From Lachnospiraceae bacterium (lineage in GTDB: Bacteria; Bacillota; Clostridia; Lachnospirales; Lachnospiraceae): 64,000 nucleotides of DNA. Where the stretch lies: assembly GCA_022647575.1 (NCBI GenBank), contig JALCKY010000002.1:1-64000 (forward strand). Reading direction: 5' to 3'. The position numbers were made by a program, and so were the translations under genes. The notes beneath the pieces are model-generated. The model saw only the letters and a list, made by a program, of their open reading frames with translations, searched no databases and was not told the DNA's origin. Position 1 is the first letter of the stretch, and each line of letters opens with the position of its first letter. This document shows, one piece after another, positions 1-64,000 of this stretch.

Positions 1-1
1 C

Positions 2-853
2 TGGCACACCAGCAACATTAACAATATTTTACGCAATGAAAAGTACATCGGCGATGCTCTCTTACAGAAAACCTATACGGTTGATTTTCTCACAAAAAAG
101 CGGGTCAAGAACAACGGCATCGTTCCGCAGTATTATGTAGAAAACAGCCATGAAGCCATCATCCCGCGTGAAGTTTTCATGCAGGTGCAGGAAGAGCTTA
201 TCCGCCGCCGAATTGTCCACACCAGTCCGAACGGAAAGACCAGAACTTTCAGCAGCAACCACGTCTTTGCTCAGATAATCATCTGCGGCAAATGCGGTGA
301 GGTTTTTCGCAGGGTGCATTGGAACAACAGAGGTAAGAAGTCCATCGTCTGGCGCTGTGTCAGCCGGTTAGAAAACACCGGCCTATTCTGCGATGCCCGC
401 ACGGTACTGGAGAGCACCATCGAGCAAGTGCTAGTCACCGCCATTAATCAGACGCTTTGCGACAAAGACTCTTTCCTCACAACTCTACGGGATAACATCG
501 CCACCGTTATAAATCGAGAAAGCGACAAGGCCTTGGCGGATATCGATAAGCGGCTGGAGGAACTGCAAACGGAACTACTGAAGCTTGCCACCTCTAATGC
601 CGATTATGATAAAGTCGGTGATGAGATACACCGACTGCGTGACCAGAAACAAAAGATGCAGCTTGAAAGTGCTAACCGTGATGAACTCAAAAAGCGCATG
701 GCTGATATGAGCGCATTCCTAAAAAAGCAATCCGCCGCCCTCGCTGAATACGACGAGCAGCTTATCCGACGGCTGATCGAAAAAGTCAGCATCTATGAGG
801 ATAAATTTATTGTGGAATTCAAGTCCGGCGTGACGGTGGATGTAAATAAATAA
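2..853 (+). CDS. Large serine recombinase, C-terminal part (5' end outside window)
   Basis: The frame is open from base 2, so the gene starts left of the window; about 284 residues are visible and the N-terminal catalytic resolvase domain is not. The visible part begins in the recombinase domain (WHTSNINNILRNEKYIGD, KTYTVDF, KKRVKNNG). A zinc-ribbon follows (CGKCGEVF ... WRC ... FCDAR, about residues 90-135), then a long charged coiled coil (about 180-260). This order is that of TndX/TnpX-type large serine recombinases, which excise and integrate Tn4451/Tn5397-like and ICE elements. By family knowledge the protein binds att sites through the recombinase and zinc-ribbon domains. A strong hairpin terminator follows the stop. 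Base composition is AT-richer than the chromosome to the right, which fits a mobile element. Whether the missing 5' part is intact cannot be judged. Confidence 0.9.
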   Translation, partial: WHTSNINNILRNEKYIGDALLQKTYTVDFLTKKRVKNNGIVPQYYVENSHEAIIPREVFMQVQEELIRRRIVHTSPNGKTRTFSSNHVFAQIIICGKCGEVFRRVHWNNRGKKSIVWRCVSRLENTGLFCDARTVLESTIEQVLVTAINQTLCDKDSFLTTLRDNIATVINRESDKALADIDKRLEELQTELLKLATSNADYDKVGDEIHRLRDQKQKMQLESANRDELKKRMADMSAFLKKQSAALAEYDEQLIRRLIEKVSIYEDKFIVEFKSGVTVDVNK

Positions 854-865
854 GCTAAAAATAAA

Positions 866-915
866 CAAGGCACCCTACGTTGTATAATTCTTGTAGAGTG
901 CCTTGCCGTTTTTTT
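866..915. terminator. Bidirectional terminator between recombinase and MFS gene
   Basis: Inverted repeat with 13-base arms at 866-878 and 893-905 (CAAGGCACCCTAC against GTAGAGTGCCTTG, one mismatch). A T-run follows on the + strand at 909-915 and A-rich sequence precedes it. It lies between two convergent genes and would stop transcription from both sides. Confidence 0.8.
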
Positions 916-918
916 CAC

Positions 919-2139
919 TTACGGCCTCATTGTAACTTTATCATAACGCCTTGTCAGAAGGCGGCAAAGAATAGCGTCTGCCATCAACGCAACACCCGAC
1001 CAGAAAAACCATGTATTCACACCTACGACCTCAACAACCGGACCTGCAACAAGCAGACCTATCGGCATAGCAAGAGTCATGGCAGTCATCAAGAGGGAAA
1101 ACACCTTGCCCATCATTTCAGGTGCAATGCTTTCTTGAACATAGGCCATAACTGGAACATTCATAAATGTACCGGAGGCACCCAAGAAGAAACAGCATAC
1201 AACAAAAATCCAGAAACCACTTATTGGAAGCGCCCCACTAATTAGTGTAGTCAGTCCCATTAAGCCAATAGCTAAGGATGCCATGAAAAATCTCCTTTTC
1301 ATGCCGCCCCACACACCGATAACCAAAGATGAAAGAAGCAATCCGCCTGCAAATACAAATTCCACAATGCCATTGTGCCATGCTTCGCCCATAAAGTGGC
1401 TACGTACCAGCAGAGGAAACAAAGAACCTAAGGGCATGTAAAGTATGGTCATCAGCAGCATGGGGAAAAACACAGCCATTAAAGGCTTATTTGCTTTCAT
1501 TGAGATAAAACCCTGCTTCATGTCAGACAATAGATTCATCTTTTCACTGGCTTGCGGAATATCCGGAATTATAATTAACAAAAGGCAAACTATCGCAAAA
1601 GCAGCCCCCAGTATATCCACAACCATAATGGCATAAATAGGCATAAATACCATGAGTGCAGCACCCAGCACAGGCCCCATCATGTTAGATACAGATTGAA
1701 TCATGTTACCCCAACCGCCTGCTTTGGTCAACATGTCGGTAGGCACAAACATTGGTATAGCCGCTTGCATAGCCGGGCCATGAAAGGTATTGCCCAATCC
1801 GCGTATAAATAAAACAATGTAGATAAACCAAATAGGCGGTGTCTGTAAAAGTAAAAAAGCTGCGCCAAGAATGATGCTGGATACGGCTACTAAGCCGTCA
1901 GCTGCAATCATTACCGAGCGACGATTGTATCTATCGATCCATACACCGGCAAATGGTCCGATTAACATATTGGGGAGAAAAGCAACAACGGATGCAATCG
2001 TCAGTGTGATTGCGGATTCAGTCTGGATGGTAAGCCACCAGATAATGGCAAACTGCACTGCGGCAGAACCCAATATTGAAAAAGCTTGTCCTGCATATAT
2101 TATAGCAAATTGTTTTTTCCAGTTTATTATTTTGTTCAT
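919..2139 (-). CDS. MFS drug exporter, Mef-like (DHA3 family)
   Basis: A 406-residue protein with about twelve hydrophobic segments. The N terminus (NWKKQFAIIYAGQA, then GPFAGVWIDRYNRR in loop 2-3) and VLFIRGLGNTFHGPA closely follow the plan of the macrolide exporters Mef(A)/Mef(E), which use the proton gradient to expel macrolides. Assignment to Mef rather than another DHA3 exporter is inference from recalled sequence, and the substrate is unproven. It is the last gene of a leftward resistance cluster (lnu, vat, small ORF, methyltransferase), 246 bp after the methyltransferase. AGGAG precedes the ATG by about 11 bases. The long upstream gap holds a leader peptide and competing hairpins, so antibiotic-induced attenuation is plausible. 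Confidence 0.82.
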   Translation of the reverse strand: MNKIINWKKQFAIIYAGQAFSILGSAAVQFAIIWWLTIQTESAITLTIASVVAFLPNMLIGPFAGVWIDRYNRRSVMIAADGLVAVSSIILGAAFLLLQTPPIWFIYIVLFIRGLGNTFHGPAMQAAIPMFVPTDMLTKAGGWGNMIQSVSNMMGPVLGAALMVFMPIYAIMVVDILGAAFAIVCLLLIIIPDIPQASEKMNLLSDMKQGFISMKANKPLMAVFFPMLLMTILYMPLGSLFPLLVRSHFMGEAWHNGIVEFVFAGGLLLSSLVIGVWGGMKRRFFMASLAIGLMGLTTLISGALPISGFWIFVVCCFFLGASGTFMNVPVMAYVQESIAPEMMGKVFSLLMTAMTLAMPIGLLVAGPVVEVVGVNTWFFWSGVALMADAILCRLLTRRYDKVTMRP

Positions 2140-2212
2140 TTTTAAGAAATCTCCTTTTATAAAATCAGTTTATGCAACATTACAAGCTGCACATTTACAA
2201 AAACATAATTTT

Positions 2213-2300
2213 ATAAGGAAGATTTGGAATCTTATTTTCCTTATAGACTATGTTTTTAAACACAACAAATAAACTCCTAAGAGTTCGTGCTTAAAAACAT
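2213..2300 (-). promoter_or_regulatory. Leader peptide and attenuator-like hairpins upstream of MFS gene
   Basis: On the minus strand a seven-codon ORF (MFLSTNS, 2300-2277) begins inside an 11-bp perfect inverted repeat (2291-2301 with 2249-2259, TATGTTTTTAA/TTAAAAACATA). A second hairpin follows at 2213-2244, with ATAAGGAA and GATT pairing across a CCA loop. A further copy of the TATGTTTTT arm lies near 2200-2207, so the middle arm has two possible partners. Short leader ORFs with alternative stems are the known mechanism of inducible erm, mef and ARE-ABCF genes. The Shine-Dalgarno of the leader ORF is weak. Regulation is inferred. Confidence 0.5.
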
Positions 2301-2385
2301 ATATTACATGAATACTATCCACATAGGTCATTGCCTCACTTCCTGTTTTTAATTTTATTGCATAAAAGCGTACTGGTAAGGTTTG

Positions 2386-3168
2386 CTACTTCCTGCTCAA
2401 CTTCTCACCCATTTTTTTGCCGATGTAAAAAACATACCCATAATGCTGCTTGTGCTTTTCATATAAATCAACCTCATACTTCATACTGTGGACATAGTCC
2501 TCTACGGTTTTATTTTCCGGATATTTTATCAAAAGCTCTTTTTCTGTTGCCTGACGTGGGATAAAATAATTTTGAATCCAACATTCCTCTGGTAATGTAA
2601 ATGCTGCAACAAAACTATACCCCGATTTTTGCATTGATTCGATATTGCTTTCTATCGAATACAAACCACTACCTGCATCAATCCAGAACTTCTCTATTTC
2701 GGCAGGCTTTTCTGTGGTAAGCCACGAGGGACTGGTTACGGCTATATATCCATCTGTTTTGAGAAAGCCATTCCAGTAGCTAAGTGTTTTTTCAAACCCT
2801 AAGCTGTCTATCATTCCCTCAGACCAGATAAGGTCGAACCCATCTTTTTCAAAAGGGAGTTTTAGGGCGTCGCCGACAATACCTTGCACTCTGTCGGAAA
2901 AATTATGTTTCTTGGAAGCATCGTTAAAAATGTTTATAAAATCAGCTACCATATCTACGCCTGTAATATGACCACCAGTATTCTTTGCAAGTATCATCGT
3001 TTGACCGCCTGTACCGCAGCCGATATCTGCTATCTTTGAATTGCTGTCAAGGTTCATTATGAAACTTAGGGCTTTTAGCGTCATTTCAGCACTTCCTGGG
3101 CCTTGCCTTTCTAAGTCGAGATGGCTTTCGATTAATAATTCGAATTCTGTTATTGTTTTATTTTTCAT
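2386..3168 (-). CDS. Class I SAM-dependent methyltransferase in resistance cluster
   Basis: 260 residues with a clear SAM-binding motif I (IADIGCGTGGQT, about residue 45) followed by a Rossmann pattern (GVDMVADF for the acidic loop, VGDALKLPF, IWSEGMIDSLGF). It resembles the UbiE/small-molecule methyltransferase group. The Erm N-terminal pattern is absent, so 23S rRNA dimethylation is not supported. The start overlaps the end of the upstream small ORF by 11 bases and has AGGAG inside that ORF, so translation is coupled. Its place between vat and an exporter suggests a drug-related or accessory role, but the substrate is unknown. Confidence 0.75.
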   Translation of the reverse strand: MKNKTITEFELLIESHLDLERQGPGSAEMTLKALSFIMNLDSNSKIADIGCGTGGQTMILAKNTGGHITGVDMVADFINIFNDASKKHNFSDRVQGIVGDALKLPFEKDGFDLIWSEGMIDSLGFEKTLSYWNGFLKTDGYIAVTSPSWLTTEKPAEIEKFWIDAGSGLYSIESNIESMQKSGYSFVAAFTLPEECWIQNYFIPRQATEKELLIKYPENKTVEDYVHSMKYEVDLYEKHKQHYGYVFYIGKKMGEKLSRK

Positions 3169-3373
3169 CGTATATCTCCTTTAGCTCTTTTTCCAGCAAA
3201 TTCACCGCAATTTCAAAAGCGACGATTCGTCTTTTTGCAAGTGTAACCTGCGATTTATATCTATCAGGATTTTCCTTTGACTCAAGTGTTTTAAGTGTTT
3301 CTGTTAGCTTGTGAATGGTTGAATCAATCTGCCGTTTGGCTTCGAACAGTTCTTCTTTCGAGTACACGCTCAT
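3158..3373 (-). CDS. Small coiled-coil protein of unknown function
   Basis: 71 residues, almost entirely charged helix with heptad-like spacing (EAKRQIDSTIHKLTETLKTL ... RRIVAFEIAVNLLEKELKEI). There is no signal peptide or membrane segment. The start overlaps the vat stop as ATGA (3370-3373) and has AGGAG just upstream. The end overlaps the methyltransferase start by 11 bases. This tight packing supports it as a real gene translated with its neighbours. It is not recognised as a named family; a dimeric helical-bundle adaptor or regulator is possible. Confidence 0.65.
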   Translation of the reverse strand: MSVYSKEELFEAKRQIDSTIHKLTETLKTLESKENPDRYKSQVTLAKRRIVAFEIAVNLLEKELKEIYDEK

Positions 3374-4005
3374 TTTATCTCCTTTATTTTTTCAAGGTCG
3401 GCACTACACAAAGCCTCAAGGTTATCAAAAATCTTTTTAGCAGGCCATTCCCACCACTTTAATTCCAGCAGATAGCCAATGAGTTCATCCTCAAACCTTT
3501 TCTTAATAATTCTGATAGGATTGCCACCTGCAATATGATAAGCCGGTATATCTTTTGTAACTACTGAATTGGCAGCAACAATTGCTCCATCACCAATATG
3601 CACGCCGGGCATTACAGTGACATTTTGACCTATCCACACATCATTGCCAACAACAGTATCTCCTTTGAAAGGTAAATCCCCAAGTGTCGGAGTGGCCTTT
3701 TCCCAACCATGTCCCATGATATTAAATGGATAAGTAGTGACGCTGCACATTCTATGATTCGCACCGTTCATTATAAACTCGATACCTTTTGCTATAGCGC
3801 AGAATTTCCCAATGATGAGCTTATCACCTAAAAATTCATAGTGATGTGTAACGCGCTCCTCAAACCGTACCGGCCCATTGATATCATCATAATAGGTGTA
3901 ATCACCGACGATAATATTTGGGCGTGTGATTACATTTTTAATATAGCATACGCTTTTTATTTTTTCATTCGGATAAATAGAATTTGGATCTGGTCCATAT
4001 TGCAT
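3370..4005 (-). CDS. vat: Virginiamycin (streptogramin A) O-acetyltransferase, Vat family
   Basis: 211 residues, the usual Vat length (209-219). The protein is a left-handed beta-helix of the xenobiotic acetyltransferase group. Vat hallmarks are present in order: PNIIVGDYTYYDD, THHYEFLGDKLIIGKFCAIA, FIMNGANHRM with the catalytic His, STYPFN-like TTYPFN, then hexapeptide repeats (GDTVVGNDVWIGQNVTVMPG, IGDGAIVAANSVVTKD) and GGNPIRII near the acetyl-CoA site. It acetylates the free hydroxyl of streptogramin A drugs using acetyl-CoA in the cytosol. A strong TAAGGAGA precedes the ATG. It heads the coupled vat, small ORF, methyltransferase set. Confidence 0.93.
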   Translation of the reverse strand: MQYGPDPNSIYPNEKIKSVCYIKNVITRPNIIVGDYTYYDDINGPVRFEERVTHHYEFLGDKLIIGKFCAIAKGIEFIMNGANHRMCSVTTYPFNIMGHGWEKATPTLGDLPFKGDTVVGNDVWIGQNVTVMPGVHIGDGAIVAANSVVTKDIPAYHIAGGNPIRIIKKRFEDELIGYLLELKWWEWPAKKIFDNLEALCSADLEKIKEIK

Positions 4006-4167
4006 ATATAATTCTCCTTATAGTTTCGGTCGTTCCTATGTAAATAGTCAGTCTCGGAGCCGACATTCAACCTGGCATAAAACCTCGACAATAGTAGAAA
4101 GTAATTTTAAATAGGCAGCCTTACTTTTTCTTGCGTTTAGGCTCAAAGACAAATTAAAATTTGTCAG

Positions 4168-4662
4168 TTATTTATATTCATTAGGAATAGGAATATTAAA
4201 CCTCTCGCACAAAAGTCTTACATCATGAACATCATTTTCATCATACTCATATCCCAGGTGAAATAAAACTTGATTCTTAGCATCTATACACTTTACCACT
4301 TTATCTCCTATTTTCCCGATACCACTAAACACTTCTGGAGGATAAGCTTCTCCTTCAAAAACAAGGTATCCCTGTTCATCGAATTCAAATATATGAAGAT
4401 CGATTATCCTACCTTTAGCGTCCTTCCAAACCGTGTGATCTGTAGTGGTATATGCTTCGATAACTTCAGAAAAGCCTTTTTCTTTTATTATTTCAAGAAA
4501 TTTTTTGCTATTGCTTTTTTCCACAAACAAATCAATATCGTTGTGGACCCTTGTTTCCTCACCTAAGAGAGCATCAACTCCCCAGCCGCCATCTAACCAA
4601 ATGGCAATCTCATTTTCTTCGGCATAAAAAATTATCTCAATGGCATCTTTTTCATTTACCAT
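4168..4662 (-). CDS. lnu: Lincosamide nucleotidyltransferase, Lnu(A/C)-type
   Basis: 164 residues, the size of short Lnu enzymes. The nucleotidyltransferase motif is clear: IWLDGGWGVDALLGEETRVH then NDIDLFV, giving the GG-x-D-x-D metal-binding pattern. C-terminal CIDAKNQVLFHLGYEYDENDVHD matches the Lnu(C)/Lnu(D) group as recalled. It transfers a nucleoside monophosphate to a lincosamide hydroxyl and inactivates lincomycin or clindamycin. GGAGGGG sits directly upstream of the ATG. A TTGACT lies in the flanking IS-like repeat region, so the promoter may derive from that element. The exact subtype would need alignment. Confidence 0.9.
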   Translation of the reverse strand: MVNEKDAIEIIFYAEENEIAIWLDGGWGVDALLGEETRVHNDIDLFVEKSNSKKFLEIIKEKGFSEVIEAYTTTDHTVWKDAKGRIIDLHIFEFDEQGYLVFEGEAYPPEVFSGIGKIGDKVVKCIDAKNQVLFHLGYEYDENDVHDVRLLCERFNIPIPNEYK

Positions 4663-4717
4663 GCAACCCCTCCGTTCAAATTTAAATCTTTCGCTTCAAT
4701 AAACACATTTTTAGTCA

Positions 4718-4835
4718 ACATCAAACCTGACCACACAACCTCAAAAACCCCCGAAAAAACATCTAACCTGACCACTCATGACCCCTGACATCTAACTCGA
4801 CCACTCGCAGGGCTATGACATCTAACCTGACCACT
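4718..4835. repeat. Four direct repeats resembling IS21-family terminal repeats
   Basis: Four copies of ACATCTAACCTGACCACT, exact or nearly so, start at 4718, 4759, 4788 and 4818, with spacings of 41, 29 and 30 bases. The complementary form AGTGGTCAGGTTAGATGT resembles the multiple end repeats of IS21-family elements as I recall them. No istA or istB gene is in the window, so this is either one end of a lost copy or a solo terminus. The stretch 4663-4956 has no gene; besides these repeats it holds two palindromes near 4908-4943. Confidence 0.6.
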
Positions 4836-4907
4836 TGACTATCAAAACAGCCCCTTTGGACTTGTTTCCACGAAGCGATATTTTCATGTTTTTCGCCTGG
4901 TGGGTTT

Positions 4908-4943
4908 CACACCCATGTGTGCTAAAAGCCTTGATATATAAGG
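4908..4943. terminator. Two short palindromes after rlmD; possible terminator or attachment site
   Basis: CACAC-CCAT-GTGTG (4908-4921) and CCTT-GATATAT-AAGG (4929-4943) lie just past the rlmD stop. Read on the minus strand, the second hairpin is followed by CTTTTAG, a weak intrinsic terminator. They also lie at the point where AT-rich mobile DNA gives way to the chromosome, so an attachment site is an alternative. Confidence 0.4.
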
Positions 4944-4956
4944 GTTTTCAGCTCTC

Positions 4957-6327
4957 TCAATCTTTCGCCCTTGACATCAATACTACCGTCTCAACGTGAG
5001 GAGTCTGGGGGAAAAGGTCGACCAGCGACCAGCGCTCGATCCGCCATCCGTACATCCGCAGCTCATGCAGGTCTTTTGCCAGAGAGCTTGCCTTGCAGGA
5101 AATGTACACCATCCGGGGAACGTTATATTCAATCAGCTTCATCAGGGCTTTCGGGACGATGCCTTCTCTCGGCGGATCAAGAATGATGTAGTCCGGCTTC
5201 TCTTCGATTTCATCCAGCATCTTCAGGACATCACCGCAGAGGAACCTGCAGTTCTCGATTCCGTTTTCAGAAGCATTTTCCTTCGCCGCTTCAACGGCTT
5301 CCTCTACGAGTTCAATACCATAGACCTTTTCCGCATTGGCTGACAGAATCTGTCCGATGGTTCCTGTCCCGCAGTACAGGTCATAGAGCACTTTTCCGTC
5401 TGCGGCACTTCCGACGTAATCCCGGACTGTCCGGTAAAGGATCTCGGCGCCGGCACTGTTCGTCTGGAAAAACGAAAACAGGGAGATCCTGAATTTCAGT
5501 CCCAGAAGATTCTCGGAAAACCAGCTCCTGCCGTACAAAAGATTGAGACGCTCCGTCTGCACATTATCCGACGGATTGTCGCAGACAGCATGCAGGATTC
5601 CCGCTGCCCGGCCTTTCAGCGGCAGTTCCCGGATCTCCTCAGCCCAGTCGCGGAAATCGCAGTCATTCTGTGAGGAAGTGACGACGCAGATCAGGAGCTC
5701 ACCGCTCTCATGAGAGCGCCGGATCAGAAGCCAGCGCAGAAACCCTTCGTGGCTTCTCTTGTTGTAAGGGGTAAAATTCCTCTTCACGCAGTAGTCGAGC
5801 GTGCATTTCAGAATCTTTCCGAAGTCTTCATGCACGATGCGGCAGCTGTCCGCATTCAGGACATCATAGGTCGTGGCACGGCGATGGAGACCGAGCGTCA
5901 GGGGGCCGCCCATGGTTTCATTTCCGAAAGAAAATTCCATCTTGTTCCGGTAGGCAAACTCATCCGGACTCCGACGGATGCCGTCGAATTGCGTCTTCCC
6001 GTCAAGGTACGGAGAAAGAAGGCGCGTGACTTCATCGGTCTTGATTTTCAGCTGCTCCTCATACGGCACTTTCTGCATGAGGCAGCCACCGCAGGACGGG
6101 AAAATATCACAGGCGGAAGGCCTCGTCTCGACCGGGGAATTTTCCAGGATCTCCAGCATTTTCCCCTCGGCACGCTCCGCATTCGCGCGGATGATGCGAT
6201 AGGAAATTTTCTGGCCCGGAACAGTATTTTTTACGGTGACGCGGGTGCCGTCCTCCGACACCAGTTTTCCTTTATTCGGATAATCGACGTGATCGATCAC
6301 GCCTTCTGCAATCTGTTTCCTCTTCAT
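4957..6327 (-). CDS. rlmD: 23S rRNA (uracil-5)-methyltransferase, RlmD/RumA (TrmA) family
   Basis: 456 residues. An N-terminal TRAM domain (about 1-60) is followed by the iron-sulfur cysteine cluster CDIFPSCGGC (about 74-83). A SAM-binding methyltransferase domain comes next, with FFQTN, LYDLYCGTGTIG and ILDPPREG. The catalytic nucleophile is in YISCKASSLAKD and the typical end motif is FPQTPHVE. The enzyme methylates a specific uridine to m5U in 23S rRNA; TrmA-like tRNA targets cannot be excluded. The ATG lies directly after the terminator of the upstream gene and shows no Shine-Dalgarno. rum-type genes are a known integration hot spot for serine-recombinase ICEs in streptococci, which fits the mobile DNA beside its 3' end. 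The C terminus is intact here. Confidence 0.9.
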   Translation of the reverse strand: MKRKQIAEGVIDHVDYPNKGKLVSEDGTRVTVKNTVPGQKISYRIIRANAERAEGKMLEILENSPVETRPSACDIFPSCGGCLMQKVPYEEQLKIKTDEVTRLLSPYLDGKTQFDGIRRSPDEFAYRNKMEFSFGNETMGGPLTLGLHRRATTYDVLNADSCRIVHEDFGKILKCTLDYCVKRNFTPYNKRSHEGFLRWLLIRRSHESGELLICVVTSSQNDCDFRDWAEEIRELPLKGRAAGILHAVCDNPSDNVQTERLNLLYGRSWFSENLLGLKFRISLFSFFQTNSAGAEILYRTVRDYVGSAADGKVLYDLYCGTGTIGQILSANAEKVYGIELVEEAVEAAKENASENGIENCRFLCGDVLKMLDEIEEKPDYIILDPPREGIVPKALMKLIEYNVPRMVYISCKASSLAKDLHELRMYGWRIERWSLVDLFPQTPHVETVVLMSRAKD

Positions 6328-6334
6328 TTTACAT

Positions 6335-6367
6335 AAAAAGCGGCTCCGGCATGATACCGGAGCCGCT
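6335..6367 (-). terminator. Strong terminator after the YtxH-like gene
   Basis: Arms AGCGGCTCCGG and CCGGAGCCGCT (6339-6349 and 6357-6367, perfect 11 bp) with a run of T on the minus strand (6339-6335). It ends transcription of the gene at 6380-6775, only about ten bases before the rlmD ATG. Confidence 0.88.
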
Positions 6368-6379
6368 GGGATTCCTTCC

Positions 6380-6775
6380 TTAAGCCTTCGCTGCTTTTTC
6401 CTTTACGTCTTCCACAACATCCTTGACTTTATCCTGGACCTTGCCGGCTGTTTCCTTTGCCGTTGACGCGACTTTCTCCGCCGTCTCGCGCACCTTGTCA
6501 GCTGCCTTCGACGCCGTATCCTTCACGGTCTCCGCTGTGCCTTTATCCTTGTCTTCCTCATCTTCGAAATAATCATCGAAGTCATCATCGAAATCATCAT
6601 CGAAGTCTTCCAGATAATCCGGCGTGAAGAAACGGTAAACCGCATAAGCAATTGCCGCGACTGCAGCGACGCAGCCGATCACTGCCAGGATCCAGAGAAT
6701 TGTATGTTTCGGTTTTTCGATTTCAGCTTCCTGTTTCTTTAAGTGACTGAGAATCTCATCCATTTTTTTATCCAT
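6380..6775 (-). CDS. Small membrane protein with acidic and Lys/Ala-rich cytoplasmic tail (YtxH-like)
   Basis: 131 residues: a short charged N terminus, one transmembrane helix (about 25-47, ILWILAVIGCVAAVAAIAY), an Asp-rich stretch (FDDDFDDDFDDYF), then a Lys/Ala/Glu helix with repeating TAEKV/TAGKV units. That tail resembles LEA/YtxH stress proteins. Its function is unknown; YtxH-like proteins are linked to general stress. AAGGAAGG precedes the ATG. The gene is monocistronic, with a strong terminator right after it. Confidence 0.7.
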   Translation of the reverse strand: MDKKMDEILSHLKKQEAEIEKPKHTILWILAVIGCVAAVAAIAYAVYRFFTPDYLEDFDDDFDDDFDDYFEDEEDKDKGTAETVKDTASKAADKVRETAEKVASTAKETAGKVQDKVKDVVEDVKEKAAKA

Positions 6776-6891
6776 GGCAGAACCTTCCTTTCAGAACTTT
6801 TGTGCATTTATTATACCACGAGTATCCGGCGTTTTCTATATCCGCCATAAATATTTCACAGGCTTTGCGCACGCGTTCTCCCACCTGCCGC

Positions 6892-9180
6892 CTATTGTCC
6901 GATTTTATGGAGATTGGCGAAGGAAGCGAACATTTTCTTCACCGTGCCGTCGAAATCCACCGTCACTTCATAATCGCGGCCGCCCTTGACGATTTCCCTG
7001 ACGATGCCGTCTCCGAAGCGGTCATGCCGGACGGTATCGCCGACCTCATAGTCCAAAGCTCCGCCGGAGGTGCCGATGTTGCGCGGTGCATATGCCTTTG
7101 CCCGGAAAGCCTGACGCAGTTTTGCGTAAGTCCCCGCGCTCCCTTCAAAATCACCGCCGGGTGAGGCCATCCGCTGACTGTCCCACGGACTGCCGCTGCT
7201 GGCGTCCGATCCGAATGCAGAACTTTTCCGCACCTGGTTCTCATACCCCATATCCACCAGTTCCCTGGGGATCTCTTCCACGAATTCGGACATCGTGCTC
7301 GCCTGTACTTCTCCCCTGAGCATGCGCTCGCGGGCGCAGGTCAGCGTCAGCTGTTTCTTCGCACGGGTAATTCCGACATAGCACAGTCTCCGCTCTTCTT
7401 CGATTTCCGTGCCGTCTTCCGAATTGATCGACATATAGCTCGGGAAGAGTCCCTGCTCCATCCCGGCCATATAGACATAATCGAACTCCAGCCCTTTCGC
7501 CGAATGCAGCGTCATCAAAAGGACCCGGTCGTCCGAATCGCTGACGCTGTCGATATCCGCGATCAGGGCCACCTCTTCCAGAAAGCCTGAGAGGGTCGGC
7601 GTCTCCGCCGTCTCATCGTAGGTCACGGCCTTGGAAATGAGTTCGTCGATATTTTCAATCCTTGCTTTCGACTCATCGGTGTCTTCCGTCCGGAGCTCGT
7701 CCGTATAGCCTGTCCTGTCAATGACTTCCTTCAGGATTTCGCTGACCGTTTTTCCTTCCGTGCTCTTCCTCAGATCTTCAACGAATCCGGTAAATGCTTC
7801 AATCTTCCCGGCCGATCTTCCGAGAGCATCGATTCTCGGTGCTTCCAGTGCCGCATCGTAGAAGCCGATGCCGCCCGCTTCCGCGTACTCATCGATTTTC
7901 TGGATCGAGGCCGCACCGATCCCGCGCTTCGGGATATTGATGATGCGCTTTACCGCCACGCTGTCCACGGCATTGTCGATTGTCTTCAGGTAGGCCAGCA
8001 GGTCTTTGATCTCCCGGCGGGAATAGAAATTCGTGCCCCCGACGATGGTGTACGGAATATTCGCCATCAGGAACTTTTCCTCGAACAGACGGGACTGGGC
8101 ATTGGTGCGGTACAAAATGGCGCAGTCTTTATAACGGCAGGTTCCTTCACGGACCATCGAGGAAATCTCTCCGGCAATGAATTCCGCTTCCTCGAAGCCG
8201 TTGGCGAATTTTCTCAGCCGTACCTTTTCCCCTTTTCCGTTGTCGGTCCAGAGTTTCTTTTTCTTGCGTCCCTCATTGTTCCGGATGACTTCATTTGCCG
8301 CATCCAGGATATTCTGCGTCGAACGGTAATTCTGCTCCAGCTTCACGACCTTCGCATTCGGGAAGGTTTTCTCGAACCCGAGGATATTCCCGATGTTTGC
8401 CCCGCGGAACTTATAAATGCTCTGGTCGTCATCCCCGACCACGCACAGATTCTTATACTTGGCCGCCAGAAGATGCACCAGCTCAAACTGGGCGGTATTG
8501 GTATCCTGGTATTCATCAACCATCAGATAGCGGAACCGCTCCTGGTAATAGTCCAGAATCTCGGGATGATCCCGGAAGAGCCGCACGGTCACGCAGATGA
8601 GGTCGTCAAAATCCATGGCGTTGTTTTCCTTCAGCCTCTGCTGATACTCCGTGTAAAGCTCTCCGATTTTTTCAAGCCGGAAATCCCCCCTGTGCTCCCT
8701 GAGGAATTTTTCCGGTGTCAGCATCTCGTCTTTCGCGGAGGAGATCACGCTCAGAACGGTCTTCTCCCGCATCATTTTCGGATCGATGTTCCTTCTGTGG
8801 AAAATGTCCTTCATCAGCGACAGCTGGTCGTCCGTGTCGTAAATGGAGAAGTATTTCGAATAGCCCAGCTCTTCCGCATGGCGCCGGAGGACCCGGACGC
8901 AGAAGGCATGGAAAGTCATTACCCAGATTTCGCGCGAGCCGAATCCGACGATGTCATCGACTCTTTCCCGCATTTCATCGGCTGCCTTGTTCGTAAAGGT
9001 AATCGCCAGGATATTTCCGGGCACCACGCCGCACTGATCAATCAGATAGGCAATGCGATGCACCAGTACCCGCGTCTTCCCCGATCCGGCACCCGCCAGA
9101 ATGAGAACCGGTCCTTCCGTCTGAAGCACGGCCTCTCTCTGCTCTTTATTCAGTTTTTGAAAAATCTCTTCTTTATCCAT
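6892..9180 (-). CDS. pcrA: ATP-dependent DNA helicase PcrA (UvrD/Rep superfamily 1)
   Basis: 762 residues, close to Bacillus PcrA (about 740). Walker A AGAGSGKT is at 29-36. Further motifs are GNILAITFTNKAADEMR (Ia), DEYQDTN (II), VGDDDQSIYKFRGA (III), EQNYRS (IV), LMTLHSAKGLEFDYV (V) and EERRLCYVGITRAK (VI). The C-terminal Tudor-like domain (VGDTVRHDRFGDGIV) binds RNA polymerase in Bacillus. It unwinds DNA 3' to 5' in nucleotide excision repair and removes RecA and stalled polymerase. A TATAAT ends about eight bases before the ATG and there is no Shine-Dalgarno, so the mRNA may be leaderless. The start agrees with the family N terminus (KLNKEQREAV). Confidence 0.96.
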   Translation of the reverse strand: MDKEEIFQKLNKEQREAVLQTEGPVLILAGAGSGKTRVLVHRIAYLIDQCGVVPGNILAITFTNKAADEMRERVDDIVGFGSREIWVMTFHAFCVRVLRRHAEELGYSKYFSIYDTDDQLSLMKDIFHRRNIDPKMMREKTVLSVISSAKDEMLTPEKFLREHRGDFRLEKIGELYTEYQQRLKENNAMDFDDLICVTVRLFRDHPEILDYYQERFRYLMVDEYQDTNTAQFELVHLLAAKYKNLCVVGDDDQSIYKFRGANIGNILGFEKTFPNAKVVKLEQNYRSTQNILDAANEVIRNNEGRKKKKLWTDNGKGEKVRLRKFANGFEEAEFIAGEISSMVREGTCRYKDCAILYRTNAQSRLFEEKFLMANIPYTIVGGTNFYSRREIKDLLAYLKTIDNAVDSVAVKRIINIPKRGIGAASIQKIDEYAEAGGIGFYDAALEAPRIDALGRSAGKIEAFTGFVEDLRKSTEGKTVSEILKEVIDRTGYTDELRTEDTDESKARIENIDELISKAVTYDETAETPTLSGFLEEVALIADIDSVSDSDDRVLLMTLHSAKGLEFDYVYMAGMEQGLFPSYMSINSEDGTEIEEERRLCYVGITRAKKQLTLTCARERMLRGEVQASTMSEFVEEIPRELVDMGYENQVRKSSAFGSDASSGSPWDSQRMASPGGDFEGSAGTYAKLRQAFRAKAYAPRNIGTSGGALDYEVGDTVRHDRFGDGIVREIVKGGRDYEVTVDFDGTVKKMFASFANLHKIGQ

Positions 9181-9188
9181 ACCGGCCT

Positions 9189-9217
9189 ATTATACCAAAA
9201 GGATGGGGCCCGGGCAA
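9189..9217 (-). promoter_or_regulatory. pcrA promoter, predicted leaderless
   Basis: Minus-strand TTGCCC (9217-9212), 17-bp spacer and TATAAT (9194-9189). The predicted start of transcription falls at about 9182, two bases before the pcrA ATG at 9180. Confidence 0.6.
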
Positions 9218-9275
9218 GGCAGAGACAAAGAAAGGATCATCCGGAAACTGCTTTCCGGAAATCACGGAAAAGACC

Positions 9276-9304
9276 TTGTCATCTCGTTCGGAAAACTATA
9301 TCAT
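9276..9304 (+). promoter_or_regulatory. Promoter of the DUF1836 gene
   Basis: TTGTCA (9276-9281), 17-bp spacer, TATCAT (9299-9304). The mRNA leader would span about 9311-9414 and include the three tandem repeats. Confidence 0.55.
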
Positions 9305-9333
9305 AGAGCAGGGACAGTCCGTGTTCTTTCAAA

Positions 9334-9400
9334 GGATATCCCGGAGAGAAACAAAAGGATGTCCCGGAGAAAAACAAAAAGATATCCCGGAAAAAAGACA
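9334..9400 (+). repeat. Three tandem 23-bp repeats in the DUF1836 leader
   Basis: Copies start at 9334, 9357 and 9380, each built on GGATATCCCGGA followed by an A-rich stretch. The last is truncated by two bases and runs into the Shine-Dalgarno GGAG (9401-9404). The period of 23 is not a multiple of three, so the repeats are not coding. Repeated operators for autoregulation or an RNA element are possible. Confidence 0.7.
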
Positions 9401-9414
9401 GGAGATGCACGGCG

Positions 9415-10041
9415 ATGGCGGAAGATTCAAAGAAAGCACTGAAGGAAATCATGGATGTCTTTTCAAAAATCGGCATGATCGACCCGGATGACGTTCCGGG
9501 AATTCCGCTGTACATGGATCAGGTCACGACCTTCATGGAAGATGAGCTGAAAGCCTGCAAGCGCTATGACGGAGACAAGATCCTGACCAAGACCATGATC
9601 AACAACTATGCCAAGAATGATCTGGTACCCCCGCCGGATAGAAAGAAATACTCGAAGGAGCATCTGCTCCTTCTGATCTTCGTATACTATTTCAAGAGTT
9701 TCCTCTCCATCGGGGATATCCATACCCTGCTGGCACCGGTCACCGAGAAATACTTCGGCACGGATTCTGGCCTCAGCCTGGACGGCATTTACAAAACCGT
9801 CTGCGAAATGGAGAAAAGCCAGTTCAGCAGCATTCAGAAAGACATCCTCCGGCGCTATGAAGAATCCGCCGTCCAGTTCCCCGAAGCCAATAAAAAAGAC
9901 GAAGAGTTTCTGCACACCTTCGCCTTTATCTGCCTTTTAAGTTTTGATGTCTACGTGAGAAAGCAGCTGATTGAGCAGCTGATTGACCGGATGCCCGATC
10001 CTGTACAGAAGAAAAAAGAAGCAAAGAAACCGAAAAAATAA
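9415..10041 (+). CDS. DUF1836 family protein, probable DNA-binding regulator
   Basis: 208 residues. The central part (TKTMINNYAKNDLVPPPDRKKYS then HLLLLIFVYYFKSFLSIGDIHTLL) looks like a winged-helix/MerR-type DNA-binding region and is the DUF1836 signature as recalled. From memory, Bacillus YkrK belongs to this family and represses htpX. The C-terminal 100 residues are helical, followed by a Lys-rich tail (KKKEAKKPKK). GGAG at 9401-9404 sits ten bases before this ATG and decides the start over upstream in-frame codons. Tandem 23-bp repeats lie in the leader. The gene converges on yerC. Targets are unknown. Confidence 0.75.
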   Translation: MAEDSKKALKEIMDVFSKIGMIDPDDVPGIPLYMDQVTTFMEDELKACKRYDGDKILTKTMINNYAKNDLVPPPDRKKYSKEHLLLLIFVYYFKSFLSIGDIHTLLAPVTEKYFGTDSGLSLDGIYKTVCEMEKSQFSSIQKDILRRYEESAVQFPEANKKDEEFLHTFAFICLLSFDVYVRKQLIEQLIDRMPDPVQKKKEAKKPKK

Positions 10042-10056
10042 ATCCGGCCGGAATAT

Positions 10057-10344
10057 TTAATCCTTCATTCTGTCCCAGACGATCTGATAGCCGTCGTTCC
10101 CGTAATTCAGGGACCGGTTCACGCGGCTGATGGTCGCGGTCGAAGCGCCTGTCTTCTCGGAAATGTCCAGATAGGTCTGGCGGTCACGCAGCATTTTCGC
10201 AACTTCCAGCCGCTGGGAAAGCGACAGAAGCTCATTGACCGTGCAGACGTCCTCGAAGAATTTATAGCACTCTTCCCTCGTCTTTAAAGTCAGGATTGCA
10301 TCAAACAGTTCATCAACCTCTTTGTTATGAATCTGCTTTTTCAT
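10057..10344 (-). CDS. YerC/YecD family TrpR-like regulator
   Basis: 95 residues. The C-terminal two thirds show a TrpR-type helix-turn-helix: LLSLSQRLEVAKML, QTYLDISEKTGASTATISRVNRSL. This matches the YerC/YecD family of Firmicutes, small cytoplasmic TrpR-superfamily proteins without a known ligand. AGGAGA precedes the ATG. It follows the amino-acid ABC ATPase by only 14 bases on the same strand, so it is likely cotranscribed with that transporter and may respond to the amino acid carried. A TCCGGCCGGA palindrome lies between it and the convergent DUF1836 gene. Confidence 0.85.
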   Translation of the reverse strand: MKKQIHNKEVDELFDAILTLKTREECYKFFEDVCTVNELLSLSQRLEVAKMLRDRQTYLDISEKTGASTATISRVNRSLNYGNDGYQIVWDRMKD

Positions 10345-10358
10345 ATTCTATTCTCCTA

Positions 10359-11132
10359 TCAGGTCAGTACTTTGCTCAGGAACTCCTGAAGCCTGGGTTC
10401 TTTCGGATGGTTGAAGAAGCCGTCAGGACTGTCATCGGCCTTGATGATGCCGTCCTCCATGAACACGATCCGTGTCCCGACTTCCTTGGCAAACCCCATC
10501 TCATGCGTTACGACAACCATTGTCATTTTATCCCTGGCCAGGGCTTTCATGAGATCCAGAACTTCGCCGACCATCTCCGGGTCAAGGGCCGAAGTAGGCT
10601 CGTCAAAAAGCATGACATCCGGATTCATCGCCAGCGCCCGGACAATCGCGATTCTCTGCTGCTGTCCGCCGGAAAGCTGTTTCGGATATGCATTGGCACG
10701 GTTTTCCATGCCGACTCTCGTCAGAAGCCCCATGGCAATATTCTTTGCCTCTTCGGGAGACTTGCCCTGCAGTTTCTCCGGGCCGAGCGTAAGGTTCCTC
10801 AGGATGGTCATGTGCGGAAACAGATTAAAATGCTGGAAGACCATTCCCATTTTCTGACGGTGCATGTCGATGTCGACCTTGGGATCCGTAATATCCGTTC
10901 CCTCGAAGAAAATGCGTCCTCCGGTCGGCACCTCCAGAAGGTTGAGACAGCGGAGGAAAGTCGACTTGCCCGAACCTGAGGGTCCGATCACGACCGTGAC
11001 GTCGCCCTTCCGGATATCCAGCGAAATGCCGTTCAGTGCATTGACCGTCTTCTTTTTATCGTTCGTGCCGATGAAGTGTTTCTCAAGGTTTTCCACCCGG
11101 ATCAGAGGCATTTCGGTTTGTTCAGTGGTCAC
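10359..11132 (-). CDS. Polar amino-acid ABC transporter, ATP-binding protein
   Basis: 257 residues of the GlnQ/ArtP type. Walker A is GPSGSGKST, the Q-loop [12 protein letters not shown], the signature LSGGQQQR, Walker [13 protein letters not shown], and the H-loop VVVTHEMGF. It couples ATP hydrolysis to uptake by the permease at 11122-11814. The start overlaps the permease stop by 11 bases. The operon order is binding protein, permease, ATPase, yerC. The substrate is an L-amino acid, but which one cannot be read from the sequence. Confidence 0.95.
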
Positions 11133-11814
11133 TTTCCCTCAGCCTCCTTTCCAGAATCGACACAAGCTTCGTGAAGATCAGCACGAAGAACAGGTAAATC
11201 AGCGCGACCGCAATCAGCGGCATAAAGGCGCTGAAGGTCCTGCTGCGGATAATGTCGCCTGCCTTTGTCAGGTCGCTCACCGCAATGTAGCCGGATACGG
11301 AAGTCTCCTTCAGAAGGGTAATGAATTCATTTCCCAGTGCCGGCAGGACATTCTTGAAAGCCTGTGGCAGGATGACATACAGCATCGTCCTGGAATAGCT
11401 GAAGCCGAGGCTTCTTCCGGCCTCCATCTGTCCCCGGTCGACCGACATGATGCCGGAGCGTACGATTTCCGAAACATAGGCGCCCGAATTCAGGCCGAAG
11501 GCAAGGACCGCCACGAAGATCTTGCTGATGTTCACGGAAGCAAAGACGACATAATAGATGATCATCAGCTGTACCAGCACAGGCGTCCCGCGGATGACGG
11601 TCGTATAGATCTGTGCAATGACGTTCAGGATCTTCAGTTTTCCGGTCGTATCGTGAGCCGAGCGCACGACTGCCACCAGGAATCCAAGCACGATGCCCAG
11701 GATGACTGCAAAAAACGTAATCAGCAGCGTCGTGCCCAGACCCGAAAGCAGAAGCTTCCAGCGGTCACCGTCGATAAAATTCAGTTGAAACTGATCGATT
11801 AAGTTCTGCATCAT
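11122..11814 (-). CDS. Polar amino-acid ABC transporter, permease
   Basis: 230 residues with about five membrane helices. It carries the HisM/GlnP-type region [17 protein letters not shown] and the EAA loop [36 protein letters not shown] that docks on the ATPase. The start overlaps the binding-protein stop as ATGA and the end overlaps the ATPase start, so the three proteins are translationally coupled. It would act as a homodimer in the cytoplasmic membrane. Confidence 0.95.
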
Positions 11815-12671
11815 CCCTGTACGATAATAACCTGTTTGCCGGTGTAATAGGAATCCGTGAAATCGACGGACTGCTTGCGTTCATCCGTCACCGTAAGTCC
11901 TGCCATCGCGAAATCCGCTTTGCCGGAAGTCACGGCTGTGATGATGGAATCAAAAGCCATATCGGAAACTTCGATCTCATATCCGATCTTGTCGCCGATC
12001 GCCTTTGCAAAATCGACATCGATGCCGATATAGTTCTGGCTGTCGTCAATGGATTCATACGGCGGGAATTCGGCATTCGTTGCCATGACCAGTTTTCCGT
12101 TCGGGTACTGCGTGCCTGCCGGAGAGGTATAGGTTTCGCCTGTGCCGTCGATGTAGAACGAAGTGATCTTGTCCAGCGTTCCGTCGCTCTTCAGGGCTTT
12201 GATGGCATCATTGATCTTGGACAGCAGGTCGCTGTTTCCCTTCTTCAGGGCGATGGCATATTCTTCTTCCGTATAAGGCGTTTCCAGGATCTTCAGTCCG
12301 GAGACCTGTTTCACAAAGGTCTGTGCCGGCTGGTCGTCGATGATGACCGCATCGATTTTTCCCTGTGACAGGGCCTGGACCGCTTCAAATCCCGTGTTGT
12401 AGCGTTCGACGTCTCCGACAGCCGTGTCGGAATCATCCGAAATATAGATATCGCCTGTTGTTCCGGTCTGGACGCCGACGGTCTTTCCCTTCAGGTCCGA
12501 GATGCTTGTGATTTTTCCGTCAGATGAAGCTCCGGAAGCGGCTGCTGAAGCTGCTGTCGAGGCTGCTGCTGAAGCTGCCTTGGACGTCGCTGTTGACGCC
12601 GAAGACGAGCCGCACGCCGCCATCGCAAGTGCCATGATTGATGCAAGTGCCACGCAGAATACTTTCTTCAT
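11811..12671 (-). CDS. Amino-acid-binding lipoprotein, circularly permuted
   Basis: 286 residues from ATG 12671, chosen for its GGGGGA Shine-Dalgarno and lipoprotein signal (MKKVFCVALAS, lipobox AMAAC with Cys20); a longer upstream frame lacks both. An Ala/Ser linker spans 21-52. The domain order is reversed. Residues 54-174 are the usual second half (ISDLKGKTVGVQTGTTGDIY, GKIDAVIIDDQPA, YAIALKKGNSDLL, DGTLDKI). After a joint at 175-192 come residues 193-286, the usual first half (KLVMATNAEFPPYE, IGIDVDFAKAIG, ADFAMAGLTVTDERK, VDFTDSYYTGKQ). One open frame covers both. Both halves keep family motifs, so it probably folds as a periplasmic-binding-protein type 2 with termini at the hinge. It delivers an amino acid to the coupled permease. 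Confidence 0.93.
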   Translation of the reverse strand: MKKVFCVALASIMALAMAACGSSSASTATSKAASAAASTAASAAASGASSDGKITSISDLKGKTVGVQTGTTGDIYISDDSDTAVGDVERYNTGFEAVQALSQGKIDAVIIDDQPAQTFVKQVSGLKILETPYTEEEYAIALKKGNSDLLSKINDAIKALKSDGTLDKITSFYIDGTGETYTSPAGTQYPNGKLVMATNAEFPPYESIDDSQNYIGIDVDFAKAIGDKIGYEIEVSDMAFDSIITAVTSGKADFAMAGLTVTDERKQSVDFTDSYYTGKQVIIVQG

Positions 12672-12711
12672 TTCAGATAGTTCCCCCTTTTTCATCAAAA
12701 AATACTTTTTC

Positions 12712-12740
12712 ATTTTAGCATTGTGAAGTGTGAAAGTAAA
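12712..12740 (-). promoter_or_regulatory. Promoter of the permuted binding-protein operon
   Basis: Minus-strand TTTACT (12740-12735), 17-bp spacer, TAAAAT (12717-12712), about 40 bases before the ATG at 12671. Confidence 0.6.
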
Positions 12741-12762
12741 GATGTGAAGACAAATTCTTAGC

Positions 12763-12791
12763 TTGAAGTAGGCGTTTCCGGATGCTATGAT
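12763..12791 (+). promoter_or_regulatory. Promoter of the DUF4364 gene
   Basis: TTGAAG (12763-12768), 17-bp spacer, TATGAT (12786-12791), divergent from the ABC operon promoter. A CCGC-ATCCA-GCGG hairpin lies in the leader. Confidence 0.5.
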
Positions 12792-12870
12792 GGACGCAGA
12801 CTGAAATTCCCGCAGGCGCCGCATCCAGCGGCGGGACCGGGATTTTAAGACAGATCAAGAGGTATTCGGC

Positions 12871-13383
12871 ATGGCAGACGCCCAGACTTTATATAAAATG
12901 ATTATTCTGTATATGCTCCGGAGGGTCACGTTCCCGCTTACGAACTCGCAGATCACCGGCTTTATCCTGGACCAGAACTATACGGATTATTTCCATGTCC
13001 AGGAGGCCGTCAATGATCTTCTGGAGGCAAAGCTGATTTCCGGTGAAAAAGTCCGGAATACTTCCCAGTACAGCGCGACTCCGGAAGGGGAGCAGACTCT
13101 GGAATATTTCGGGAACATGATTTCCGACAGCATCAAGAAGGATATCGACAGCTATCTGAAGAAGAACGCTTTTGAGCTGCGCAATGAATCCTGCATCCGT
13201 GCCGACTACGACCGCACGGAAAGCGGCGAATACGCCGTCCACTGCCTGGTGCGCGAGGGAAATGACACCGTCATTGAACTGACCGTGAACGTGCCGACGG
13301 AAGAGGAGGCAGACCGCATCTGCTCCAAATGGCCGGATAAATCCCAGGAAATCTACATGGATATCATGAACAAGCTGCTGTAG
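12871..13383 (+). CDS. DUF4364 family protein, probable winged-helix regulator
   Basis: 170 residues. The N-terminal 75 residues look like a PadR/MarR-like winged helix (LYKMIILYMLRRVTFPLTNSQI, then VQEAVNDLLEAKLISGEKV and YSATPEGEQTLEYF). The C-terminal half is a mixed alpha/beta domain (SCIRADYDRTESGEYAVHCLV, IELTVNVPTEEEA). This is the DUF4364 arrangement of Clostridia; targets are unknown. GAGG precedes the ATG. It is a single gene divergent from the ABC transporter and ended by a hairpin at 13454-13480. Confidence 0.78.
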   Translation: MADAQTLYKMIILYMLRRVTFPLTNSQITGFILDQNYTDYFHVQEAVNDLLEAKLISGEKVRNTSQYSATPEGEQTLEYFGNMISDSIKKDIDSYLKKNAFELRNESCIRADYDRTESGEYAVHCLVREGNDTVIELTVNVPTEEEADRICSKWPDKSQEIYMDIMNKLL

Positions 13384-13457
13384 GACACGGCAGCCGGCCG
13401 CTCTTTGAATAGCCGGGCCGGTCTTTGAAAGGATGGTTCAATCTTTGAATGGCAGGG

Positions 13458-14785
<1,328 letters not shown>

Positions 14786-14786
<1 letters not shown>

Positions 14787-15142
14787 TAAGCGATTTTTGA
14801 TTTGGCAAGTTCTGCGAGGGTCTTGAATCCTTCCTTGTCGTTGACGGCGAGGTCAGCGAGCATTTTACGATTCATGTCCACATTGGCAAGTTTCAGTCCA
14901 TGCATCATGCTGCTGTAGGAAATGCCGTTCATCCTGGCTGCCGCGTTGATACGGGCAATCCAAAGCTTGCGGAAATCCCTCTTCTTCTGCTTGCGTCCCG
15001 CAAAGGATGCGGTAAGTGCACGCATGACGGACTGCTTTGCTACTCTGTACTGTTTTGATCTGGCGCCGTAATAGCCCTTTGCCAGCTTTAATACCCTGTT
15101 GTGTCTTTTTTTAGCGTTTAAACCGCCTTTAATTCTAGCCAT
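14786..15142 (-). CDS. rplT: 50S ribosomal protein L20
   Basis: 118 residues, family length. It begins [19 protein letters not shown], followed by [34 protein letters not shown] and [14 protein letters not shown], all diagnostic. L20 binds 23S rRNA early in 50S assembly and, in Bacillus, represses its own operon by binding the infC leader mRNA. GGGAGGAG lies six bases before the ATG. It is the third gene of infC-rpmI-rplT. Confidence 0.98.
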
Positions 15143-15160
15143 CTTAAACTCCTCCCTTTT

Positions 15161-15359
15161 TTACAGATACGGCAGGATCTTTTTCATGACCTTGGAATTG
15201 GTCGGATCCGTGATCGTAGATTTTCTTAAGTTTCTCTTGGTCTTCTGGGATTTCTTCGTTAAGATGTGCCTTTTGTACGCTTTCATCCTCTTGAGCTTTC
15301 CGGTTCCTGTCACGGAGAAACGTTTCGCGGCAGCCCCGTCTTGTCTTCATTTTCGGCAT
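15161..15359 (-). pseudogene. rpmI: 50S ribosomal protein L35 with apparent one-base frameshift
   Basis: The ATG at 15359 begins MPKMKTRR, the normal L35 start. An extra G in a run of four (C complement near 15334-15337) then shifts the frame. The rest of L35 ([47 protein letters not shown]) is intact in the +1 frame up to TAA at 15163-15161, giving 65 residues if one G is removed. Read uncorrected, the frame gives an unrelated Glu-rich tail. The shifted frame has an in-frame TGA upstream, so it cannot start independently near the N terminus. A sequencing or assembly indel is the likeliest cause; a true mutation is possible. Confidence 0.85.
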
Positions 15360-15380
15360 TGCTGTATCTCCTTCCGTTGT

Positions 15381-15887
15381 CTATTTTTTACCTGTCAGAA
15401 ACATGGTCATGAAGCGGCCTTCCATCTTCGGCGGCTTGTCGACGATTGCGATATCGGAAAGCTTCTCGGCGAAATCATCCATCATCGGACGGGCGTCGTT
15501 CGTATGAGCCATCTCACGTCCGCGGAAACGAATACTGACTTTCACCTTGTTGCCTTTCGCAATGAACTTGCGCGCAGCGGAAACCTTTGTATTCAGGTCG
15601 TTGGTATCGATATTCGGTGACATGCGCACTTCCTTAATCTCGACGATCTTCTGTTTCTTCCGGGCGTCCTTGTCTTTACGGGCCTGCTCATATCTGAATT
15701 TTCCGTAATCCATGATTTTGCAGACCGGCGGTACGACCTTCGGCGAAATCTTGACAAGGTCAAGTCCCGCTTCGTCCGCAAGGGCCTGAGCCTCACGCGC
15801 CGACATGACTCCCAGCTGTTCTCCGTCCGCACCGATCAGCCGTATTTCACGGTCCCTGATCTGTCCGTTGATCATTAATTCGCTAAT
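15381..15887 (-). CDS. infC: Translation initiation factor IF-3, AUU start
   Basis: 168 residues. Motifs are GQIRDREIRLIGADGEQLG, AQALADEAGLDLVKISP, VCKIMDYGKFRYEQ, KIVEIKEVRMSPNIDTNDL and IRFRGREMAHT. The start is placed at ATT (15887-15885), four codons before the first ATG (15875). AGGAGG (15900-15895) lies seven bases from the ATT, but 18 or more from the ATG. An AUU start is the conserved device by which IF-3 limits its own translation. IF-3 binds the 30S subunit and checks initiation codons. An attenuated leader precedes it. Confidence 0.95.
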   Translation of the reverse strand: MSELMINGQIRDREIRLIGADGEQLGVMSAREAQALADEAGLDLVKISPKVVPPVCKIMDYGKFRYEQARKDKDARKKQKIVEIKEVRMSPNIDTNDLNTKVSAARKFIAKGNKVKVSIRFRGREMAHTNDARPMMDDFAEKLSDIAIVDKPPKMEGRFMTMFLTGKK

Positions 15888-15902
15888 CTTTCTGCCTCCT
15901 TA

Positions 15903-16007
15903 CAAAATAAAAATGATGGATAAGTCGCAGACCTATCCACCATACGCCATTCCTGTCATATGAACGCCCGGTCACAGGAAAAATGCCGGGGTGAGAGTGG
16001 ATACTCT
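15903..16007 (-). promoter_or_regulatory. infC leader with L20-type transcription attenuator
   Basis: On the minus strand a 12-bp stem (15943-15932 with 15924-15913, ATGGTGGATAGG/CTTATCCATCAT, two G-U pairs) is followed by TTTTTATTTT, an intrinsic terminator before the Shine-Dalgarno. An earlier TATCCAC (16003-15997) can pair with the same GTGGATA and block that hairpin. Mutually exclusive stems of this kind are the known L20-sensing leader of Bacillus infC. The L20-binding site itself is inferred. Confidence 0.75.
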
Positions 16008-16029
16008 GCTTGGTTTTACGAACTTCTAT

Positions 16030-16058
16030 AATTTAGCATAGTGAGCCGCGCAAGTCAA
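16030..16058 (-). promoter_or_regulatory. infC operon promoter
   Basis: Minus-strand TTGACT (16058-16053), 17-bp spacer, TAAATT (16035-16030). It gives a leader of about 135 bases before the AUU start. Confidence 0.75.
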
Positions 16059-16090
16059 GGGATTTTCACTCTTTTTTAACCGCCGCTTTC

Positions 16091-16118
16091 TTGCATTTTC
16101 AGGTTCCTATGATATACT
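16091..16118 (+). promoter_or_regulatory. Promoter of the Ser-rich lipoprotein gene
   Basis: TTGCAT (16091-16096), 16-bp spacer, TATACT (16113-16118), followed by GGGAGG about eight bases before the ATG at 16145. Confidence 0.6.
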
Positions 16119-16144
16119 TTACATACCTTCAGGGAGGTACCCAA

Positions 16145-16864
16145 ATGAATCATAAAATGAAATCGCTCTTCTGTCTCTTTCTCGTTTCCGTCCTTGCCTT
16201 TACGGGCTGCGGCGCTTCGAAGGGTGCGGATTCTTCTTCCGCCGGAGTTTCCTCTTCATCCGCTGCCGCATCCTCAGCGTCCTCGGGAATGACAGCTTCT
16301 TCTTCATCTTCAAAAGCTTCTTCGGCTTCTTCCGTTTCTTCCGCCTCTCCGGCCTCCAATCCTTCGGACAGCACGCTGACCTCGACGGTCGTCACGGAAT
16401 CCAACAAGGCAGAGGGCGTGAACGTTGCCCCCGGAACTTCTGTTGCACTGGCAGATGGCGCTCTGGAAGGCACTCTCGGAACAAAGCTTCCGGTGCCTGC
16501 AAAGAACCCGTCCTTCCAGCTGTCCGTCGATAAGATTGAACTGACCGATAAGCGGAATGCAGCAGCTGCATCTGCGGACAAAGTTGTCCGCATCACCTAT
16601 ACCTATGAGAACACGAACCTGGAAACTCTCCTCATCGGGCTGACAAGCTTCAAGCTTCTGAACTCCGACGGAGAAGCCTGCGCGATCTATTATTTCGATA
16701 CGACGGACGATGTCGAAGCTTCCGCCCAGCCGGCAGCCAAGGGCTATACCGTCACGGCCGCGATCGGCTTCATCCTGACAGGCAGTTCCGGCGATGTCAC
16801 CCTGATCTATGATGATCAGCAGATGCAGTCCGGCACGGAGTATTACTGGAAGGCATCTGTATAA
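16145..16864 (+). CDS. Secreted lipoprotein with Ser-rich linker and DUF5067/DUF4352-like domain
   Basis: 239 residues from ATG 16145 (GGGAGG upstream; an earlier in-frame ATG has none). The signal is MNHKMKSLFCLFLVSVLAF and the lipobox LAFTGC places Cys at about 22. A Ser/Ala-rich linker spans about 25-90. The C-terminal domain (FQLSVDKIELTDKRNAA, DKVVRITYTYENTN, LLNSDGEACAIYY, VTAAIGFILTGSSGDVTLIYDD) is an immunoglobulin-like beta-sandwich of the kind labelled DUF5067 or DUF4352. It would be anchored outside the membrane; its ligand is unknown. It is a single gene between infC and thrS, ended by a bidirectional terminator. Confidence 0.8.
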   Translation: MNHKMKSLFCLFLVSVLAFTGCGASKGADSSSAGVSSSSAAASSASSGMTASSSSSKASSASSVSSASPASNPSDSTLTSTVVTESNKAEGVNVAPGTSVALADGALEGTLGTKLPVPAKNPSFQLSVDKIELTDKRNAAAASADKVVRITYTYENTNLETLLIGLTSFKLLNSDGEACAIYYFDTTDDVEASAQPAAKGYTVTAAIGFILTGSSGDVTLIYDDQQMQSGTEYYWKASV

Positions 16865-16870
16865 AAGAAA

Positions 16871-16905
16871 ATCCGCTGCGGATTCCGCAGCGGATCATTT
16901 TTTTT
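16871..16905. terminator. Bidirectional terminator between lipoprotein and thrS
   Basis: A perfect 11-bp stem ATCCGCTGCGG/CCGCAGCGGAT (16871-16881, 16885-16895) has a T-run at 16898-16905 and A-rich sequence on the other side. It serves both convergent genes. Confidence 0.88.
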
Positions 16906-18883
16906 ATGCTTTTTTCTGGTCTTTCTCATCAACCGGCGCATTCGGACGGATGGTCTTGTCCCGGATTTCCTTCAGGACATCTGCAATGAAGGCATCAATG
17001 TCTTTCGCGCCTTCGTCACCGAGGAATCTCGAACGGACGGAAACCGTTCCCGATTCCTGTTCTTTCTCTCCGGCAATGACCATATACGGAAGCCGGTCCA
17101 TACGGGCCTGGCGGATCTTGTAGCCGATCTTTTCCGCAGTGTCATCCAGCGATGCCTTGATGCCTGCGTCCTTCAGCTTCTTCAGCACTGTCTCCGCATA
17201 GTCCTGATATTTCTCGGAAATCGGAAGCACGCGGACCTGCTCCGGGCACAGCCAGGTCGGGAAGTTGCCGGCATATTTCTCAATCAGCCAGGCCAGCGTC
17301 CTCTCATAGCAGCCGCAGGAAGTGCGGTGGATAATATACGGACGTTTCTTGAGACCGTCCTTGTCGGTGTAGAACATATCGAAGCGTTCAGCCAGGAACA
17401 TGTCGAGCTGAATCGTGACCATCGTGTCTTCCTTGCCGTAGACGTTCTTCGCCTGGATATCCAGCTTCGGTCCGTAGAAGGCAGCTTCGCCTTTTGCTTC
17501 GGTATATTGGATGCCGATGTCGTTCAGGATCTTGCGCATCAGGTTTTCAACAATGTCCCATGTCTCCGGTGTTCCCAGATAATGGTCCGCATTGTCCGGA
17601 TCCCACAGCGACAGGCGGTACGTGACATCTTCTTCCAGTCCGAGCGTCGTCAGGCAGTAGCGCATCAGATCGACGCATCCCTTGAATTCATCCTCGACCT
17701 GGTCCGGCCGGATGATCAGATGTCCTTCGGAAATCGTAAACTGACGGACTCTTGTCAGTCCGTGCATTTCACCGGAGTCCTCGTTGCGGAACAGCGTGGA
17801 TGTCTCGCCGTAGCGGCAGGGCATGTCACGGTAGCTCTTCGGCTCCGCCTTGAATACGTAATACTGGAACGGGCAGGTCATCGGACGCAGGGCAAACACC
17901 TCGGCGTTCGGATCTTCTTCATTTCCCAGGACAAACATGCCGTCCTTGTAGTGCTGCCAGTGGTCGGAAATGATATAGAGGTCTTTCTTGGCCATCAGCG
18001 GAGTCTTGGTCAGCAGGTAGCCTCTCTTCTCCTCTTCGTCCTCGACCCATCTCTGCAGGGCCTGGACAATGCGGGCGCCTTTCGGCATCAGAAGCGGAAG
18101 TCCCTGTCCGATGACATCGACCGTCGTAAAGAGATGCATCTCGCGGCCGAGGCGGTTATGATCCCTCATATGGGCTTCTTCGAGCTTCTTCAGGTACTCT
18201 GCCAGTTCTTCCTTCGTATCAAATGCGCAGCCGTAAATACGCTGCAGCATCTTGTTCTTTTCATTTCCTCTCCAGTATGCGCCTGAAGACGAAGTCAGCT
18301 TGAAATTCTTGACTCCCTTCGTGCTCATGATATGCGGTCCTGCGCACAGGTCGACAAAACCGTCCTGGTCATAGAAGCTGATGACGGCGTCCTGCGGAAG
18401 ATCGCGGATCAGCTCAACCTTGTACGGTTCCTGCATGCCTTCCATCTTGGCAATGGCTTCTTCTCTCGGAAGCGTATAGCGCTTCAGCTCATGGCCTTCC
18501 TTGATGACCTTCTTCATTTCCGCTTCGATGGCATCCAGGTCCTCGCGCGTAAACGGCTTGTCCGTATCAAAGTCGTAGTACCAGCCGTTTTCGATGGCCG
18601 GTCCGATGGCAACCTTGACTTCCGGACGCAGGCGGCGGACGGCTTCTGCCATGACGTGGCTTGCCGTATGTCTCATGGTCTTAATGCCGGCCGGATCTTT
18701 GGTTGTCAGGATATTGAGCGTCGCATCCTGATCGATGACCGTGCGGAGATCTTTTCCCTCACCGTTGATTTCTGCCAGGCAGGCAGCGCGTGCAAGTCCT
18801 TCGCTGATGTCCTTTGCAATGTCATAAGCCGACATTGCGTGATCATATTCTTTGACCGAACCGTCTTTCAGTGTGATCTTCAT
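16904..18883 (-). CDS. thrS: Threonyl-tRNA synthetase
   Basis: 659 residues, within the usual range of about 640. An N-terminal TGS domain (about 1-60) is followed by the editing domain with HTASHVMAEAVRRL (HxxxH). The class II catalytic core has MCPFQYYVF-like TCPFQYYVFKAEP, RYGETSTLFRNEDSGEMHGLTRVRQFT, FYGPKLDIQ and HRTSCGCYERTLAWLIE. The C-terminal anticodon-binding domain follows (EQVRVLPISEKYQDYA). It charges tRNA-Thr. It begins 18 bases after the SEC-C protein gene on the same strand. No T-box leader is visible before either gene, unlike many Firmicute thrS genes. Confidence 0.97.
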   Translation of the reverse strand: MKITLKDGSVKEYDHAMSAYDIAKDISEGLARAACLAEINGEGKDLRTVIDQDATLNILTTKDPAGIKTMRHTASHVMAEAVRRLRPEVKVAIGPAIENGWYYDFDTDKPFTREDLDAIEAEMKKVIKEGHELKRYTLPREEAIAKMEGMQEPYKVELIRDLPQDAVISFYDQDGFVDLCAGPHIMSTKGVKNFKLTSSSGAYWRGNEKNKMLQRIYGCAFDTKEELAEYLKKLEEAHMRDHNRLGREMHLFTTVDVIGQGLPLLMPKGARIVQALQRWVEDEEEKRGYLLTKTPLMAKKDLYIISDHWQHYKDGMFVLGNEEDPNAEVFALRPMTCPFQYYVFKAEPKSYRDMPCRYGETSTLFRNEDSGEMHGLTRVRQFTISEGHLIIRPDQVEDEFKGCVDLMRYCLTTLGLEEDVTYRLSLWDPDNADHYLGTPETWDIVENLMRKILNDIGIQYTEAKGEAAFYGPKLDIQAKNVYGKEDTMVTIQLDMFLAERFDMFYTDKDGLKKRPYIIHRTSCGCYERTLAWLIEKYAGNFPTWLCPEQVRVLPISEKYQDYAETVLKKLKDAGIKASLDDTAEKIGYKIRQARMDRLPYMVIAGEKEQESGTVSVRSRFLGDEGAKDIDAFIADVLKEIRDKTIRPNAPVDEKDQKKA

Positions 18884-18901
18884 TTTCTTTCTGTCCTCTT
18901 T

Positions 18902-19504
18902 TTATTTGTTGCGTCCGCAGCAGTACTTATACTTTTTTCCGGAACCGCACGGGCACGGATCGTTGCGGCCGATCTTTTTCGGCTTGACGATGGTTCCCGA
19001 TTTCTTCTGCTCCAGATAAAGCTCGTGCTTCCGCTCCGGTGTAAAGATCTTGTCCCATTCCGGAAGATTGTAGAGCCAGTCGGCCTTTGCGTCGACCATG
19101 TTCTTGTACAGAAGCTCCTTGTCAAATGCAAGGCTGACTTCCGTGTCTTCCGTCATCGTCTCGATCGGATTCTTCGTAATCAGGCTGTCGTTGATGCCGT
19201 CGAGGAATCCCACCATCTTTTCCAGCGGAATGTCGAATTTTGCTGCGAGATCCTTTACGGATCCGCTGACGGGTTCATCGGGTTTCTCAAGCAGTTTACT
19301 GTAGATTTCCTTCTCGGTCAGGAAGTAATCGCTCCAGAACGCAGACAGTTTATTCTTATCCTCATCCTTGTCGTATGCTTTCGCTCTCCATTGCCCGAGA
19401 ATGGTGTTCTCATCGATTCTCATCTCGTCGTCCGCCGAGCCCGGCGTGGGGGTAGCCTCCGCGGCTTCCGCATTCATCAGATCCTGTTTTTTCTGGTCAG
19501 CCAT
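18902..19504 (-). CDS. SEC-C motif protein
   Basis: 200 residues from ATG 19504 (AAGGAG upstream; the longer frame has no Shine-Dalgarno). Residues 1-45 are polar. The middle is helical ([42 protein letters not shown]). The C terminus [22 protein letters not shown] is a SEC-C zinc motif ([13 protein letters not shown]) like that of SecA, which binds SecB or ribosomes. Its function in this stand-alone form is unknown. It lies upstream of thrS and probably shares its transcript. Confidence 0.85.
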
Positions 19505-19540
19505 AATCTTTGTATTCTCCTTACTGAAAATGTACATAGT

Positions 19541-19584
19541 AGTATAGCATAATGATAGATTTTTTACAAACAACGTTGTATAAT
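19541..19584. promoter_or_regulatory. Divergent promoters for SEC-C/thrS and the HAD gene
   Basis: Minus: TTGTAA (19569-19564), 17-bp spacer, TATACT (19546-19541). Plus: TATAAT (19579-19584) without a good -35. The plus -10 ends nine bases before the HAD ATG at 19594, where no Shine-Dalgarno is seen, so that mRNA may be leaderless. Confidence 0.5.
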
Positions 19585-19593
19585 CAAAACACT

Positions 19594-20415
19594 ATGAAAA
19601 AAATGAAGCCAAAACAGATTCTGGCGCTGGCCGGCATCATCCTGCTGGTTGCCATGTACGTATGTACGCTGATCTTCGCGATCATCAACAGTCCGCAGAC
19701 CCAGGTGCTCTTCCGGGCTTCCCTGGCCTGTACGGTCATCATTCCGGTCATCCTCTATGTTTTCCTGATGGCTGCGAGAATGGTTCGTCCTTCCAAATCT
19801 CCGGTCATCGACTCCGTCGTCTTCGACGTCGGCCGGGTGCTTCTGGATTTTCCGTGGGAAAAATATGCGGAGACATTGAACGTTTCCGAAGATGCCCTGA
19901 AATTCCTGAACGACAAAGTGGTCTACAGTCCTCTCTGGGGGCAGTTCGATCTCAACAACCGTCCCTATGAAGAGATTGTCCGGGAATTCTGCGACCTCGG
20001 CCCCGAATACAGGGAGGAGACACGGAAGTTCGTCGATACCATCGACCGCTGCATTTCCCCCTATCCTTATACGGACGGATGGCTGTCCGGCCTGAAGAGG
20101 CACGGCTACAGGCTTTATCTGCTTTCCAACTGGTCGGAAAGGACATACGACCGTCTGAAGGAATCCGGCGTCATGGATTTCACGAAATACATGGACGGCT
20201 GCGTCTGGTCCTTTGAGCATCACGTCGCCAAGCCCCATAAGGAAATATTCGATATCCTGGTAAAGAAATACGGCGTCGATCCTTCTCGCACTGTTTTCAT
20301 CGATGACAACCTGTCCAATATCAAGGCCGCGCAGTCCTACGGCTATCAGGCGATCCTATTCTCGGATTTCCAGGATGCCCGCACGAAGCTGAAGGATCTC
20401 GGCGTCCGGGACTGA
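19594..20415 (+). CDS. Membrane-anchored HAD-family hydrolase
   Basis: 273 residues from ATG 19594; an in-frame ATG at 19552 lies in the divergent promoter. Two transmembrane helices (about 9-31 and 41-60) precede a HAD domain. HAD motifs are VVFDVGRVLLDF (I, the second Asp replaced by Gly as in the YihX-like group), LLSNWSERT (II), KPHKEIF (III) and FIDDNLSNIKAAQSYG (IV). The family hydrolyses sugar or nucleotide phosphates; the substrate here is unknown. The membrane anchor is unusual for this soluble family. A bidirectional hairpin follows at 20434-20466. Confidence 0.85.
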   Translation: MKKMKPKQILALAGIILLVAMYVCTLIFAIINSPQTQVLFRASLACTVIIPVILYVFLMAARMVRPSKSPVIDSVVFDVGRVLLDFPWEKYAETLNVSEDALKFLNDKVVYSPLWGQFDLNNRPYEEIVREFCDLGPEYREETRKFVDTIDRCISPYPYTDGWLSGLKRHGYRLYLLSNWSERTYDRLKESGVMDFTKYMDGCVWSFEHHVAKPHKEIFDILVKKYGVDPSRTVFIDDNLSNIKAAQSYGYQAILFSDFQDARTKLKDLGVRD

Positions 20416-20433
20416 TTCTTCCCCCTTCAAAAC

Positions 20434-20466
20434 AAAAGCCTTTCCTGCTATGCAGGGAAGGCTTTT
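20434..20466. terminator. Bidirectional terminator between HAD gene and putP
   Basis: 15-bp arms AAAAGCCTTTCCTGC and GCAGGGAAGGCTTTT (20434-20448, 20452-20466, one G-U pair) with TAT loop. The base of the stem gives A and T tracts for both directions. Confidence 0.85.
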
Positions 20467-20514
20467 CTGATATCAGCATTCTGAAGAATGTTTTCCTGTT
20501 ACGGATCTGATGAT

Positions 20515-22047
20515 TTACTGGTAGCTCTTGGCATTGACGGAATCGAACTCCGCCTCCAGTTCCTTGTTCTCTTTCGTCAGCAGCGATACGACGACAATCG
20601 CGATGCAGCTGCAGATGAATGCGGGAAGCAGTTCGTAGATTCCGAAAACGCCGCCCAGCGGCTTGACAAGGAATTTCCAGATAAAGACCATGGCACCGCC
20701 GGTAACCATGCCGGCAATGGCTCCCTGCAGATTGATGCGTCTCCAGAAGAGCGAGAAAAGCATCAGCGGTCCGAATGCCGCTCCGAAGCCTGCCCATGCG
20801 AAGGATACGATGACAAAGATCGGACTGTCCGGTTCCATGGCCATGACGGCCGCGACAGCCGTAACCAGGATCAGGACGATGCGGGACACCGTCATGACTT
20901 CCTTGTCGGAAGCATCCTTGCGGATCAGGCCCTGCCATACATTTTTCGAAATGGCGGAAGCGCTGATGAGCAGATAGGAATCGGAAGAGCTGATGGATGC
21001 CGCCAGGATTCCTGCGCAGACAAGGCCCGCAACCAGAGGCGGAACCAGCGTCGTGGCCATCAGGATGAATACATTTTCCGCATCCGCATTGGTCGCGTAG
21101 GTGCTGAAGAAAAGCGAACGGCCGATAATGCCGATGGCTACTGCGCAGAACATGGAGATCACGCACCAGATAATGGCGATGCGGCGCGAACTCGTCAGTT
21201 CCTTCTCCGAACGGATGCCCATGAAGCGGAGCAGGACCTGCGGCATTCCGAAATATCCGAGTCCCCAGGCCAGCGTGGAAATGATGGTCAGGAAGCCGTA
21301 CGGCTTGGAATCCCCGAAGACGCCTGCCGCCGTCGACGACGGGCTGGCGGAAGTCAGAAGACTCATGAAGCCCGGAATCGACTGTGCGTTGCTGATGACG
21401 GCGCCGATGCCGCCGGCCGCTGCAGTTCCGATGATCAGCATGAAGCTGAGTGCCGCGATCATGACGACCGCCTGCATGAAATCCGATGCGGATTCCGCAA
21501 GGAAGCCGCCGATGAACGTATACGTCAGGACAAAGACTGCCGCGACAATGACCATCGTCTTGTACGGCGCCCCGAAGAGCTGCGAGAAAAGCTTGCCGCA
21601 GGCCACAAGGCAGGAGCCTGCATACGGCGTGAAGAAAATGATGATGAAAATGGAAGCGAATGTCATCAGTACTTTCTTTTTCTCATGGAAGCGGTTCGAG
21701 AAGAAATCGGGAATCGTAATGGCATCAACCGTAATGGAATAGCGGCGCAGCCTTTTCGAAGTGATCAGCCAGTTGAGATACGTTCCGGCAGCCAGTCCGA
21801 TGGCCGTCCAGGTAGCGTCTGCCATGCCGCTCCAGTAGGCAAGTCCCGGCATGCCCATCAGAAGATAGCCGGACATGTCGGATGCTTCTGCGGAAAATGC
21901 GGAGACCCACGGTCCGAGCGTGCGTCCTCCGAGGAAATATGCTTCCGAATTCTTGTTTGCCCTCTTGGCAAAGAAGATGCCGATGCCGATGACTGCCGCC
22001 ATGTACAGAATCATGGCGATCAGATGCTCCAGATTGTTTGCCTGCAT
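20515..22047 (-). CDS. putP: Sodium/proline symporter PutP (SSS family)
   Basis: 510 residues with about 13 hydrophobic helices. The N terminus (ILYMAAVIGIGIFFAKRANKNSEAYFLGGRTLGPWVSAFSAEASDMSGYLLMGMPG) is close to PutP, including the sodium-binding region of helix 2. GGFLAESASDFMQA and SDSYLLISASAISKNVWQ are SSS-family signatures. It imports proline with Na+. It lies 32 bases after a lipoprotein gene at the end of the purB-purA-lipoprotein series, and ends in a good terminator. Confidence 0.92.
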   Translation of the reverse strand: MQANNLEHLIAMILYMAAVIGIGIFFAKRANKNSEAYFLGGRTLGPWVSAFSAEASDMSGYLLMGMPGLAYWSGMADATWTAIGLAAGTYLNWLITSKRLRRYSITVDAITIPDFFSNRFHEKKKVLMTFASIFIIIFFTPYAGSCLVACGKLFSQLFGAPYKTMVIVAAVFVLTYTFIGGFLAESASDFMQAVVMIAALSFMLIIGTAAAGGIGAVISNAQSIPGFMSLLTSASPSSTAAGVFGDSKPYGFLTIISTLAWGLGYFGMPQVLLRFMGIRSEKELTSSRRIAIIWCVISMFCAVAIGIIGRSLFFSTYATNADAENVFILMATTLVPPLVAGLVCAGILAASISSSDSYLLISASAISKNVWQGLIRKDASDKEVMTVSRIVLILVTAVAAVMAMEPDSPIFVIVSFAWAGFGAAFGPLMLFSLFWRRINLQGAIAGMVTGGAMVFIWKFLVKPLGGVFGIYELLPAFICSCIAIVVVSLLTKENKELEAEFDSVNAKSYQ

Positions 22048-22079
22048 GATGTAATAACCCCCTTCACTGACTGTCTGCT

Positions 22080-22784
22080 TCAGCCTGCTGCCGTAAACGA
22101 ATTCACGACGGCTTCAAATTTCGGTTCCGCATTGGATGCGTTGTCATCTGCCGTCCAGCAGCAGATCTGATAATATTTGGAATTCCCCTCCGCAGCATAG
22201 ACCCAGTAAGCAATCTGCTGTCCCGAATAGGATGCGATGAATTTTGTTTTCTTTGCGGCGAACCCGCTCGCCGACAGCGTCATATCTGCAGTCGCTTCTT
22301 TTTTGACATCGGAGAAAGCGGCATTTGCCGAAACCCCCTGGACAAGCATATCGGAATATTCCTGAAGAGAGGCGATCGACGTATTCATCTTGTCTTCCCC
22401 GTTGATGATCAGAAAAGATTCTTCGTCGTAGTCGCCGGTCTGAATCGGATAATCCTGATCCGCCGTTCCGGCAGGATCCAGCTGGGACCTTAAATCGGAC
22501 CAGCCGTCCGGAACCTGGATCTGCATGTCTCCTGCCGCGCTGCTGATGCTCTGCGTCAGTGTGACCGCCGGCGTCGGTTCCGCCGTGCTCTGAGCCGTAC
22601 TTGCCGCCGCGGAATCTGTGCCAGACAGGTCTCCCGATGCGGATGTCCCGGCCTGTGAACCGGATTCCGCCTGAGAAGCCGTTCCGGAGGATGCCGTGTC
22701 TTTCTTTCCCCCGCAGCCGGATACCAGCGCAAGAATCAGCATTCCTGCAATCAGTACGGCTGTCTTTTTCTGTTTCATTTCCAA
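22080..22784 (-). CDS. Lipoprotein with PsbP/DcrB-like C-terminal domain
   Basis: 234 residues. The lipoprotein signal (QKKTAVLIAGMLILALVSGC, Cys about 24) leads into a Ser/Thr/Ala/Gly-rich linker to about residue 75. A domain follows with IQVPDGWSDL, SLQEYSDMLVQG and YWVYAAEGNSKYYQICCWTADDN, recalling the PsbP/DcrB/LpqN fold; that is inference from pattern. GGAGG lies nine bases before the ATG. It sits 12 bases after purA and 32 before putP on the same strand. Its function is unknown. Confidence 0.72.
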   Translation of the reverse strand: MEMKQKKTAVLIAGMLILALVSGCGGKKDTASSGTASQAESGSQAGTSASGDLSGTDSAAASTAQSTAEPTPAVTLTQSISSAAGDMQIQVPDGWSDLRSQLDPAGTADQDYPIQTGDYDEESFLIINGEDKMNTSIASLQEYSDMLVQGVSANAAFSDVKKEATADMTLSASGFAAKKTKFIASYSGQQIAYWVYAAEGNSKYYQICCWTADDNASNAEPKFEAVVNSFTAAG

Positions 22785-22796
22785 ATGCCTCCGGAA

Positions 22797-24077
22797 TTAT
22801 TTTTTTCTGTAAATGATATCAGAACGTCCCGGGCCGTTGCTGACCATCGTAATCGGGAAACCGATCTTCTCTTCAATGAATTCGATATATTTCCGGCAGT
22901 TCTCCGGAAGTTCTTCATAAGTACGGATTCCGCGGATATCGCATTTCCATCCCGGAAGCTTTTCATAGACCGGCTTTGCCTTTTTCAGAAGCGTCGTCGT
23001 CGGGAAACGGTCCGTTACCTTTCCGTCGATTTCATAGCCGGTGCAGACCGGGATCTCGTCAAGATATCCGAGTACGTCGAGAACCGTCAGGGCTACATCC
23101 GTCGTTCCCTGCAGGCGGCATCCGTATTTCGATGCCACGGCGTCATACCATCCCATTCTTCTCGGGCGTCCCGTCGTCGCTCCGTATTCGCCGCCGTCTC
23201 CGCCGCGTCTTCTGAGTTCATCCGCTTCGTCGCCGAAAATCTCGGAAACGAATTCTCCGGCTCCGACCGCGCTGGAATAAGCCTTGCTGACCGTTACGAT
23301 CCTGCTGATATCATAAGGAGGAATTCCTGCTCCGACTGCACCGTAGGCAGCGAGCGTCGAACTGGACGTGACCATCGGATAGATTCCGTGGTCCGGATCC
23401 TTCAGGGTTCCGAGCTGTCCTTCCAGAAGGACCTGCTTTCCGTCCTGAAGCGCATCCCACAGGAACTGTGAGACATCGTCCGTATACGGCGCCAGCATTT
23501 CCTTATAGCTTTCCAGCTCCTTCATGATTTCGGAAGGATCCAGTTCCGGCTTCTGATACAGATATTTCAGGAGGACGTTCTTCTTGACGCAGATGCCTTC
23601 GACTTTTTCGCACAGGGCATCCATGTCCTGAAGTTCGGAAACCTGAATGCCGATCTTTGCATATTTATCTGAATAGAACGGTGCGATGCCGGACTTCGTG
23701 GAGCCGAAGGATTTTCCGGCCAGCCGTTCTTCCTCATACTGGTCGAAAAGAATGTGATAGGACATGACCATCTGCGCACGGTCGGACACCTTGATTCTCG
23801 GCATCGGAACGCCCTTGGAGGTAATGTCGTTGATTTCCTTGAAAAGCAGCGGAACATTCAGGGCCACGCCGTTTCCGATGACGGACGTCGTGTGCTGATA
23901 GAAGACGCCCGATGGAAGCGTATGAAGTGCGAACTTCCCGTAGTCATTGACGATTGTATGGCCGGCATTGGCACCGCCCTGGAAACGCACGATGATATCC
24001 GCCTGCTCCGCAAGCATATCCGTGATCTTGCCTTTTCCTTCATCTCCCCAGTTTGCGCCTACGACTGCTGTAACCAT
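22797..24077 (-). CDS. purA: Adenylosuccinate synthetase
   Basis: 426 residues, family length. It starts VTAVVGANWGDEGKGKITD with the GTP/IMP loop, then GGANAGHTIV, GTTKSGIAP-like STKSGIAPFYSDK, LEGQLGTLKDPDHGIYPMVTSS, and GATTGRPRRMGWYD. It makes adenylosuccinate from IMP, aspartate and GTP. It follows purB by 51 bases on the same strand, so two successive steps of AMP synthesis are encoded together. Confidence 0.97.
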   Translation of the reverse strand: MVTAVVGANWGDEGKGKITDMLAEQADIIVRFQGGANAGHTIVNDYGKFALHTLPSGVFYQHTTSVIGNGVALNVPLLFKEINDITSKGVPMPRIKVSDRAQMVMSYHILFDQYEEERLAGKSFGSTKSGIAPFYSDKYAKIGIQVSELQDMDALCEKVEGICVKKNVLLKYLYQKPELDPSEIMKELESYKEMLAPYTDDVSQFLWDALQDGKQVLLEGQLGTLKDPDHGIYPMVTSSSTLAAYGAVGAGIPPYDISRIVTVSKAYSSAVGAGEFVSEIFGDEADELRRRGGDGGEYGATTGRPRRMGWYDAVASKYGCRLQGTTDVALTVLDVLGYLDEIPVCTGYEIDGKVTDRFPTTTLLKKAKPVYEKLPGWKCDIRGIRTYEELPENCRKYIEFIEEKIGFPITMVSNGPGRSDIIYRKK

Positions 24078-24128
24078 TTTTCTCCTCCTTCATTCTTCTG
24101 CTGCCGGCTGCTTGTTTCCGGCACTGCC

Positions 24129-25559
24129 CTATACGGATATTTCCGTCTTAAGTCCGAGTTCATCCTTATTTTCCGAAAGGATGGGACGGACGGTTTCTTT
24201 CAGATATCGCTCCACCTGCTGCGGTGCCCTGCCGACATATTTCTTCGGATCCATGGACCGCTCCAGGTCTTCCTTCTTCAGATGAAAAGCCGGATCGGCT
24301 GCAATCAGCTCCAGAAGATTATTTTCTTTTCCCTCTTCCTTCACTCTCTTTCCGGCCTGCATGGAAAGCTCGCGGATTCTCTCATGCAGTTCCTGCCGGT
24401 CGCCGCCCGCCTTCACGGCATCCATCATGATGTTCTCGGTTGCCATGAAAGGCAGTTCCGCCATCAGATGCTTTTCAATCACCTTCGGATAGACGACCAG
24501 TCCGTCAACCACGTTGAGGACAAGATCCAGGATCCCGTCTGTCGCCAGGAACCCTTCCGGCACCGAAAGCCTCTTATTGGAAGAATCATCCAGGGTTCTT
24601 TCAAACCACTGCACGGACGAAGTGATTTCCGAATTCATCACATCGGCCATGACGTATCTGGACAGCCCGGCGATTCTCTCGGAGCGCATCGGGTTCCTCT
24701 TATAAGCCATGGCAGAAGAACCGATCTGCTTCTTTTCAAAAGGCTCTTCGATTTCCTTCATGTGCTGCAAAAGCCGGATATCGTTGCTGAATTTTGCAGC
24801 GCTGGCGGCAATGCCGGCGAGCACGTTCAGCACGCGGGTATCGACTTTTCTGGAATAAGTCTGCCCCGAAACCGGATAGCAGGCAGCAAAGCCCATTTTC
24901 TTCGCAATCATCGGATCGAGCGCATCGCACTTTTCCTGATCGCCGTTAAAAAGCTCCAGGAAGGATGCCTGCGTTCCGGTCGTTCCCTTCGATCCGAGAA
25001 GCTTCAGCGACCCGCTGACGTACTCAAGATCCTCAAGGTCCATCAGGAATTCATTCATCCACAGCGTGGCCCTTTTCCCGACAGTCGTCGGCTGGGCCGG
25101 CTGGAAATGGGTAAAGGCAAGGCACGGCAGGTCCTTGTATCGTTCCGCAAAATCTGCCAGCTCGTTCAGGACATTCAGCAGCTTCCTGCGGATGAGCTTC
25201 AGGGCATCGCGCATCAGGATGATGTCCGTATTGTCTCCCACATAGCAGCTGGTAGCGCCCAGATGGATGATTCCCTTGGCCTTCGGGCACTGAAGCCCAT
25301 AGGCATAGACATGGGACATGACATCGTGGCGCACTTCCTTTTCCCTGGCTCTTGCATCTTCATAATTGATATCTTCGGCATGCGCTTTCAGTTCGTCGAT
25401 CTGTTCCTGCGTAATATCCAGTCCGAGTTCTTTCTCGGTCTCCGCAAGGGCGATCCACAGGGCGCGCCATGTCCGGAATTTCCGGTCGGGTGAAAAAATG
25501 GCCTGCATTTCCGGGGAAGCATAACGTCCGGAAAGCGGACTTTCATAACGGTCTTCCAT
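24129..25559 (-). CDS. purB: Adenylosuccinate lyase
   Basis: 476 residues. The fumarase/aspartase-superfamily signature [15 protein letters not shown] carries the flexible catalytic loop. Other motifs are [14 protein letters not shown] (substrate His), [16 protein letters not shown] and [17 protein letters not shown]. It releases fumarate from adenylosuccinate and from SAICAR. It heads the purB-purA-lipoprotein-putP series. A promoter lies at 25594-25622; no purine riboswitch fits in the short leader. Confidence 0.96.
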
Positions 25560-25593
25560 CTCGATTAACCCCCTTTTCGCTGCGCAGCCTTCT

Positions 25594-25622
25594 ATATTAC
25601 ACTATCGCATCCGTCTTGACAA
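25594..25622 (-). promoter_or_regulatory. purB promoter
   Basis: Minus-strand TTGTCA (25622-25617), 17-bp spacer, TAATAT (25599-25594). The -35 box abuts the stop codon of the preceding ABC ATPase gene at 25623. Confidence 0.65.
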
Positions 25623-26393
25623 CTATTTCAGGGCTCCGTCATCGGAATAGCGTCCCAGGAAATCGCGGATTCTTGCATTGTCCGATCCGAAGACTTCCTG
25701 CGGCGTCCCTTCCAGAGCGATGACCCCGCTGTCCATGAAAATGATGCGGTCGGAGATGTCTTTCGCAAACTGCATTTCATGCGTGACGATCACCATCGTG
25801 ATCTGCAGTTCCGCAAGCGAGCGGATGACCTTCAGCACTTCTGCCGTCAGTTCCGGGTCGAGTGCCGACGTCGGCTCGTCGAAGAACAGGATCTTCGGAT
25901 TGAGGGCCAGTGCGCGCGCGATCGCGACCCGCTGGCTCTGCCCGCCGGACAGCTGGCAGGGGTAGGCATTCTCCTTATCGGAAAGCCCCATTTTCTTCAG
26001 AAGTTCCCGGCCTTCCGCATACGCCTTCTCCCTGTTTTCTTTCCTGACGAGGATCGGCGCATCGGTCACATTCTGCAGGACATTGCGGTGCGGAAACAGA
26101 TTGAAGTTCTGGAAGACCATTCCGAAGCAGCTCTCGATTTTCCGGAGTTCCGCCGGAGGGGCATAAACCGGTTTCCCGTCCTCGGTCCGGACCGCCGTAT
26201 CGCCGAGATAGCTGATCTCGCCGCTGTCGACCTCTTCCAGCATGGTCGCGCAGCGCAGAAGCGTCGTCTTTCCGGAGCCGCTTCTGCCGATGACGGAGAG
26301 GATCTCTCCTTCTTCCACGCTGATGGAAATGTCCCGCAGGACACCGACTCCGTCAAAGCCTTTTACAATATTCTTCATTTCCAGCAGTGCCAT
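25623..26393 (-). CDS. Amino-acid ABC transporter, ATP-binding protein (second system)
   Basis: 256 residues with Walker A GRSGSGKTT, Q-loop VFQNFNLFPH, signature LSGGQSQR, Walker [13 protein letters not shown] and H-loop VIVTHEMQF. It is GlnQ/TcyN-like. It follows the permease after 54 bases that can form a stable hairpin (26409-26446). The operon order is binding protein, permease, ATPase. It powers uptake of an amino acid that cannot be named from sequence. Confidence 0.94.
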   Translation of the reverse strand: MALLEMKNIVKGFDGVGVLRDISISVEEGEILSVIGRSGSGKTTLLRCATMLEEVDSGEISYLGDTAVRTEDGKPVYAPPAELRKIESCFGMVFQNFNLFPHRNVLQNVTDAPILVRKENREKAYAEGRELLKKMGLSDKENAYPCQLSGGQSQRVAIARALALNPKILFFDEPTSALDPELTAEVLKVIRSLAELQITMVIVTHEMQFAKDISDRIIFMDSGVIALEGTPQEVFGSDNARIRDFLGRYSDDGALK

Positions 26394-26408
26394 AAAACCT
26401 CCGAACGT

Positions 26409-26446
26409 GCCGCCCCGCCCTGACCGGAACTCCGGCAGGGTGCGGC
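26409..26446. other. Intergenic hairpin between permease and ATPase genes
   Basis: GCCGC, CCCTG and CCGGA pair with TCCGG, CAGGG and GCGGC around a two-base loop, about 15 bp with small bulges and no T-run. It may be a processing or mRNA-stability element that tunes ATPase expression. Confidence 0.45.
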
Positions 26447-26447
26447 C

Positions 26448-27092
26448 TCAGCTGTAGTATTCCTGTGACTTTTCGATACGCTCCATGATGACCGCCACGA
26501 CCATGTTGAAAATGTAATACAGGACGGCGGCGATCAGGTACGGAATCATATTCGCATTCTTCGATGCCCAGGCCTTCGCTTCAAAAAACATTTCCGTATA
26601 GGAAATCGCAAATGCCAGCGACGTATCCTTGACAAGCGTGATGACCTCGTTGGTGACGGCAGGCAGGATCCTCTTCACGACCTGCGGAAGGATGATCCGG
26701 AAAAACGTCTGGTTCTTCGAATAGCCCAGAAGCTTGGCCGCCTCATACTGTCCCTGCGGCATCGAGGCAATGCCCCCGCGGTAGATTTCCGCGAAATAGG
26801 CGGCATAGTTCAGTGAGAAGCCGATCAGCACTGCCCAGAAGCGGTAGTCATTGGAAATATGGATTCCGAAAATGTAGAAGGGTCCGAAGTACACGACCAT
26901 CAGCTGCAGCATCAGAGGCGTGCCGCGCAGGATGGAAATGTAGATCTTGGCGATCCAGCGCGGGACAGCGTGCTTCGACATTCGCGCAAAAGCCACCGGG
27001 AGTCCCAGCGGCAGCGAAAAGACCAATGTCAGAATGAAAATCAAAAGCGAGCTTCCCAGTCCCGCAAGGATATCCAGAATCATCTGGTTCAT
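26448..27092 (-). CDS. Amino-acid ABC transporter, permease (second system)
   Basis: 214 residues, five membrane helices, with ISILRGTPLMLQLMVVYFG and the EAA loop QYEAAKLLGYSKNQTFFRIILPQVVKRILPAVTNEV. It is of the HisM/TcyL type. It follows the binding-protein gene after 70 bases that include a weak terminator, so it may be made in smaller amounts than the binding protein. Confidence 0.94.
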   Translation of the reverse strand: MNQMILDILAGLGSSLLIFILTLVFSLPLGLPVAFARMSKHAVPRWIAKIYISILRGTPLMLQLMVVYFGPFYIFGIHISNDYRFWAVLIGFSLNYAAYFAEIYRGGIASMPQGQYEAAKLLGYSKNQTFFRIILPQVVKRILPAVTNEVITLVKDTSLAFAISYTEMFFEAKAWASKNANMIPYLIAAVLYYIFNMVVAVIMERIEKSQEYYS

Positions 27093-27129
27093 AGCATGTA
27101 CCCTTTCCTAAAGTGCCTGATAATGGAAA

Positions 27130-27154
27130 AGGCGTGCATCTGCGATACACGCCT
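27130..27154 (-). terminator. Weak internal terminator between binding protein and permease
   Basis: A 7-bp stem AGGCGTG/CACGCCT (27130-27136, 27148-27154) is followed on the minus strand by TTTTCC. Such partial terminators often lower permease expression relative to the binding protein. Confidence 0.5.
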
Positions 27155-27162
27155 GCCGTTTC

Positions 27163-28098
27163 CTATTTGCCGAGAATCGTGATGTCCTTGCCGAACCACT
27201 TCTCGGAAACCTTGGCCATCGTCCCGTCGGCAGCCATCTCCTCCAGGACTTTCTCGACTTTGTCCCTCAGTTCCGTGTTGCCCTTGAGGAAGCCGACGCC
27301 GTACTGCTCATCGGAAATCGATTCATCCAGGATCTTGAAGTCCGAACCGTCGCTCCGATTCTGGATCTGGTAGCCGGCAACGATGATGTCCATCGCGACC
27401 GCATCCACCGAACCGGACTGGAGATCCATGAAAGCCGTGTTGTAATCCGCGACGCTCTGAACCGTAAACGTCGAAGAAAGTTCCGTCTTCTCACTCAGGG
27501 CTGCCTCTGCCGAAGAATCCGTCTGCACTTCAACGATTTTTCCAGCAAGTCCCTTGGAGTCCGTAATGCCGGAATCCGACCTGACGACGAAGACCTGTGA
27601 ATTGTTCAGGTAAGGCTCGCTCCAGGTGTAGTCATTCTCGCGTCCGTTGATCGTAAATCCGTTCCAGATGCAGTCGATGGTTCCCGCAGACAGCTCCGCA
27701 TCCTTGGCATCCCAGGCGATCGGCTGTGCCTTGAAGGTCAGGCCCATGCGGCTTGCCGCTTCCTTGGCAAGCTCCAGGTCAAAGCCCGTATAGCTGCCGT
27801 CGTCCGCCTTGAAGCCCATCGGCGGAAAGTCTGCATCAAACCCTACGGTAAACGTACCACCGGAAGATGACACCGACTCCGCGGAAGATGCATCCGCTGA
27901 GGCGGCAGAAGATGCCGCTGTTGACACTGCGGCAGATGACGCTGCAGACGACGCTGAAGATGCTGCCAATGATGCTGCCGTTGATGCTGCCGCCGATGCT
28001 GCTGATGATGAAGCTGAAGTTCCTGACTGACTTCCGCAGCCGGCCATCCCCAGTGCCAGGACAGCAGCCGCCGCAAAGCATAAAATTCTCTTTTTCAT
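27163..28098 (-). CDS. Amino-acid-binding lipoprotein with long Ala/Ser linker (second system)
   Basis: 311 residues. The signal is MKKRILCFAAAAVLALGMAGC with Cys21. A very long Ala/Ser linker runs from about 22 to 80. The binding domain has the normal order: FTVGFDADFPPMGF, YTGFDLELAKEAASRMG, GTIDCIWNGFTI, YTWSEPYL, then the second lobe (GLAGKIVEVQTDSSAEAAL, GSVDAVAMDIIVAGYQI, YGVGFLKGNTELRDKVEKVL). It contrasts with the permuted protein at 11811-12671. GGGGGAGG precedes the ATG. A strong promoter and a palindromic operator lie upstream. Confidence 0.94.
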   Translation of the reverse strand: MKKRILCFAAAAVLALGMAGCGSQSGTSASSSAASAAASTAASLAASSASSAASSAAVSTAASSAASADASSAESVSSSGGTFTVGFDADFPPMGFKADDGSYTGFDLELAKEAASRMGLTFKAQPIAWDAKDAELSAGTIDCIWNGFTINGRENDYTWSEPYLNNSQVFVVRSDSGITDSKGLAGKIVEVQTDSSAEAALSEKTELSSTFTVQSVADYNTAFMDLQSGSVDAVAMDIIVAGYQIQNRSDGSDFKILDESISDEQYGVGFLKGNTELRDKVEKVLEEMAADGTMAKVSEKWFGKDITILGK

Positions 28099-28144
28099 GA
28101 TTTTTCCTCCCCCGCTGCATAAAAAAATGACGTGTCAGCACTCT

Positions 28145-28195
28145 ACCATGGTAAAGCGCTACCACATCATAGCATACAGCCTTGCTGCCTGTCAA
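28145..28195 (-). promoter_or_regulatory. Promoter and palindromic operator of the second amino-acid ABC operon
   Basis: Minus-strand TTGACA (28195-28190), 18-bp spacer, TATGAT (28171-28166). Just downstream lies a palindrome, AGCGCTTTACCA then TGGTAGAGTGCT (about 28159-28136, two mismatches). It overlaps TGGTA-GCGCTT-TACCA, which has the look of a LacI-family or CcpA-type site. The regulator is not identified. Confidence 0.6.
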
Positions 28196-28234
28196 ACAGG
28201 AATCCTGCAGAATGAAAAATCGTTTCCGGATCCC

Positions 28235-29011
28235 TCAGGCATCCGTGGAATTATGATACTCCTTCGTCAGGGTTTTCAGGACCTCATCGGGATTTCCCTG
28301 CGGTTCGTCTTCCGCCGATTCATTTGCCGCATCGACTTCCGCATCGATTTCCCGCGCCGTCCGGTCATCGACCTTCAGCTCCTTCAGCTTTTCCTCGTAC
28401 TTTTCTCTCGGCTTGGTCAGGGCATACGCATATAGATAGCTTGTGAGGGAGCTCTTCGTATGAAGCAGGGAATAGGATTTTCCGAAGCATTCCAGTCCGT
28501 CCTCATACTGCAGCATCCTCATGTTCGCAACGCCCATGTTGTGCCAGACCCTCGAAAGAAAAGCCGCATCCAGGGTCTGATCCCCGGAGTTCAGCACCTG
28601 CCGGTAGGCCTTGATTGCTCCGCCTTCCTTGCCGTAGCCGACCAGCGCATCCCCCTTCTTCTTCAGACGGACCGGAACAGAGTCCTTCGAAAGCTCTATG
28701 AGGTTTTCGCTGAAAGTCTGCATTTCCTTCTGGGAAAGATAACTGACCTCACGGAAGACCGGGAGGACAAAATTCGTCAGGCTGCGGTTCTCCTCAAGGG
28801 CGCGCTCCATCGTCTGACCGAGTCTGGTCAGATGGAGCTCCTGCGAAAACCATTCGCACAGGTCTTTGTTGATAATGGCCGTATCGAGAAGCGCCGGATT
28901 GTGATACATGAAATAGCAGATCTCCTCAATGGAGAATGCATTCGTGCTGATGCTCTCGATGAAAAACGGCTTTTCCGCCAGTCCGATCTGGCAAAGCCTG
29001 TATCCGCTCAT
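28235..29011 (-). CDS. TPR-like protein of the DUF5717/DUF5716 unit
   Basis: 258 residues without signal or membrane segment. The N-terminal half is helical (FSIEEICYFMYHNPALLD, DLCEWFSQELHLTRLGQTM). Residues about 125-200 show TPR-like helices (GGAIKAYRQVL, FLSRVWHNMGVANMRMLQYEDGLECFGKSYSL). The C-terminal tail is acidic. It starts 14 bases after the DUF5716 gene and ends the three-gene unit. By context it is probably a partner or adaptor for the Hsp70-like neighbour. No specific function is known to me. Confidence 0.7.
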   Translation of the reverse strand: MSGYRLCQIGLAEKPFFIESISTNAFSIEEICYFMYHNPALLDTAIINKDLCEWFSQELHLTRLGQTMERALEENRSLTNFVLPVFREVSYLSQKEMQTFSENLIELSKDSVPVRLKKKGDALVGYGKEGGAIKAYRQVLNSGDQTLDAAFLSRVWHNMGVANMRMLQYEDGLECFGKSYSLLHTKSSLTSYLYAYALTKPREKYEEKLKELKVDDRTAREIDAEVDAANESAEDEPQGNPDEVLKTLTKEYHNSTDA

Positions 29012-29025
29012 GCCGTCCCCTCCGT

Positions 29026-30273
29026 TTACAGTTCCATTTCCTCATGCCACTTCTGATGGCTTGCCTCAAACATGCCGCCGAATCCCAGATCCTCCGCATC
29101 GATCGTACAGGTCTCCGGCGAAGTGCATTCCGCATGCAGCCGGATCCTGGTCGTGCGGTTGGGTCTTTCCGGAAGTCCCGGCAGATCCATCCGGTAGAAT
29201 TTCTTTTTCAGGCCGTCCATGGAATTCACCGCAAACGTCAGATCCTTCCGGTCATCCAGGATGAATTCGCAGTCCTTTTCCGCCTCGTACCAGTTGACGC
29301 CGGCGGCAATCAGCGGATAGTAGGCAGGATTTCCGGCGATCAGCATTTCCATGCCCAGATTCGTCTTCACAAGATCCCGCCCGATATACAGAAACCCCTT
29401 CAGGGCATGCGTTTCTTTTTTCTCAAGTGCCGCGAAGCAGGCGCCCTTGACGTACAGATTTCCGCCGTAGAAAACGTGCCGGTTGTTGCGGCACAGATAG
29501 GGGATCGTACGCGTCGCCCATTCTTTTTCAAAGCCGGTTCCGGTTATGAAAATGCCGGAGAAAAGCTGATTGCGGATATTCTTCGTCGCGTAATCCAGAA
29601 AGGCCATGTCCCGTTCGTTTTCAATTTCCGGAAGCGTGATTTTTTCCGAATGCGAAATGGTGACGATCGTCGGCCGCGTCCTCTTGTCCTGATCCATTTC
29701 ACTGAAGGTGACGTCGTTTCCGCTGAAAATAAACAGGGCTATTTTCCTCGCCCAGATTTCCGGTTTCTGCAGGAAGCAGTAATAATAGAAGCTTTCATCG
29801 GAATCCTGGATGGAAAACTGATCCCTGCGGAAGCCCAGCCGGGTAAAGGCTTTTTTGAAATTCTCAACAAATGTCTTGCTGAGGCTGTCTGTCGTGACCA
29901 TGATTCCGGAAATGCTTTTCAGGATGTCCCTGAGCCCCAGCATCGCCAGGGATTCCCAGATAAAAACAGAAAGCAGTTCATCGGGCGTCTTCACCGAACC
30001 GTCAACGGTGACGTCTTCCGTTCCGCGGCAGACCTCATAAAGATTCTCAACGGAAATGCCCCCGGGCTGATTCCCGAAGTATTCCGCTTCCAGTCCGAAA
30101 TGCCATTCCTCTTTTCCTTCCATCTTACACAGGGCCGTCGGAAAGGTAAAAAGATTGGTTCCGACTTTCGTCGGAATGGAAATCGGCTCGCCAGCCTTGC
30201 GGTCCCAGTAGCAGATCTGGGAATGGTCTTTATTGAATTCGTATCCGATCAGGACATTGCGGGCTTCGTTCAA
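29026..30273 (-). CDS. DUF5716-type protein, divergent Hsp70/actin-fold candidate
   Basis: 415 residues. The N terminus (VLIGYEFNKDHSQICYW), TFPTALC, GIMVTTDSL, the stretch GIFITGTGFEKEW and GGNLYVKGACFAAL sit where Hsp70/actin-like ATPases have their phosphate and adenosine motifs. The C-terminal 70 residues (RTTRIRLHAECTS, CTIDAEDLGFGGMF) look like a small beta domain. Catalytic residues are not clearly conserved, so nucleotide binding is uncertain. The start overlaps the end of the DUF5717 gene as ATGA. The Hsp70-like reading is inference; the family name is recalled, not searched. Confidence 0.65.
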   Translation of the reverse strand: MNEARNVLIGYEFNKDHSQICYWDRKAGEPISIPTKVGTNLFTFPTALCKMEGKEEWHFGLEAEYFGNQPGGISVENLYEVCRGTEDVTVDGSVKTPDELLSVFIWESLAMLGLRDILKSISGIMVTTDSLSKTFVENFKKAFTRLGFRRDQFSIQDSDESFYYYCFLQKPEIWARKIALFIFSGNDVTFSEMDQDKRTRPTIVTISHSEKITLPEIENERDMAFLDYATKNIRNQLFSGIFITGTGFEKEWATRTIPYLCRNNRHVFYGGNLYVKGACFAALEKKETHALKGFLYIGRDLVKTNLGMEMLIAGNPAYYPLIAAGVNWYEAEKDCEFILDDRKDLTFAVNSMDGLKKKFYRMDLPGLPERPNRTTRIRLHAECTSPETCTIDAEDLGFGGMFEASHQKWHEEMEL

Positions 30274-33200
30274 GTTTCTTCCTCCGTTCGGTCTCCGGCG
30301 CCTTCCAGGCGGAACAGCGTACGGACCACGTGCTCTGCATGAATGTACTGGTGCATTTTCTCTCTGAAGACATCATCCTTTTTCAGCTTGCGCGCTGAAA
30401 GCATCTGATTGATCAGCTGGTAGCGGCTTCTGCCTTCCATGTCGACATACGGCATGGTCAGGGTCTTCTCCGGCGACTGCGTGATCCGGCCTTTGTGCTC
30501 CACCGTCACGAAATAGGAAAGGATTTCCCCGTAGAACAGGATGAATTCCTTTGAGAAAATTCCCCTGTAAATTCTCTGAAGCGGTTCCGTGCGGTAGTCG
30601 TCCTTCGCCGCCGGGTCCGAAGAAAGCATGTAATGCAGGATGACCCTGTCTTCCGGCGCCGCTTTCTGTTCCACGAACACCTTGTCCTCCAGCTGATATT
30701 CCGTCAGCAGCGAAGGCGGAAGCTTCTGGAAGAAGGAGAAGCGCAGGCCTCTCTTCGTAAACTCTTCCAGGAGATCATCTGCCAGCGTCTCCTCATGGAG
30801 ATCAAGGCTTTCTTTCTCCGCATAATATTTCAGCAGCGCAAGCCGGCAGACCGTATCCGTTTCATGATGCTCATCGTATGCTTCCGCAACGGTCTGGGCA
30901 AGGAAGCTGCTCGGCTTGGAATCGCCCATGAAATATCCGATGGATTCGAAAATAATATAGGCCCAGATGACGTTCTGACGCCCTGCCTCATGCATGTAGT
31001 GCTCGAGGATTTCCGGCCCTTCGGCAATGTGCCGGCGCACGAACATCGACTGCAGAAGGATCCGTTCATCCAGCGGATAAGTTTCCACAAAGAAGCCTTT
31101 TGCGCTCTGGCGGATGCCGATCATGTCGCTTAGGCTTCCGCTGAACCAGGAAACGAGGTAGGAAATGGTCCTCTCGTCGTATTTCCCGCGGCGGAACACA
31201 TAGGCCGCCAGCAAAAGCAGCTCCTCGTCCTCGCGGAAGTCTTTCTTTTCAATCATCCGGCTCACGAGACGGACCAGCTGCCCGACCTCGATATGCTCGT
31301 ATCCGTATCTTGTCAGAAGATCGAAGGCAACGTCGTACATTCCGCGCGAGATCATGACCTCGATCAGAAGCACCTTGTTGACCTTGGCAAATTCGACGTA
31401 ATCGATTTTCTTAAGATAGCGGTCCATGGTATCATTTCCCGCATTCTCTGCATAATACTCGAGCAGCCTCTGGCGCACGTTCTGTTTGTATTCATTCGTG
31501 AAATCGTCCGACTCCACGATATGCTGATACGCATCGATGTTCCGGATCCCGATCCTGGCAGCTTCCCGGCTGCCGGCGCAGATGTTGAGAAGCAGTCCGG
31601 TCTCATCGACATCCAGGGCCTGGCACTGCAGAAGCAGCATCTTCCGGTCCATCAGAGGCTCAATGCTGTAGGCAATCGTCGAATAATAGCGGCGGCATTT
31701 CTCATCCTGGAAAAAGATCTTCGCGTTCGGCGTAAAGCGGCTGACATAAGCCACGCCGTCCTTCAGAGGATACACCGCTTCATGCGAAAGCTCGTCATGG
31801 CACACCGCCACCTGACGGATTTTCGGATCGTCGCAGAAGAGGCGGTCCGTGAAGAGGATTTCCGCCACAGCCGATCCCATCTCCCGGTCCGTGACCGTCC
31901 GGATGAATTCCTGGTAAATGACGGCGAAGTTCTCATTGATCCGTCCCTCCGCCAGCATGTCGACGGCAAACTTCTCCATCGCCGGCCTGTAGGATTCGTA
32001 TGTCTCTTCATCTTCATAGCGGTTCCGGATGACGTTGGCGTAAATGAAAGCTTTCTTCCGATCACTCAGGGAATTGTTGAACACGAAATATTTGCGGATG
32101 GCCAGAGGCAGCGGTTTCTGATAATTCTCCGGCATCGTTTCGATATAATATTCATAGAGGCGCGTGATCTGGACATCCTGCTCAACGGCAAGCGCGTACC
32201 ATTTGAAATATTCGCTGCTTCTGGGATTGCCCTTCATCAGAAGCCTGCAGACTGCCTCCAGGACAGCTTCCGACGGATAGACCTCATAGGCTCCCGTCAG
32301 GATCCTGTACATGATTCTCGTAAAGTTCTTCTCGTTGTCGGACAGATAAGCCGCCCGCAGGGCCAGTTCCTCGGTCAGCAGCTTTTTCCGGACCGCAAAT
32401 TCCAGCACATGGCGGGTAAAGCCCGTCAGTCTTTTCAGAAGGGCATCATCCCGGCGCAGCAGGGAGATTGCTTCCATGTAAAGGAGCGGACTGCGGCAGC
32501 CGGTATCAAAGAGATTGTCCATCAGGAGCATTTTCTTGCTGGGGGTTCGGTTGACGTCCTCATCCACCTGGAAAAGAATAAAGAGCAGCGTGAAGCTCTC
32601 CTGCTTTCTCTGGTACCACTCGCGGATCTTGCTGACGACATCGATCTGTCCCGGCGTGATCAGGTCCGTCATATGGCAGAGGTAGAGGAAGGCAGCCTTC
32701 GCCTCCAGAGGATCTTCCGTAAAATTATGATCCTGCAGGCTGCGGAGCAGCAGGCGCGCTTCCTTATGGGCGCCGCTGAGATAATCGACGTAGGCTTCAT
32801 AGAGCGTATAAAGAACCGGATATTCTCCCATCTGGCGGATGGCCGTCAGGGTCATCAGGGTTCTGCTGCTCCATGTTTTCGTATCGGTATGGTTCATCCG
32901 GTACTCAAGATATTCGTGTTCCAGTTTGATCCGGTTCTTCCTGACGATGGCATTCATATCCACGCGGATGGCCGGGTTTCTCGAAACCGTGATTTCAAAA
33001 ACCAGAGTCTGGTAAGGATATTTCAGGATAATCTGTCCGAAGTGCCGTCCTATCCCGATTTTTTCATACAGGATGACGTATTCCAGATCGCAGATCGTTC
33101 CGACAAAATCTTGATCGGTAATCCTCTTCTTCGGGACTTCAATAAAGTCTCCGACGACTTCGATTTCCGCACTGACATAGCCCCAGGTATTTTTCTGGAT

Positions 33201-33851
33201 GCGCAGGACTTCCTTCACGGATTCCTTCATGGCAAAGAAAGAAGCTTCTCTTTCCGCCAGCGTCAGCGAAACCGCTTCTTTTTTCTTTGTCCCGACCAGG
33301 AACTCTTCCATTCTCTGATACGTAACGGGGTTCTGGGCCATGCCGGCATAAAGAGTCCTGAACTTCTCATCGTCCCCGGTCAGGAGACGCTGGAAGCTGC
33401 GTCCTGTAAAAATCTTAAATGCTTCAGGGTAATCGTTCTGGGCAAGGGAAACAAAATCATCCAGATAGCGGATGCTGCCGAGAGACGACTGCAGGGGTTT
33501 CGTCTCGACCTGCAGATAGACCGGAACCGTAAATTCACCGATATTGGTCGTGAGGGTAATATTCCCGCTGACAGCGTCACCGTCCTTGAGGCCGTTGACG
33601 TCGACACCGAAAAGAATCGGGACGGATGTCCCGGAAAACTTTTCCCGTTCCAGAACGATGCGGGCTTCGTCCACCGTCGCCATGCCGCGGATTTTGACGT
33701 CCTCATCGGTTCCAAGATTCAGTTCCCCCCGGAAGTTCTCCCCGACCTGGGTCACTTCGTCGATACGGTCCGGCGAAACGATCAGTTTCGGCACTTCATA
33801 CTCGAACTTTCCGTTCAGGAGATGTTCCATGCGTCGTATCAAACCAGTCAC
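30270..33851 (-). CDS. DUF5717-type giant protein, beta domain plus helical repeats
   Basis: 1193 residues. Residues about 15-120 form a beta-sandwich (GENFRGELNLG, VKIRGMATVDEARIVLE, SGNITLTTNIGEFTVPVYLQVE), followed by a second mixed domain to about 330. The remaining 850 residues are mostly helical, like TPR/HEAT repeats (YPVLYTLYEAYVDYLSGAH, VLEAVCRLLMKGNPRSSEYFKWYALAV). There is no signal peptide or membrane helix. The ORF begins at GTG 33851 with GGGAGAG very close; the ATG at 33830 (MEHLLNGKF) is an alternative. It heads the unit with DUF5716 and the TPR protein. No biochemical role is known to me. Confidence 0.7.
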   Translation of the reverse strand: MTGLIRRMEHLLNGKFEYEVPKLIVSPDRIDEVTQVGENFRGELNLGTDEDVKIRGMATVDEARIVLEREKFSGTSVPILFGVDVNGLKDGDAVSGNITLTTNIGEFTVPVYLQVETKPLQSSLGSIRYLDDFVSLAQNDYPEAFKIFTGRSFQRLLTGDDEKFRTLYAGMAQNPVTYQRMEEFLVGTKKKEAVSLTLAEREASFFAMKESVKEVLRIQKNTWGYVSAEIEVVGDFIEVPKKRITDQDFVGTICDLEYVILYEKIGIGRHFGQIILKYPYQTLVFEITVSRNPAIRVDMNAIVRKNRIKLEHEYLEYRMNHTDTKTWSSRTLMTLTAIRQMGEYPVLYTLYEAYVDYLSGAHKEARLLLRSLQDHNFTEDPLEAKAAFLYLCHMTDLITPGQIDVVSKIREWYQRKQESFTLLFILFQVDEDVNRTPSKKMLLMDNLFDTGCRSPLLYMEAISLLRRDDALLKRLTGFTRHVLEFAVRKKLLTEELALRAAYLSDNEKNFTRIMYRILTGAYEVYPSEAVLEAVCRLLMKGNPRSSEYFKWYALAVEQDVQITRLYEYYIETMPENYQKPLPLAIRKYFVFNNSLSDRKKAFIYANVIRNRYEDEETYESYRPAMEKFAVDMLAEGRINENFAVIYQEFIRTVTDREMGSAVAEILFTDRLFCDDPKIRQVAVCHDELSHEAVYPLKDGVAYVSRFTPNAKIFFQDEKCRRYYSTIAYSIEPLMDRKMLLLQCQALDVDETGLLLNICAGSREAARIGIRNIDAYQHIVESDDFTNEYKQNVRQRLLEYYAENAGNDTMDRYLKKIDYVEFAKVNKVLLIEVMISRGMYDVAFDLLTRYGYEHIEVGQLVRLVSRMIEKKDFREDEELLLLAAYVFRRGKYDERTISYLVSWFSGSLSDMIGIRQSAKGFFVETYPLDERILLQSMFVRRHIAEGPEILEHYMHEAGRQNVIWAYIIFESIGYFMGDSKPSSFLAQTVAEAYDEHHETDTVCRLALLKYYAEKESLDLHEETLADDLLEEFTKRGLRFSFFQKLPPSLLTEYQLEDKVFVEQKAAPEDRVILHYMLSSDPAAKDDYRTEPLQRIYRGIFSKEFILFYGEILSYFVTVEHKGRITQSPEKTLTMPYVDMEGRSRYQLINQMLSARKLKKDDVFREKMHQYIHAEHVVRTLFRLEGAGDRTEEET

Positions 33852-33862
33852 ACTCTCCCTAC

Positions 33863-33891
33863 TTGACCTTCATACATTTACAGAGTAAAGT
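33863..33891 (+). promoter_or_regulatory. Promoter of the CobD/HisC-like gene
   Basis: TTGACC (33863-33868), 17-bp spacer, TAAAGT (33886-33891). A GCTTCCG/CGGAAGC hairpin (33906-33926) lies in the leader. Confidence 0.45.
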
Positions 33892-33955
33892 ATACATCAG
33901 AAACAGCTTCCGCGCAACACGGAAGCCCCTAAATAAGCCATTTCAAGGAGTTTTT

Positions 33956-35056
33956 ATGCTGAAGCACAGAGAGATTTTCCACGGCAGCGATCTTGAGAAG
34001 ATCGAGTCCGTGTACGGGATTAAAAAAGAAGAAATCGTCAGTTTTTCGGCCAACATCAATCCGCTCGGAATTTCCACGAAGCTCCGGGAAACCCTTTCCG
34101 AGCATCTGGATGCCATCACGACGTATCCGGACCGTGAATACACGGCTCTCCGGGAATGCATTGCTTCCTATACGGACATGGATGCCGACCAGATCATCGT
34201 GGGAAACGGTTCAACTGAACTCATTTCCCTGTTTATCCAGACGCAGCATCCCCGGAAGGCGGTCATCGTCGGACCGACCTATTCGGAATACGAACGGGAA
34301 GTAGCCCTGGGCGGCGGCACCTGCAAATACTATCCCCTCGAGGAAAGCCGCGGCTTCCGTCTCGATGTGGACAGTTTCTGCGCCTCCCTGGATGACAGCG
34401 TCGACCTGTGCGTGATGTGCAATCCGAACAACCCGACTTCCACTGCCGTGACCCGTCACGACATGAGGAAGGTTCTCGATACCTGCATGAAGCACGGCAC
34501 TTTCGTCATGGTCGATGAGACTTATGTGGAATTTGCCGATGACAGCCGCGAGATCACTTCGGTTCCTCTGGCGAATTCCTATACGAATATCATCGTACTC
34601 CGCGGCACTTCGAAATTCTATGCCGCCCCCGGACTGAGGCTCGGCTATGCCGTTACCGGCAACGCGGACCTGCGCCGTGCAATCAACAACCGCAAGAATC
34701 CGTGGACCATCAATTCGCTTGCGGAAATCGCCGGCCGGATCATGCTGCAGGACACGGAATATATCAAGAGGACGAAGAATCTGATTGATACGGAACGGAA
34801 GCGCATGGTCAGCGAGCTGAATCAGATGGGTTCGGTCAGGGTCTATGAACCGGACGCGAATTTCCTTCTCTTCAGGATTCTCCGTGAGGACGTGACGGCG
34901 GATATGCTTTTTGACCACTGCATCCGTAAGAAGATGATGGTCCGGGACTGCTCTTCGTTCCCGTTCCTGGACAACCGCTATATCCGCTTCTGTTTCATGC
35001 TGCCGGAGGACAACGACCGCCTTCTGGCTGCCTTCCGGGAAATCCTGCAGCAGTAG
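33956..35056 (+). CDS. PLP-dependent aminotransferase, HisC/CobD-like
   Basis: 366 residues from ATG 33956, chosen for AAGGAG and the family N terminus. FSANINPLGIS near residue 30 is typical of CobD (threonine-phosphate decarboxylase) and relatives. Other motifs are GNGSTELISL, GPTYSEYEREV, MCNPNNPTSTA, VDETYVEF, and RGTSKFYAAPGLRLGYA with the PLP-binding lysine. C-terminal NRYIRFCF fits the carboxylate-binding Arg. No cobalamin or histidine genes are nearby, so histidinol-phosphate aminotransferase, CobD or another amino-acid role remain open. Confidence 0.85.
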   Translation: MLKHREIFHGSDLEKIESVYGIKKEEIVSFSANINPLGISTKLRETLSEHLDAITTYPDREYTALRECIASYTDMDADQIIVGNGSTELISLFIQTQHPRKAVIVGPTYSEYEREVALGGGTCKYYPLEESRGFRLDVDSFCASLDDSVDLCVMCNPNNPTSTAVTRHDMRKVLDTCMKHGTFVMVDETYVEFADDSREITSVPLANSYTNIIVLRGTSKFYAAPGLRLGYAVTGNADLRRAINNRKNPWTINSLAEIAGRIMLQDTEYIKRTKNLIDTERKRMVSELNQMGSVRVYEPDANFLLFRILREDVTADMLFDHCIRKKMMVRDCSSFPFLDNRYIRFCFMLPEDNDRLLAAFREILQQ

Positions 35057-35365
35057 GTACCGGACGGAGCATCCCCTGCCGCAGAACACAGCCCTGTTGC
35101 ACGACGCCGTGCACGGAATACAGTCTGCGCATAAGACTGATACCCGCATCACGATTTCCAGATACGTTTTTCACAAATGATAAAATGAGCCTCTCCTGCG
35201 GAACTCGTCTGAGTGTTTTTGAAGGCATCAGTCTTCAAGCTCGTACAATCCTCGGAGAGGCTCATCATTTGTTCAAAACGAATCGGAAATCGGACGCGGG
35301 CATCAATGTCTTCTGCACAGATCTGTATTCCGTTCGCGGCATTATACGACAGCGTAAGGTGACGT
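35057..35365. other. Convergent intergenic region with structured element
   Basis: This 309-base stretch has no convincing gene. A long-range stem pairs ATGAGCCTCTCC (35185-35196) with GGAGAGGCTCAT (35254-35265), extended by CAAATG/CATTTG beyond a five-base bulge. Inside are two smaller hairpins, ACTC-GTCT-GAGT and TTGAAG/CTTCAA, giving a branched fold. Another hairpin, CAGTCT/AGACTG, lies near 35121-35139. A small RNA, a terminator region or a MITE relic are the options. Confidence 0.45.
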
Positions 35366-37528
35366 CTAGTAAGAGGCAATGTTCTCCGGCGTGTCGATAA
35401 TGATCGCACAGTCGCTCCGGAGATGCTGAAGAATGCTGATCATGACGTTCTCCGGTACGGAAACGCAACCGGACGTCGGCTTCCCCTGTTCGCAGTGAAG
35501 GAAAATCGCCGATCCGACATACGGCGTGCAGGACGGATTATAGGCAATCGGAAGAACGTAGCGGTATGCCGTGGTCATGTCGATCAGATGCTCGTCCAGT
35601 GCCGTGTTCCAGGAAGGCGTCACATTGTTCGTAGAAATCATCCGGTTGTAGTAAGCCGAAGCGGAATCCCCAACCCAGTACCAGGTGCTGTCCACTTTCG
35701 TATAAGGCAGCGAAGTTCCCGGGTTATCGCAGATGCCGAAAGGATTCCATATTCCGAAAATGCCGACCGGTGTTTTTCCGTCTCCTTCTCTTGTCTTTCC
35801 GAGGCCGTTCCTGCCGATGTATCCCGATGAAACAAGCAACTGGGTCCACGATCCGGAAGCGTCTTTTTCAAACATGGAAACTTCTGCCGTCGTGCCGGAG
35901 CCCGCCACGACGATCAGCTGGGAATGGGAAGACGCGGCATTCAGATCCGCTGTCCAGAGATTCTTCACGGTCGGGCTGACCGTAAAGCGCTGCGCCGCAG
36001 TACCGTTCGAGACATAAGCCTGTACATTCGTACCGGATGCGGACTGTCCGCCGGCGACATCAAGCACTGTCCCGAATGCCGACCGGAATGTATAGCTGCC
36101 GTTTCCGGCATAGACCGCGGACCACTGCTGGGCATTCGTTCCGTTGGAAGAATACTGCTGCACATTTGCCCCGGAAGCAGGACTTCCGCCGGTAATATCC
36201 AGAACCTTGCCGGATTTGACATTCGTGATGCGGTATCTTCCGCCGCCTGAATAATTCAGATAAAATTTCTGGGCATCGGTTCCGTTGGAGCTGTAAATCT
36301 GGACATTTGCGCCGTCACTCTTCGAGCCTCCGGAAATATCCAGCACTTTTGAGGCATCCAGCGCAGAAGCAATGGTGAAGCATCCGTCCGGAAGGGTTCT
36401 TGCGATATCCGCCGCTTCAAAAGAAAATTCCTGGGCCGCGGTACCGTTCGCCGTCCAGATTTCCGCATTCGTGCCGTCCGCAGACTGTGCCCCGGAAATG
36501 TCCAGGCAGGATTCCGGAGCGCACAGCGGCGTCAGGGTATAGCAGCCGTCCGCTTTTGCAGCCAGGCTCCATTTCTGGGCGGCAGAAGCATTCGGCGTAT
36601 ACTGCCGGACATTGGTTCCGTCTGAAGAGGCAGCTCCTGCCACATCCAAGGCAAGCGCCGAGCAGACCGGACTGATTTCAAAGTTCCCGTCCGAAAGGAC
36701 CGTCAGCGTGAACATCTGGGCGGCAGAACTGTTCTGCTCGTAGATCTGAAGATTGCCGCCGGAAGAAGTGCTTCCGCCTGCAAGATCCAGAACCTTGCTG
36801 TCCGCGTAGGACGTATGGATATAATAGGTTCCCGTCTGCAGACTCTCCTGCCCCGCGACGGAAAAGACGAACTGCTGAGCCGGCGTTCCGTTGTATTCGT
36901 AAACCTGCATTTCATTTCCGGAAAAGGCCTGACCTCCCGGAACATCGAATACCAGACTGCTGTTCGACGGACGGATGATGCAGGCACCCGATGCATCTTT
37001 CAGGATATAGAACTTCTGGGCTGCGGTACGGTTGCGGCTGTACTGCTGGATTTTCGTGCCGTTCACCGTTCCTCCGCCGGTAATGTCAATCGATTTTCCG
37101 GACTGATACGAAAAGATGGAGTAGAGTCCTCCGCCGAGCGGAGCTACTGTGAATTTCTGTCCGGCTGTTCCGGATGTCTTCTGCAGCGTCAGACGTGCTC
37201 CGGTATCAAAGGAATCTCCGGCAATGCCGAGTACTTCCGAATCATCCAGTTTCGAGGCAATCGTATAAATGCCCGCCGGAATCTGCGCATCTTCTGAAGG
37301 AAGGGCTGCATTCAGCCGTTCGGCGGCCGGCGTCTCATCTGCCGTCTCCGCTGTACCGGTCTCATCGGATGCCGTGCTTACATCTGATGCCTTATTCTCA
37401 TCTGATGCCGTGTTCACTTCCGGCGCAGACAAATCGTTCAGGCTGTCCGCAGAAACAGCCGCCGTTCCTCCGAACAGAGAGCACAGCATGGATACGGCAG
37501 ACAGCACGGCAGCAATTTTCTTCTTCAT
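35366..37528 (-). CDS. Secreted protein: nine ricin-type repeats and L,D-transpeptidase (YkuD) domain
   Basis: 720 residues. The signal peptide is MKKKIAAVLSAVSMLCSLFG with likely cleavage after AVSA. A Ser/Asp/Thr-rich stretch with repeated TASDE/KASDV units follows. Nine repeats of about 47 residues fill about 75-500, each with a core like LDIAGG-S-DGTNVQ-Y-SNGTAAQKF; that is three ricin-B beta-trefoils. The C-terminal 200 residues resemble YkuD: SGYIGRNGLG, GDGKTPVGIFGI, YNRMI, then SAIFLHC and TSGCVSV with the catalytic His and Cys. The usual Arg after GC is replaced by Ser. It probably binds cell-wall or host glycans and cross-links or modifies peptidoglycan. Confidence 0.88.
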   Translation of the reverse strand: MKKKIAAVLSAVSMLCSLFGGTAAVSADSLNDLSAPEVNTASDENKASDVSTASDETGTAETADETPAAERLNAALPSEDAQIPAGIYTIASKLDDSEVLGIAGDSFDTGARLTLQKTSGTAGQKFTVAPLGGGLYSIFSYQSGKSIDITGGGTVNGTKIQQYSRNRTAAQKFYILKDASGACIIRPSNSSLVFDVPGGQAFSGNEMQVYEYNGTPAQQFVFSVAGQESLQTGTYYIHTSYADSKVLDLAGGSTSSGGNLQIYEQNSSAAQMFTLTVLSDGNFEISPVCSALALDVAGAASSDGTNVRQYTPNASAAQKWSLAAKADGCYTLTPLCAPESCLDISGAQSADGTNAEIWTANGTAAQEFSFEAADIARTLPDGCFTIASALDASKVLDISGGSKSDGANVQIYSSNGTDAQKFYLNYSGGGRYRITNVKSGKVLDITGGSPASGANVQQYSSNGTNAQQWSAVYAGNGSYTFRSAFGTVLDVAGGQSASGTNVQAYVSNGTAAQRFTVSPTVKNLWTADLNAASSHSQLIVVAGSGTTAEVSMFEKDASGSWTQLLVSSGYIGRNGLGKTREGDGKTPVGIFGIWNPFGICDNPGTSLPYTKVDSTWYWVGDSASAYYNRMISTNNVTPSWNTALDEHLIDMTTAYRYVLPIAYNPSCTPYVGSAIFLHCEQGKPTSGCVSVPENVMISILQHLRSDCAIIIDTPENIASY

Positions 37529-37588
37529 TCCGCATTTCCTCCGGATAGATTCCGTAAGATGATTTCTTCTGGCAGCGTAACCGAATTT

Positions 37589-40500
37589 CTAAGTGTTGAG
37601 ATCGAACAGGGAAATCTGGTTGCTCTCCGGCACATCGGAAAGGATATCCAGCTCCGTCAGGGCATCGATGATCGTCTTGCTGACCTTCGTCCTGACCCGG
37701 AAATCATCCTTGGACAGGAACGGTCCCGCCTTCGCCGCTTCCTCGACCGCCACGGCCTGGGTATCGCCCAGTCCTTCAATCGAGTTGAGCGCCGGCATGA
37801 TCTTTCCGTCGATGATCTGGAATTTCGTGGCCTTCGCCCTGTACAGGTCAAGCTTCAGGAATTCAAAGCCGCGCGCATACATTTCACGGACAATCCTCAT
37901 GTCGCGCAGGGTGTCCTTCTCATTGTTGGAAAGCTCCTTGAAGCGGGCTTCGAAATCTTCAATGTGATGTTCCAGTTTTTCCCGTCCCAGGCACATCAGC
38001 CCGTAGCTGAACGTCGTCGAGCGGATGGAGTAATAAGCCGCATAATAAGCCTGCGGGAAATGAATCTTGTAATAGGCGATGCGGAACGCCATCATGACAT
38101 ACGCCGCGGCATGCGCCTTCGGGAACATGTATTTGATTTTCTTGCAGGACTCGATGTACCAGTCAGGGACATGGTGCTCCCGCATTTCCTCTTCCTGCTC
38201 CGGCTTCAGTCCTTTTCCTTTCCGCACGCCTTCCATAATTTTGAAGGAATCGGCAGGCTCCACGCCCCAGTCAATCAGGTTCAGCATGATATCGTCACGC
38301 GTACAGATGGCCGTGCCCAGCGTAGCCTGCCCGCTGCGGATATATTCCTGGGCATTGTCCAGCCAGACGTTGGTGCCGTGCGACAGGCCGGAGATCCGGA
38401 TCAGCTCCGAGAAGGTCTTCGGCTTCGTATCGAGGAGCATGCCCATGACGAATTCGGTTCCGAATTCGGGCACGCCGAGAACGCCTAGCTTGCAGCCGCC
38501 GATGTCATCCGGCTTGATGCCGAGAGCTTCCGTTCCCGAAAAGAGCGAAAGCACGCCCGGATCATCCAGCGGGACTTTCAGCGGGTCCTCTCCCGTCAGG
38601 TCCTGCAGCATGCGGATCATCGTCGGATCATCGTGTCCGAGGATATCCAGCTTCAGCAGGTTCTTGTCGATGGAATGATAATCGAAATGAGTCGTGATGA
38701 TGTCCGACTCCGTATCGTTCGCGGGACGCTGCACCGGCGTGAACCAGTTGATGTCCATGCCCTTCGGGACGACGATGACGCCGCCCGGATGCTGGCCGGT
38801 CGTGCGGCGGACGCCGACGCAGCCGGACGAAAGACGCTCCAGCTCGCAGGGACGCTTGGTCTCATTTCTCTCTTCAAAGAAATGCATCGCGTATCCGTAG
38901 GCCGTCTTGTCTGCCACCGTACCGATGGTTCCGGCCTTAAACGTCTGTCCTTTTCCGAAAATATTCTCCGTATAGGCCTGGGCCTTGCCCTGCTCGTCTC
39001 CGGAGAAATTCAGGTCGATATCGGGCTCCTTGTCTCCCTTGAATCCGAGGAAGGTCTCGAACGGAATGTCGAAGCCGTCCTTCTTCATCTGGGCTCCGCA
39101 CTCCGGACATTTCTTGTCCGGCATGTCGCAGCCGGCCCTGCCTTCGGACATGTACTTCTTCACATCCGGCGTATCGAATTCCGAATGATGGCAGACCGGG
39201 CAGTAATAGTGCGGCGGCAGCGGGTTGACCTCGGTAATGTCAGCCATCGTCGCAACGAGGGAGGAGCCGACCGAACCTCTCGATCCGACCAGATAGCCGT
39301 CGGAAAGCGATTTGGCAACCAGCTTCTGCGCGATGATGTACATGACGGAGTATCCGTTCTTGCAGATGGAATCCAGCTCCTTCGTCAGGCGCTCCTCCAC
39401 AGGTGCCGGCAGCGGCTCCCCGTACATCTGATGGGCCTTGCGGTAGCACATCGTCCGGAGGTCCTCTTCGGAATTCGGAATCTCCGGGGGACATTTGTCG
39501 GGATAGATCGGGGAAATGTTTTCGACCATGTCCGCGACTTTATTGGAATTCGTCACGACGACTTCAAAGGCCTTGGCATCGCCCAGATAGCGGAATTCCG
39601 AAAGCATTTCCTCCGTCGTCCGCAGATACAGCGGTGCCTGCGGCTCGTCCTTGAAGCCGTGGCCGACCTGGATGATCCGGCGGTAAATCTCGTCTTCCGG
39701 ATTCAGGAAATGGACATCGCACGTGGCGACGACCGGCTTGTGGAACTGCTCCCCGAGCTTGACGATCCGGCGGTTGATATTGCGCAGATCCTCCTCGCAG
39801 GTAATTCCCGAGATGTGGTCACGAACCAGATAGGCATTGTTGCCGGTCGGCTGTATTTCCAGATAATCGTAAAAATCGATGATCGATGCGATTTCCGCAT
39901 CGCTCCGGTTGCTGAGGATTGCCTGATAGAGTTCGCCTGCCGAGCAGGCCGTTCCCAGAAGGAGCCCGTTCCGGCATTCCGAAAGAAGGCTCTTGGGGAT
40001 CCTCGGGCGCGCCTTGAAATAATTCAGATGCGACTCCGAAACCAGCTTGTAGAGATTCCTCCTGCCCATTTCCGACCTGGCCAGGATGATGGCATGGTAA
40101 TAAGGCAGATTGCGGATACGCCGCACGTCCACCTTTCCCTTGCGGTTCAGTTCCCGGAGCGTACGGATGTCTTCTTTCTGCATCACGTCGAGGAGCTGCA
40201 GATAGACCAGGCACATGCTCTGGGACCGCGGGTAGGCACGCATCTCATTTTCACAGGGAACTTTCAGTTCCTTGCACAGACGCGCAAAACGGATCTTTCC
40301 GATCGAAGGCATCAGGTACCTTACGACCGATGGAATGTCAACATACGTCTCCGGGCAGGCATCGCCGAATTTTTCGCACGCCTGTCTCACGAAGCTCATT
40401 TCATAATCGGCATCGTAAGCCGCCAGCACGCAGCCTTGGCTGAATTCGAGGAACTGCTCCAGCGCTTCCTGCGGACCGGGAGCCTTTTCCAGCATTTCAT

Positions 40501-41995
40501 CGGAAATGCCGGTCTCCTGCTCGATGGAAAACGGAATCGGATGTCCCGGATTCACCAGCGTCTTGAATTCCCCGGCTGCTTTCCCGTCGATGATTTTCTG
40601 TGCCCCATACTCAATGATATCATGCGTGTACGGACTCTGGCCGGTCGTGACGGTCGAGAAAATGACAACCGGATCCTTCACGGATTCCGTGCGCCCGCCG
40701 ACGACAATGCTCTTGGTATCGTCAACCAGATAGGCTTCCATTCCGTAAATGATCTTCATGTCGGCATCCGCCGGGATGCCGTCTTTTCCGCCAATCGTAT
40801 GATAGGCTTCCGGAAAAGCCTGCACGACGCCGTGGTCGGTAATGGCGATGGCCTTCTGCCCCCAGCGGTAAGCCTGGCGGATGATGTCGGTCGCCGATGA
40901 GACTCCGTCCATGTCGCTCATCTTCGTATGGCAGTGGAGCTCGACCCGTTTCTCCGGCATCGAGTCCATGCGGGAAGAATGCAGGGGTTCCGATTTCTTG
41001 ATGGCATAGACGGAACGGATCATGCTTTCCTTGTCGAACGGATCAAAGTCCATCATGCCCCGCACAAGAAAAGCAGCTCCGTTTTTAAAAGCCCCTTCAT
41101 AGGCCGCAACTTCCTCCGGGTCGATCCAGAGCTTGAAGCGGATGCTGTCCGTATAGTCCGTCAGGGAGACGCTGAAAATAATGCGTCCGGATTTTGTCTC
41201 TCTCTCCGACGTCGCGAACACTTCGCCGCGGATGATGACTTCATGGGGGTCCTCTCCCAGTTCGGAAATCGGAACAGGTTCTCCCTCAAAGTCTTTTCCG
41301 TATATCAGGTTCGGATCCGCCGAGGTAAACCCTTTTTCCCTGCGGTACGTCTTCTCCTTTTTCGAAGGAAGCTTGACGGCTTTTTCCTCGGCGTGTTCCT
41401 TGCGGGCTTCATTTTTCTTCATGCGGCTTTCAACGATTTTCCGCATGCGTTCATCTTCCCTGCGGAAGAATTCATCGCCGTCCTCATGGATGTGATCGCA
41501 TTCCACCGAAACGGAAAATCCGGCCCGGTCGCAGAAGACTTTATCCAGGAAATGAAGCAGCTCTTCTTCCCGTGACTGATACAGGTCATCGTCCGGCAAT
41601 GAGACCAGGACCGTTCCGGGATCCGGGAATTCCACTCCCGCATGCAGGAACATCTGATGGATCAGATTGCTCTGCGTCTTCAGTTCAAGAAGCATGCTCG
41701 GGCGGTAGACTTTATAAAAATTCGCAGGCGTGTACTGCGCGGAGAGCTGGAACTTCTCCACGATCTTGACTTCCATGCGGACGTTGTCAAAAATCTGGGA
41801 GGCGATGGCGTCTTCCAGTTCATAGACATACTGCTTGCTGATCCAGTTGCGGGAGCTGATATAGACATGCAGGCTGTTCTTTGCCTGGTTCATCGTAATG
41901 CGCTCGACAATCACGCTCTGCAGCAGGCTGTTCAGTTCGGAGCTAACCTTCAGGTTCGGGAAAGCATCCGGGAAATCCATGGGCTTTCTTTCCAT
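37589..41995 (-). CDS. polC: DNA polymerase III alpha subunit, PolC type, degenerate exonuclease domain
   Basis: 1468 residues, PolC length. In order: N-terminal domains, an OB fold (about 240-340), a PHP domain (RVELHCHTKMSDMDGVSS, AIAITDHGVVQAFPEAYHT) interrupted by the exonuclease insert, then the polymerase core (LVGSRGSVGSSLVATM, zinc CPVC...CPECG, FLGFKGDKEPDIDLNFSGD catalytic Asp residues, GTIGTVADKTAYGY, KYMFPKAHAAAYVMMA). It replicates the chromosome. The exonuclease motifs, normally FDVETTG, AHNASFD and HRAxxD, read FSTVTTG, AYDADYE and MRAYPRS, so its metal ligands are lost. It starts eight bases after ispG in the thyA-folA-ispG-polC series. Confidence 0.96.
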   Translation of the reverse strand: MERKPMDFPDAFPNLKVSSELNSLLQSVIVERITMNQAKNSLHVYISSRNWISKQYVYELEDAIASQIFDNVRMEVKIVEKFQLSAQYTPANFYKVYRPSMLLELKTQSNLIHQMFLHAGVEFPDPGTVLVSLPDDDLYQSREEELLHFLDKVFCDRAGFSVSVECDHIHEDGDEFFRREDERMRKIVESRMKKNEARKEHAEEKAVKLPSKKEKTYRREKGFTSADPNLIYGKDFEGEPVPISELGEDPHEVIIRGEVFATSERETKSGRIIFSVSLTDYTDSIRFKLWIDPEEVAAYEGAFKNGAAFLVRGMMDFDPFDKESMIRSVYAIKKSEPLHSSRMDSMPEKRVELHCHTKMSDMDGVSSATDIIRQAYRWGQKAIAITDHGVVQAFPEAYHTIGGKDGIPADADMKIIYGMEAYLVDDTKSIVVGGRTESVKDPVVIFSTVTTGQSPYTHDIIEYGAQKIIDGKAAGEFKTLVNPGHPIPFSIEQETGISDEMLEKAPGPQEALEQFLEFSQGCVLAAYDADYEMSFVRQACEKFGDACPETYVDIPSVVRYLMPSIGKIRFARLCKELKVPCENEMRAYPRSQSMCLVYLQLLDVMQKEDIRTLRELNRKGKVDVRRIRNLPYYHAIILARSEMGRRNLYKLVSESHLNYFKARPRIPKSLLSECRNGLLLGTACSAGELYQAILSNRSDAEIASIIDFYDYLEIQPTGNNAYLVRDHISGITCEEDLRNINRRIVKLGEQFHKPVVATCDVHFLNPEDEIYRRIIQVGHGFKDEPQAPLYLRTTEEMLSEFRYLGDAKAFEVVVTNSNKVADMVENISPIYPDKCPPEIPNSEEDLRTMCYRKAHQMYGEPLPAPVEERLTKELDSICKNGYSVMYIIAQKLVAKSLSDGYLVGSRGSVGSSLVATMADITEVNPLPPHYYCPVCHHSEFDTPDVKKYMSEGRAGCDMPDKKCPECGAQMKKDGFDIPFETFLGFKGDKEPDIDLNFSGDEQGKAQAYTENIFGKGQTFKAGTIGTVADKTAYGYAMHFFEERNETKRPCELERLSSGCVGVRRTTGQHPGGVIVVPKGMDINWFTPVQRPANDTESDIITTHFDYHSIDKNLLKLDILGHDDPTMIRMLQDLTGEDPLKVPLDDPGVLSLFSGTEALGIKPDDIGGCKLGVLGVPEFGTEFVMGMLLDTKPKTFSELIRISGLSHGTNVWLDNAQEYIRSGQATLGTAICTRDDIMLNLIDWGVEPADSFKIMEGVRKGKGLKPEQEEEMREHHVPDWYIESCKKIKYMFPKAHAAAYVMMAFRIAYYKIHFPQAYYAAYYSIRSTTFSYGLMCLGREKLEHHIEDFEARFKELSNNEKDTLRDMRIVREMYARGFEFLKLDLYRAKATKFQIIDGKIMPALNSIEGLGDTQAVAVEEAAKAGPFLSKDDFRVRTKVSKTIIDALTELDILSDVPESNQISLFDLNT

Positions 41996-42003
41996 GTTCT
42001 CCT

Positions 42004-43065
42004 TTATTCCTCACTCTTCCAATTCTCGATTTCGGCTTTCAGCGTCGGAATCAGCTGGTCCTCCGGCATCTTTGCCAGGATCTTTCCCCTCTTCAGCAGA
42101 AGGCCCTCGCCCTTTCCGCCGCAGATGGCCAGATCCGCTTCCATCGCTTCGCCGGGCCCGTTGACGATGCAGCCCATGACCGCAACCTTGATGGAAAGAT
42201 CATAGTCCTTTACCATTTCCTCGGTACGGTTCGCCAGGGAAATCAGATCGACCTGGGTCCTCCCGCAGGTCGGACAGGAAACGACCTCGATTCCGCCTCT
42301 CCGAAGGCCGAGCGTCTTCAGGATCAGCTTCGCGGATTTCACTTCCTCCAGCGGGCTGCCGGTCAGCGAAACGCGGACCGTATCCCCGATGCCTTTCGAT
42401 AAAATGATTCCGAGTCCGACAGCCGACTTGATGTTTCCCGAATACAGCGTGCCCGCTTCGGTAATGCCGACATGCAGCGGGCAGTCTGATTTTTCGGCGA
42501 ATCGTTCATAAGCTTCCGCACACATCATCACGTCCGAAGACTTGATGGAGACCACCTGGTTCCGGCAACCGAGTTTCTCCAGGATCCGCACTTTGTCCAG
42601 CGCCGATTCCACAAGACCCTCCGCCGTCACGCGGCCGTATTTTTCGATGATGTCTTTTTCAAGCGAACCGGAATTCACCCCGACGCGGATCGGCAGGTCC
42701 ATTTCCAGGGCCTTGTCCGTCACGGCTTTGATCTTCTCTTCATCCCCGATGTTGCCGGGATTGATCCGGATCTTGTCCGCACCGTTTTCCATCGCAGCAA
42801 TCGCCAGACGATAGTCGAAATGAATGTCCGCCACAAGCGGAATGTGGATCTTCGCCTTAATCGTCCGGAGCGCTGCCGCCGCTTCCGGCGTAGGCACCGC
42901 ACAGCGGATGATCTCGCATCCGGCTTTCTCCAGTTCAAGGATCTGCCGGACTGTCGCTTCGGCATCTTCCGTTTTCGTATTCGTCATCGACTGGATCAGG
43001 ACAGGATTGCCGCCGCCGATGACACGGTCGCCGATTCGGACCGTTCTCGTATGTTCTCTCGTCAT
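42004..43065 (-). CDS. ispG: 4-hydroxy-3-methylbut-2-enyl-diphosphate synthase (GcpE)
   Basis: 353 residues, the short bacterial form. The start RTVRIGDRVIGGGNPVLIQSMTNTKT, then LVADIHFDYRLAI, KIRINPGNIG, and LGIILSKGIGDTVRVSLT are typical. Iron-sulfur ligands lie in SCPTCGRTQVDL and GCIVNGPGEA. It performs the penultimate step of the MEP isoprenoid pathway with ferredoxin or flavodoxin as electron donor. It lies between folA (5-base gap) and polC (8-base gap), all leftward. Confidence 0.96.
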   Translation of the reverse strand: MTREHTRTVRIGDRVIGGGNPVLIQSMTNTKTEDAEATVRQILELEKAGCEIIRCAVPTPEAAAALRTIKAKIHIPLVADIHFDYRLAIAAMENGADKIRINPGNIGDEEKIKAVTDKALEMDLPIRVGVNSGSLEKDIIEKYGRVTAEGLVESALDKVRILEKLGCRNQVVSIKSSDVMMCAEAYERFAEKSDCPLHVGITEAGTLYSGNIKSAVGLGIILSKGIGDTVRVSLTGSPLEEVKSAKLILKTLGLRRGGIEVVSCPTCGRTQVDLISLANRTEEMVKDYDLSIKVAVMGCIVNGPGEAMEADLAICGGKGEGLLLKRGKILAKMPEDQLIPTLKAEIENWKSEE

Positions 43066-43070
43066 CTTTT

Positions 43071-43562
43071 TTATTTCTTTCTTCTGTAAACAGCAAATGT
43101 GTAGATCAGGTCAAAGAAGGTATCTTCTTCACTTTCGGATTCCATTTCCCATTCCGGATCCTGATCCAGATTCGGGAAATAAGCATCGGCATCGTAGGCG
43201 CAGTCGATTTTCGTGATATACGCGGTATCGACATACGGAAGCATGGCCTTGTAAATGTCCGCGCCGCCGATCACGAAAGCATCGCTGTCCTTAATCTTGG
43301 CGGCACATTCAGCGGCCTCTTCTGCCGAATGCGCAATCAGCGCACCCTCGCAGGCATAATCCTTCTTCCGCGTGATGACGATGTTGATGCGGTCCGGGAG
43401 CGGGCGTCCCTTCGGAAGGGATTCCAGCGTTTTCCTTCCCATGATGACCGTATGTCCCGTCGTCATTTTCCGGAAATACGCCATATCTTTCGGAATGGAA
43501 ACCAGAAGTTTTCCGTTTTTTCCGATTCCCCAGTTTTTGTCACAGGCTGCGATACAGTTCAT
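43071..43562 (-). CDS. folA: Dihydrofolate reductase
   Basis: 163 residues. It begins MNCIAACDKNWGIGKNGKLLVSIPKDMAYFRKMT with the catalytic acid in PKDM; VIMGRKTLESLPKGRPLPDRINIVI binds NADPH, and FVIGGADIYKAMLPYVDTAYIT is the second nucleotide motif. It regenerates tetrahydrofolate, consumed by the thymidylate synthase encoded just upstream. Both are in one leftward series. Confidence 0.96.
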   Translation of the reverse strand: MNCIAACDKNWGIGKNGKLLVSIPKDMAYFRKMTTGHTVIMGRKTLESLPKGRPLPDRINIVITRKKDYACEGALIAHSAEEAAECAAKIKDSDAFVIGGADIYKAMLPYVDTAYITKIDCAYDADAYFPNLDQDPEWEMESESEEDTFFDLIYTFAVYRRKK

Positions 43563-43632
43563 CTTTCTCCTTTATTCCCGGGGCAGATTTTCCTGCCCGG
43601 CGGCTGTTTTCTTCAAATGACAATCGTTTTCT

Positions 43633-44481
43633 TCAGACGGCAATCGGGATATTCCGGATCTGCTCTCCGTGCTGATAATTCTCCACGATCAGGTCATCCG
43701 TCGTGAATGCATAGAAATCTTTCACCTCCGGATTGAGCCGGACCGCCGGTGCCGGATAAGCCGGACGCGCAATCAGCTCTTTCACAACAGACACGTGCCG
43801 GTCATAGATATGCGCATCCGCAATCACGTGGACCAGTTCGCCCGGAATCATGCCGCAGACCTGCGCGAACATCATCAGAAGGATCGAGTACTGCGCAACG
43901 TTCCAGTTATTGGCAGCCAGCACGTCCTGCGACCTCTGGTTCAGGATCGCGTTGAGCGTCAGGCGCTCATCGCCCTTATGCTCCGTCACATTGAACGTCA
44001 TCGAATAGGCACACGGATACAGGGCCATTTCATGCAGGTCGTGATGATTGTAAAGATTCGTCAGGATCCGGCGGCTGAACGGATTGTTCTTCAGATCGTA
44101 AAGGACGCGGTCGACCTGATCGAATTCGCCTTCCCTGTACTGATGCTTCACGGACATCTGATAGCCGTAGGCCTTGCCGATCGATCCGTTCTCATCCGCC
44201 CATTCGTCCCAGATATGCGGCTTGAGGTCGTGGATGTTGTTCGACTTTCTCTGCCAGATCCAGAGCACCTCGTCCATAGCGGATTTCAGGGCCGTCGGGC
44301 GCAGGGTCAGGGCCGGAAATTCCTTCCGGAGATCATAACGGTTGACAACGCCGAATTTCTTGATGGTATAGGCGGAGCTTCCGTCCTCCCAGTGCGGGCG
44401 GACTTTCTCTCCCTCGGTACTTGTCCCGTTTTCCAGAATGTCCCTGCACATATCGATAAAAACACGATCTGCATAACTCAT
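43633..44481 (-). CDS. thyA: Thymidylate synthase
   Basis: 282 residues. LRKEFPALTLRPTALKSAMDEVLWIWQRKSN, then HEMALYPCAYSMTFNV with the catalytic Cys, LNQRSQDVLAANNWNVAQYSILLMMFAQVCG and HVIADAHIYDRHV are diagnostic. It methylates dUMP with methylene-THF and yields DHF for FolA. The ATG overlaps the stop of the upstream membrane-protein gene (ATGA at 44478-44481). The 70-base gap to folA holds no clear signal. Confidence 0.96.
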   Translation of the reverse strand: MSYADRVFIDMCRDILENGTSTEGEKVRPHWEDGSSAYTIKKFGVVNRYDLRKEFPALTLRPTALKSAMDEVLWIWQRKSNNIHDLKPHIWDEWADENGSIGKAYGYQMSVKHQYREGEFDQVDRVLYDLKNNPFSRRILTNLYNHHDLHEMALYPCAYSMTFNVTEHKGDERLTLNAILNQRSQDVLAANNWNVAQYSILLMMFAQVCGMIPGELVHVIADAHIYDRHVSVVKELIARPAYPAPAVRLNPEVKDFYAFTTDDLIVENYQHGEQIRNIPIAV

Positions 44482-44960
44482 TCCTTCGGATCCTCCATCT
44501 CGATGCCGTCCGCCTCATTCAGCTTCTTCAGGCGCTCACGGATATCGGTTTTTCCTTCCGCCGCCGGCGGAAGTTCCTTCTGTTCCGGTTCCGCTGCCGG
44601 CTTTCCGGAGTCTTCCTGTGCGGAAGCAGACTCTGCTGTTTCGCCGGAACCTTCCTGGCCGGAAGAAGCATCTGCCGTTTCGCCGGAGCCTTCCTGGCCG
44701 GAAGAACCTGCCGCCGTTTCATCCGTTTCCGTTTCCGCTTCTTCTGCTTTCTCCGGTTTATAGAGAATCAGGGCGCGGACGGAGACGATGATCAGGAAAA
44801 CCGCGACGACAAGGAAAAGCACCGCAAAAAGGACCATGTACCATTTCCATTCATTGGTCGTCCTCATTCCCGTAAAAAGCTGGAAGGACAGGTAAATCAG
44901 GTAGGCACCCGCCGCTATGCGGATGATGTAGCCGAGAACTGTTCTGCTGCTGTCACTCAT
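44478..44960 (-). CDS. Two-helix membrane protein with acidic repeat tail
   Basis: 160 residues. Two membrane helices (about 8-28 and 38-65) are followed by a Glu/Ser/Ala-rich region with two near-identical units SGQEGSGETADASSGQEG and a Lys/Glu-rich end. It is not recognised as a family. Its start overlaps the upstream ECF-S-like gene by eight bases and its end overlaps thyA, so it is translated in the same series. The GC-rich repeat in the tail (about 44620-44710) could be prone to slippage. Confidence 0.65.
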   Translation of the reverse strand: MSDSSRTVLGYIIRIAAGAYLIYLSFQLFTGMRTTNEWKWYMVLFAVLFLVVAVFLIIVSVRALILYKPEKAEEAETETDETAAGSSGQEGSGETADASSGQEGSGETAESASAQEDSGKPAAEPEQKELPPAAEGKTDIRERLKKLNEADGIEMEDPKE

Positions 44961-45519
44961 TGTTCTGTTTTCTCCTATTCATGAGACTGTTTGGAAGCAG
45001 GAAATAAAGAAGCAGTGCAACTGCCGCCGTCGCGGCAACATCCAGTGCCTGTACCACAAAGATCCCGAAGACAAATGCCGCCGGTCTGCTCATGCCGGCT
45101 GACAGGCCGTAAAGCTGAAAACGTTCTTCCCATCTCTGCAGTTTCAGACCGTCCATCCGGTAAGTCACCAGGGTGTCGCTGAGTCCTGCGCAGAGTGTCG
45201 TGAGGAGCAGGGTGAGGGGAAGCCTCCGCCAGCGCACCTGATGGTTCCGAACCAGATACACGCCGAACAAAAGGGCAAACCCGGCACTGATCGTAAAATA
45301 CAGAATCGAAGTCGGTCCGTTCCAGACGGCTGCCAGCACGAAATTGTCCACCAGTCCGGCCAGCAGTCCGGCTGCCGGCTCCAGGGCTATGGCTGCCAGG
45401 ACGGTACCGGTGCAGTCCAGGAAAATCGGCCAGTCCGGATAATAGGTCAGCTGCTTCAGGCCGATGTTCAGTGCGATGGAAATGATCATGACGATCCAGT
45501 AGCGCTTTTTCTCACTCAT
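44953..45519 (-). CDS. ECF-transporter S-component-like membrane protein
   Basis: 188 residues from ATG 45519 (GAGG nine bases upstream); the longer open frame upstream is an Arg/Lys-rich shadow of the K+ channel gene. Five or six membrane helices are visible (YWIVMIISIALNIGLKQ, GTVLAAIALEPAAGLLAGLVDN, ILYFTISAGFALLFG). The pattern, with early IALN and GLLAGLVDN, recalls vitamin S components that work with EcfA/EcfT. The substrate is unknown and no Ecf module is in the window. It overlaps the K+ channel stop. Confidence 0.65.
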   Translation of the reverse strand: MSEKKRYWIVMIISIALNIGLKQLTYYPDWPIFLDCTGTVLAAIALEPAAGLLAGLVDNFVLAAVWNGPTSILYFTISAGFALLFGVYLVRNHQVRWRRLPLTLLLTTLCAGLSDTLVTYRMDGLKLQRWEERFQLYGLSAGMSRPAAFVFGIFVVQALDVAATAAVALLLYFLLPNSLMNRRKQNNE

Positions 45520-46579
45520 GGTCATATACCTCGCTTTCCTCGGCATTTTCCTCATAAAGCGCCTGCTCTTCCTCAAAGGCCGCCGCAGAAGCAATGGTTG
45601 CACCGTCAATGTTTTCAAAAAGGGCATTCTGTGCGTTTTCCGCTGCCGCCTGAAGCTCGGCGGTTTTCTGCACGATGTCCTGTGAGGCTTTCTGATCAGC
45701 CTGTGCAAGTGCCCGGCTTTCGGCCGTTTCCGCCGGAACTTCTTCCTGCGCCGGCTTCGTGCTGTCCGTGTCTTCGGCACCGGAAGCCTTGACCATTTCC
45801 TCCAGGTTCTGGTTCTGGATGCGCTCCTGCACTTCCGCATTGGCCATGTCTTCCGCGTCATCCGTAGCCTGCTCCGCCGTATCCGCATTGATTTCATTGA
45901 CAAATCCTGCCGTCACGATACCTGCCGGCAGGGCAATGACCGCAATGCCGAAAAGCGAGGAAAGCATGCTGATCAGGCGTCCGACCCAGGTGACCGGCGC
46001 AACGTCTCCGTAGCCGACCGTCGTCAGCGCCGTCGTCGCCCAGTAAAGCGCTTCAAAATAATCATCGAAGCTCTGCTGCTCGAACGTGAACATGATCAGT
46101 GCGGAAATAAAGATATAGGTAATGGCGATATACAGGACGGCAAGAAGCGTCTTCTGTTCTTTAACAAAGACCCGGCCCACATACCGGAGACTCTTGGAAT
46201 AATTGGCCAGCGTGGTCAGACGGAAAAGACGCAGGACAAGAAAAGCCGGTCCCAGGATGCCGAGCGTCGGAAGAAGCGAGACAAAATTCAAAAGGACCAT
46301 CGGCCGGAACGGATAGAGCAGGAAAGCTTTCGTGCGGGTCTTCAGGTCCGCATCCTGGCACTGTCTTTTATAATCCGCCGTGATCCAGTGAAAAAGGTAG
46401 TCAGCAAAAAGGATGTAGACCGCGTACAGCTCCAGGGTCGACATCCAGAACGGCTCCGTCTTGAAACACAGGGGGAGCATGCTCAGGAGGGCGGCGGCAA
46501 TGATAATCCAGTCATAAATCCGGCTGGTCGTATCATGCCGCTTCGCCTTCTCGCAGATTTCAAACAGCCTTTTTCTCAT
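45512..46579 (-). CDS. Voltage-gated-type potassium channel
   Basis: 355 residues with six membrane helices. S4 carries spaced arginines (FLVLRLFRLTTLANYSKSLRYVGRVF). The pore has TTALTTVGYGDVAP, the K+ selectivity filter, followed by S6 (ISMLSSLFGIAVIALPAGIVTAGF). A long acidic cytoplasmic tail (about 230-355) looks coiled-coil. It conducts K+ across the cytoplasmic membrane, probably as a tetramer. It heads the leftward series that leads through thyA-folA-ispG to polC; a promoter lies at 46587-46615. Confidence 0.92.
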   Translation of the reverse strand: MRKRLFEICEKAKRHDTTSRIYDWIIIAAALLSMLPLCFKTEPFWMSTLELYAVYILFADYLFHWITADYKRQCQDADLKTRTKAFLLYPFRPMVLLNFVSLLPTLGILGPAFLVLRLFRLTTLANYSKSLRYVGRVFVKEQKTLLAVLYIAITYIFISALIMFTFEQQSFDDYFEALYWATTALTTVGYGDVAPVTWVGRLISMLSSLFGIAVIALPAGIVTAGFVNEINADTAEQATDDAEDMANAEVQERIQNQNLEEMVKASGAEDTDSTKPAQEEVPAETAESRALAQADQKASQDIVQKTAELQAAAENAQNALFENIDGATIASAAAFEEEQALYEENAEESEVYDHE

Positions 46580-46586
46580 GAGACCA

Positions 46587-46615
46587 ATTATAGGGATTTA
46601 AGGCTGTTTTGTAAA
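46587..46615 (-). promoter_or_regulatory. Promoter of the K+ channel to polC series
   Basis: Minus-strand TTTACA (46615-46610), 17-bp spacer, TATAAT (46592-46587), eight bases before the ATG at 46579. Confidence 0.65.
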
Positions 46616-46636
46616 GTTGAACCGCAAGATGTTGTG

Positions 46637-49012
46637 TTATGTCAATCGTGTCACGATTTTCGGCAGTGCGTACGGAATTTCCCCGTTTCCGCTGAACGGA
46701 TGCAGGTTCCGGATCGGCAGTCTGACGTGCAGTGCCTGCCGGATGACCTCTTCGGCGGTCGAGACCGGAATGATCTTCAGCCTGTCCCGCGTTTCCTTCG
46801 GCACGTCCTCCAGATCCCTTTCATTTTCCTTGGGAATCAGGACCGTTTTAACGCCTGCCCTCTCGGCGGCCATCAGCTTTTCGGGCAGTCCGCCGATCGG
46901 CAGGACCTGTCCCCTCAGGGAGATCTCGCCCGTCATGGCCAGCGTCGGCGACACCGGAATTCCCGTCACCAGAGACGTCAGCGCCGTGAACATCGTAATG
47001 CCGGCTGACGGCCCGTCCTTCGGAACCGCTCCTTCCGGAATGTGGATATGAATGTCCTTGTTCCGGAAATCCGTACCGCCGGAAATGAAGAGGCTCTTCA
47101 TCAGGCTCGCGGCTGTCTCCGCGCTCTCCTTCATGACATCGCCCATCTGTCCGGTCAGCCGGATCTGTCCGGTACCGTTCATGGCTGCCGTTTCAATAAA
47201 GAGGATCTCGCCGCCGGCCTGCGTCCAGGCAAGACCGGTCACGACGCCGGGCAGGCTGGTATTGCTGAGGATTCTGTCATGGCTGACCTTCCTGCGTCCC
47301 AGATAATCGTCAAGATCCTTCTCGCGGATGCTGACCTTCTTCTCGCCTTCCTCGACGATCTTCGCCGCGACCTTGCGGCAGGCCGTGTCGATCTGTTTCT
47401 TCAGGCCGCGGACGCCGGCCTCCATCGTATAATCCGAAATGATTCTCCGGATGGCTCCGTCCGTAAAGGTAAGATCCTTTTTCGGTATGCCGGCTTCCTC
47501 CGTCGACTGTCCGATCAGATGCTCCTTCGCGATATGGAATTTCTCATCCGGCGTATAGCCCGGAAGCTCGATGACTTCCATCCGGTCGAGCAGCGGCTGC
47601 GGGATCGAATCGTAGGTGTTTGCCGTGCAGATGAAGAACACATGCGACAGATCGTACGGCAGATCGACATAGTGGTCCGTAAAGGTCGAGTTCTGCTCCG
47701 GATCGAGCACTTCCAGAAGCGCTGCCGACGGATCGCCTTCAAAGCTCATGGCCAGCTTGTCCACCTCGTCGAGCACGACGACCGGGTCCATGGCTCCCGC
47801 ACGTTTGATGCCGGCCATGATGCGTCCCGGCATCGCTCCGATATAGGTTCTCCTGTGGCCGCGGATTTCCGCTTCATCCCGGATTCCTCCGAGGGAAATG
47901 CGGACATACTTCCTGCCCAGGGCTTCTGCCACGGATTTGCCCATGGAAGTTTTTCCGGTTCCGGGCGCTCCGACCAGCAGAAGAATCGAACCCTTCTGTT
48001 TCTTGTTCAGTTCCATGACGGCAATCTGCTGAAGGATCCTGTCCTTCACTTTCTTCAGGCCGTAATGATCCCGGTTCAGCACTTTTCTCGCTTCAGCCAG
48101 ATCAATCTTCTTCTGCTCCGGCGCTTCCCATTTCAGGGAGGTGATGAAGTCCAGGTATTCGGAAAGCATGCTGTATTCCGGACTGTTCGTGGATTCCTGC
48201 TTGAATCTCTTCAGCACCCTTTCCGCTTCCTTCCGGACTTCCTCCGGCATGTGAGCCTCTTCGATTTTCTTTTCATAGTCGTCTTCATTTGACGTGGCTT
48301 CCGGATCCATGGAATCCAGTTCCTTCTGCAGCATGCCGATCTGTTTGGTGATGGCTGCCTTCTTATAGGAAGTCGCTTCCGGATCGTCCATCTTGTTCAG
48401 GTCGATCTGCAGATCGATGGTGCCTTTGAAGCGCATCAGGGCTTCCTGCACCAGCAGTCCTCTCTCCTTGAAAGAATTCGTACGCAGCAGGGCATACTTC
48501 TCCTCCACGGTCATGTCGAACAGCTGGCAGAAAAGAGCCGCGAACGAATTCACCGTTTTGATCTCGCGGATGAAGCGGATCGCATACTCTCCACCTTTGA
48601 TGTTGGACGCCAGGTCGATCGTGGTCTTCTTCAGGGAATCCAGAAGCTTCTTTTCCCCGTCCAGCGTCACGTCCATGATTTCATCGACCGGCGTCGCATT
48701 TCCTTCCAGAAGACCCGACTCCGTGGCGATTCCGGTCACGCTGACCTTCTCGCGGGAATGTCCCTGCAGGACCGTCCCCATCGCGGTTTTTGAAATCTGT
48801 ATCACATCCATCATAACGCCCAGCGGATAAAAATCCTCTGAGACGATCTGATTCTTTTCCCTGCCTTCCCGGAGCGGAAGGAGAATTGCCCGGTTGCCGT
48901 CAATCTTGATGCGGCTCTTTTCCTCTTCCGAGAGGCCTTCAATATTCAGCTGATAATCGACATCCGGCAGGATCACCGTGTCGAACAGCGGGATGATCAT
49001 CAGTTTACTCAT
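46637..49012 (-). CDS. lon: ATP-dependent protease Lon
   Basis: 791 residues from ATG 49012 (AAAGGAGG eight bases upstream; the longer frame starts inside the CIRCE element). The N-terminal substrate domain is followed by AAA+ motifs (LVGAPGTGKTSMGKSVAE, VVLDEVDKL, SRISLGG-like VRISLGGIRDEAEIRGHRRTY). The C-terminal Ser-Lys protease has GPSAGITMFTAL with the catalytic Ser and ILPIGG-like VLPIGGLPEKLMAAERAG with the Lys nearby. It degrades misfolded and regulatory proteins. A perfect HrcA operator in its leader marks it as heat-shock controlled. Confidence 0.96.
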   Translation of the reverse strand: MSKLMIIPLFDTVILPDVDYQLNIEGLSEEEKSRIKIDGNRAILLPLREGREKNQIVSEDFYPLGVMMDVIQISKTAMGTVLQGHSREKVSVTGIATESGLLEGNATPVDEIMDVTLDGEKKLLDSLKKTTIDLASNIKGGEYAIRFIREIKTVNSFAALFCQLFDMTVEEKYALLRTNSFKERGLLVQEALMRFKGTIDLQIDLNKMDDPEATSYKKAAITKQIGMLQKELDSMDPEATSNEDDYEKKIEEAHMPEEVRKEAERVLKRFKQESTNSPEYSMLSEYLDFITSLKWEAPEQKKIDLAEARKVLNRDHYGLKKVKDRILQQIAVMELNKKQKGSILLLVGAPGTGKTSMGKSVAEALGRKYVRISLGGIRDEAEIRGHRRTYIGAMPGRIMAGIKRAGAMDPVVVLDEVDKLAMSFEGDPSAALLEVLDPEQNSTFTDHYVDLPYDLSHVFFICTANTYDSIPQPLLDRMEVIELPGYTPDEKFHIAKEHLIGQSTEEAGIPKKDLTFTDGAIRRIISDYTMEAGVRGLKKQIDTACRKVAAKIVEEGEKKVSIREKDLDDYLGRRKVSHDRILSNTSLPGVVTGLAWTQAGGEILFIETAAMNGTGQIRLTGQMGDVMKESAETAASLMKSLFISGGTDFRNKDIHIHIPEGAVPKDGPSAGITMFTALTSLVTGIPVSPTLAMTGEISLRGQVLPIGGLPEKLMAAERAGVKTVLIPKENERDLEDVPKETRDRLKIIPVSTAEEVIRQALHVRLPIRNLHPFSGNGEIPYALPKIVTRLT

Positions 49013-49029
49013 ACTTTTTTCCTCCTTTG

Positions 49030-49056
49030 TTAGCACTCAATAATATCGAGTGCTAA
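49030..49056 (-). promoter_or_regulatory. CIRCE element (HrcA operator) upstream of lon
   Basis: TTAGCACTC-N9-GAGTGCTAA, a perfect match to the CIRCE consensus. It lies directly after the lon -10 box and before its Shine-Dalgarno. HrcA binds this site and represses until heat shock. Confidence 0.95.
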
Positions 49057-49057
49057 T

Positions 49058-49107
49058 ATTATACTGCTTTTGTCGGATTTGTCAAGCGGTCACGGATGGT
49101 GTATATT
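49058..49107. promoter_or_regulatory. Overlapping divergent promoters of lon and the M20 peptidase gene
   Basis: Minus: TTGACA (49085-49080), 16-bp spacer, TATAAT (49063-49058). Plus: TTGTCA (49079-49084), 17-bp spacer, TATATT (49102-49107). The two -35 boxes occupy the same bases, so polymerase binding for the two directions should exclude each other. Confidence 0.75.
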
Positions 49108-49142
49108 CTTCCTTAGAAAAATCTTTTACGGAGGCTTGGGAA

Positions 49143-50357
49143 ATGAACGCAGAAACCGCTGAAAATAAAGCAGTCCGTCTCATCCGCCGCCTGATTGCCG
49201 CCCGTTCGTATTCCGGACAGGAGGATGCGGCAGCCGCCCTGATTTCCGATACCCTGAAGGCTTCCGGGTTTCCTTCGGTCACGACGGATTCCTACGGAAA
49301 CGTGATCGGCCGCATCAGGGGATCCCGGCGCGGTCCGACCCTGCTCTTCGACGGGCACATGGATACCGTCCCGGTTCCGGAGCCTGCCCTGTGGCACACC
49401 TCTCCCTTCCGCCCTGTCATCCGGGACGGAAAACTGTACGGCCGCGGCACTTCCGATATGAAGAGCGCCATCGGCTGCTTCCTGGTGGCCGCCGAAGATT
49501 TTCTGAAAAAATACGGAAACGACTTTGAAGGAACCCTGGCTTTTTCCGGAATCGTCATGGAGGAATGCTTCGAAGGCATTGCCGCCCGTTCCGTCAGCCG
49601 CATCGTAAAACCGGATCTCGTCATGATCGGAGAGGCCTCCGACTGCAACATCAAGGTTTCGCAGAGAGGACGGGCGGAAATCGCATTGGAAGTCTTCGGC
49701 CGTCCGGCCCACACTTCGAATCCCGAAAAAGGGATCAACGCCGTCTATAAAATGAGCGAAGCCGTCCGCCGCATCCGGCAGCTGCCCGCCCCGGTCCACC
49801 CGTTCATGGGCGAGGGAATCCTGGAGCTGACCGATATCCTGTCCAGTCCGTATCCGGGCGCTTCCGTCGTGCCGGAATACTGCCGTGCAACTTTCGACCG
49901 CCGCCTTCTGGTCGGCGAGACAAGGGAAAGCGTCATGGCTCCCATCCTCAGCCTGCTGCAGGAAATGTCCGCAGAAGATCCGGATTTCCGGGCAAAGGCT
50001 TCCTTTACAAAAGGAGAGGAAATCTGCCGCACGGGAAAGAAGATCCGCGCGGAACGTTTCTTCCCCGGCTGGATGGGCGATCCGAAATCAGAGAATATCC
50101 GGAAAATCAAAAAGGCCCTGGAGCAGACAGGCGCCCATCCGAAAATCACGCGCTATGATTTCTGCACGAACGGCAGCCACTACGCCGGAGAAGCCGGCAT
50201 CGAAACTTTCGGTTTCGGTCCTTCTTCGGAGAAGCTGGCCCACACGGTGGATGAATATGTGACGCTGCCGCAGATCCGCGGAGCCGTGACCGGCTATGAG
50301 GCGATTCTGGAAGCGCTGCTGAATCCCGGACAGAAAAAACAAGAGGCCGGAAAATGA
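49143..50357 (+). CDS. M20-family metallopeptidase, YgeY-like
   Basis: 404 residues from ATG 49143 (GGAGG upstream; an earlier frame start overlaps the promoter). M20 motifs are LFDGHMDTVPVP (His, Asp), YGRGTSDMKSAIG (bridging Asp), GIVMEECFEG (catalytic Glu-Glu), and the final FGFGPSSEKLAHTVDEYV with the metal His. It resembles YgeY, a hydrolase linked to selenium/purine loci, and also ArgE/DapE deacylases. Its stop overlaps the D-aminoacylase start (ATGA), so the pair likely works on N-acylated or dipeptide substrates. Confidence 0.88.
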   Translation: MNAETAENKAVRLIRRLIAARSYSGQEDAAAALISDTLKASGFPSVTTDSYGNVIGRIRGSRRGPTLLFDGHMDTVPVPEPALWHTSPFRPVIRDGKLYGRGTSDMKSAIGCFLVAAEDFLKKYGNDFEGTLAFSGIVMEECFEGIAARSVSRIVKPDLVMIGEASDCNIKVSQRGRAEIALEVFGRPAHTSNPEKGINAVYKMSEAVRRIRQLPAPVHPFMGEGILELTDILSSPYPGASVVPEYCRATFDRRLLVGETRESVMAPILSLLQEMSAEDPDFRAKASFTKGEEICRTGKKIRAERFFPGWMGDPKSENIRKIKKALEQTGAHPKITRYDFCTNGSHYAGEAGIETFGFGPSSEKLAHTVDEYVTLPQIRGAVTGYEAILEALLNPGQKKQEAGK

Positions 50358-51964
50358 AAACACTGATTCAGAACGGAATGATTGTCGACGGTCTCGGCGG
50401 AAAGCCGTACCGGGCAGACCTGATGATCGACGGAAAGACCATTGCGGAGATTGCCCCGCATATTGAGATTCCCGGCTGCCGGGTTTCCGATGCCGGTGCC
50501 TCCGGGAACGGCCGGACCCCCGGTGAGAATGTCTGCGGCGATATCCGGATTCTCGACGCTGCCGGACAGTATGTAACTCCCGGCTTCATCGATATCCACC
50601 GTCATGCCGACGCCGCTGTCTTTAGAAAAGGTTTCGGAAAACTGGAAATCCGCCAGGGCCTGACTTCGATTGTCAACGGCAACTGCGGACTGTCCGTCGT
50701 GCCGCTCTCTCCGGAGGACAGCAGCGAACGGATTTCTTTTCTGGAGCCCGTGACCGGATCCCTGGACGGATGCCGCTTTGAAAAATTCTCAGAATATATG
50801 GAAGCACTGAAGAAGATTTCGCCCCCGGTTGAATGCGGAATGCTGGTCGGCACCGGTTCCATCCGTGCCGCCGTCTGCGGTCAGGAAAACCATTCTCCTT
50901 CTGCCGCCGAGCTGCGGAAGATGCATGAATATCTCGAAGATGCGCTCGCTTCCGGAGCACTGGGCATTTCCATGGGGATTGAATACGAACCCGAATGCTT
51001 CTGCCGGAAAGAAGATTTCATTTCCCAGCTGGAACCGGCAAAAGGAAGCGGCGTCCCGCTGATCATGCATGTCCGGAGCGAAGGAGACAGCCTGCACGAC
51101 GCGCTGGAGGAAGCGGTTTCCCTCGCGGATGCGCTGGACCTTCCGCTTCATGTCAGCCATATCAAATGCATCGGAAAACGGAAATGGCACAGCGGTTCGG
51201 CAGACTCTCTGGCGATCCTTGACCGCGCCCGGGCAGACGGAGCCGACGTGACCTGCGACGTCTATCCCTACACCGCCGGATCGACGCAGCTGCTTCAGAT
51301 CATCCCGAAAATGCTTCAGGCCGGCGGTCTGGATGCGACTCTTGACAGCCTCAGGGATCCGGCCGTCCGCCGGAAGCTCGATGAGCTCTTCCGGATTCCT
51401 TCGACGGAATTCGACAATTTCGTCGAGATGGAAGGCTGGGAAAATATTTCCGTTTCCTCCGTCTCTTCCGGAAAGAACCGGGACTGCATCGGAAAGTCCA
51501 TGACCGAAATCGCGGAAATGCGCGGCATTTCTCCGCTGGATGCCGCCTGCAGTCTGCTGATCGATGAACACGGCGCCGTCACGATGATCGACACGTACGC
51601 CTGCGAGGAGGACGTCAGAAGATTCCTGGCCTGCCCGTACTCGAATATCATTTCCGATTCGCTCTACGCGGAAACGGGGATGCCTCACCCGAGACTGTAC
51701 GGATCCTTCACGCGGGTGCTGGAAAAATATGTAAAACAGGAGAAGCTCTTCCCGATTGAAACCGCCGTCAGGAAGATGACCTCGATGCCGGCCTCCGTCG
51801 TGCATCTGGACCGGAAAGGCATCTTAAAAAAAGGAATGGATGCGGACATCCTCGTCTTTTCCCCTGACGCAGTCCGGGAAAACGCCACGTATGAAAATCC
51901 GAAGCAGTTCGGCAGCGGTTTCTCGCATATTTTCATCGGCGGCACGGAAGCGGATCTTTCCTGA
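50354..51964 (+). CDS. N-acyl-D-amino-acid deacylase (D-aminoacylase family amidohydrolase)
   Basis: 536 residues. It begins TLIQNGMIVDGLGGKPYRADLMIDG; GFIDIHRHAD gives the metal HxH, NGNCGLSVVPL the Cys ligand typical of D-aminoacylases, and HVRSEGD, LHVSHIKCIGKRKWH further ligands. C-terminal GILKKGMDADILVF closes the beta-sandwich. It would remove acyl groups from N-acyl-D-amino acids in the cytosol. It is coupled to the M20 peptidase gene before it. An in-frame Gly/Asn-rich insertion (about residues 45-60) is longer than I expect for the family. Confidence 0.85.
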   Translation: MKTLIQNGMIVDGLGGKPYRADLMIDGKTIAEIAPHIEIPGCRVSDAGASGNGRTPGENVCGDIRILDAAGQYVTPGFIDIHRHADAAVFRKGFGKLEIRQGLTSIVNGNCGLSVVPLSPEDSSERISFLEPVTGSLDGCRFEKFSEYMEALKKISPPVECGMLVGTGSIRAAVCGQENHSPSAAELRKMHEYLEDALASGALGISMGIEYEPECFCRKEDFISQLEPAKGSGVPLIMHVRSEGDSLHDALEEAVSLADALDLPLHVSHIKCIGKRKWHSGSADSLAILDRARADGADVTCDVYPYTAGSTQLLQIIPKMLQAGGLDATLDSLRDPAVRRKLDELFRIPSTEFDNFVEMEGWENISVSSVSSGKNRDCIGKSMTEIAEMRGISPLDAACSLLIDEHGAVTMIDTYACEEDVRRFLACPYSNIISDSLYAETGMPHPRLYGSFTRVLEKYVKQEKLFPIETAVRKMTSMPASVVHLDRKGILKKGMDADILVFSPDAVRENATYENPKQFGSGFSHIFIGGTEADLS

Positions 51965-52000
51965 AAACGGGCTTCGCCCCCCACCGGAACTCCTGCACGG

Positions 52001-52040
52001 ATGCGAATGCGGCAATCCTCTCCCACATTCGCATTTTTTA
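52001..52040 (+). terminator. Terminator after the D-aminoacylase gene
   Basis: A perfect 9-bp stem ATGCGAATG/CATTCGCAT (52001-52009, 52026-52034) is followed by TTTTTTATT. Confidence 0.82.
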
Positions 52041-52068
52041 TTGCACTGTGTCCCCTAAATGATATAAT
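52041..52068 (+). promoter_or_regulatory. potABCD promoter
   Basis: TTGCAC (52041-52046), 16-bp spacer, TATAAT (52063-52068), just after the preceding terminator. Confidence 0.65.
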
Positions 52069-52098
52069 AAATCAGACTTTTCTATAAAGGAGACTGCC

Positions 52099-53172
52099 TT
52101 GGAAAATACGCTTATTGAACTTCGGCATATCTCGAAGGCCTATGGAGGAAAAACGGTCATTGATGACCTCTCTCTTTCCATCCATGAAAACGAGTTCCTT
52201 ACCCTGCTCGGCCCGTCCGGCTGCGGCAAGACGACAACCCTCCGAATCCTCGGAGGCTTTGAAACTCCTGATTCCGGCGAAGTCTTCTTCGAAGGAAAAG
52301 ACATCACGGCTCTTCCCCCCAACAAGCGCCAGCTGAACATGGTCTTCCAGAACTACGCCCTCTTCACGCATATGAATGTGGCGGAGAACATTGCGTTCGG
52401 ACTGAAGATCAAAAACAAGCCGAAGGCCTATATCGACGACAAGATCAAATACGCCCTGAAGCTCGTCAACCTCGAGGGCTTTGAGAAGCGCAGCATCGAC
52501 AATCTTTCCGGCGGCCAGCAGCAGCGCATCGCGATTGCCCGCGCCATCGTCAATGAACCGCGCGTGCTTCTGCTCGACGAGCCCCTGGGTGCCCTCGATC
52601 TGAAGCTGCGCCAGGATATGCAGTACGAACTGATCCGTCTCAAGAATGAGCTCGGCATCACTTTCATTTATGTCACGCACGATCAGCAGGAAGCCCTGAC
52701 GATGTCCGACACGATCGTCGTCATGAACCAGGGCTACATCCAGCAGATGGGTTCTCCGGAAAAGATCTACAACGAACCGGAGAATGCCTTCGTCGCCGAC
52801 TTCATCGGCGACAGCAATCTTTTCCCGGCTGTCTTCGTAAAAGACGGCCTTGTCACGATTGACGGTGCTCCTTTCCCGTGCACCGACAAAGGCTTCGGAG
52901 ACGGCAAGCCCGTCGATGTCGTCATCCGCCCGGAAGATGTCGAACTGACAAAACCGGACGGCAGAACCGTCACGGGGAAAGTCACGGATCTCATTTTCCA
53001 GGGGGTGCATTATGAAATGTGCCTCGACGTTTCGGGACGGGAATGGGTCTGCCATTCCACGCGTCCTCATCTCATCGGAGATGTCTGCGGAATCCAGGTG
53101 GATCCCTTCAACATCCAGGTCATGAAGAAACCGGAATCGGAAGACGAGGAAGCCGTGGCCACCGATGAGTAA
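52099..53172 (+). CDS. potA: Spermidine/putrescine ABC transporter, ATPase PotA (TTG start)
   Basis: 357 residues. The start is TTG at 52099 with AAAGGAGA five bases upstream; no ATG fits. Walker [11 protein letters not shown]-loop [11 protein letters not shown], signature LSGGQQQR, Walker [12 protein letters not shown] and H-loop [11 protein letters not shown] are clear. A C-terminal TOBE domain (about 240-350) fits the PotA/MalK group. It energises polyamine uptake by PotB, PotC and PotD, whose genes follow with 4-8-base overlaps. Confidence 0.95.
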
Positions 53173-53992
53173 GAGAAAAAATCCTTTTGCCTGGCTCGGC
53201 GCTCCCTATTATCTCTGGGCAGCGGTGTTCATCATCATCCCGCTCCTTCTGGTCGTCTGGTACGGACTGACCGACAGCACCGGCGCCTTCACTTTTGAAA
53301 ATGTTGCCGCCATCCTGAACCCTGCCCACAGCAAGGCTCTTCTGCTGTCGATTCTTCTGTCGCTGGCCGCGACCGGTGTATGCCTCCTTCTGGCCTACCC
53401 GCTCTGTATGATCCTGACCTCTCTCCAGAAAAAGGCCAACAGCTTCATCGTCCTCATCCTCATCCTTCCGATGTGGATGAATTTCCTGCTGCGCACCTAC
53501 GCCTGGCAGTCCCTGCTGGAAAAAGCCGGCATCATCAATTCCCTCCTTTCTTCCCTCGGGCTTCCGGCACAGCATCTGATCAATACGCCCGGCGCCATCG
53601 TCTTCGGCATGGTCTATGATTTCCTGCCGTTCATGGTGCTGCCGATCTATACCTCTCTTCAGAAAATCGACCACAACGTCATCAACGCCGCACACGATCT
53701 GGGAGCCGGACACGTTCAGACGTTCCTGCGCGTCATTTTCCCGCTGTCGCTGCCGGGCGTCATTTCCGGCATCACGATGGTCTTCATTCCGGGGCTGACG
53801 ACCTTCGTCATTTCCTCGCTGCTCGGAGGAGGCAAGATCCTCCTGATCGGCAATGTCATCGAACAGGAATTCACGCAGGCATACGACTGGAATCTGGGTT
53901 CCGGCCTTTCCCTGGTGCTGCTCATTTTCATCATCCTGAATGTGATCCTTTCCACCCTGACGGATAAGGACCAGGAAGGAGTCGTGAAATGA
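53165..53992 (+). CDS. potB: Spermidine/putrescine ABC transporter, permease PotB
   Basis: 275 residues, six membrane helices. The start [25 protein letters not shown] is PotB-like, [17 protein letters not shown] follows, and the EAA loop is [31 protein letters not shown]. It overlaps potA by eight bases and potC by four. It forms the membrane channel with PotC. Confidence 0.94.
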
Positions 53993-54786
53993 AAAAGACC
54001 GGTTCCGTCCTGAAAAAAGTCTATGTGTTCCTGATCTTCTTTTTCATGTATGCGCCGATCGCGGTGCTGATCATCCAGAGCTTCAATCAGAGCAAGAGCC
54101 GCGGACACTGGGGCGGCTTCACGCTGCAGTGGTACCAGAGCCTCTTTACCGACGCGGACATCGGTGCCGCCTTCCGCAACACGATCCTGCTGGCCGTGCT
54201 TTCCTCAGCCGCAGCCGTCATCCTGGGAACGGCCGCCTGCATCGCCATGATCCGCATGCAGCACAAGCGCCGCTCTCTCGTCATCGGCATCACGAACATT
54301 CCCATGCTGAATGCGGATATCGTGACCGGCGTCTCTTTCATGCTTCTTTTCATGACCCTCCGGATGGAGCTCGGTTTCGGAACCGTGCTGCTGGCGCATA
54401 TCACTTTCAATATTCCCTATGTCATCCTCAACGTGATGCCGCGCTTCCGCGAGCTCAACCCGCATGTCTATGAAGCGGCGCTGGATCTGGGCGCAAGCCC
54501 GGCTGAAGCCTTCTTCAAGACCGTCATGCCGGAAATCATGCCCGGCATCGCGTCCGGAGCGCTGATGGCTTTCACGATGTCTCTCGACGACTTCATCATC
54601 ACCCATTTCACGACGGGTGCCGGAGTCAATACTCTTTCCACAAAAATCTACGCGGAAGTGAAGCTCGGCATCAAGCCGGAAATGTATGCACTTTCCGCCA
54701 TGATCTTCATCACGGTCCTGGTGCTGCTCATCCTCGTCAACCGGGTTCAGGCAGGATACGAAAAGACAAGGGGGACGGAAGTATGA
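53989..54786 (+). CDS. potC: Spermidine/putrescine ABC transporter, permease PotC
   Basis: 265 residues, six membrane helices. VYVFLIFFFMYAPIAVLIIQSFNQSKSRGHWGGFTLQWYQSLF at the start and YEAALDLGASPAEAFFKTVMPEIMPGI (EAA loop) are PotC hallmarks, with MSLDDFIITHFTTGAG near the end. It pairs with PotB. The gene overlaps both neighbours by four bases. Confidence 0.94.
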   Translation: MKKTGSVLKKVYVFLIFFFMYAPIAVLIIQSFNQSKSRGHWGGFTLQWYQSLFTDADIGAAFRNTILLAVLSSAAAVILGTAACIAMIRMQHKRRSLVIGITNIPMLNADIVTGVSFMLLFMTLRMELGFGTVLLAHITFNIPYVILNVMPRFRELNPHVYEAALDLGASPAEAFFKTVMPEIMPGIASGALMAFTMSLDDFIITHFTTGAGVNTLSTKIYAEVKLGIKPEMYALSAMIFITVLVLLILVNRVQAGYEKTRGTEV

Positions 54787-55871
54787 AAAAACTTCATGGA
54801 CTCCTTCCTTCCGCCGTGCTCCTTTCCGCCGTCCTGACCGCTTCACTCCTGGGCGGATGTTCTTCGGCCCCGGCCGAATCCGCCGCCGATGACAGCAACG
54901 TCGTCTACGTCTACAACTGGGGCGAATACATCGATCCGGACGTGATCACGATGTTTGAGGATGAGACCGGAATCCGTGTCGTCTACGACGAGTTCGAGAC
55001 GAATGAAATCATGTATCCGAAGATTGCCGCCGATTCTTCCCAGTACGACGTCATCTGTCCGTCCGATTACATGATTGCCAAAATGATCGAAGGGAATCTT
55101 CTCTCTCCGCTTGACTATGATGCAATGCCGAACGTCAAGGCGAACATCGGCGAAGATTTCTGGAAGACTGCCCGGGATTTCGATCCCGGAAATATTTATT
55201 CCGTTCCCTACTGCTGGGGAACGATCGGCATCCTTTACAACAAGACCATGGTGGATGATCCGGTCGACAGCTGGTCGATTCTCTGGAACGAAAAGTACAA
55301 GGACAATATCCTGATGCAGGATTCGGTCCGCGACCTGTTTTCGGTCGCCCTGAAGCTCGACGGCGACTCGCTGAATACGCTGGATATCAATCAGCTGGAA
55401 AAGGCAAAGGAAAAACTGATCGAGCAGAAGCCTCTCGTGCAGGCCTATGTCGTTGACGAAGTCCGGGACAAGATGATCGGAAATGAAGCAGCCCTCGGCG
55501 TCATCTATTCCGGAGAAGCCGAATACACCCGCGAGGAAAATGAAGACCTGGCATACGTCATTCCCAAAGAAGGAACCAATCTGTGGATGGATGACTGGGT
55601 CATCACGAAAGGATCCAAGCATAAAGATGCCGCGGCGAAGTGGATTGACTTCATGTGCCGCGGCGATATCGCCCTGAAGAATTTTGAATACATCTACTAT
55701 TCGACGCCGAATACGGCAGCCATCGATCTGATGGATGAGGACGAACGGAACAACCCGGTCCTCTTCCCGGATCTTTCCCAGTATCACAATCTGGAAGCCA
55801 TGAAATATCTCGGCAAGGACGGCGACCGTCTCTACTTCGACCTGTGGAAAGAAGTCAAGTCCGCCTTCTGA
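54783..55871 (+). CDS. potD: Spermidine/putrescine-binding lipoprotein PotD
   Basis: 362 residues. The signal MKKLHGLLPSAVLLSAVLTASLLGGC gives Cys26. NVVYVYNWGEYIDPDVITMFEDETGI, YDEFETNEIMYPKI, YDVICPSDYMIAKMI, YSVPYCWGTIGILYN and KHKDAAAKWIDFM are PotD features, with Trp and Tyr residues that cradle polyamines. Unlike the two amino-acid-binding lipoproteins here, it has only a short linker. A hairpin follows at 55895-55938. Confidence 0.95.
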   Translation: MKKLHGLLPSAVLLSAVLTASLLGGCSSAPAESAADDSNVVYVYNWGEYIDPDVITMFEDETGIRVVYDEFETNEIMYPKIAADSSQYDVICPSDYMIAKMIEGNLLSPLDYDAMPNVKANIGEDFWKTARDFDPGNIYSVPYCWGTIGILYNKTMVDDPVDSWSILWNEKYKDNILMQDSVRDLFSVALKLDGDSLNTLDINQLEKAKEKLIEQKPLVQAYVVDEVRDKMIGNEAALGVIYSGEAEYTREENEDLAYVIPKEGTNLWMDDWVITKGSKHKDAAAKWIDFMCRGDIALKNFEYIYYSTPNTAAIDLMDEDERNNPVLFPDLSQYHNLEAMKYLGKDGDRLYFDLWKEVKSAF

Positions 55872-55894
55872 AAAAAACTTCCGGCAGGATATTC

Positions 55895-55938
55895 ATCCGC
55901 TGTACGACAGGTTATTCACCTGCTGCCGTACAGCGGAT
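55895..55938. terminator. Hairpin between potD and buk
   Basis: A perfect 12-bp stem ATCCGCTGTACG/CGTACAGCGGAT encloses a second stem CAGGT/ACCTG. The right arm includes the last codons of buk. It has no good T-run on either side, so it may act as a transcript-end stabiliser rather than a full terminator. Confidence 0.55.
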
Positions 55939-57004
55939 CTTTGTAAATGTGGGCTTTCTCTTCCTTCCGGAGGATCCTGTCCGCCCCGAGAGCCAGCGCT
56001 TCCAGTTCGCAGTCGCCGGGCATCACGATGACCGGTGCAAGAAAACGGACGCGCTTCCGGATCATGGAAGTCATTTTCCGTGAACAGGCCAGTCCGCCCG
56101 TCAGGATGACTGCGTCGATCTTTCCGTGAATCACGGGCGCCATTTCCCCGATGGCTTTCGCCGCCTGATAGGCCTGCGCCTCATAAATCTGCCTTGCCTT
56201 TTCATCGCCCTTCCGGATCCGCTCCTCGATCTTCCGGCAGTCGGACGTCTTCATGTAGGCGGCCATTCCCGCCTTTCCGTGAAGCCTGGAAAGAACGGCT
56301 TCCCGGTCGGGAGTCCCGTCCCGGAAGCACAGGTCGATAAAGGCATGCAGCGGCACCGAACCGGATCTCTCCGGCGAAAACGGCCCGTCGTCATCTCCGA
56401 TGGAATCGACGATCCGGCCGTGCTCATGCGCACTGACGGAAATGCCTCCGCCCAGATGCGCAACGATATAATTCATTTCTTCGTATTTCTTTCCTGCTTT
56501 TTCCGCTGCCTTCCTGGCCATCGCCTTCGTGTTGAGGACGTGGCAGAAGCTCTGTCTCCGGATTTCCGGCATGCCGGTAATCTTCGCGACAGGCCTCATT
56601 TCATCCGAAGAGACCGCGTCGTAAATGAAAGCAGGCTTTCCGCAGGGAGAGGCAAAGGCATCCGCCAGCAGGGCCCCGAGATTGGAGGCGTGACGGATGA
56701 CCGGCCCTTCGATGAGGCGTCTCTTCATGGCCTCATTGACAAGATACCCGCCGGCCTTCACCGGAGGCAGCTGCCCGCCGCGACCGACCGCGCAGGAAAG
56801 GTCCTCCGGTGCGATGCCGTGCTTCTTCAGGGCGCGCGAAATCAGAGCCTTCCGCATTTCAAACTGACTGCTGAGGCTGCTGTGCGTTTCGAGCTGTTTC
56901 AGGGAATGGCGGATTTCTTCCCGGAAGACTTCTTTCCGGTTCAGGTAAACCGCAATCTTGGTCGAAGTCGATCCGGGGTTGACTGCCAGAATCAGCGTAT
57001 CCAT
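55916..57004 (-). CDS. buk: Butyrate kinase (acyl kinase)
   Basis: 362 residues, an ASKHA acetokinase-family enzyme. It begins LILAVNPGSTSTKIAVYLN (phosphate 1), then GRGGQLPPVKAGGYLVN, PAFIYDAVSSDEM, NYIVAHLGGGISVSAHEHGRIVDSIGDDDGPFSPERSG, and VILTGGLACSRKM (adenosine motif). It converts acyl phosphate plus ADP to acid plus ATP. It is the last gene of the aminotransferase-iorA-iorB-ptb-buk operon, nine bases after ptb, so its substrate may be arylacetyl or branched acyl phosphate rather than butyryl phosphate. Confidence 0.94.
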   Translation of the reverse strand: MDTLILAVNPGSTSTKIAVYLNRKEVFREEIRHSLKQLETHSSLSSQFEMRKALISRALKKHGIAPEDLSCAVGRGGQLPPVKAGGYLVNEAMKRRLIEGPVIRHASNLGALLADAFASPCGKPAFIYDAVSSDEMRPVAKITGMPEIRRQSFCHVLNTKAMARKAAEKAGKKYEEMNYIVAHLGGGISVSAHEHGRIVDSIGDDDGPFSPERSGSVPLHAFIDLCFRDGTPDREAVLSRLHGKAGMAAYMKTSDCRKIEERIRKGDEKARQIYEAQAYQAAKAIGEMAPVIHGKIDAVILTGGLACSRKMTSMIRKRVRFLAPVIVMPGDCELEALALGADRILRKEEKAHIYKDPLYGSR

Positions 57005-57013
57005 TTTTCCGCC

Positions 57014-57916
57014 TCAGACAGCTGCCGCGGAAAGGACGATGGACAGGTATTTTTCTTCCGCCGAAGATCCCCGCGACGTCAGCACGATCGGGCACTTGGC
57101 GCCCGTCACGAAACCGGCCATCCGTGCATGGCAGTCGCAGGTATAGATTTTTCCCATGATATTTCCGGTATGGATGTCCGGTGCCACCAGGATATCGGCA
57201 TGTCCGGCAACCGGACTGTCGTATTCCTTCAGATCGGCAATTTCCCTGCTTACGGCGCAGTCGTAGGAAATGGGGCCGTCAACGATGCATCCCTTGATCT
57301 GTCCCTTCCGGTTCATTTCCTTCAGCTTTTCGGCATCCACGGTTTCCGGCATGCCGCTGTTGACGAATTCCACGCAGGCCAGCACGGCAACCTTCGGTCT
57401 CCGGTAGCCCAGCTTGTGGAAGACTTCCACCGTATTGACGATGATTTCTTTTTTCTCTTTCAGGGTCGGATAGCAGACCATGCCGCCGTCGACGACCGAA
57501 ATCAGTTTTTTCCCGGGAATCTCGAACAGGGCAACGTGGGACATCAGCTTTCCGCGGCTTAAGCCTTTTTCCTCGCTGACCGCAGCTTTCAGGAAATCCT
57601 TGGTTTCCACCATGCCCTTCATCAGGACGTCAGCCCGTCCTTCCCGCACGCAGGCAACCGCCGCTTCGCACGCGGGAACCGGATCCTTCACGTCAATGAT
57701 GTCTTCTTCGGGAACCGAGGTATGAAATTCTTTCAGAAGTTTCAGGATCTGCTTCCTGTTTCCGATCAGTACCGGATCGGTGACGCCCCGGACCCGCGCC
57801 TCAAGGGCGGCCAGCAGGGACTGCTCATCCGCTGCTCCGGCAATTGCGACCCGGCGCCTTTTTTTGGAGCCGGTCTGAACCTGAAACATGATATCATAGA
57901 AACTTTTCAGTGCCAT
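57014..57916 (-). CDS. ptb: Phosphate butyryltransferase (phosphotransacylase)
   Basis: 300 residues, family length. Motifs are AIAGAADEQSLLAALEARVRG, DVLMKGMVETKDFLKAAV, VALFEIPGKKLISVVDGGM, KCPIVLTSRGSSAEEKYLSIVLSA. It swaps CoA for phosphate on acyl-CoA, feeding Buk. It starts 15 bases after iorB and so links the indolepyruvate oxidoreductase to ATP formation. Confidence 0.94.
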   Translation of the reverse strand: MALKSFYDIMFQVQTGSKKRRRVAIAGAADEQSLLAALEARVRGVTDPVLIGNRKQILKLLKEFHTSVPEEDIIDVKDPVPACEAAVACVREGRADVLMKGMVETKDFLKAAVSEEKGLSRGKLMSHVALFEIPGKKLISVVDGGMVCYPTLKEKKEIIVNTVEVFHKLGYRRPKVAVLACVEFVNSGMPETVDAEKLKEMNRKGQIKGCIVDGPISYDCAVSREIADLKEYDSPVAGHADILVAPDIHTGNIMGKIYTCDCHARMAGFVTGAKCPIVLTSRGSSAEEKYLSIVLSAAAV

Positions 57917-57931
57917 CCCGTTCCTCCCGGG

Positions 57932-58510
57932 TTACATTGCAAATCCTGCCTCGTAGGCCTTCAGGTTCATTTCCCGTGCTTTCTCCGGGACATACTGAGC
58001 GACCAGAGCCTTCCAGTCAGCCTTGTCCTCAAGACCCATAGCCCTGACAAAGGCACCGAGAAGAACGATGTTCTGGGCCTTGATCGTCCCCAGTTTTTCC
58101 GCCGTGTCGGCAGCCTTGATGACCGTGACGTCCGGAACGACTTTCTTCATTTCCTCAATGGCATCGTGCGGATATTCCGCCGCGCCCGTCAGAACCGGCA
58201 TCGGATAGATCTCACGGTCATCCGTGATCATCTTCCCGCCCTTTTTAAGATAAGGCAGTGCCCGCAGCGCTTCGATCTTCTCAAAAGAAATCACGATGTC
58301 CGCTTCGCCGTTCCCGACGTTCGGCGCATACACCTTGTCGCCGTACTTAATCATGGTGGAAACGGATCCGCCCCTCTGGCTCATGCCGTGGATCTCCGAC
58401 ATCTTGACGTCGTATCCCATCTGCATCAGTCCGGCCGTAATGATCCTGGAAATGAGGATCGTGCCCTGGCCGCCGACACCTACCAATACGATGCTTTTGC
58501 TCATCTTCAT
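57932..58510 (-). CDS. iorB: Indolepyruvate:ferredoxin oxidoreductase, beta subunit
   Basis: 192 residues of the 2-oxoacid oxidoreductase gamma-like family. SIVLVGVGGQGTILISRII binds the CoA/TPP partner, followed by SEIHGMSQRGGSVSTMIKYGDKVYAP and NIVLLGAFVRAMG. It overlaps iorA by four bases (ATGA) and forms the IorAB complex that oxidatively decarboxylates aryl pyruvates to aryl-acetyl-CoA with ferredoxin reduction. Confidence 0.95.
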   Translation of the reverse strand: MKMSKSIVLVGVGGQGTILISRIITAGLMQMGYDVKMSEIHGMSQRGGSVSTMIKYGDKVYAPNVGNGEADIVISFEKIEALRALPYLKKGGKMITDDREIYPMPVLTGAAEYPHDAIEEMKKVVPDVTVIKAADTAEKLGTIKAQNIVLLGAFVRAMGLEDKADWKALVAQYVPEKAREMNLKAYEAGFAM

Positions 58511-60285
58511 TCACCCACTTTCTCGATTGCGCCGAATCTGCACTGCTGCATGCACAGCCCGCAGGCGGTACAGGACGCCGGGTCGAAAATTTCCGCATGC
58601 CGGTCTTCAAACTTGATGGCCGGGCAGGCAATCTTCATGCAGGCTTTGCAGCCCCTGCATTTATCCGGATCGATCCGGCAGAACTTATTCGCGCTGGCGC
58701 GCGCAATTTCCTTGATCATGGCACAGGGTCTCTTCGTCACGATGACAAATGGACCCTTGGCCGCATAGCCTGCATCAAAAGCTCCCTGCAGCGCTTCAGA
58801 ATCCAGCGGATCGACAATCCGCATATGGTCATCCGGAACCCCGGCGGCCCTGATGATGGCAACCAGGTCAACGACCGGCGACGGATCTCCCATCAGGTTT
58901 CTCGGAGTGCCCGGGTTGTCCTGATGACCGGTCATGGCCGTAATGGAATTGTCGAGCACGCAGGCCACGACATTCGACTCGGCCGCTACAATATCCACGA
59001 TGCCGGTCATGCCGGAATGGAAGAAGGTTGAATCCCCGACCATGCCGAGAGGCTTGCGGGTATCTCCCTGTGCCTTCAGGGCTTTTTCCATGCCGATCAG
59101 CGTCGAGAAGCCGGCGCCCATGCAGATCGTGTAGTCAAAGGCGGAAAGAGGCGGCGCGCCTCCGAGGGCATAGCAGCCGATATCCCCGCCCGCGACGAAC
59201 TTGTCCAGATTCTTATGCAGCGTGAAGAAAAAGCCCCTGTGAGGGCAGCCTGCGCAGAGAACCGGCGGGCGTCCCGGAAGCTTTACAGTTTCAACTTTGT
59301 AGACATCGGCCGGTCCGGCATCCGTCAGAGCTTCGCGGATGATTTCCGCATTCAGCTCGCCCTGGCACGTGATCTTTTCCTTGCCGACTGCCTTCGTGAA
59401 ACCGAGGGATTTCACCATCGTTTCAAGATACGGGTCATTTTCCTCGATGACATAGAGCGTTTCGACCGAAGAGGCAAACTCCGTGATCAGCTTTCTCGGC
59501 AGCGGATAGGAAACGCCGATTTTCAGATAGCTGGCGGTGTCTCCGAACACTTCCTTCGCATGCTGGTAGGAGACTCCGCTGGTAATGATGCCGATCTTGC
59601 TGTCGGCAGCGCGCTCCGTGACATTGTACGGACAGTCATTTGACCACTCTTCGATTTTCAGAAGATTCGGCTCGACGACGGCATGCCTCTTGACGGCATT
59701 GGCCGGCAGCATGGCGAACTTCGGGAAATTGCGTTCATACGGAATCGGCCTGAAGTCTTCTCTTTCGCCGAGACTGACGATGCTCTTGGCATGGCAGATG
59801 CGGGTCGTCATGCGGATGATGACCGGAATATCGAATTTCTCCGAAAGAGCAAAGGCATCCTTCGTGAAATCCTTGCATTCCTGGGAATCCGACGGCTCCA
59901 TCATCATGAGCTTGGCATGCGGGGCATAGTTCCGGTTATCCTGTTCATTCTGCGAACTGTGGCAGCCCGGGTCGTCCGCCGTTACGATGACCATGCCGCC
60001 GTTTACGCCGGTCATGCCGGCCGTAAAAATCGGGTCGGCCGCCACGTTCATGCCGACATGCTTCATGGCAGCAAAGGAACGTACGCCTCCGATGGAAGCG
60101 CCGATGACGATTTCAACAGCGACCTTTTCGTTGCAGGCCCACTGGCTGTAAATATCCTTTTTGTACTTTGCGACATTTTCCAGGATCTCCGTGCTGGGAG
60201 TTCCGGGATAAGCTGCCGCAACCGTGCATCCGGCTTCCCAGACGCCTCTGGCAACCGCTTCGTCGCCGCTTAAGATTTCACCCAT
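58507..60285 (-). CDS. iorA: Indolepyruvate:ferredoxin oxidoreductase, alpha subunit
   Basis: 592 residues, family length. The N-terminal pyrimidine domain (GDEAVARGVWEAGCTVAAAYPGTPSTEI) and the TPP domain (GGDIGCYALGG, GMVGDSTFFHSGMTGIVD with GDS..N pattern) are clear. The C-terminal ferredoxin domain has two clusters, CRGCKACMKIAC and CTACGLCMQQC. LPGRPPVLCAGCPHRGFF is IorA-typical. It uses TPP and Fe-S clusters. Its ATG shares a base with the aminotransferase stop (TAATG), so transamination and oxidation are coupled in expression. Confidence 0.96.
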   Translation of the reverse strand: MGEILSGDEAVARGVWEAGCTVAAAYPGTPSTEILENVAKYKKDIYSQWACNEKVAVEIVIGASIGGVRSFAAMKHVGMNVAADPIFTAGMTGVNGGMVIVTADDPGCHSSQNEQDNRNYAPHAKLMMMEPSDSQECKDFTKDAFALSEKFDIPVIIRMTTRICHAKSIVSLGEREDFRPIPYERNFPKFAMLPANAVKRHAVVEPNLLKIEEWSNDCPYNVTERAADSKIGIITSGVSYQHAKEVFGDTASYLKIGVSYPLPRKLITEFASSVETLYVIEENDPYLETMVKSLGFTKAVGKEKITCQGELNAEIIREALTDAGPADVYKVETVKLPGRPPVLCAGCPHRGFFFTLHKNLDKFVAGGDIGCYALGGAPPLSAFDYTICMGAGFSTLIGMEKALKAQGDTRKPLGMVGDSTFFHSGMTGIVDIVAAESNVVACVLDNSITAMTGHQDNPGTPRNLMGDPSPVVDLVAIIRAAGVPDDHMRIVDPLDSEALQGAFDAGYAAKGPFVIVTKRPCAMIKEIARASANKFCRIDPDKCRGCKACMKIACPAIKFEDRHAEIFDPASCTACGLCMQQCRFGAIEKVGE

Positions 60286-61487
60286 TATTTCTGCTCCTTT
60301 CCGAAATAGAACTCCGCCAGCTTACGGAACGCCGGCAGCGATCTTTCAATCATATCATACTTCACGCAATAGGCGATGCGCACATAGCCCGGGCAGCCCC
60401 AGCTGGAAGCGGCCACCATGATGATGCCGAACTCCTTTGCTTTCTCGACAAATTCCGCTTCATTTCCCACAGGCGACTTCATGAACAGATAGAAAGCACC
60501 TTCAGGCTTTACGCATTCAAAGCCGTAGGAAACCAGCGACTCGTAAATAAGCCTGCGGTTGGCATCATAAGCCGCGATGTTCGTTTTCTCCTCGAGGCAT
60601 TCCGCCACGGCCAGCTGGAAAAGGGACGGTGCGTTGACATAGCCGAGCGTCCGGTTCGCGCAGACGATCGCCGGAACCAGTTCCTCAAACCCTTCGACTG
60701 CGGAAGGAATCGTCAGATAGCCGATGCGTTCGCCCGGAAGCGAAAGCGTCTTGGAGAAGGAAGTGCCGACAATCGTATTGCGGATGTGATCCGGCATATA
60801 CGGAACCTCGACGCCGTCGTAGACCAGTTCGCGGTACGGCTCATCGGAAATCACGAAGATCGGATGGCCCGCTTTCCGGTCTGCTTCCGTCAGGACTTCC
60901 TGGAAGCGGTCGAGCGTTTCCGCGCTGTAGACGGAACCGGAAGGATTGTTGGGAGAATTCAGGATGACGCAGCGGGTTTTCTCATTGACCAGCGGAAGGA
61001 ACTCTTCCATTTTCAGCTGGAAATGTTCCGTATCCGGAGGCACGACCACGAGGTTTCCGCCGAAGTTTTTCGCATAGCTCCTGTATTCCCCGAAGAACGG
61101 CGCAAAAGCAATGATTTCATCGCCGGGATTGATCAGGGCGCGGAGAACGCAGTTGATGCCTCCGGCCGCTCCGACGGTCATGACGATATTTTCCTGGGTA
61201 AAGTTCTGCCCGAAACGCTTATTCAGGTATCCGGCAATCTTCGTTCTCACATCCGGGAATCCGGCGTTCGGCATATAGCCGTGCACGCGGAGAGAATCCT
61301 CCGAATCCAGAATCTTCCGGATGGCTTCATCGACTTTGGCCGGAGCCGGAACCGAAGGGTTCCCGAGACTGAAATCAAAAACATTTTCAGCTCCCCTGAC
61401 CTTGGCCATCTCGATTCCTTCTTCGAACATTTTCCGGATGGCGGAACTGTTTTTGACCAGATCCTGCATACTCTCTGAAATAACCAT
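60285..61487 (-). CDS. PLP-dependent aminotransferase of the iorAB-ptb-buk operon
   Basis: 400 residues, class I fold. FDFSLGNPSVPAP, GYMPNAGFPDVRTKIAGYL, MTVGAAGGINCVL, LNSPNNPSGSVYS, VISDEPYRELVYDGV and VGTSFSKTLSLPGERIGYLTIP (PLP lysine) are present, ending PGYVRIAYCV with the substrate Arg. It should convert an aromatic or similar amino acid to the 2-oxo acid used by IorAB. It is the first gene of the operon. The Shine-Dalgarno is weak (GCGGGGC). A palindrome overlaps its promoter. Confidence 0.9.
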   Translation of the reverse strand: MVISESMQDLVKNSSAIRKMFEEGIEMAKVRGAENVFDFSLGNPSVPAPAKVDEAIRKILDSEDSLRVHGYMPNAGFPDVRTKIAGYLNKRFGQNFTQENIVMTVGAAGGINCVLRALINPGDEIIAFAPFFGEYRSYAKNFGGNLVVVPPDTEHFQLKMEEFLPLVNEKTRCVILNSPNNPSGSVYSAETLDRFQEVLTEADRKAGHPIFVISDEPYRELVYDGVEVPYMPDHIRNTIVGTSFSKTLSLPGERIGYLTIPSAVEGFEELVPAIVCANRTLGYVNAPSLFQLAVAECLEEKTNIAAYDANRRLIYESLVSYGFECVKPEGAFYLFMKSPVGNEAEFVEKAKEFGIIMVAASSWGCPGYVRIAYCVKYDMIERSLPAFRKLAEFYFGKEQK

Positions 61488-61521
61488 GCTGTGCCCCGCT
61501 TTCTTTAGATTGAATAGTTAA

Positions 61522-61551
61522 ATGTTACGCTTGACGCTATGGAATGTCAAG
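61522..61551 (-). promoter_or_regulatory. Promoter and palindrome of the amino-acid oxidation operon
   Basis: Minus-strand TTGACA (61550-61545), 17-bp spacer, TAACAT (61527-61522). CTTGAC-N10-GTCAAG (61530-61535, 61546-61551) covers the -35 box and the spacer, as a repressor operator would. Confidence 0.6.
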
Positions 61552-61563
61552 AATTTACTTTTT

Positions 61564-61659
61564 TGCTTTAAAGCACCGCAGTACAAAAAAACTTGCTTAT
61601 CGACTCCGCATGGAAAGTGCGCTAAAATAAGGAAAACACATTCTGCGGTTTTAAACCGC
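61564..61659 (+). promoter_or_regulatory. ptsI-like gene upstream region with palindromes
   Basis: TGCTTTAAAGCA (61564-61575) is a perfect 12-bp palindrome. A weak promoter, TCGACT (61600-61605), 17-bp spacer, TAAAAT (61623-61628), follows. A GCGGTTTTAAACCGC hairpin (61645-61659) lies in the leader. The roles are inferred. Confidence 0.4.
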
Positions 61660-61681
61660 GTCCCCTGAACGGAGGATTTCC

Positions 61682-63274
61682 ATGGAGCAGTATACCGGCA
61701 CAAGCGCATACGAAGGAATCGCCATCGGGCAGATTTTCGAAATGAAGCAGTTTTCGGATATCGTCCGCTGCATTCCCGTCGATGATCCGGATGCCGAAGT
61801 ACAGCGTTTCGAAGCAGCCCGGGAGCAGGCCGATTCAGAGCTTGCCTCTCTCAGGAAATCTGCCGGGGAAATCGTCGGGGATAAAGAAGCCGCCCTCTTT
61901 GATGCACACCGTCTGATCCTCCGGGATGCCAATTTCTCCGGAAGCATCCGGGAACTGATCCGTTCCGGAAATCTCAATGCGGAAGCGGCTGTCGATGAAA
62001 TCAAGCGGCAGTATGAAGAAGATTTTTCCCTGCTGAACAACGACTACATGCGCGAGCGCATGGCGGATGTCCGCGATGTCGCCGACCGCCTCATTGTCTG
62101 CCTGTCACAGGAAGAAGAAAAACTGACGCTTCCGGAAAATGCCGTTGTCGTGGCAGACGATCTGACGCCCAGCCGCGTCGCGGCCTTTGACCGGAAAAAG
62201 ATACTCGCCGTCGTCCTCCGCAGGGGCTCTGTCATTTCCCATGCAGTGATCCTGGCAAAAGCCATGCATCTGCCGACGGTCATCCAGGCTGAGCTTCCGG
62301 AAGGATGCTCCGGAAAAAGATGCATTGTCGACGGTTCCGGCGGCACGGTCCTCGTCAGTCCCGATGAAGAGACCATTGAAAAATACCGGAAGCTCCGGGC
62401 ATCCGAGCAGGAATACGGTGAGCAGCTGATCCGGATGAAAACTCTGGAGACCGTCACAAAATCCGGAAAGAAGATTCCCCTGTATGCCAACGTCGGCAGT
62501 GCCGGCGATTTCATGGAAGCTGATGAAAACGGTGCCGAAGGCATCGGTCTTTACCGGACGGAATTTTTCTATCTGAACCGCAGTACGCTTCCGACAGAAG
62601 ACACCCAGTTCAACTACTACCGTGCATCGGCCGAAATGGAAGACGGAAAGGAAATCATCATCCGTACCTTCGACATCGGTTCCGATAAGAAGTTTGAACA
62701 GTCGGTTCTGTTCCGGGATACCGACCCTGCACGGCACGGAATTCTTTTCTGCTTTGATCATCCCGGCCTCTTCCGGACACAGCTCCGGGCCATCTGCCGT
62801 GCCTCCCGGTACGGAGATGTCCGCGTCATGTTTCCGATGATCCGGTCTGCGGAAGAATTCTTCCGGGCAAAAGAGTTCGTTTCCGACGTGCAGAAGGAAC
62901 TGGCAGACAGGAAAACGGAATACCGCAGCGACATGCCGCTCGGCATCATGATTGAAACCAGGGAAGCCATTGCCTCTCTTGATCAGCTTGCTTCCGTCTG
63001 CGACTTTTTCAGCATCGGTTCCAATGACCTGACCCGCGCGGAAGAGGCAGCCCATCCGGATCTGGATGCCGCCGCCATCCGGGAGATCCTTTTACAGGAC
63101 ATCGAGGCTTCCGTGAACGCCGGCCATCGTCACGGCATCCGCGTCTGCATCTGCGGAGAAATGGGTTCGGATCCGTATCTGACCGGAACCTTCGTGAAAA
63201 TGGGCATCGACATGCTCTCCATGTCCCCGGCGGAAATCCTTCCGATACGGAAAATCATCCGGGGCATGGAATGA
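61682..63274 (+). CDS. ptsI: PTS enzyme I-like phosphotransferase, divergent
   Basis: 530 residues against about 570 for typical enzyme I. The phosphohistidine region is RRGSVISHAVILAKAMHLPTVI, keeping SHAVI but not the usual GGRTSH. The PEP-binding barrel has GIGLYRTEFFYLNRSTLPTEDTQF, RTFDIGSDK, FFSIGSNDLTRAEE, and VCICGEMGSDP with the active Cys. The usual NPxLGxRAIR is replaced by DHPGLFRTQLRAI. There is no ptsH or EII gene nearby. It may be a main EI or a paralogue with a regulatory role. GGAGG precedes the ATG. Confidence 0.85.
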   Translation: MEQYTGTSAYEGIAIGQIFEMKQFSDIVRCIPVDDPDAEVQRFEAAREQADSELASLRKSAGEIVGDKEAALFDAHRLILRDANFSGSIRELIRSGNLNAEAAVDEIKRQYEEDFSLLNNDYMRERMADVRDVADRLIVCLSQEEEKLTLPENAVVVADDLTPSRVAAFDRKKILAVVLRRGSVISHAVILAKAMHLPTVIQAELPEGCSGKRCIVDGSGGTVLVSPDEETIEKYRKLRASEQEYGEQLIRMKTLETVTKSGKKIPLYANVGSAGDFMEADENGAEGIGLYRTEFFYLNRSTLPTEDTQFNYYRASAEMEDGKEIIIRTFDIGSDKKFEQSVLFRDTDPARHGILFCFDHPGLFRTQLRAICRASRYGDVRVMFPMIRSAEEFFRAKEFVSDVQKELADRKTEYRSDMPLGIMIETREAIASLDQLASVCDFFSIGSNDLTRAEEAAHPDLDAAAIREILLQDIEASVNAGHRHGIRVCICGEMGSDPYLTGTFVKMGIDMLSMSPAEILPIRKIIRGME

Positions 63275-64000
63275 AAACAGGAACCACGGGGACGGGGGTG
63301 GTGGTTCCTCCGTCAGGAAGCGAACGCCGCGGCATCGCCGCCGTACTGGCTGCAGGTGTTTCCTGGGGCCTCCTGGGCATTTTCGTCAAATACGGTTCCG
63401 CTGCCGGCCTCACTTCCCTCCAGATCGGCTTCCTCCGGGTTTCCTTTGCCGGGATCATGATGTTCCTCTATCTTCTTGCTGCCGACCGCAGCCTTTTCCG
63501 CATCCGGCTGAAGGACATCTGGATGTTCATCGGGACCGGCGTCATTTCCCTCACGCTCTTTTCGCTCTGCTACTTCACGGTTACACGTCTGAGCGAAGTG
63601 TCGATTGCCGTCACGCTGCTTTACACTTCTCCCATTTTTGTGATGCTGATGTCCGCCGTTTTCTTCCATGAAAAAATCACGGGCAGAAAAATCCTGGCGC
63701 TGCTCATGACCTTTACCGGGTGCATTTTCGTGGCCGGCATCTTCGGAGGAGGAGCCGTGCTGACGCCTCTCATCCTCTGCCTCGGACTTGCCTCCGGTTT
63801 TTTCTACGGCCTCTACTCCATTTTCGGAAAATTCGCCGTTGGGAAATATACCTCGCAGACGATTACCTTTTATACGTTTCTTTTTTCCGCCCTGGCCTTC
63901 CTGCCGTTCTCCGATCCGGCGGATCTTGCCGCAAAGCTGAATCCGGTGCTGATCCTGGTCATGCTCCTCATGGCTTTCGTCAGCACCTTCCTGCCGTACG
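63271..64000 (+). CDS. EamA/DMT-family transporter, N-terminal part (runs off window)
   Basis: The ATG at 63271 overlaps the ptsI stop (ATGA). The frame is open to the window end, 243 codons. After a polar start come about seven membrane helices: AAVLAAGVSWGLLGIFVKYG (helix 1), LQIGFLRVSFAGIMMFLYLL, VISLTLFSLCYFTVTRLSEVSIAVTLLYTSPIFVMLMS, then the second EamA repeat GLASGFFYGLYSIFGKF. The family exports metabolites or amino acids; the substrate is unknown. Codons 4-13 carry a palindrome (63280-63308), which makes the first 15 residues suspect; a later start is possible. Confidence 0.85.
   Translation, partial: MKTGTTGTGVVVPPSGSERRGIAAVLAAGVSWGLLGIFVKYGSAAGLTSLQIGFLRVSFAGIMMFLYLLAADRSLFRIRLKDIWMFIGTGVISLTLFSLCYFTVTRLSEVSIAVTLLYTSPIFVMLMSAVFFHEKITGRKILALLMTFTGCIFVAGIFGGGAVLTPLILCLGLASGFFYGLYSIFGKFAVGKYTSQTITFYTFLFSALAFLPFSDPADLAAKLNPVLILVMLLMAFVSTFLPY
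63280..63308. repeat. GGAACCAC/GTGGTTCC palindrome in the EamA gene start
   Basis: An 8-bp perfect stem (63280-63287, 63301-63308) surrounds a G-rich loop. It resembles repetitive extragenic palindromes of the GGAACCAC-GGGGAC type that I recall from other genomes. It could have inserted at the ptsI-EamA junction. Confidence 0.45.

Follow-up and report, generated by a model that had tools for sequence, protein, structure and literature searches.

Does the gene at 11811-12671 of a 64,000-nucleotide stretch of Lachnospiraceae DNA (the window) encode a natural circular permutation of a type 2 substrate-binding protein (SBP), as a preliminary description of the sequence had proposed? We compared the gene with family profiles, homologues in other genomes, predicted structures and known binding proteins.

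Gene and domain order

The gene reads as a single open frame of 286 residues with no interruption (12671-11811, minus strand, by translation of the window ORF), and its domain order is signal peptide, D2, D1C, an 18-residue joint and D1N. It is the first gene of an SBP-permease-ATPase operon; an AGGGGG element lies upstream of its start, and it overlaps the permease gene in ATGA at 11811-11814. The features are:

12612-12671, minus strand: signal peptide with a weak lipobox, MAA/C20 (sequence)
12516-12611, minus strand: tether rich in Ala and Ser, residues 21-52 (sequence)
12150-12515, minus strand: D2-D1C, that is, lobe D2 plus the C-terminal part of lobe D1, residues 53-174 (profiles; own HMM, 170 bits)
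12096-12149, minus strand: joint, residues 175-192, DGTGETYTSPAGTQYPNG (sequence; alignment of 78 permuted rows)
11814-12095, minus strand: D1N, the N-terminal part of lobe D1 up to and including the first hinge strand, residues 193-286 (profiles; own HMM, 146 bits)
11122-11814, minus strand: PAAT-type permease (PF00528), ATGA-coupled to the SBP (ORF and profile matches)
10359-11132, minus strand: GlnQ-like ATP-binding subunit (PF00005; ORF and profile matches)
27163-28098, minus strand: SBP of canonical order, an internal control within the window (profile matches)

D2-D1C (residues 53-174) is the second half of canonical SBPs, and D1N (residues 193-286) is the first. Both PF00497 (Pfam, E 2.7e-35) and TIGR01096 (NCBIfam, E 2.7e-44) matched the 286-residue protein in two stretches, which stood in reversed order: the C-terminal half (194-285) corresponded to positions 1-91 of 132 in PF00497, and the N-terminal half (50-174) to positions 137-260 of 266 in NF008426. 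The SBP at 27163-28098 was matched by PF00497 and TIGR01096 in one stretch each, in the ordinary order. Our own half-domain profiles, which had the window protein among their rows, placed D2-D1C at 117-236 (170 bits) and D1N at 252-346 (146 bits) of the 347-residue stop-to-stop frame (L230). The ORF and the order of the Pfam and NCBIfam stretches thus bear out the proposal of one uninterrupted frame with swapped halves; the position and length proposed for the joint, the ordinary order of the other SBP and the ATGA coupling were also confirmed. The proposed lipoprotein signal stood in part: a signal peptide is present, and the lipobox MAAC, with M at −3, is a weak one. The break had been placed at the hinge crossing; it is at the hinge, precisely just past the first hinge-crossing strand and ahead of the first lobe-2 helix, and VIIV is kept at the new C-terminus.

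SBP_bac_3 (PF00497) scored 121.5 bits against a gathering score of 26.4, in two stretches whose order was D2-D1C-D1N and not the canonical D1N-D2-D1C. As the profile score does not require canonical order, the window protein can be filed by its sequence as a permuted PF00497 member; family profiles can show permuted genes as two partial matches. The scores for the TIGR01096 subfamily (151.6 bits against a curated cut-off of 256.35) and the GlnH model (114.6 against 303) fell short, and those for ArtJ, ArtI, HisJ and ArgT were further below. GlnP-like and GlnQ-like genes adjoin the SBP gene, as expected for a PAAT importer, with scores under the equivalog cut-offs. All matching profiles were SBP_bac_3 or other type II-like ones, which separates the protein from the Type Ic permuted LBP represented by TpMglB-2.

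Occurrence of the permuted order in other genomes

Among 61 genomes near that of the window, 15 gave a match at E ≤ 1e-30, in 17 places. Fourteen of these showed the window's order, singly or in an array, and three were canonical; two of the 14 were pieces of one frameshifted gene in genome G017 (L026/L032), a split that reflects either decay or sequencing error. In a scan of genome records, many of them metagenome assemblies, 78 of the best 80 loci carried the window's order: 62 as stand-alone permuted genes, 12 as permuted-permease fusions in one unit, and the others as double (two) or triple (two) permuted arrays fused to a permease. The remaining loci were a canonical triple fused to a permease (L067) and a frameshifted array (L078). 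One of the 12 fusions, L033, lies next to a gene permuted in another way, and two of the 62 stand-alone copies (L077 and L100) touch a contig end. Named hosts of the scan loci include Roseburia hominis, Ruminococcus bromii, Blautia schinkii (L081, L091) and Acetitomaculum ruminis, and the window's order also occurs in the complete genome of Ruminococcus sp. FMBCY1 (L041).

Wider samples were taken at order, class and phylum level; they overlap and were queried with a profile of permuted proteins, so their counts are not unbiased frequencies. At order level, 41 of 392 genomes matched at E ≤ 1e-60, and the 30 loci read comprised 29 permuted proteins and one canonical triple. At class level, 29 of 391 genomes matched at this threshold; 23 of the 29 loci read were of the window kind and six showed a second permutation. 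At phylum level, 3 of 348 genomes matched at E ≤ 1e-50, one of which (G877, outside the class) was also permuted. Its locus, L231, encodes a stand-alone permuted protein with a differing joint and is possibly a further permutation event. A search with a canonical query returned canonical loci only (16 of 16). The homologue search suggested in the preliminary description therefore found the same order many times over; its view that such permutation is rare in the family does not hold in this class, where many Clostridia genomes carry it.

A permease ORF followed within 300 bases in 58 of the 62 stand-alone copies, and an ATPase lay within 1500 bases in 55; three of the four copies lacking a permease (L072, L073 and L077) stop at a contig end. 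A simple lipobox pattern preceded D2 in 50 of the 62. No record of the plasmid collection aligned to 80% of the query at a single site. When the window and 16 of the 80 loci were scanned for riboswitch or T-box clues to the ligand, none was found in the window, and the sole matches were a T-box about 3 kb downstream of the SBP in L043 and an FMN element about 3.6 kb upstream in L042.

Conservation of the joint and of the binding positions

The gap between the half-domain matches was 14-22 residues in single-unit permuted ORFs, and across 78 permuted rows the joint was conserved at Y181 (97%), G192 (97%) and P184 (74%). T71, D112, T260 and R265 were invariant in all nine rows of alignment A1, which comprised the window and eight of the 17 near-genome places. 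These four residues match the amino-acid head-group contacts of known SBPs, as in GlnBP and LAOBP.

The canonical protein L147 was 62% identical to the window protein over D1N and 63% over D2-D1C. It was the top canonical match for the window's D2-D1C, and for D1N its 62% compared with a best value of 64%. A fusion of halves from two unlike SBPs is not favoured, because both halves are near-equally close to L147.

All 83 usable pairs had a dN/dS below 1, reaching 0.70 in some. The window gene was in none of the pairs; its nearest relative lay at dS 2.2 and the next two were saturated. These codon statistics are weak. Some relatives were frameshifted or cut.

Predicted structure

AlphaFold2 was run on structure alignment A2, which comprised the window and 77 of the 80 rows (L067, a canonical triple, L078, frameshifted, and L100, cut, were left out). 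The model from these 78 permuted rows had a pLDDT of 95.4 and a pTM of 0.89, with no stretch of three or more residues below pLDDT 50, and the ten-residue blocks containing the joint averaged 96-98. The permuted chain is thus confidently predicted to fold compactly as one domain.

The top Foldseek match was the GlnPQ SBD1-SBD2 tandem (6h30), which agreed with the model along the sequence but not spatially (TM 0.37, rmsd 19.6 Å); other matches among the best 50 listed had TM values of 0.34-0.52 on the query length. The low spatial fit probably arose because a permuted chain was given to a sequential aligner, and 6h30 would agree in order and not in space because D1N folds back on its own D1. 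PDB sequence searches (best 60 of 102 and best 60 of 92 matches, judged by the best stretch) showed no permuted type II chain; among these matches, 6h30 alone had a best stretch spanning D2-D1C and the joint and running into D1N. The order of profile matches, the many genomes, the confident one-domain model and the near-equal closeness of both halves to L147 together uphold a natural circular permutation.

Arrays, fusions and the number of events

In L070, L098, L079 and L088, two or three copies of D2-D1C-D1N precede the permease. Which halves pair in these arrays is ambiguous, since some inner D1N-D2 junctions are of near-canonical length. L067:2897-5770 and L135:364-3282 each encode three near-alike canonical binding domains in tandem, fused to one permease. 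Descent of the window kind from this canonical triple was unsupported, because the triple groups with canonical L147 (97/84). The window's own genome has a paralogue, L229:480-3278 (contig C1, about 714079-716877), with a permuted binding domain, a permease and an ATPase in one frame of 933 residues.

The permease started 5-6 profile positions past the hinge strand in 34 of the 39 fused ORFs and 14 or 17 past it in the other five; the 39 include frameshifted genes and at least four pairs that, by contig and length, are one gene counted twice (L002/L229, L018/L033, L026/L032 and L106/L138). The spacing in the three canonical fusions was 7, 12 and 25. The preliminary description considered a tandem fusion a likely origin. 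Such an origin of the window kind is plausible, as arrays in both permuted and canonical phase exist, although none of them is shown to be the ancestor.

A first tree of 122 rows had long branches and a mislabelled L078 (a frameshifted permuted double). A second tree used 54 of its rows, picked by hand; it leaves out most long-branch rows and, lacking L002, L027, L028 and L033, says nothing on the origin of these four. Four changes were needed for the window kind in the 54-row tree, the starred branches forced two, and 0 of 200 bootstrap trees had a single change. AU tests rejected one clade for all 36 window-kind rows (p 0.034) and one clade for the seven deep rows (p 0.043); for the 29 core rows, the window's among them, one clade was not rejected (p 0.404). 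The values against a single origin are marginal, and those for the core and deep groups are weakened because both groups were defined with the first tree already in view. A return from permuted to canonical order may also account for some of the changes.

A second and a possible third permutation

A second natural permutation (cpII), with the order D2b-D1C-D1N-D2a and a cut inside lobe 2, was found in eight genomes: L177-L181 and L183 came from the class search, and L191 and L192 from a later one. In these proteins the lobe-2 cut separates the helix that ends in EPAKAYVEAN from the strand LKIL. Five of the eight cpII proteins were compared with canonical L190, which was 79-80% identical to L177, L178, L180 and L181 over D1N+D2a and 63-76% over D2b+D1C; for L191 the values were 63% and 51%.

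In two genomes a cystine-type binding protein (L033:399-1280 and L199:1486-2319) is cut at the same lobe-2 loop as cpII. The L033 protein groups with canonical L004/L005, apart from six cpII proteins (support 100 in a quick tree with long branches), and its permutation is apparently a separate event. A single-sequence model of L033:498-1280 was uninformative (pLDDT 34.5, pTM 0.24). The cpII and cystine-type proteins resemble the window kind in being natural type II SBP permutations with the N-terminus in lobe 2, but they differ in having the break inside lobe 2. At least two permutation events are thus indicated by the differing break points, three if the quick tree is right, and perhaps more.

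Function and alternative explanations

The gene very probably encodes a working, lipid-anchored, circularly permuted type II SBP of a PAAT ABC importer. Judged from its sequence, its function would most likely be ordinary amino-acid capture for that importer by a protein hung from lobe 2. The N-terminal lipid, as the putative anchor, and the tether would run directly into lobe 2 (D2). The chain would then pass to lobe 1 (D1C), the short conserved joint would connect the former C-terminus with the former N-terminus, and the first hinge strand would end the chain. The protein would close on an amino acid between its lobes and hand it over to the permease as GlnH and ArtJ do. The permutation may have arisen by in-frame tandem duplication of the binding domain followed by the gain of new ends.

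That two half genes were joined in assembly or annotation is the least credible of the alternatives, with practically no chance of being right. Nothing in its favour was found, with one assembly of the window's genome searched; the window's order recurs across the near-genome, genome-record and order-level searches, and homologues in many separate assemblies carry it, including the complete genome of Ruminococcus sp. FMBCY1. A join inside the joint, named beforehand as one of two results that would overturn the permutation, is thereby rejected. The other such result, a predicted structure whose halves share no single cleft, is addressed in part by the confident one-domain model. The gene might instead be the remnant of a decayed tandem-SBD gene that kept its frame open by chance and lost binding, and the frameshifted or cut relatives L026/L032 and L078 would fit such decay. 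We consider this very unlikely, because the frame is intact and the head-group positions, operon and joint are conserved across genomes; the dN/dS below 1 in every usable pair of relatives, none of them with the window gene itself, also argues against it.

More substance attaches to run-on assembly, in which lobe 1 of each lipoprotein is completed by the D1N of its neighbour to give swapped dimers or rings. The tandem arrays, where the same halves stand in one polypeptide with ambiguous partners, and the top Foldseek match to the GlnPQ tandem would fit such pairing. However, the monomer model is confident by pTM and in its placing of the joint, the agreement with 6h30 is one of order and not of space, and the half-domain gap is steady in single-unit ORFs. 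Run-on assembly is thus unlikely, although a swapped dimer would also be compatible with a prediction made for a monomer, and a self-contained permuted domain is the preferred reading.

Relation to known binding proteins

GlnH, ArtJ and TmArgBP (PF00497, TIGR01096) share with the window protein the profile family, the head-group positions, the operon type and, as predicted from model and homology, two lobes with a hinge. In contrast to them, its halves are reversed, its N-terminus lies in lobe 2 and its C-terminus in the hinge strand, and it has an extra conserved joint. GlnPQ has SBDs in tandem linked to a permease, but each SBD is canonical and complete; the window's order arises in it where the D2-D1C of SBD1 meets the D1N of SBD2, which is why 6h30 came out best in both Foldseek and phmmer.

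TpMglB-2 (Tp0684) is a naturally circularly permuted, lipid-anchored glucose-binding protein for which 'Type Ic' was proposed, and its authors noted relatives in treponemes and Gram-positive bacteria and suggested a link to tethering (PMC4990184). It differs from the window protein in its type I fold, its sugar ligand and its break, as the first three N-lobe strands are moved to the end and there is a fourth hinge crossing (PMC4990184). A permuted type I binding protein is thus already known; among the papers listed by open full-text searches, judged by title and the start of the abstract, none described a natural permutation of a type II SBP.

In both permutation kinds the N-terminus enters lobe 2 and not lobe 1. 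The physical effect, which may be selected or neutral, would be that the protein, and any fused permease, hangs from the hinge or lobe-2 side rather than from lobe 1, and we propose this tether geometry as the main physical consequence of permutation. Tentatively, and with less than even confidence, we suggest that the type II SBPs of Clostridia were permuted repeatedly, with two or more different break points among at least three or four lineages, because a lobe-2 anchor (or, in fusions, a hinge-strand permease) improves opening, closing and docking; these proteins would then form an undescribed permuted subclass.

To our knowledge, natural circular permutations are seldom found together with a closely related unpermuted protein. 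In many Clostridia this much-studied fold is permuted, tandem arrays and permease fusions also occur, and the canonical sister L190 is about 79% identical to permuted cpII proteins over 168 residues in four of the five compared. With the arrays, the fusions and this close sister, one can test directly how permutation proceeded and how the position of the tether affects the action of a binding protein.
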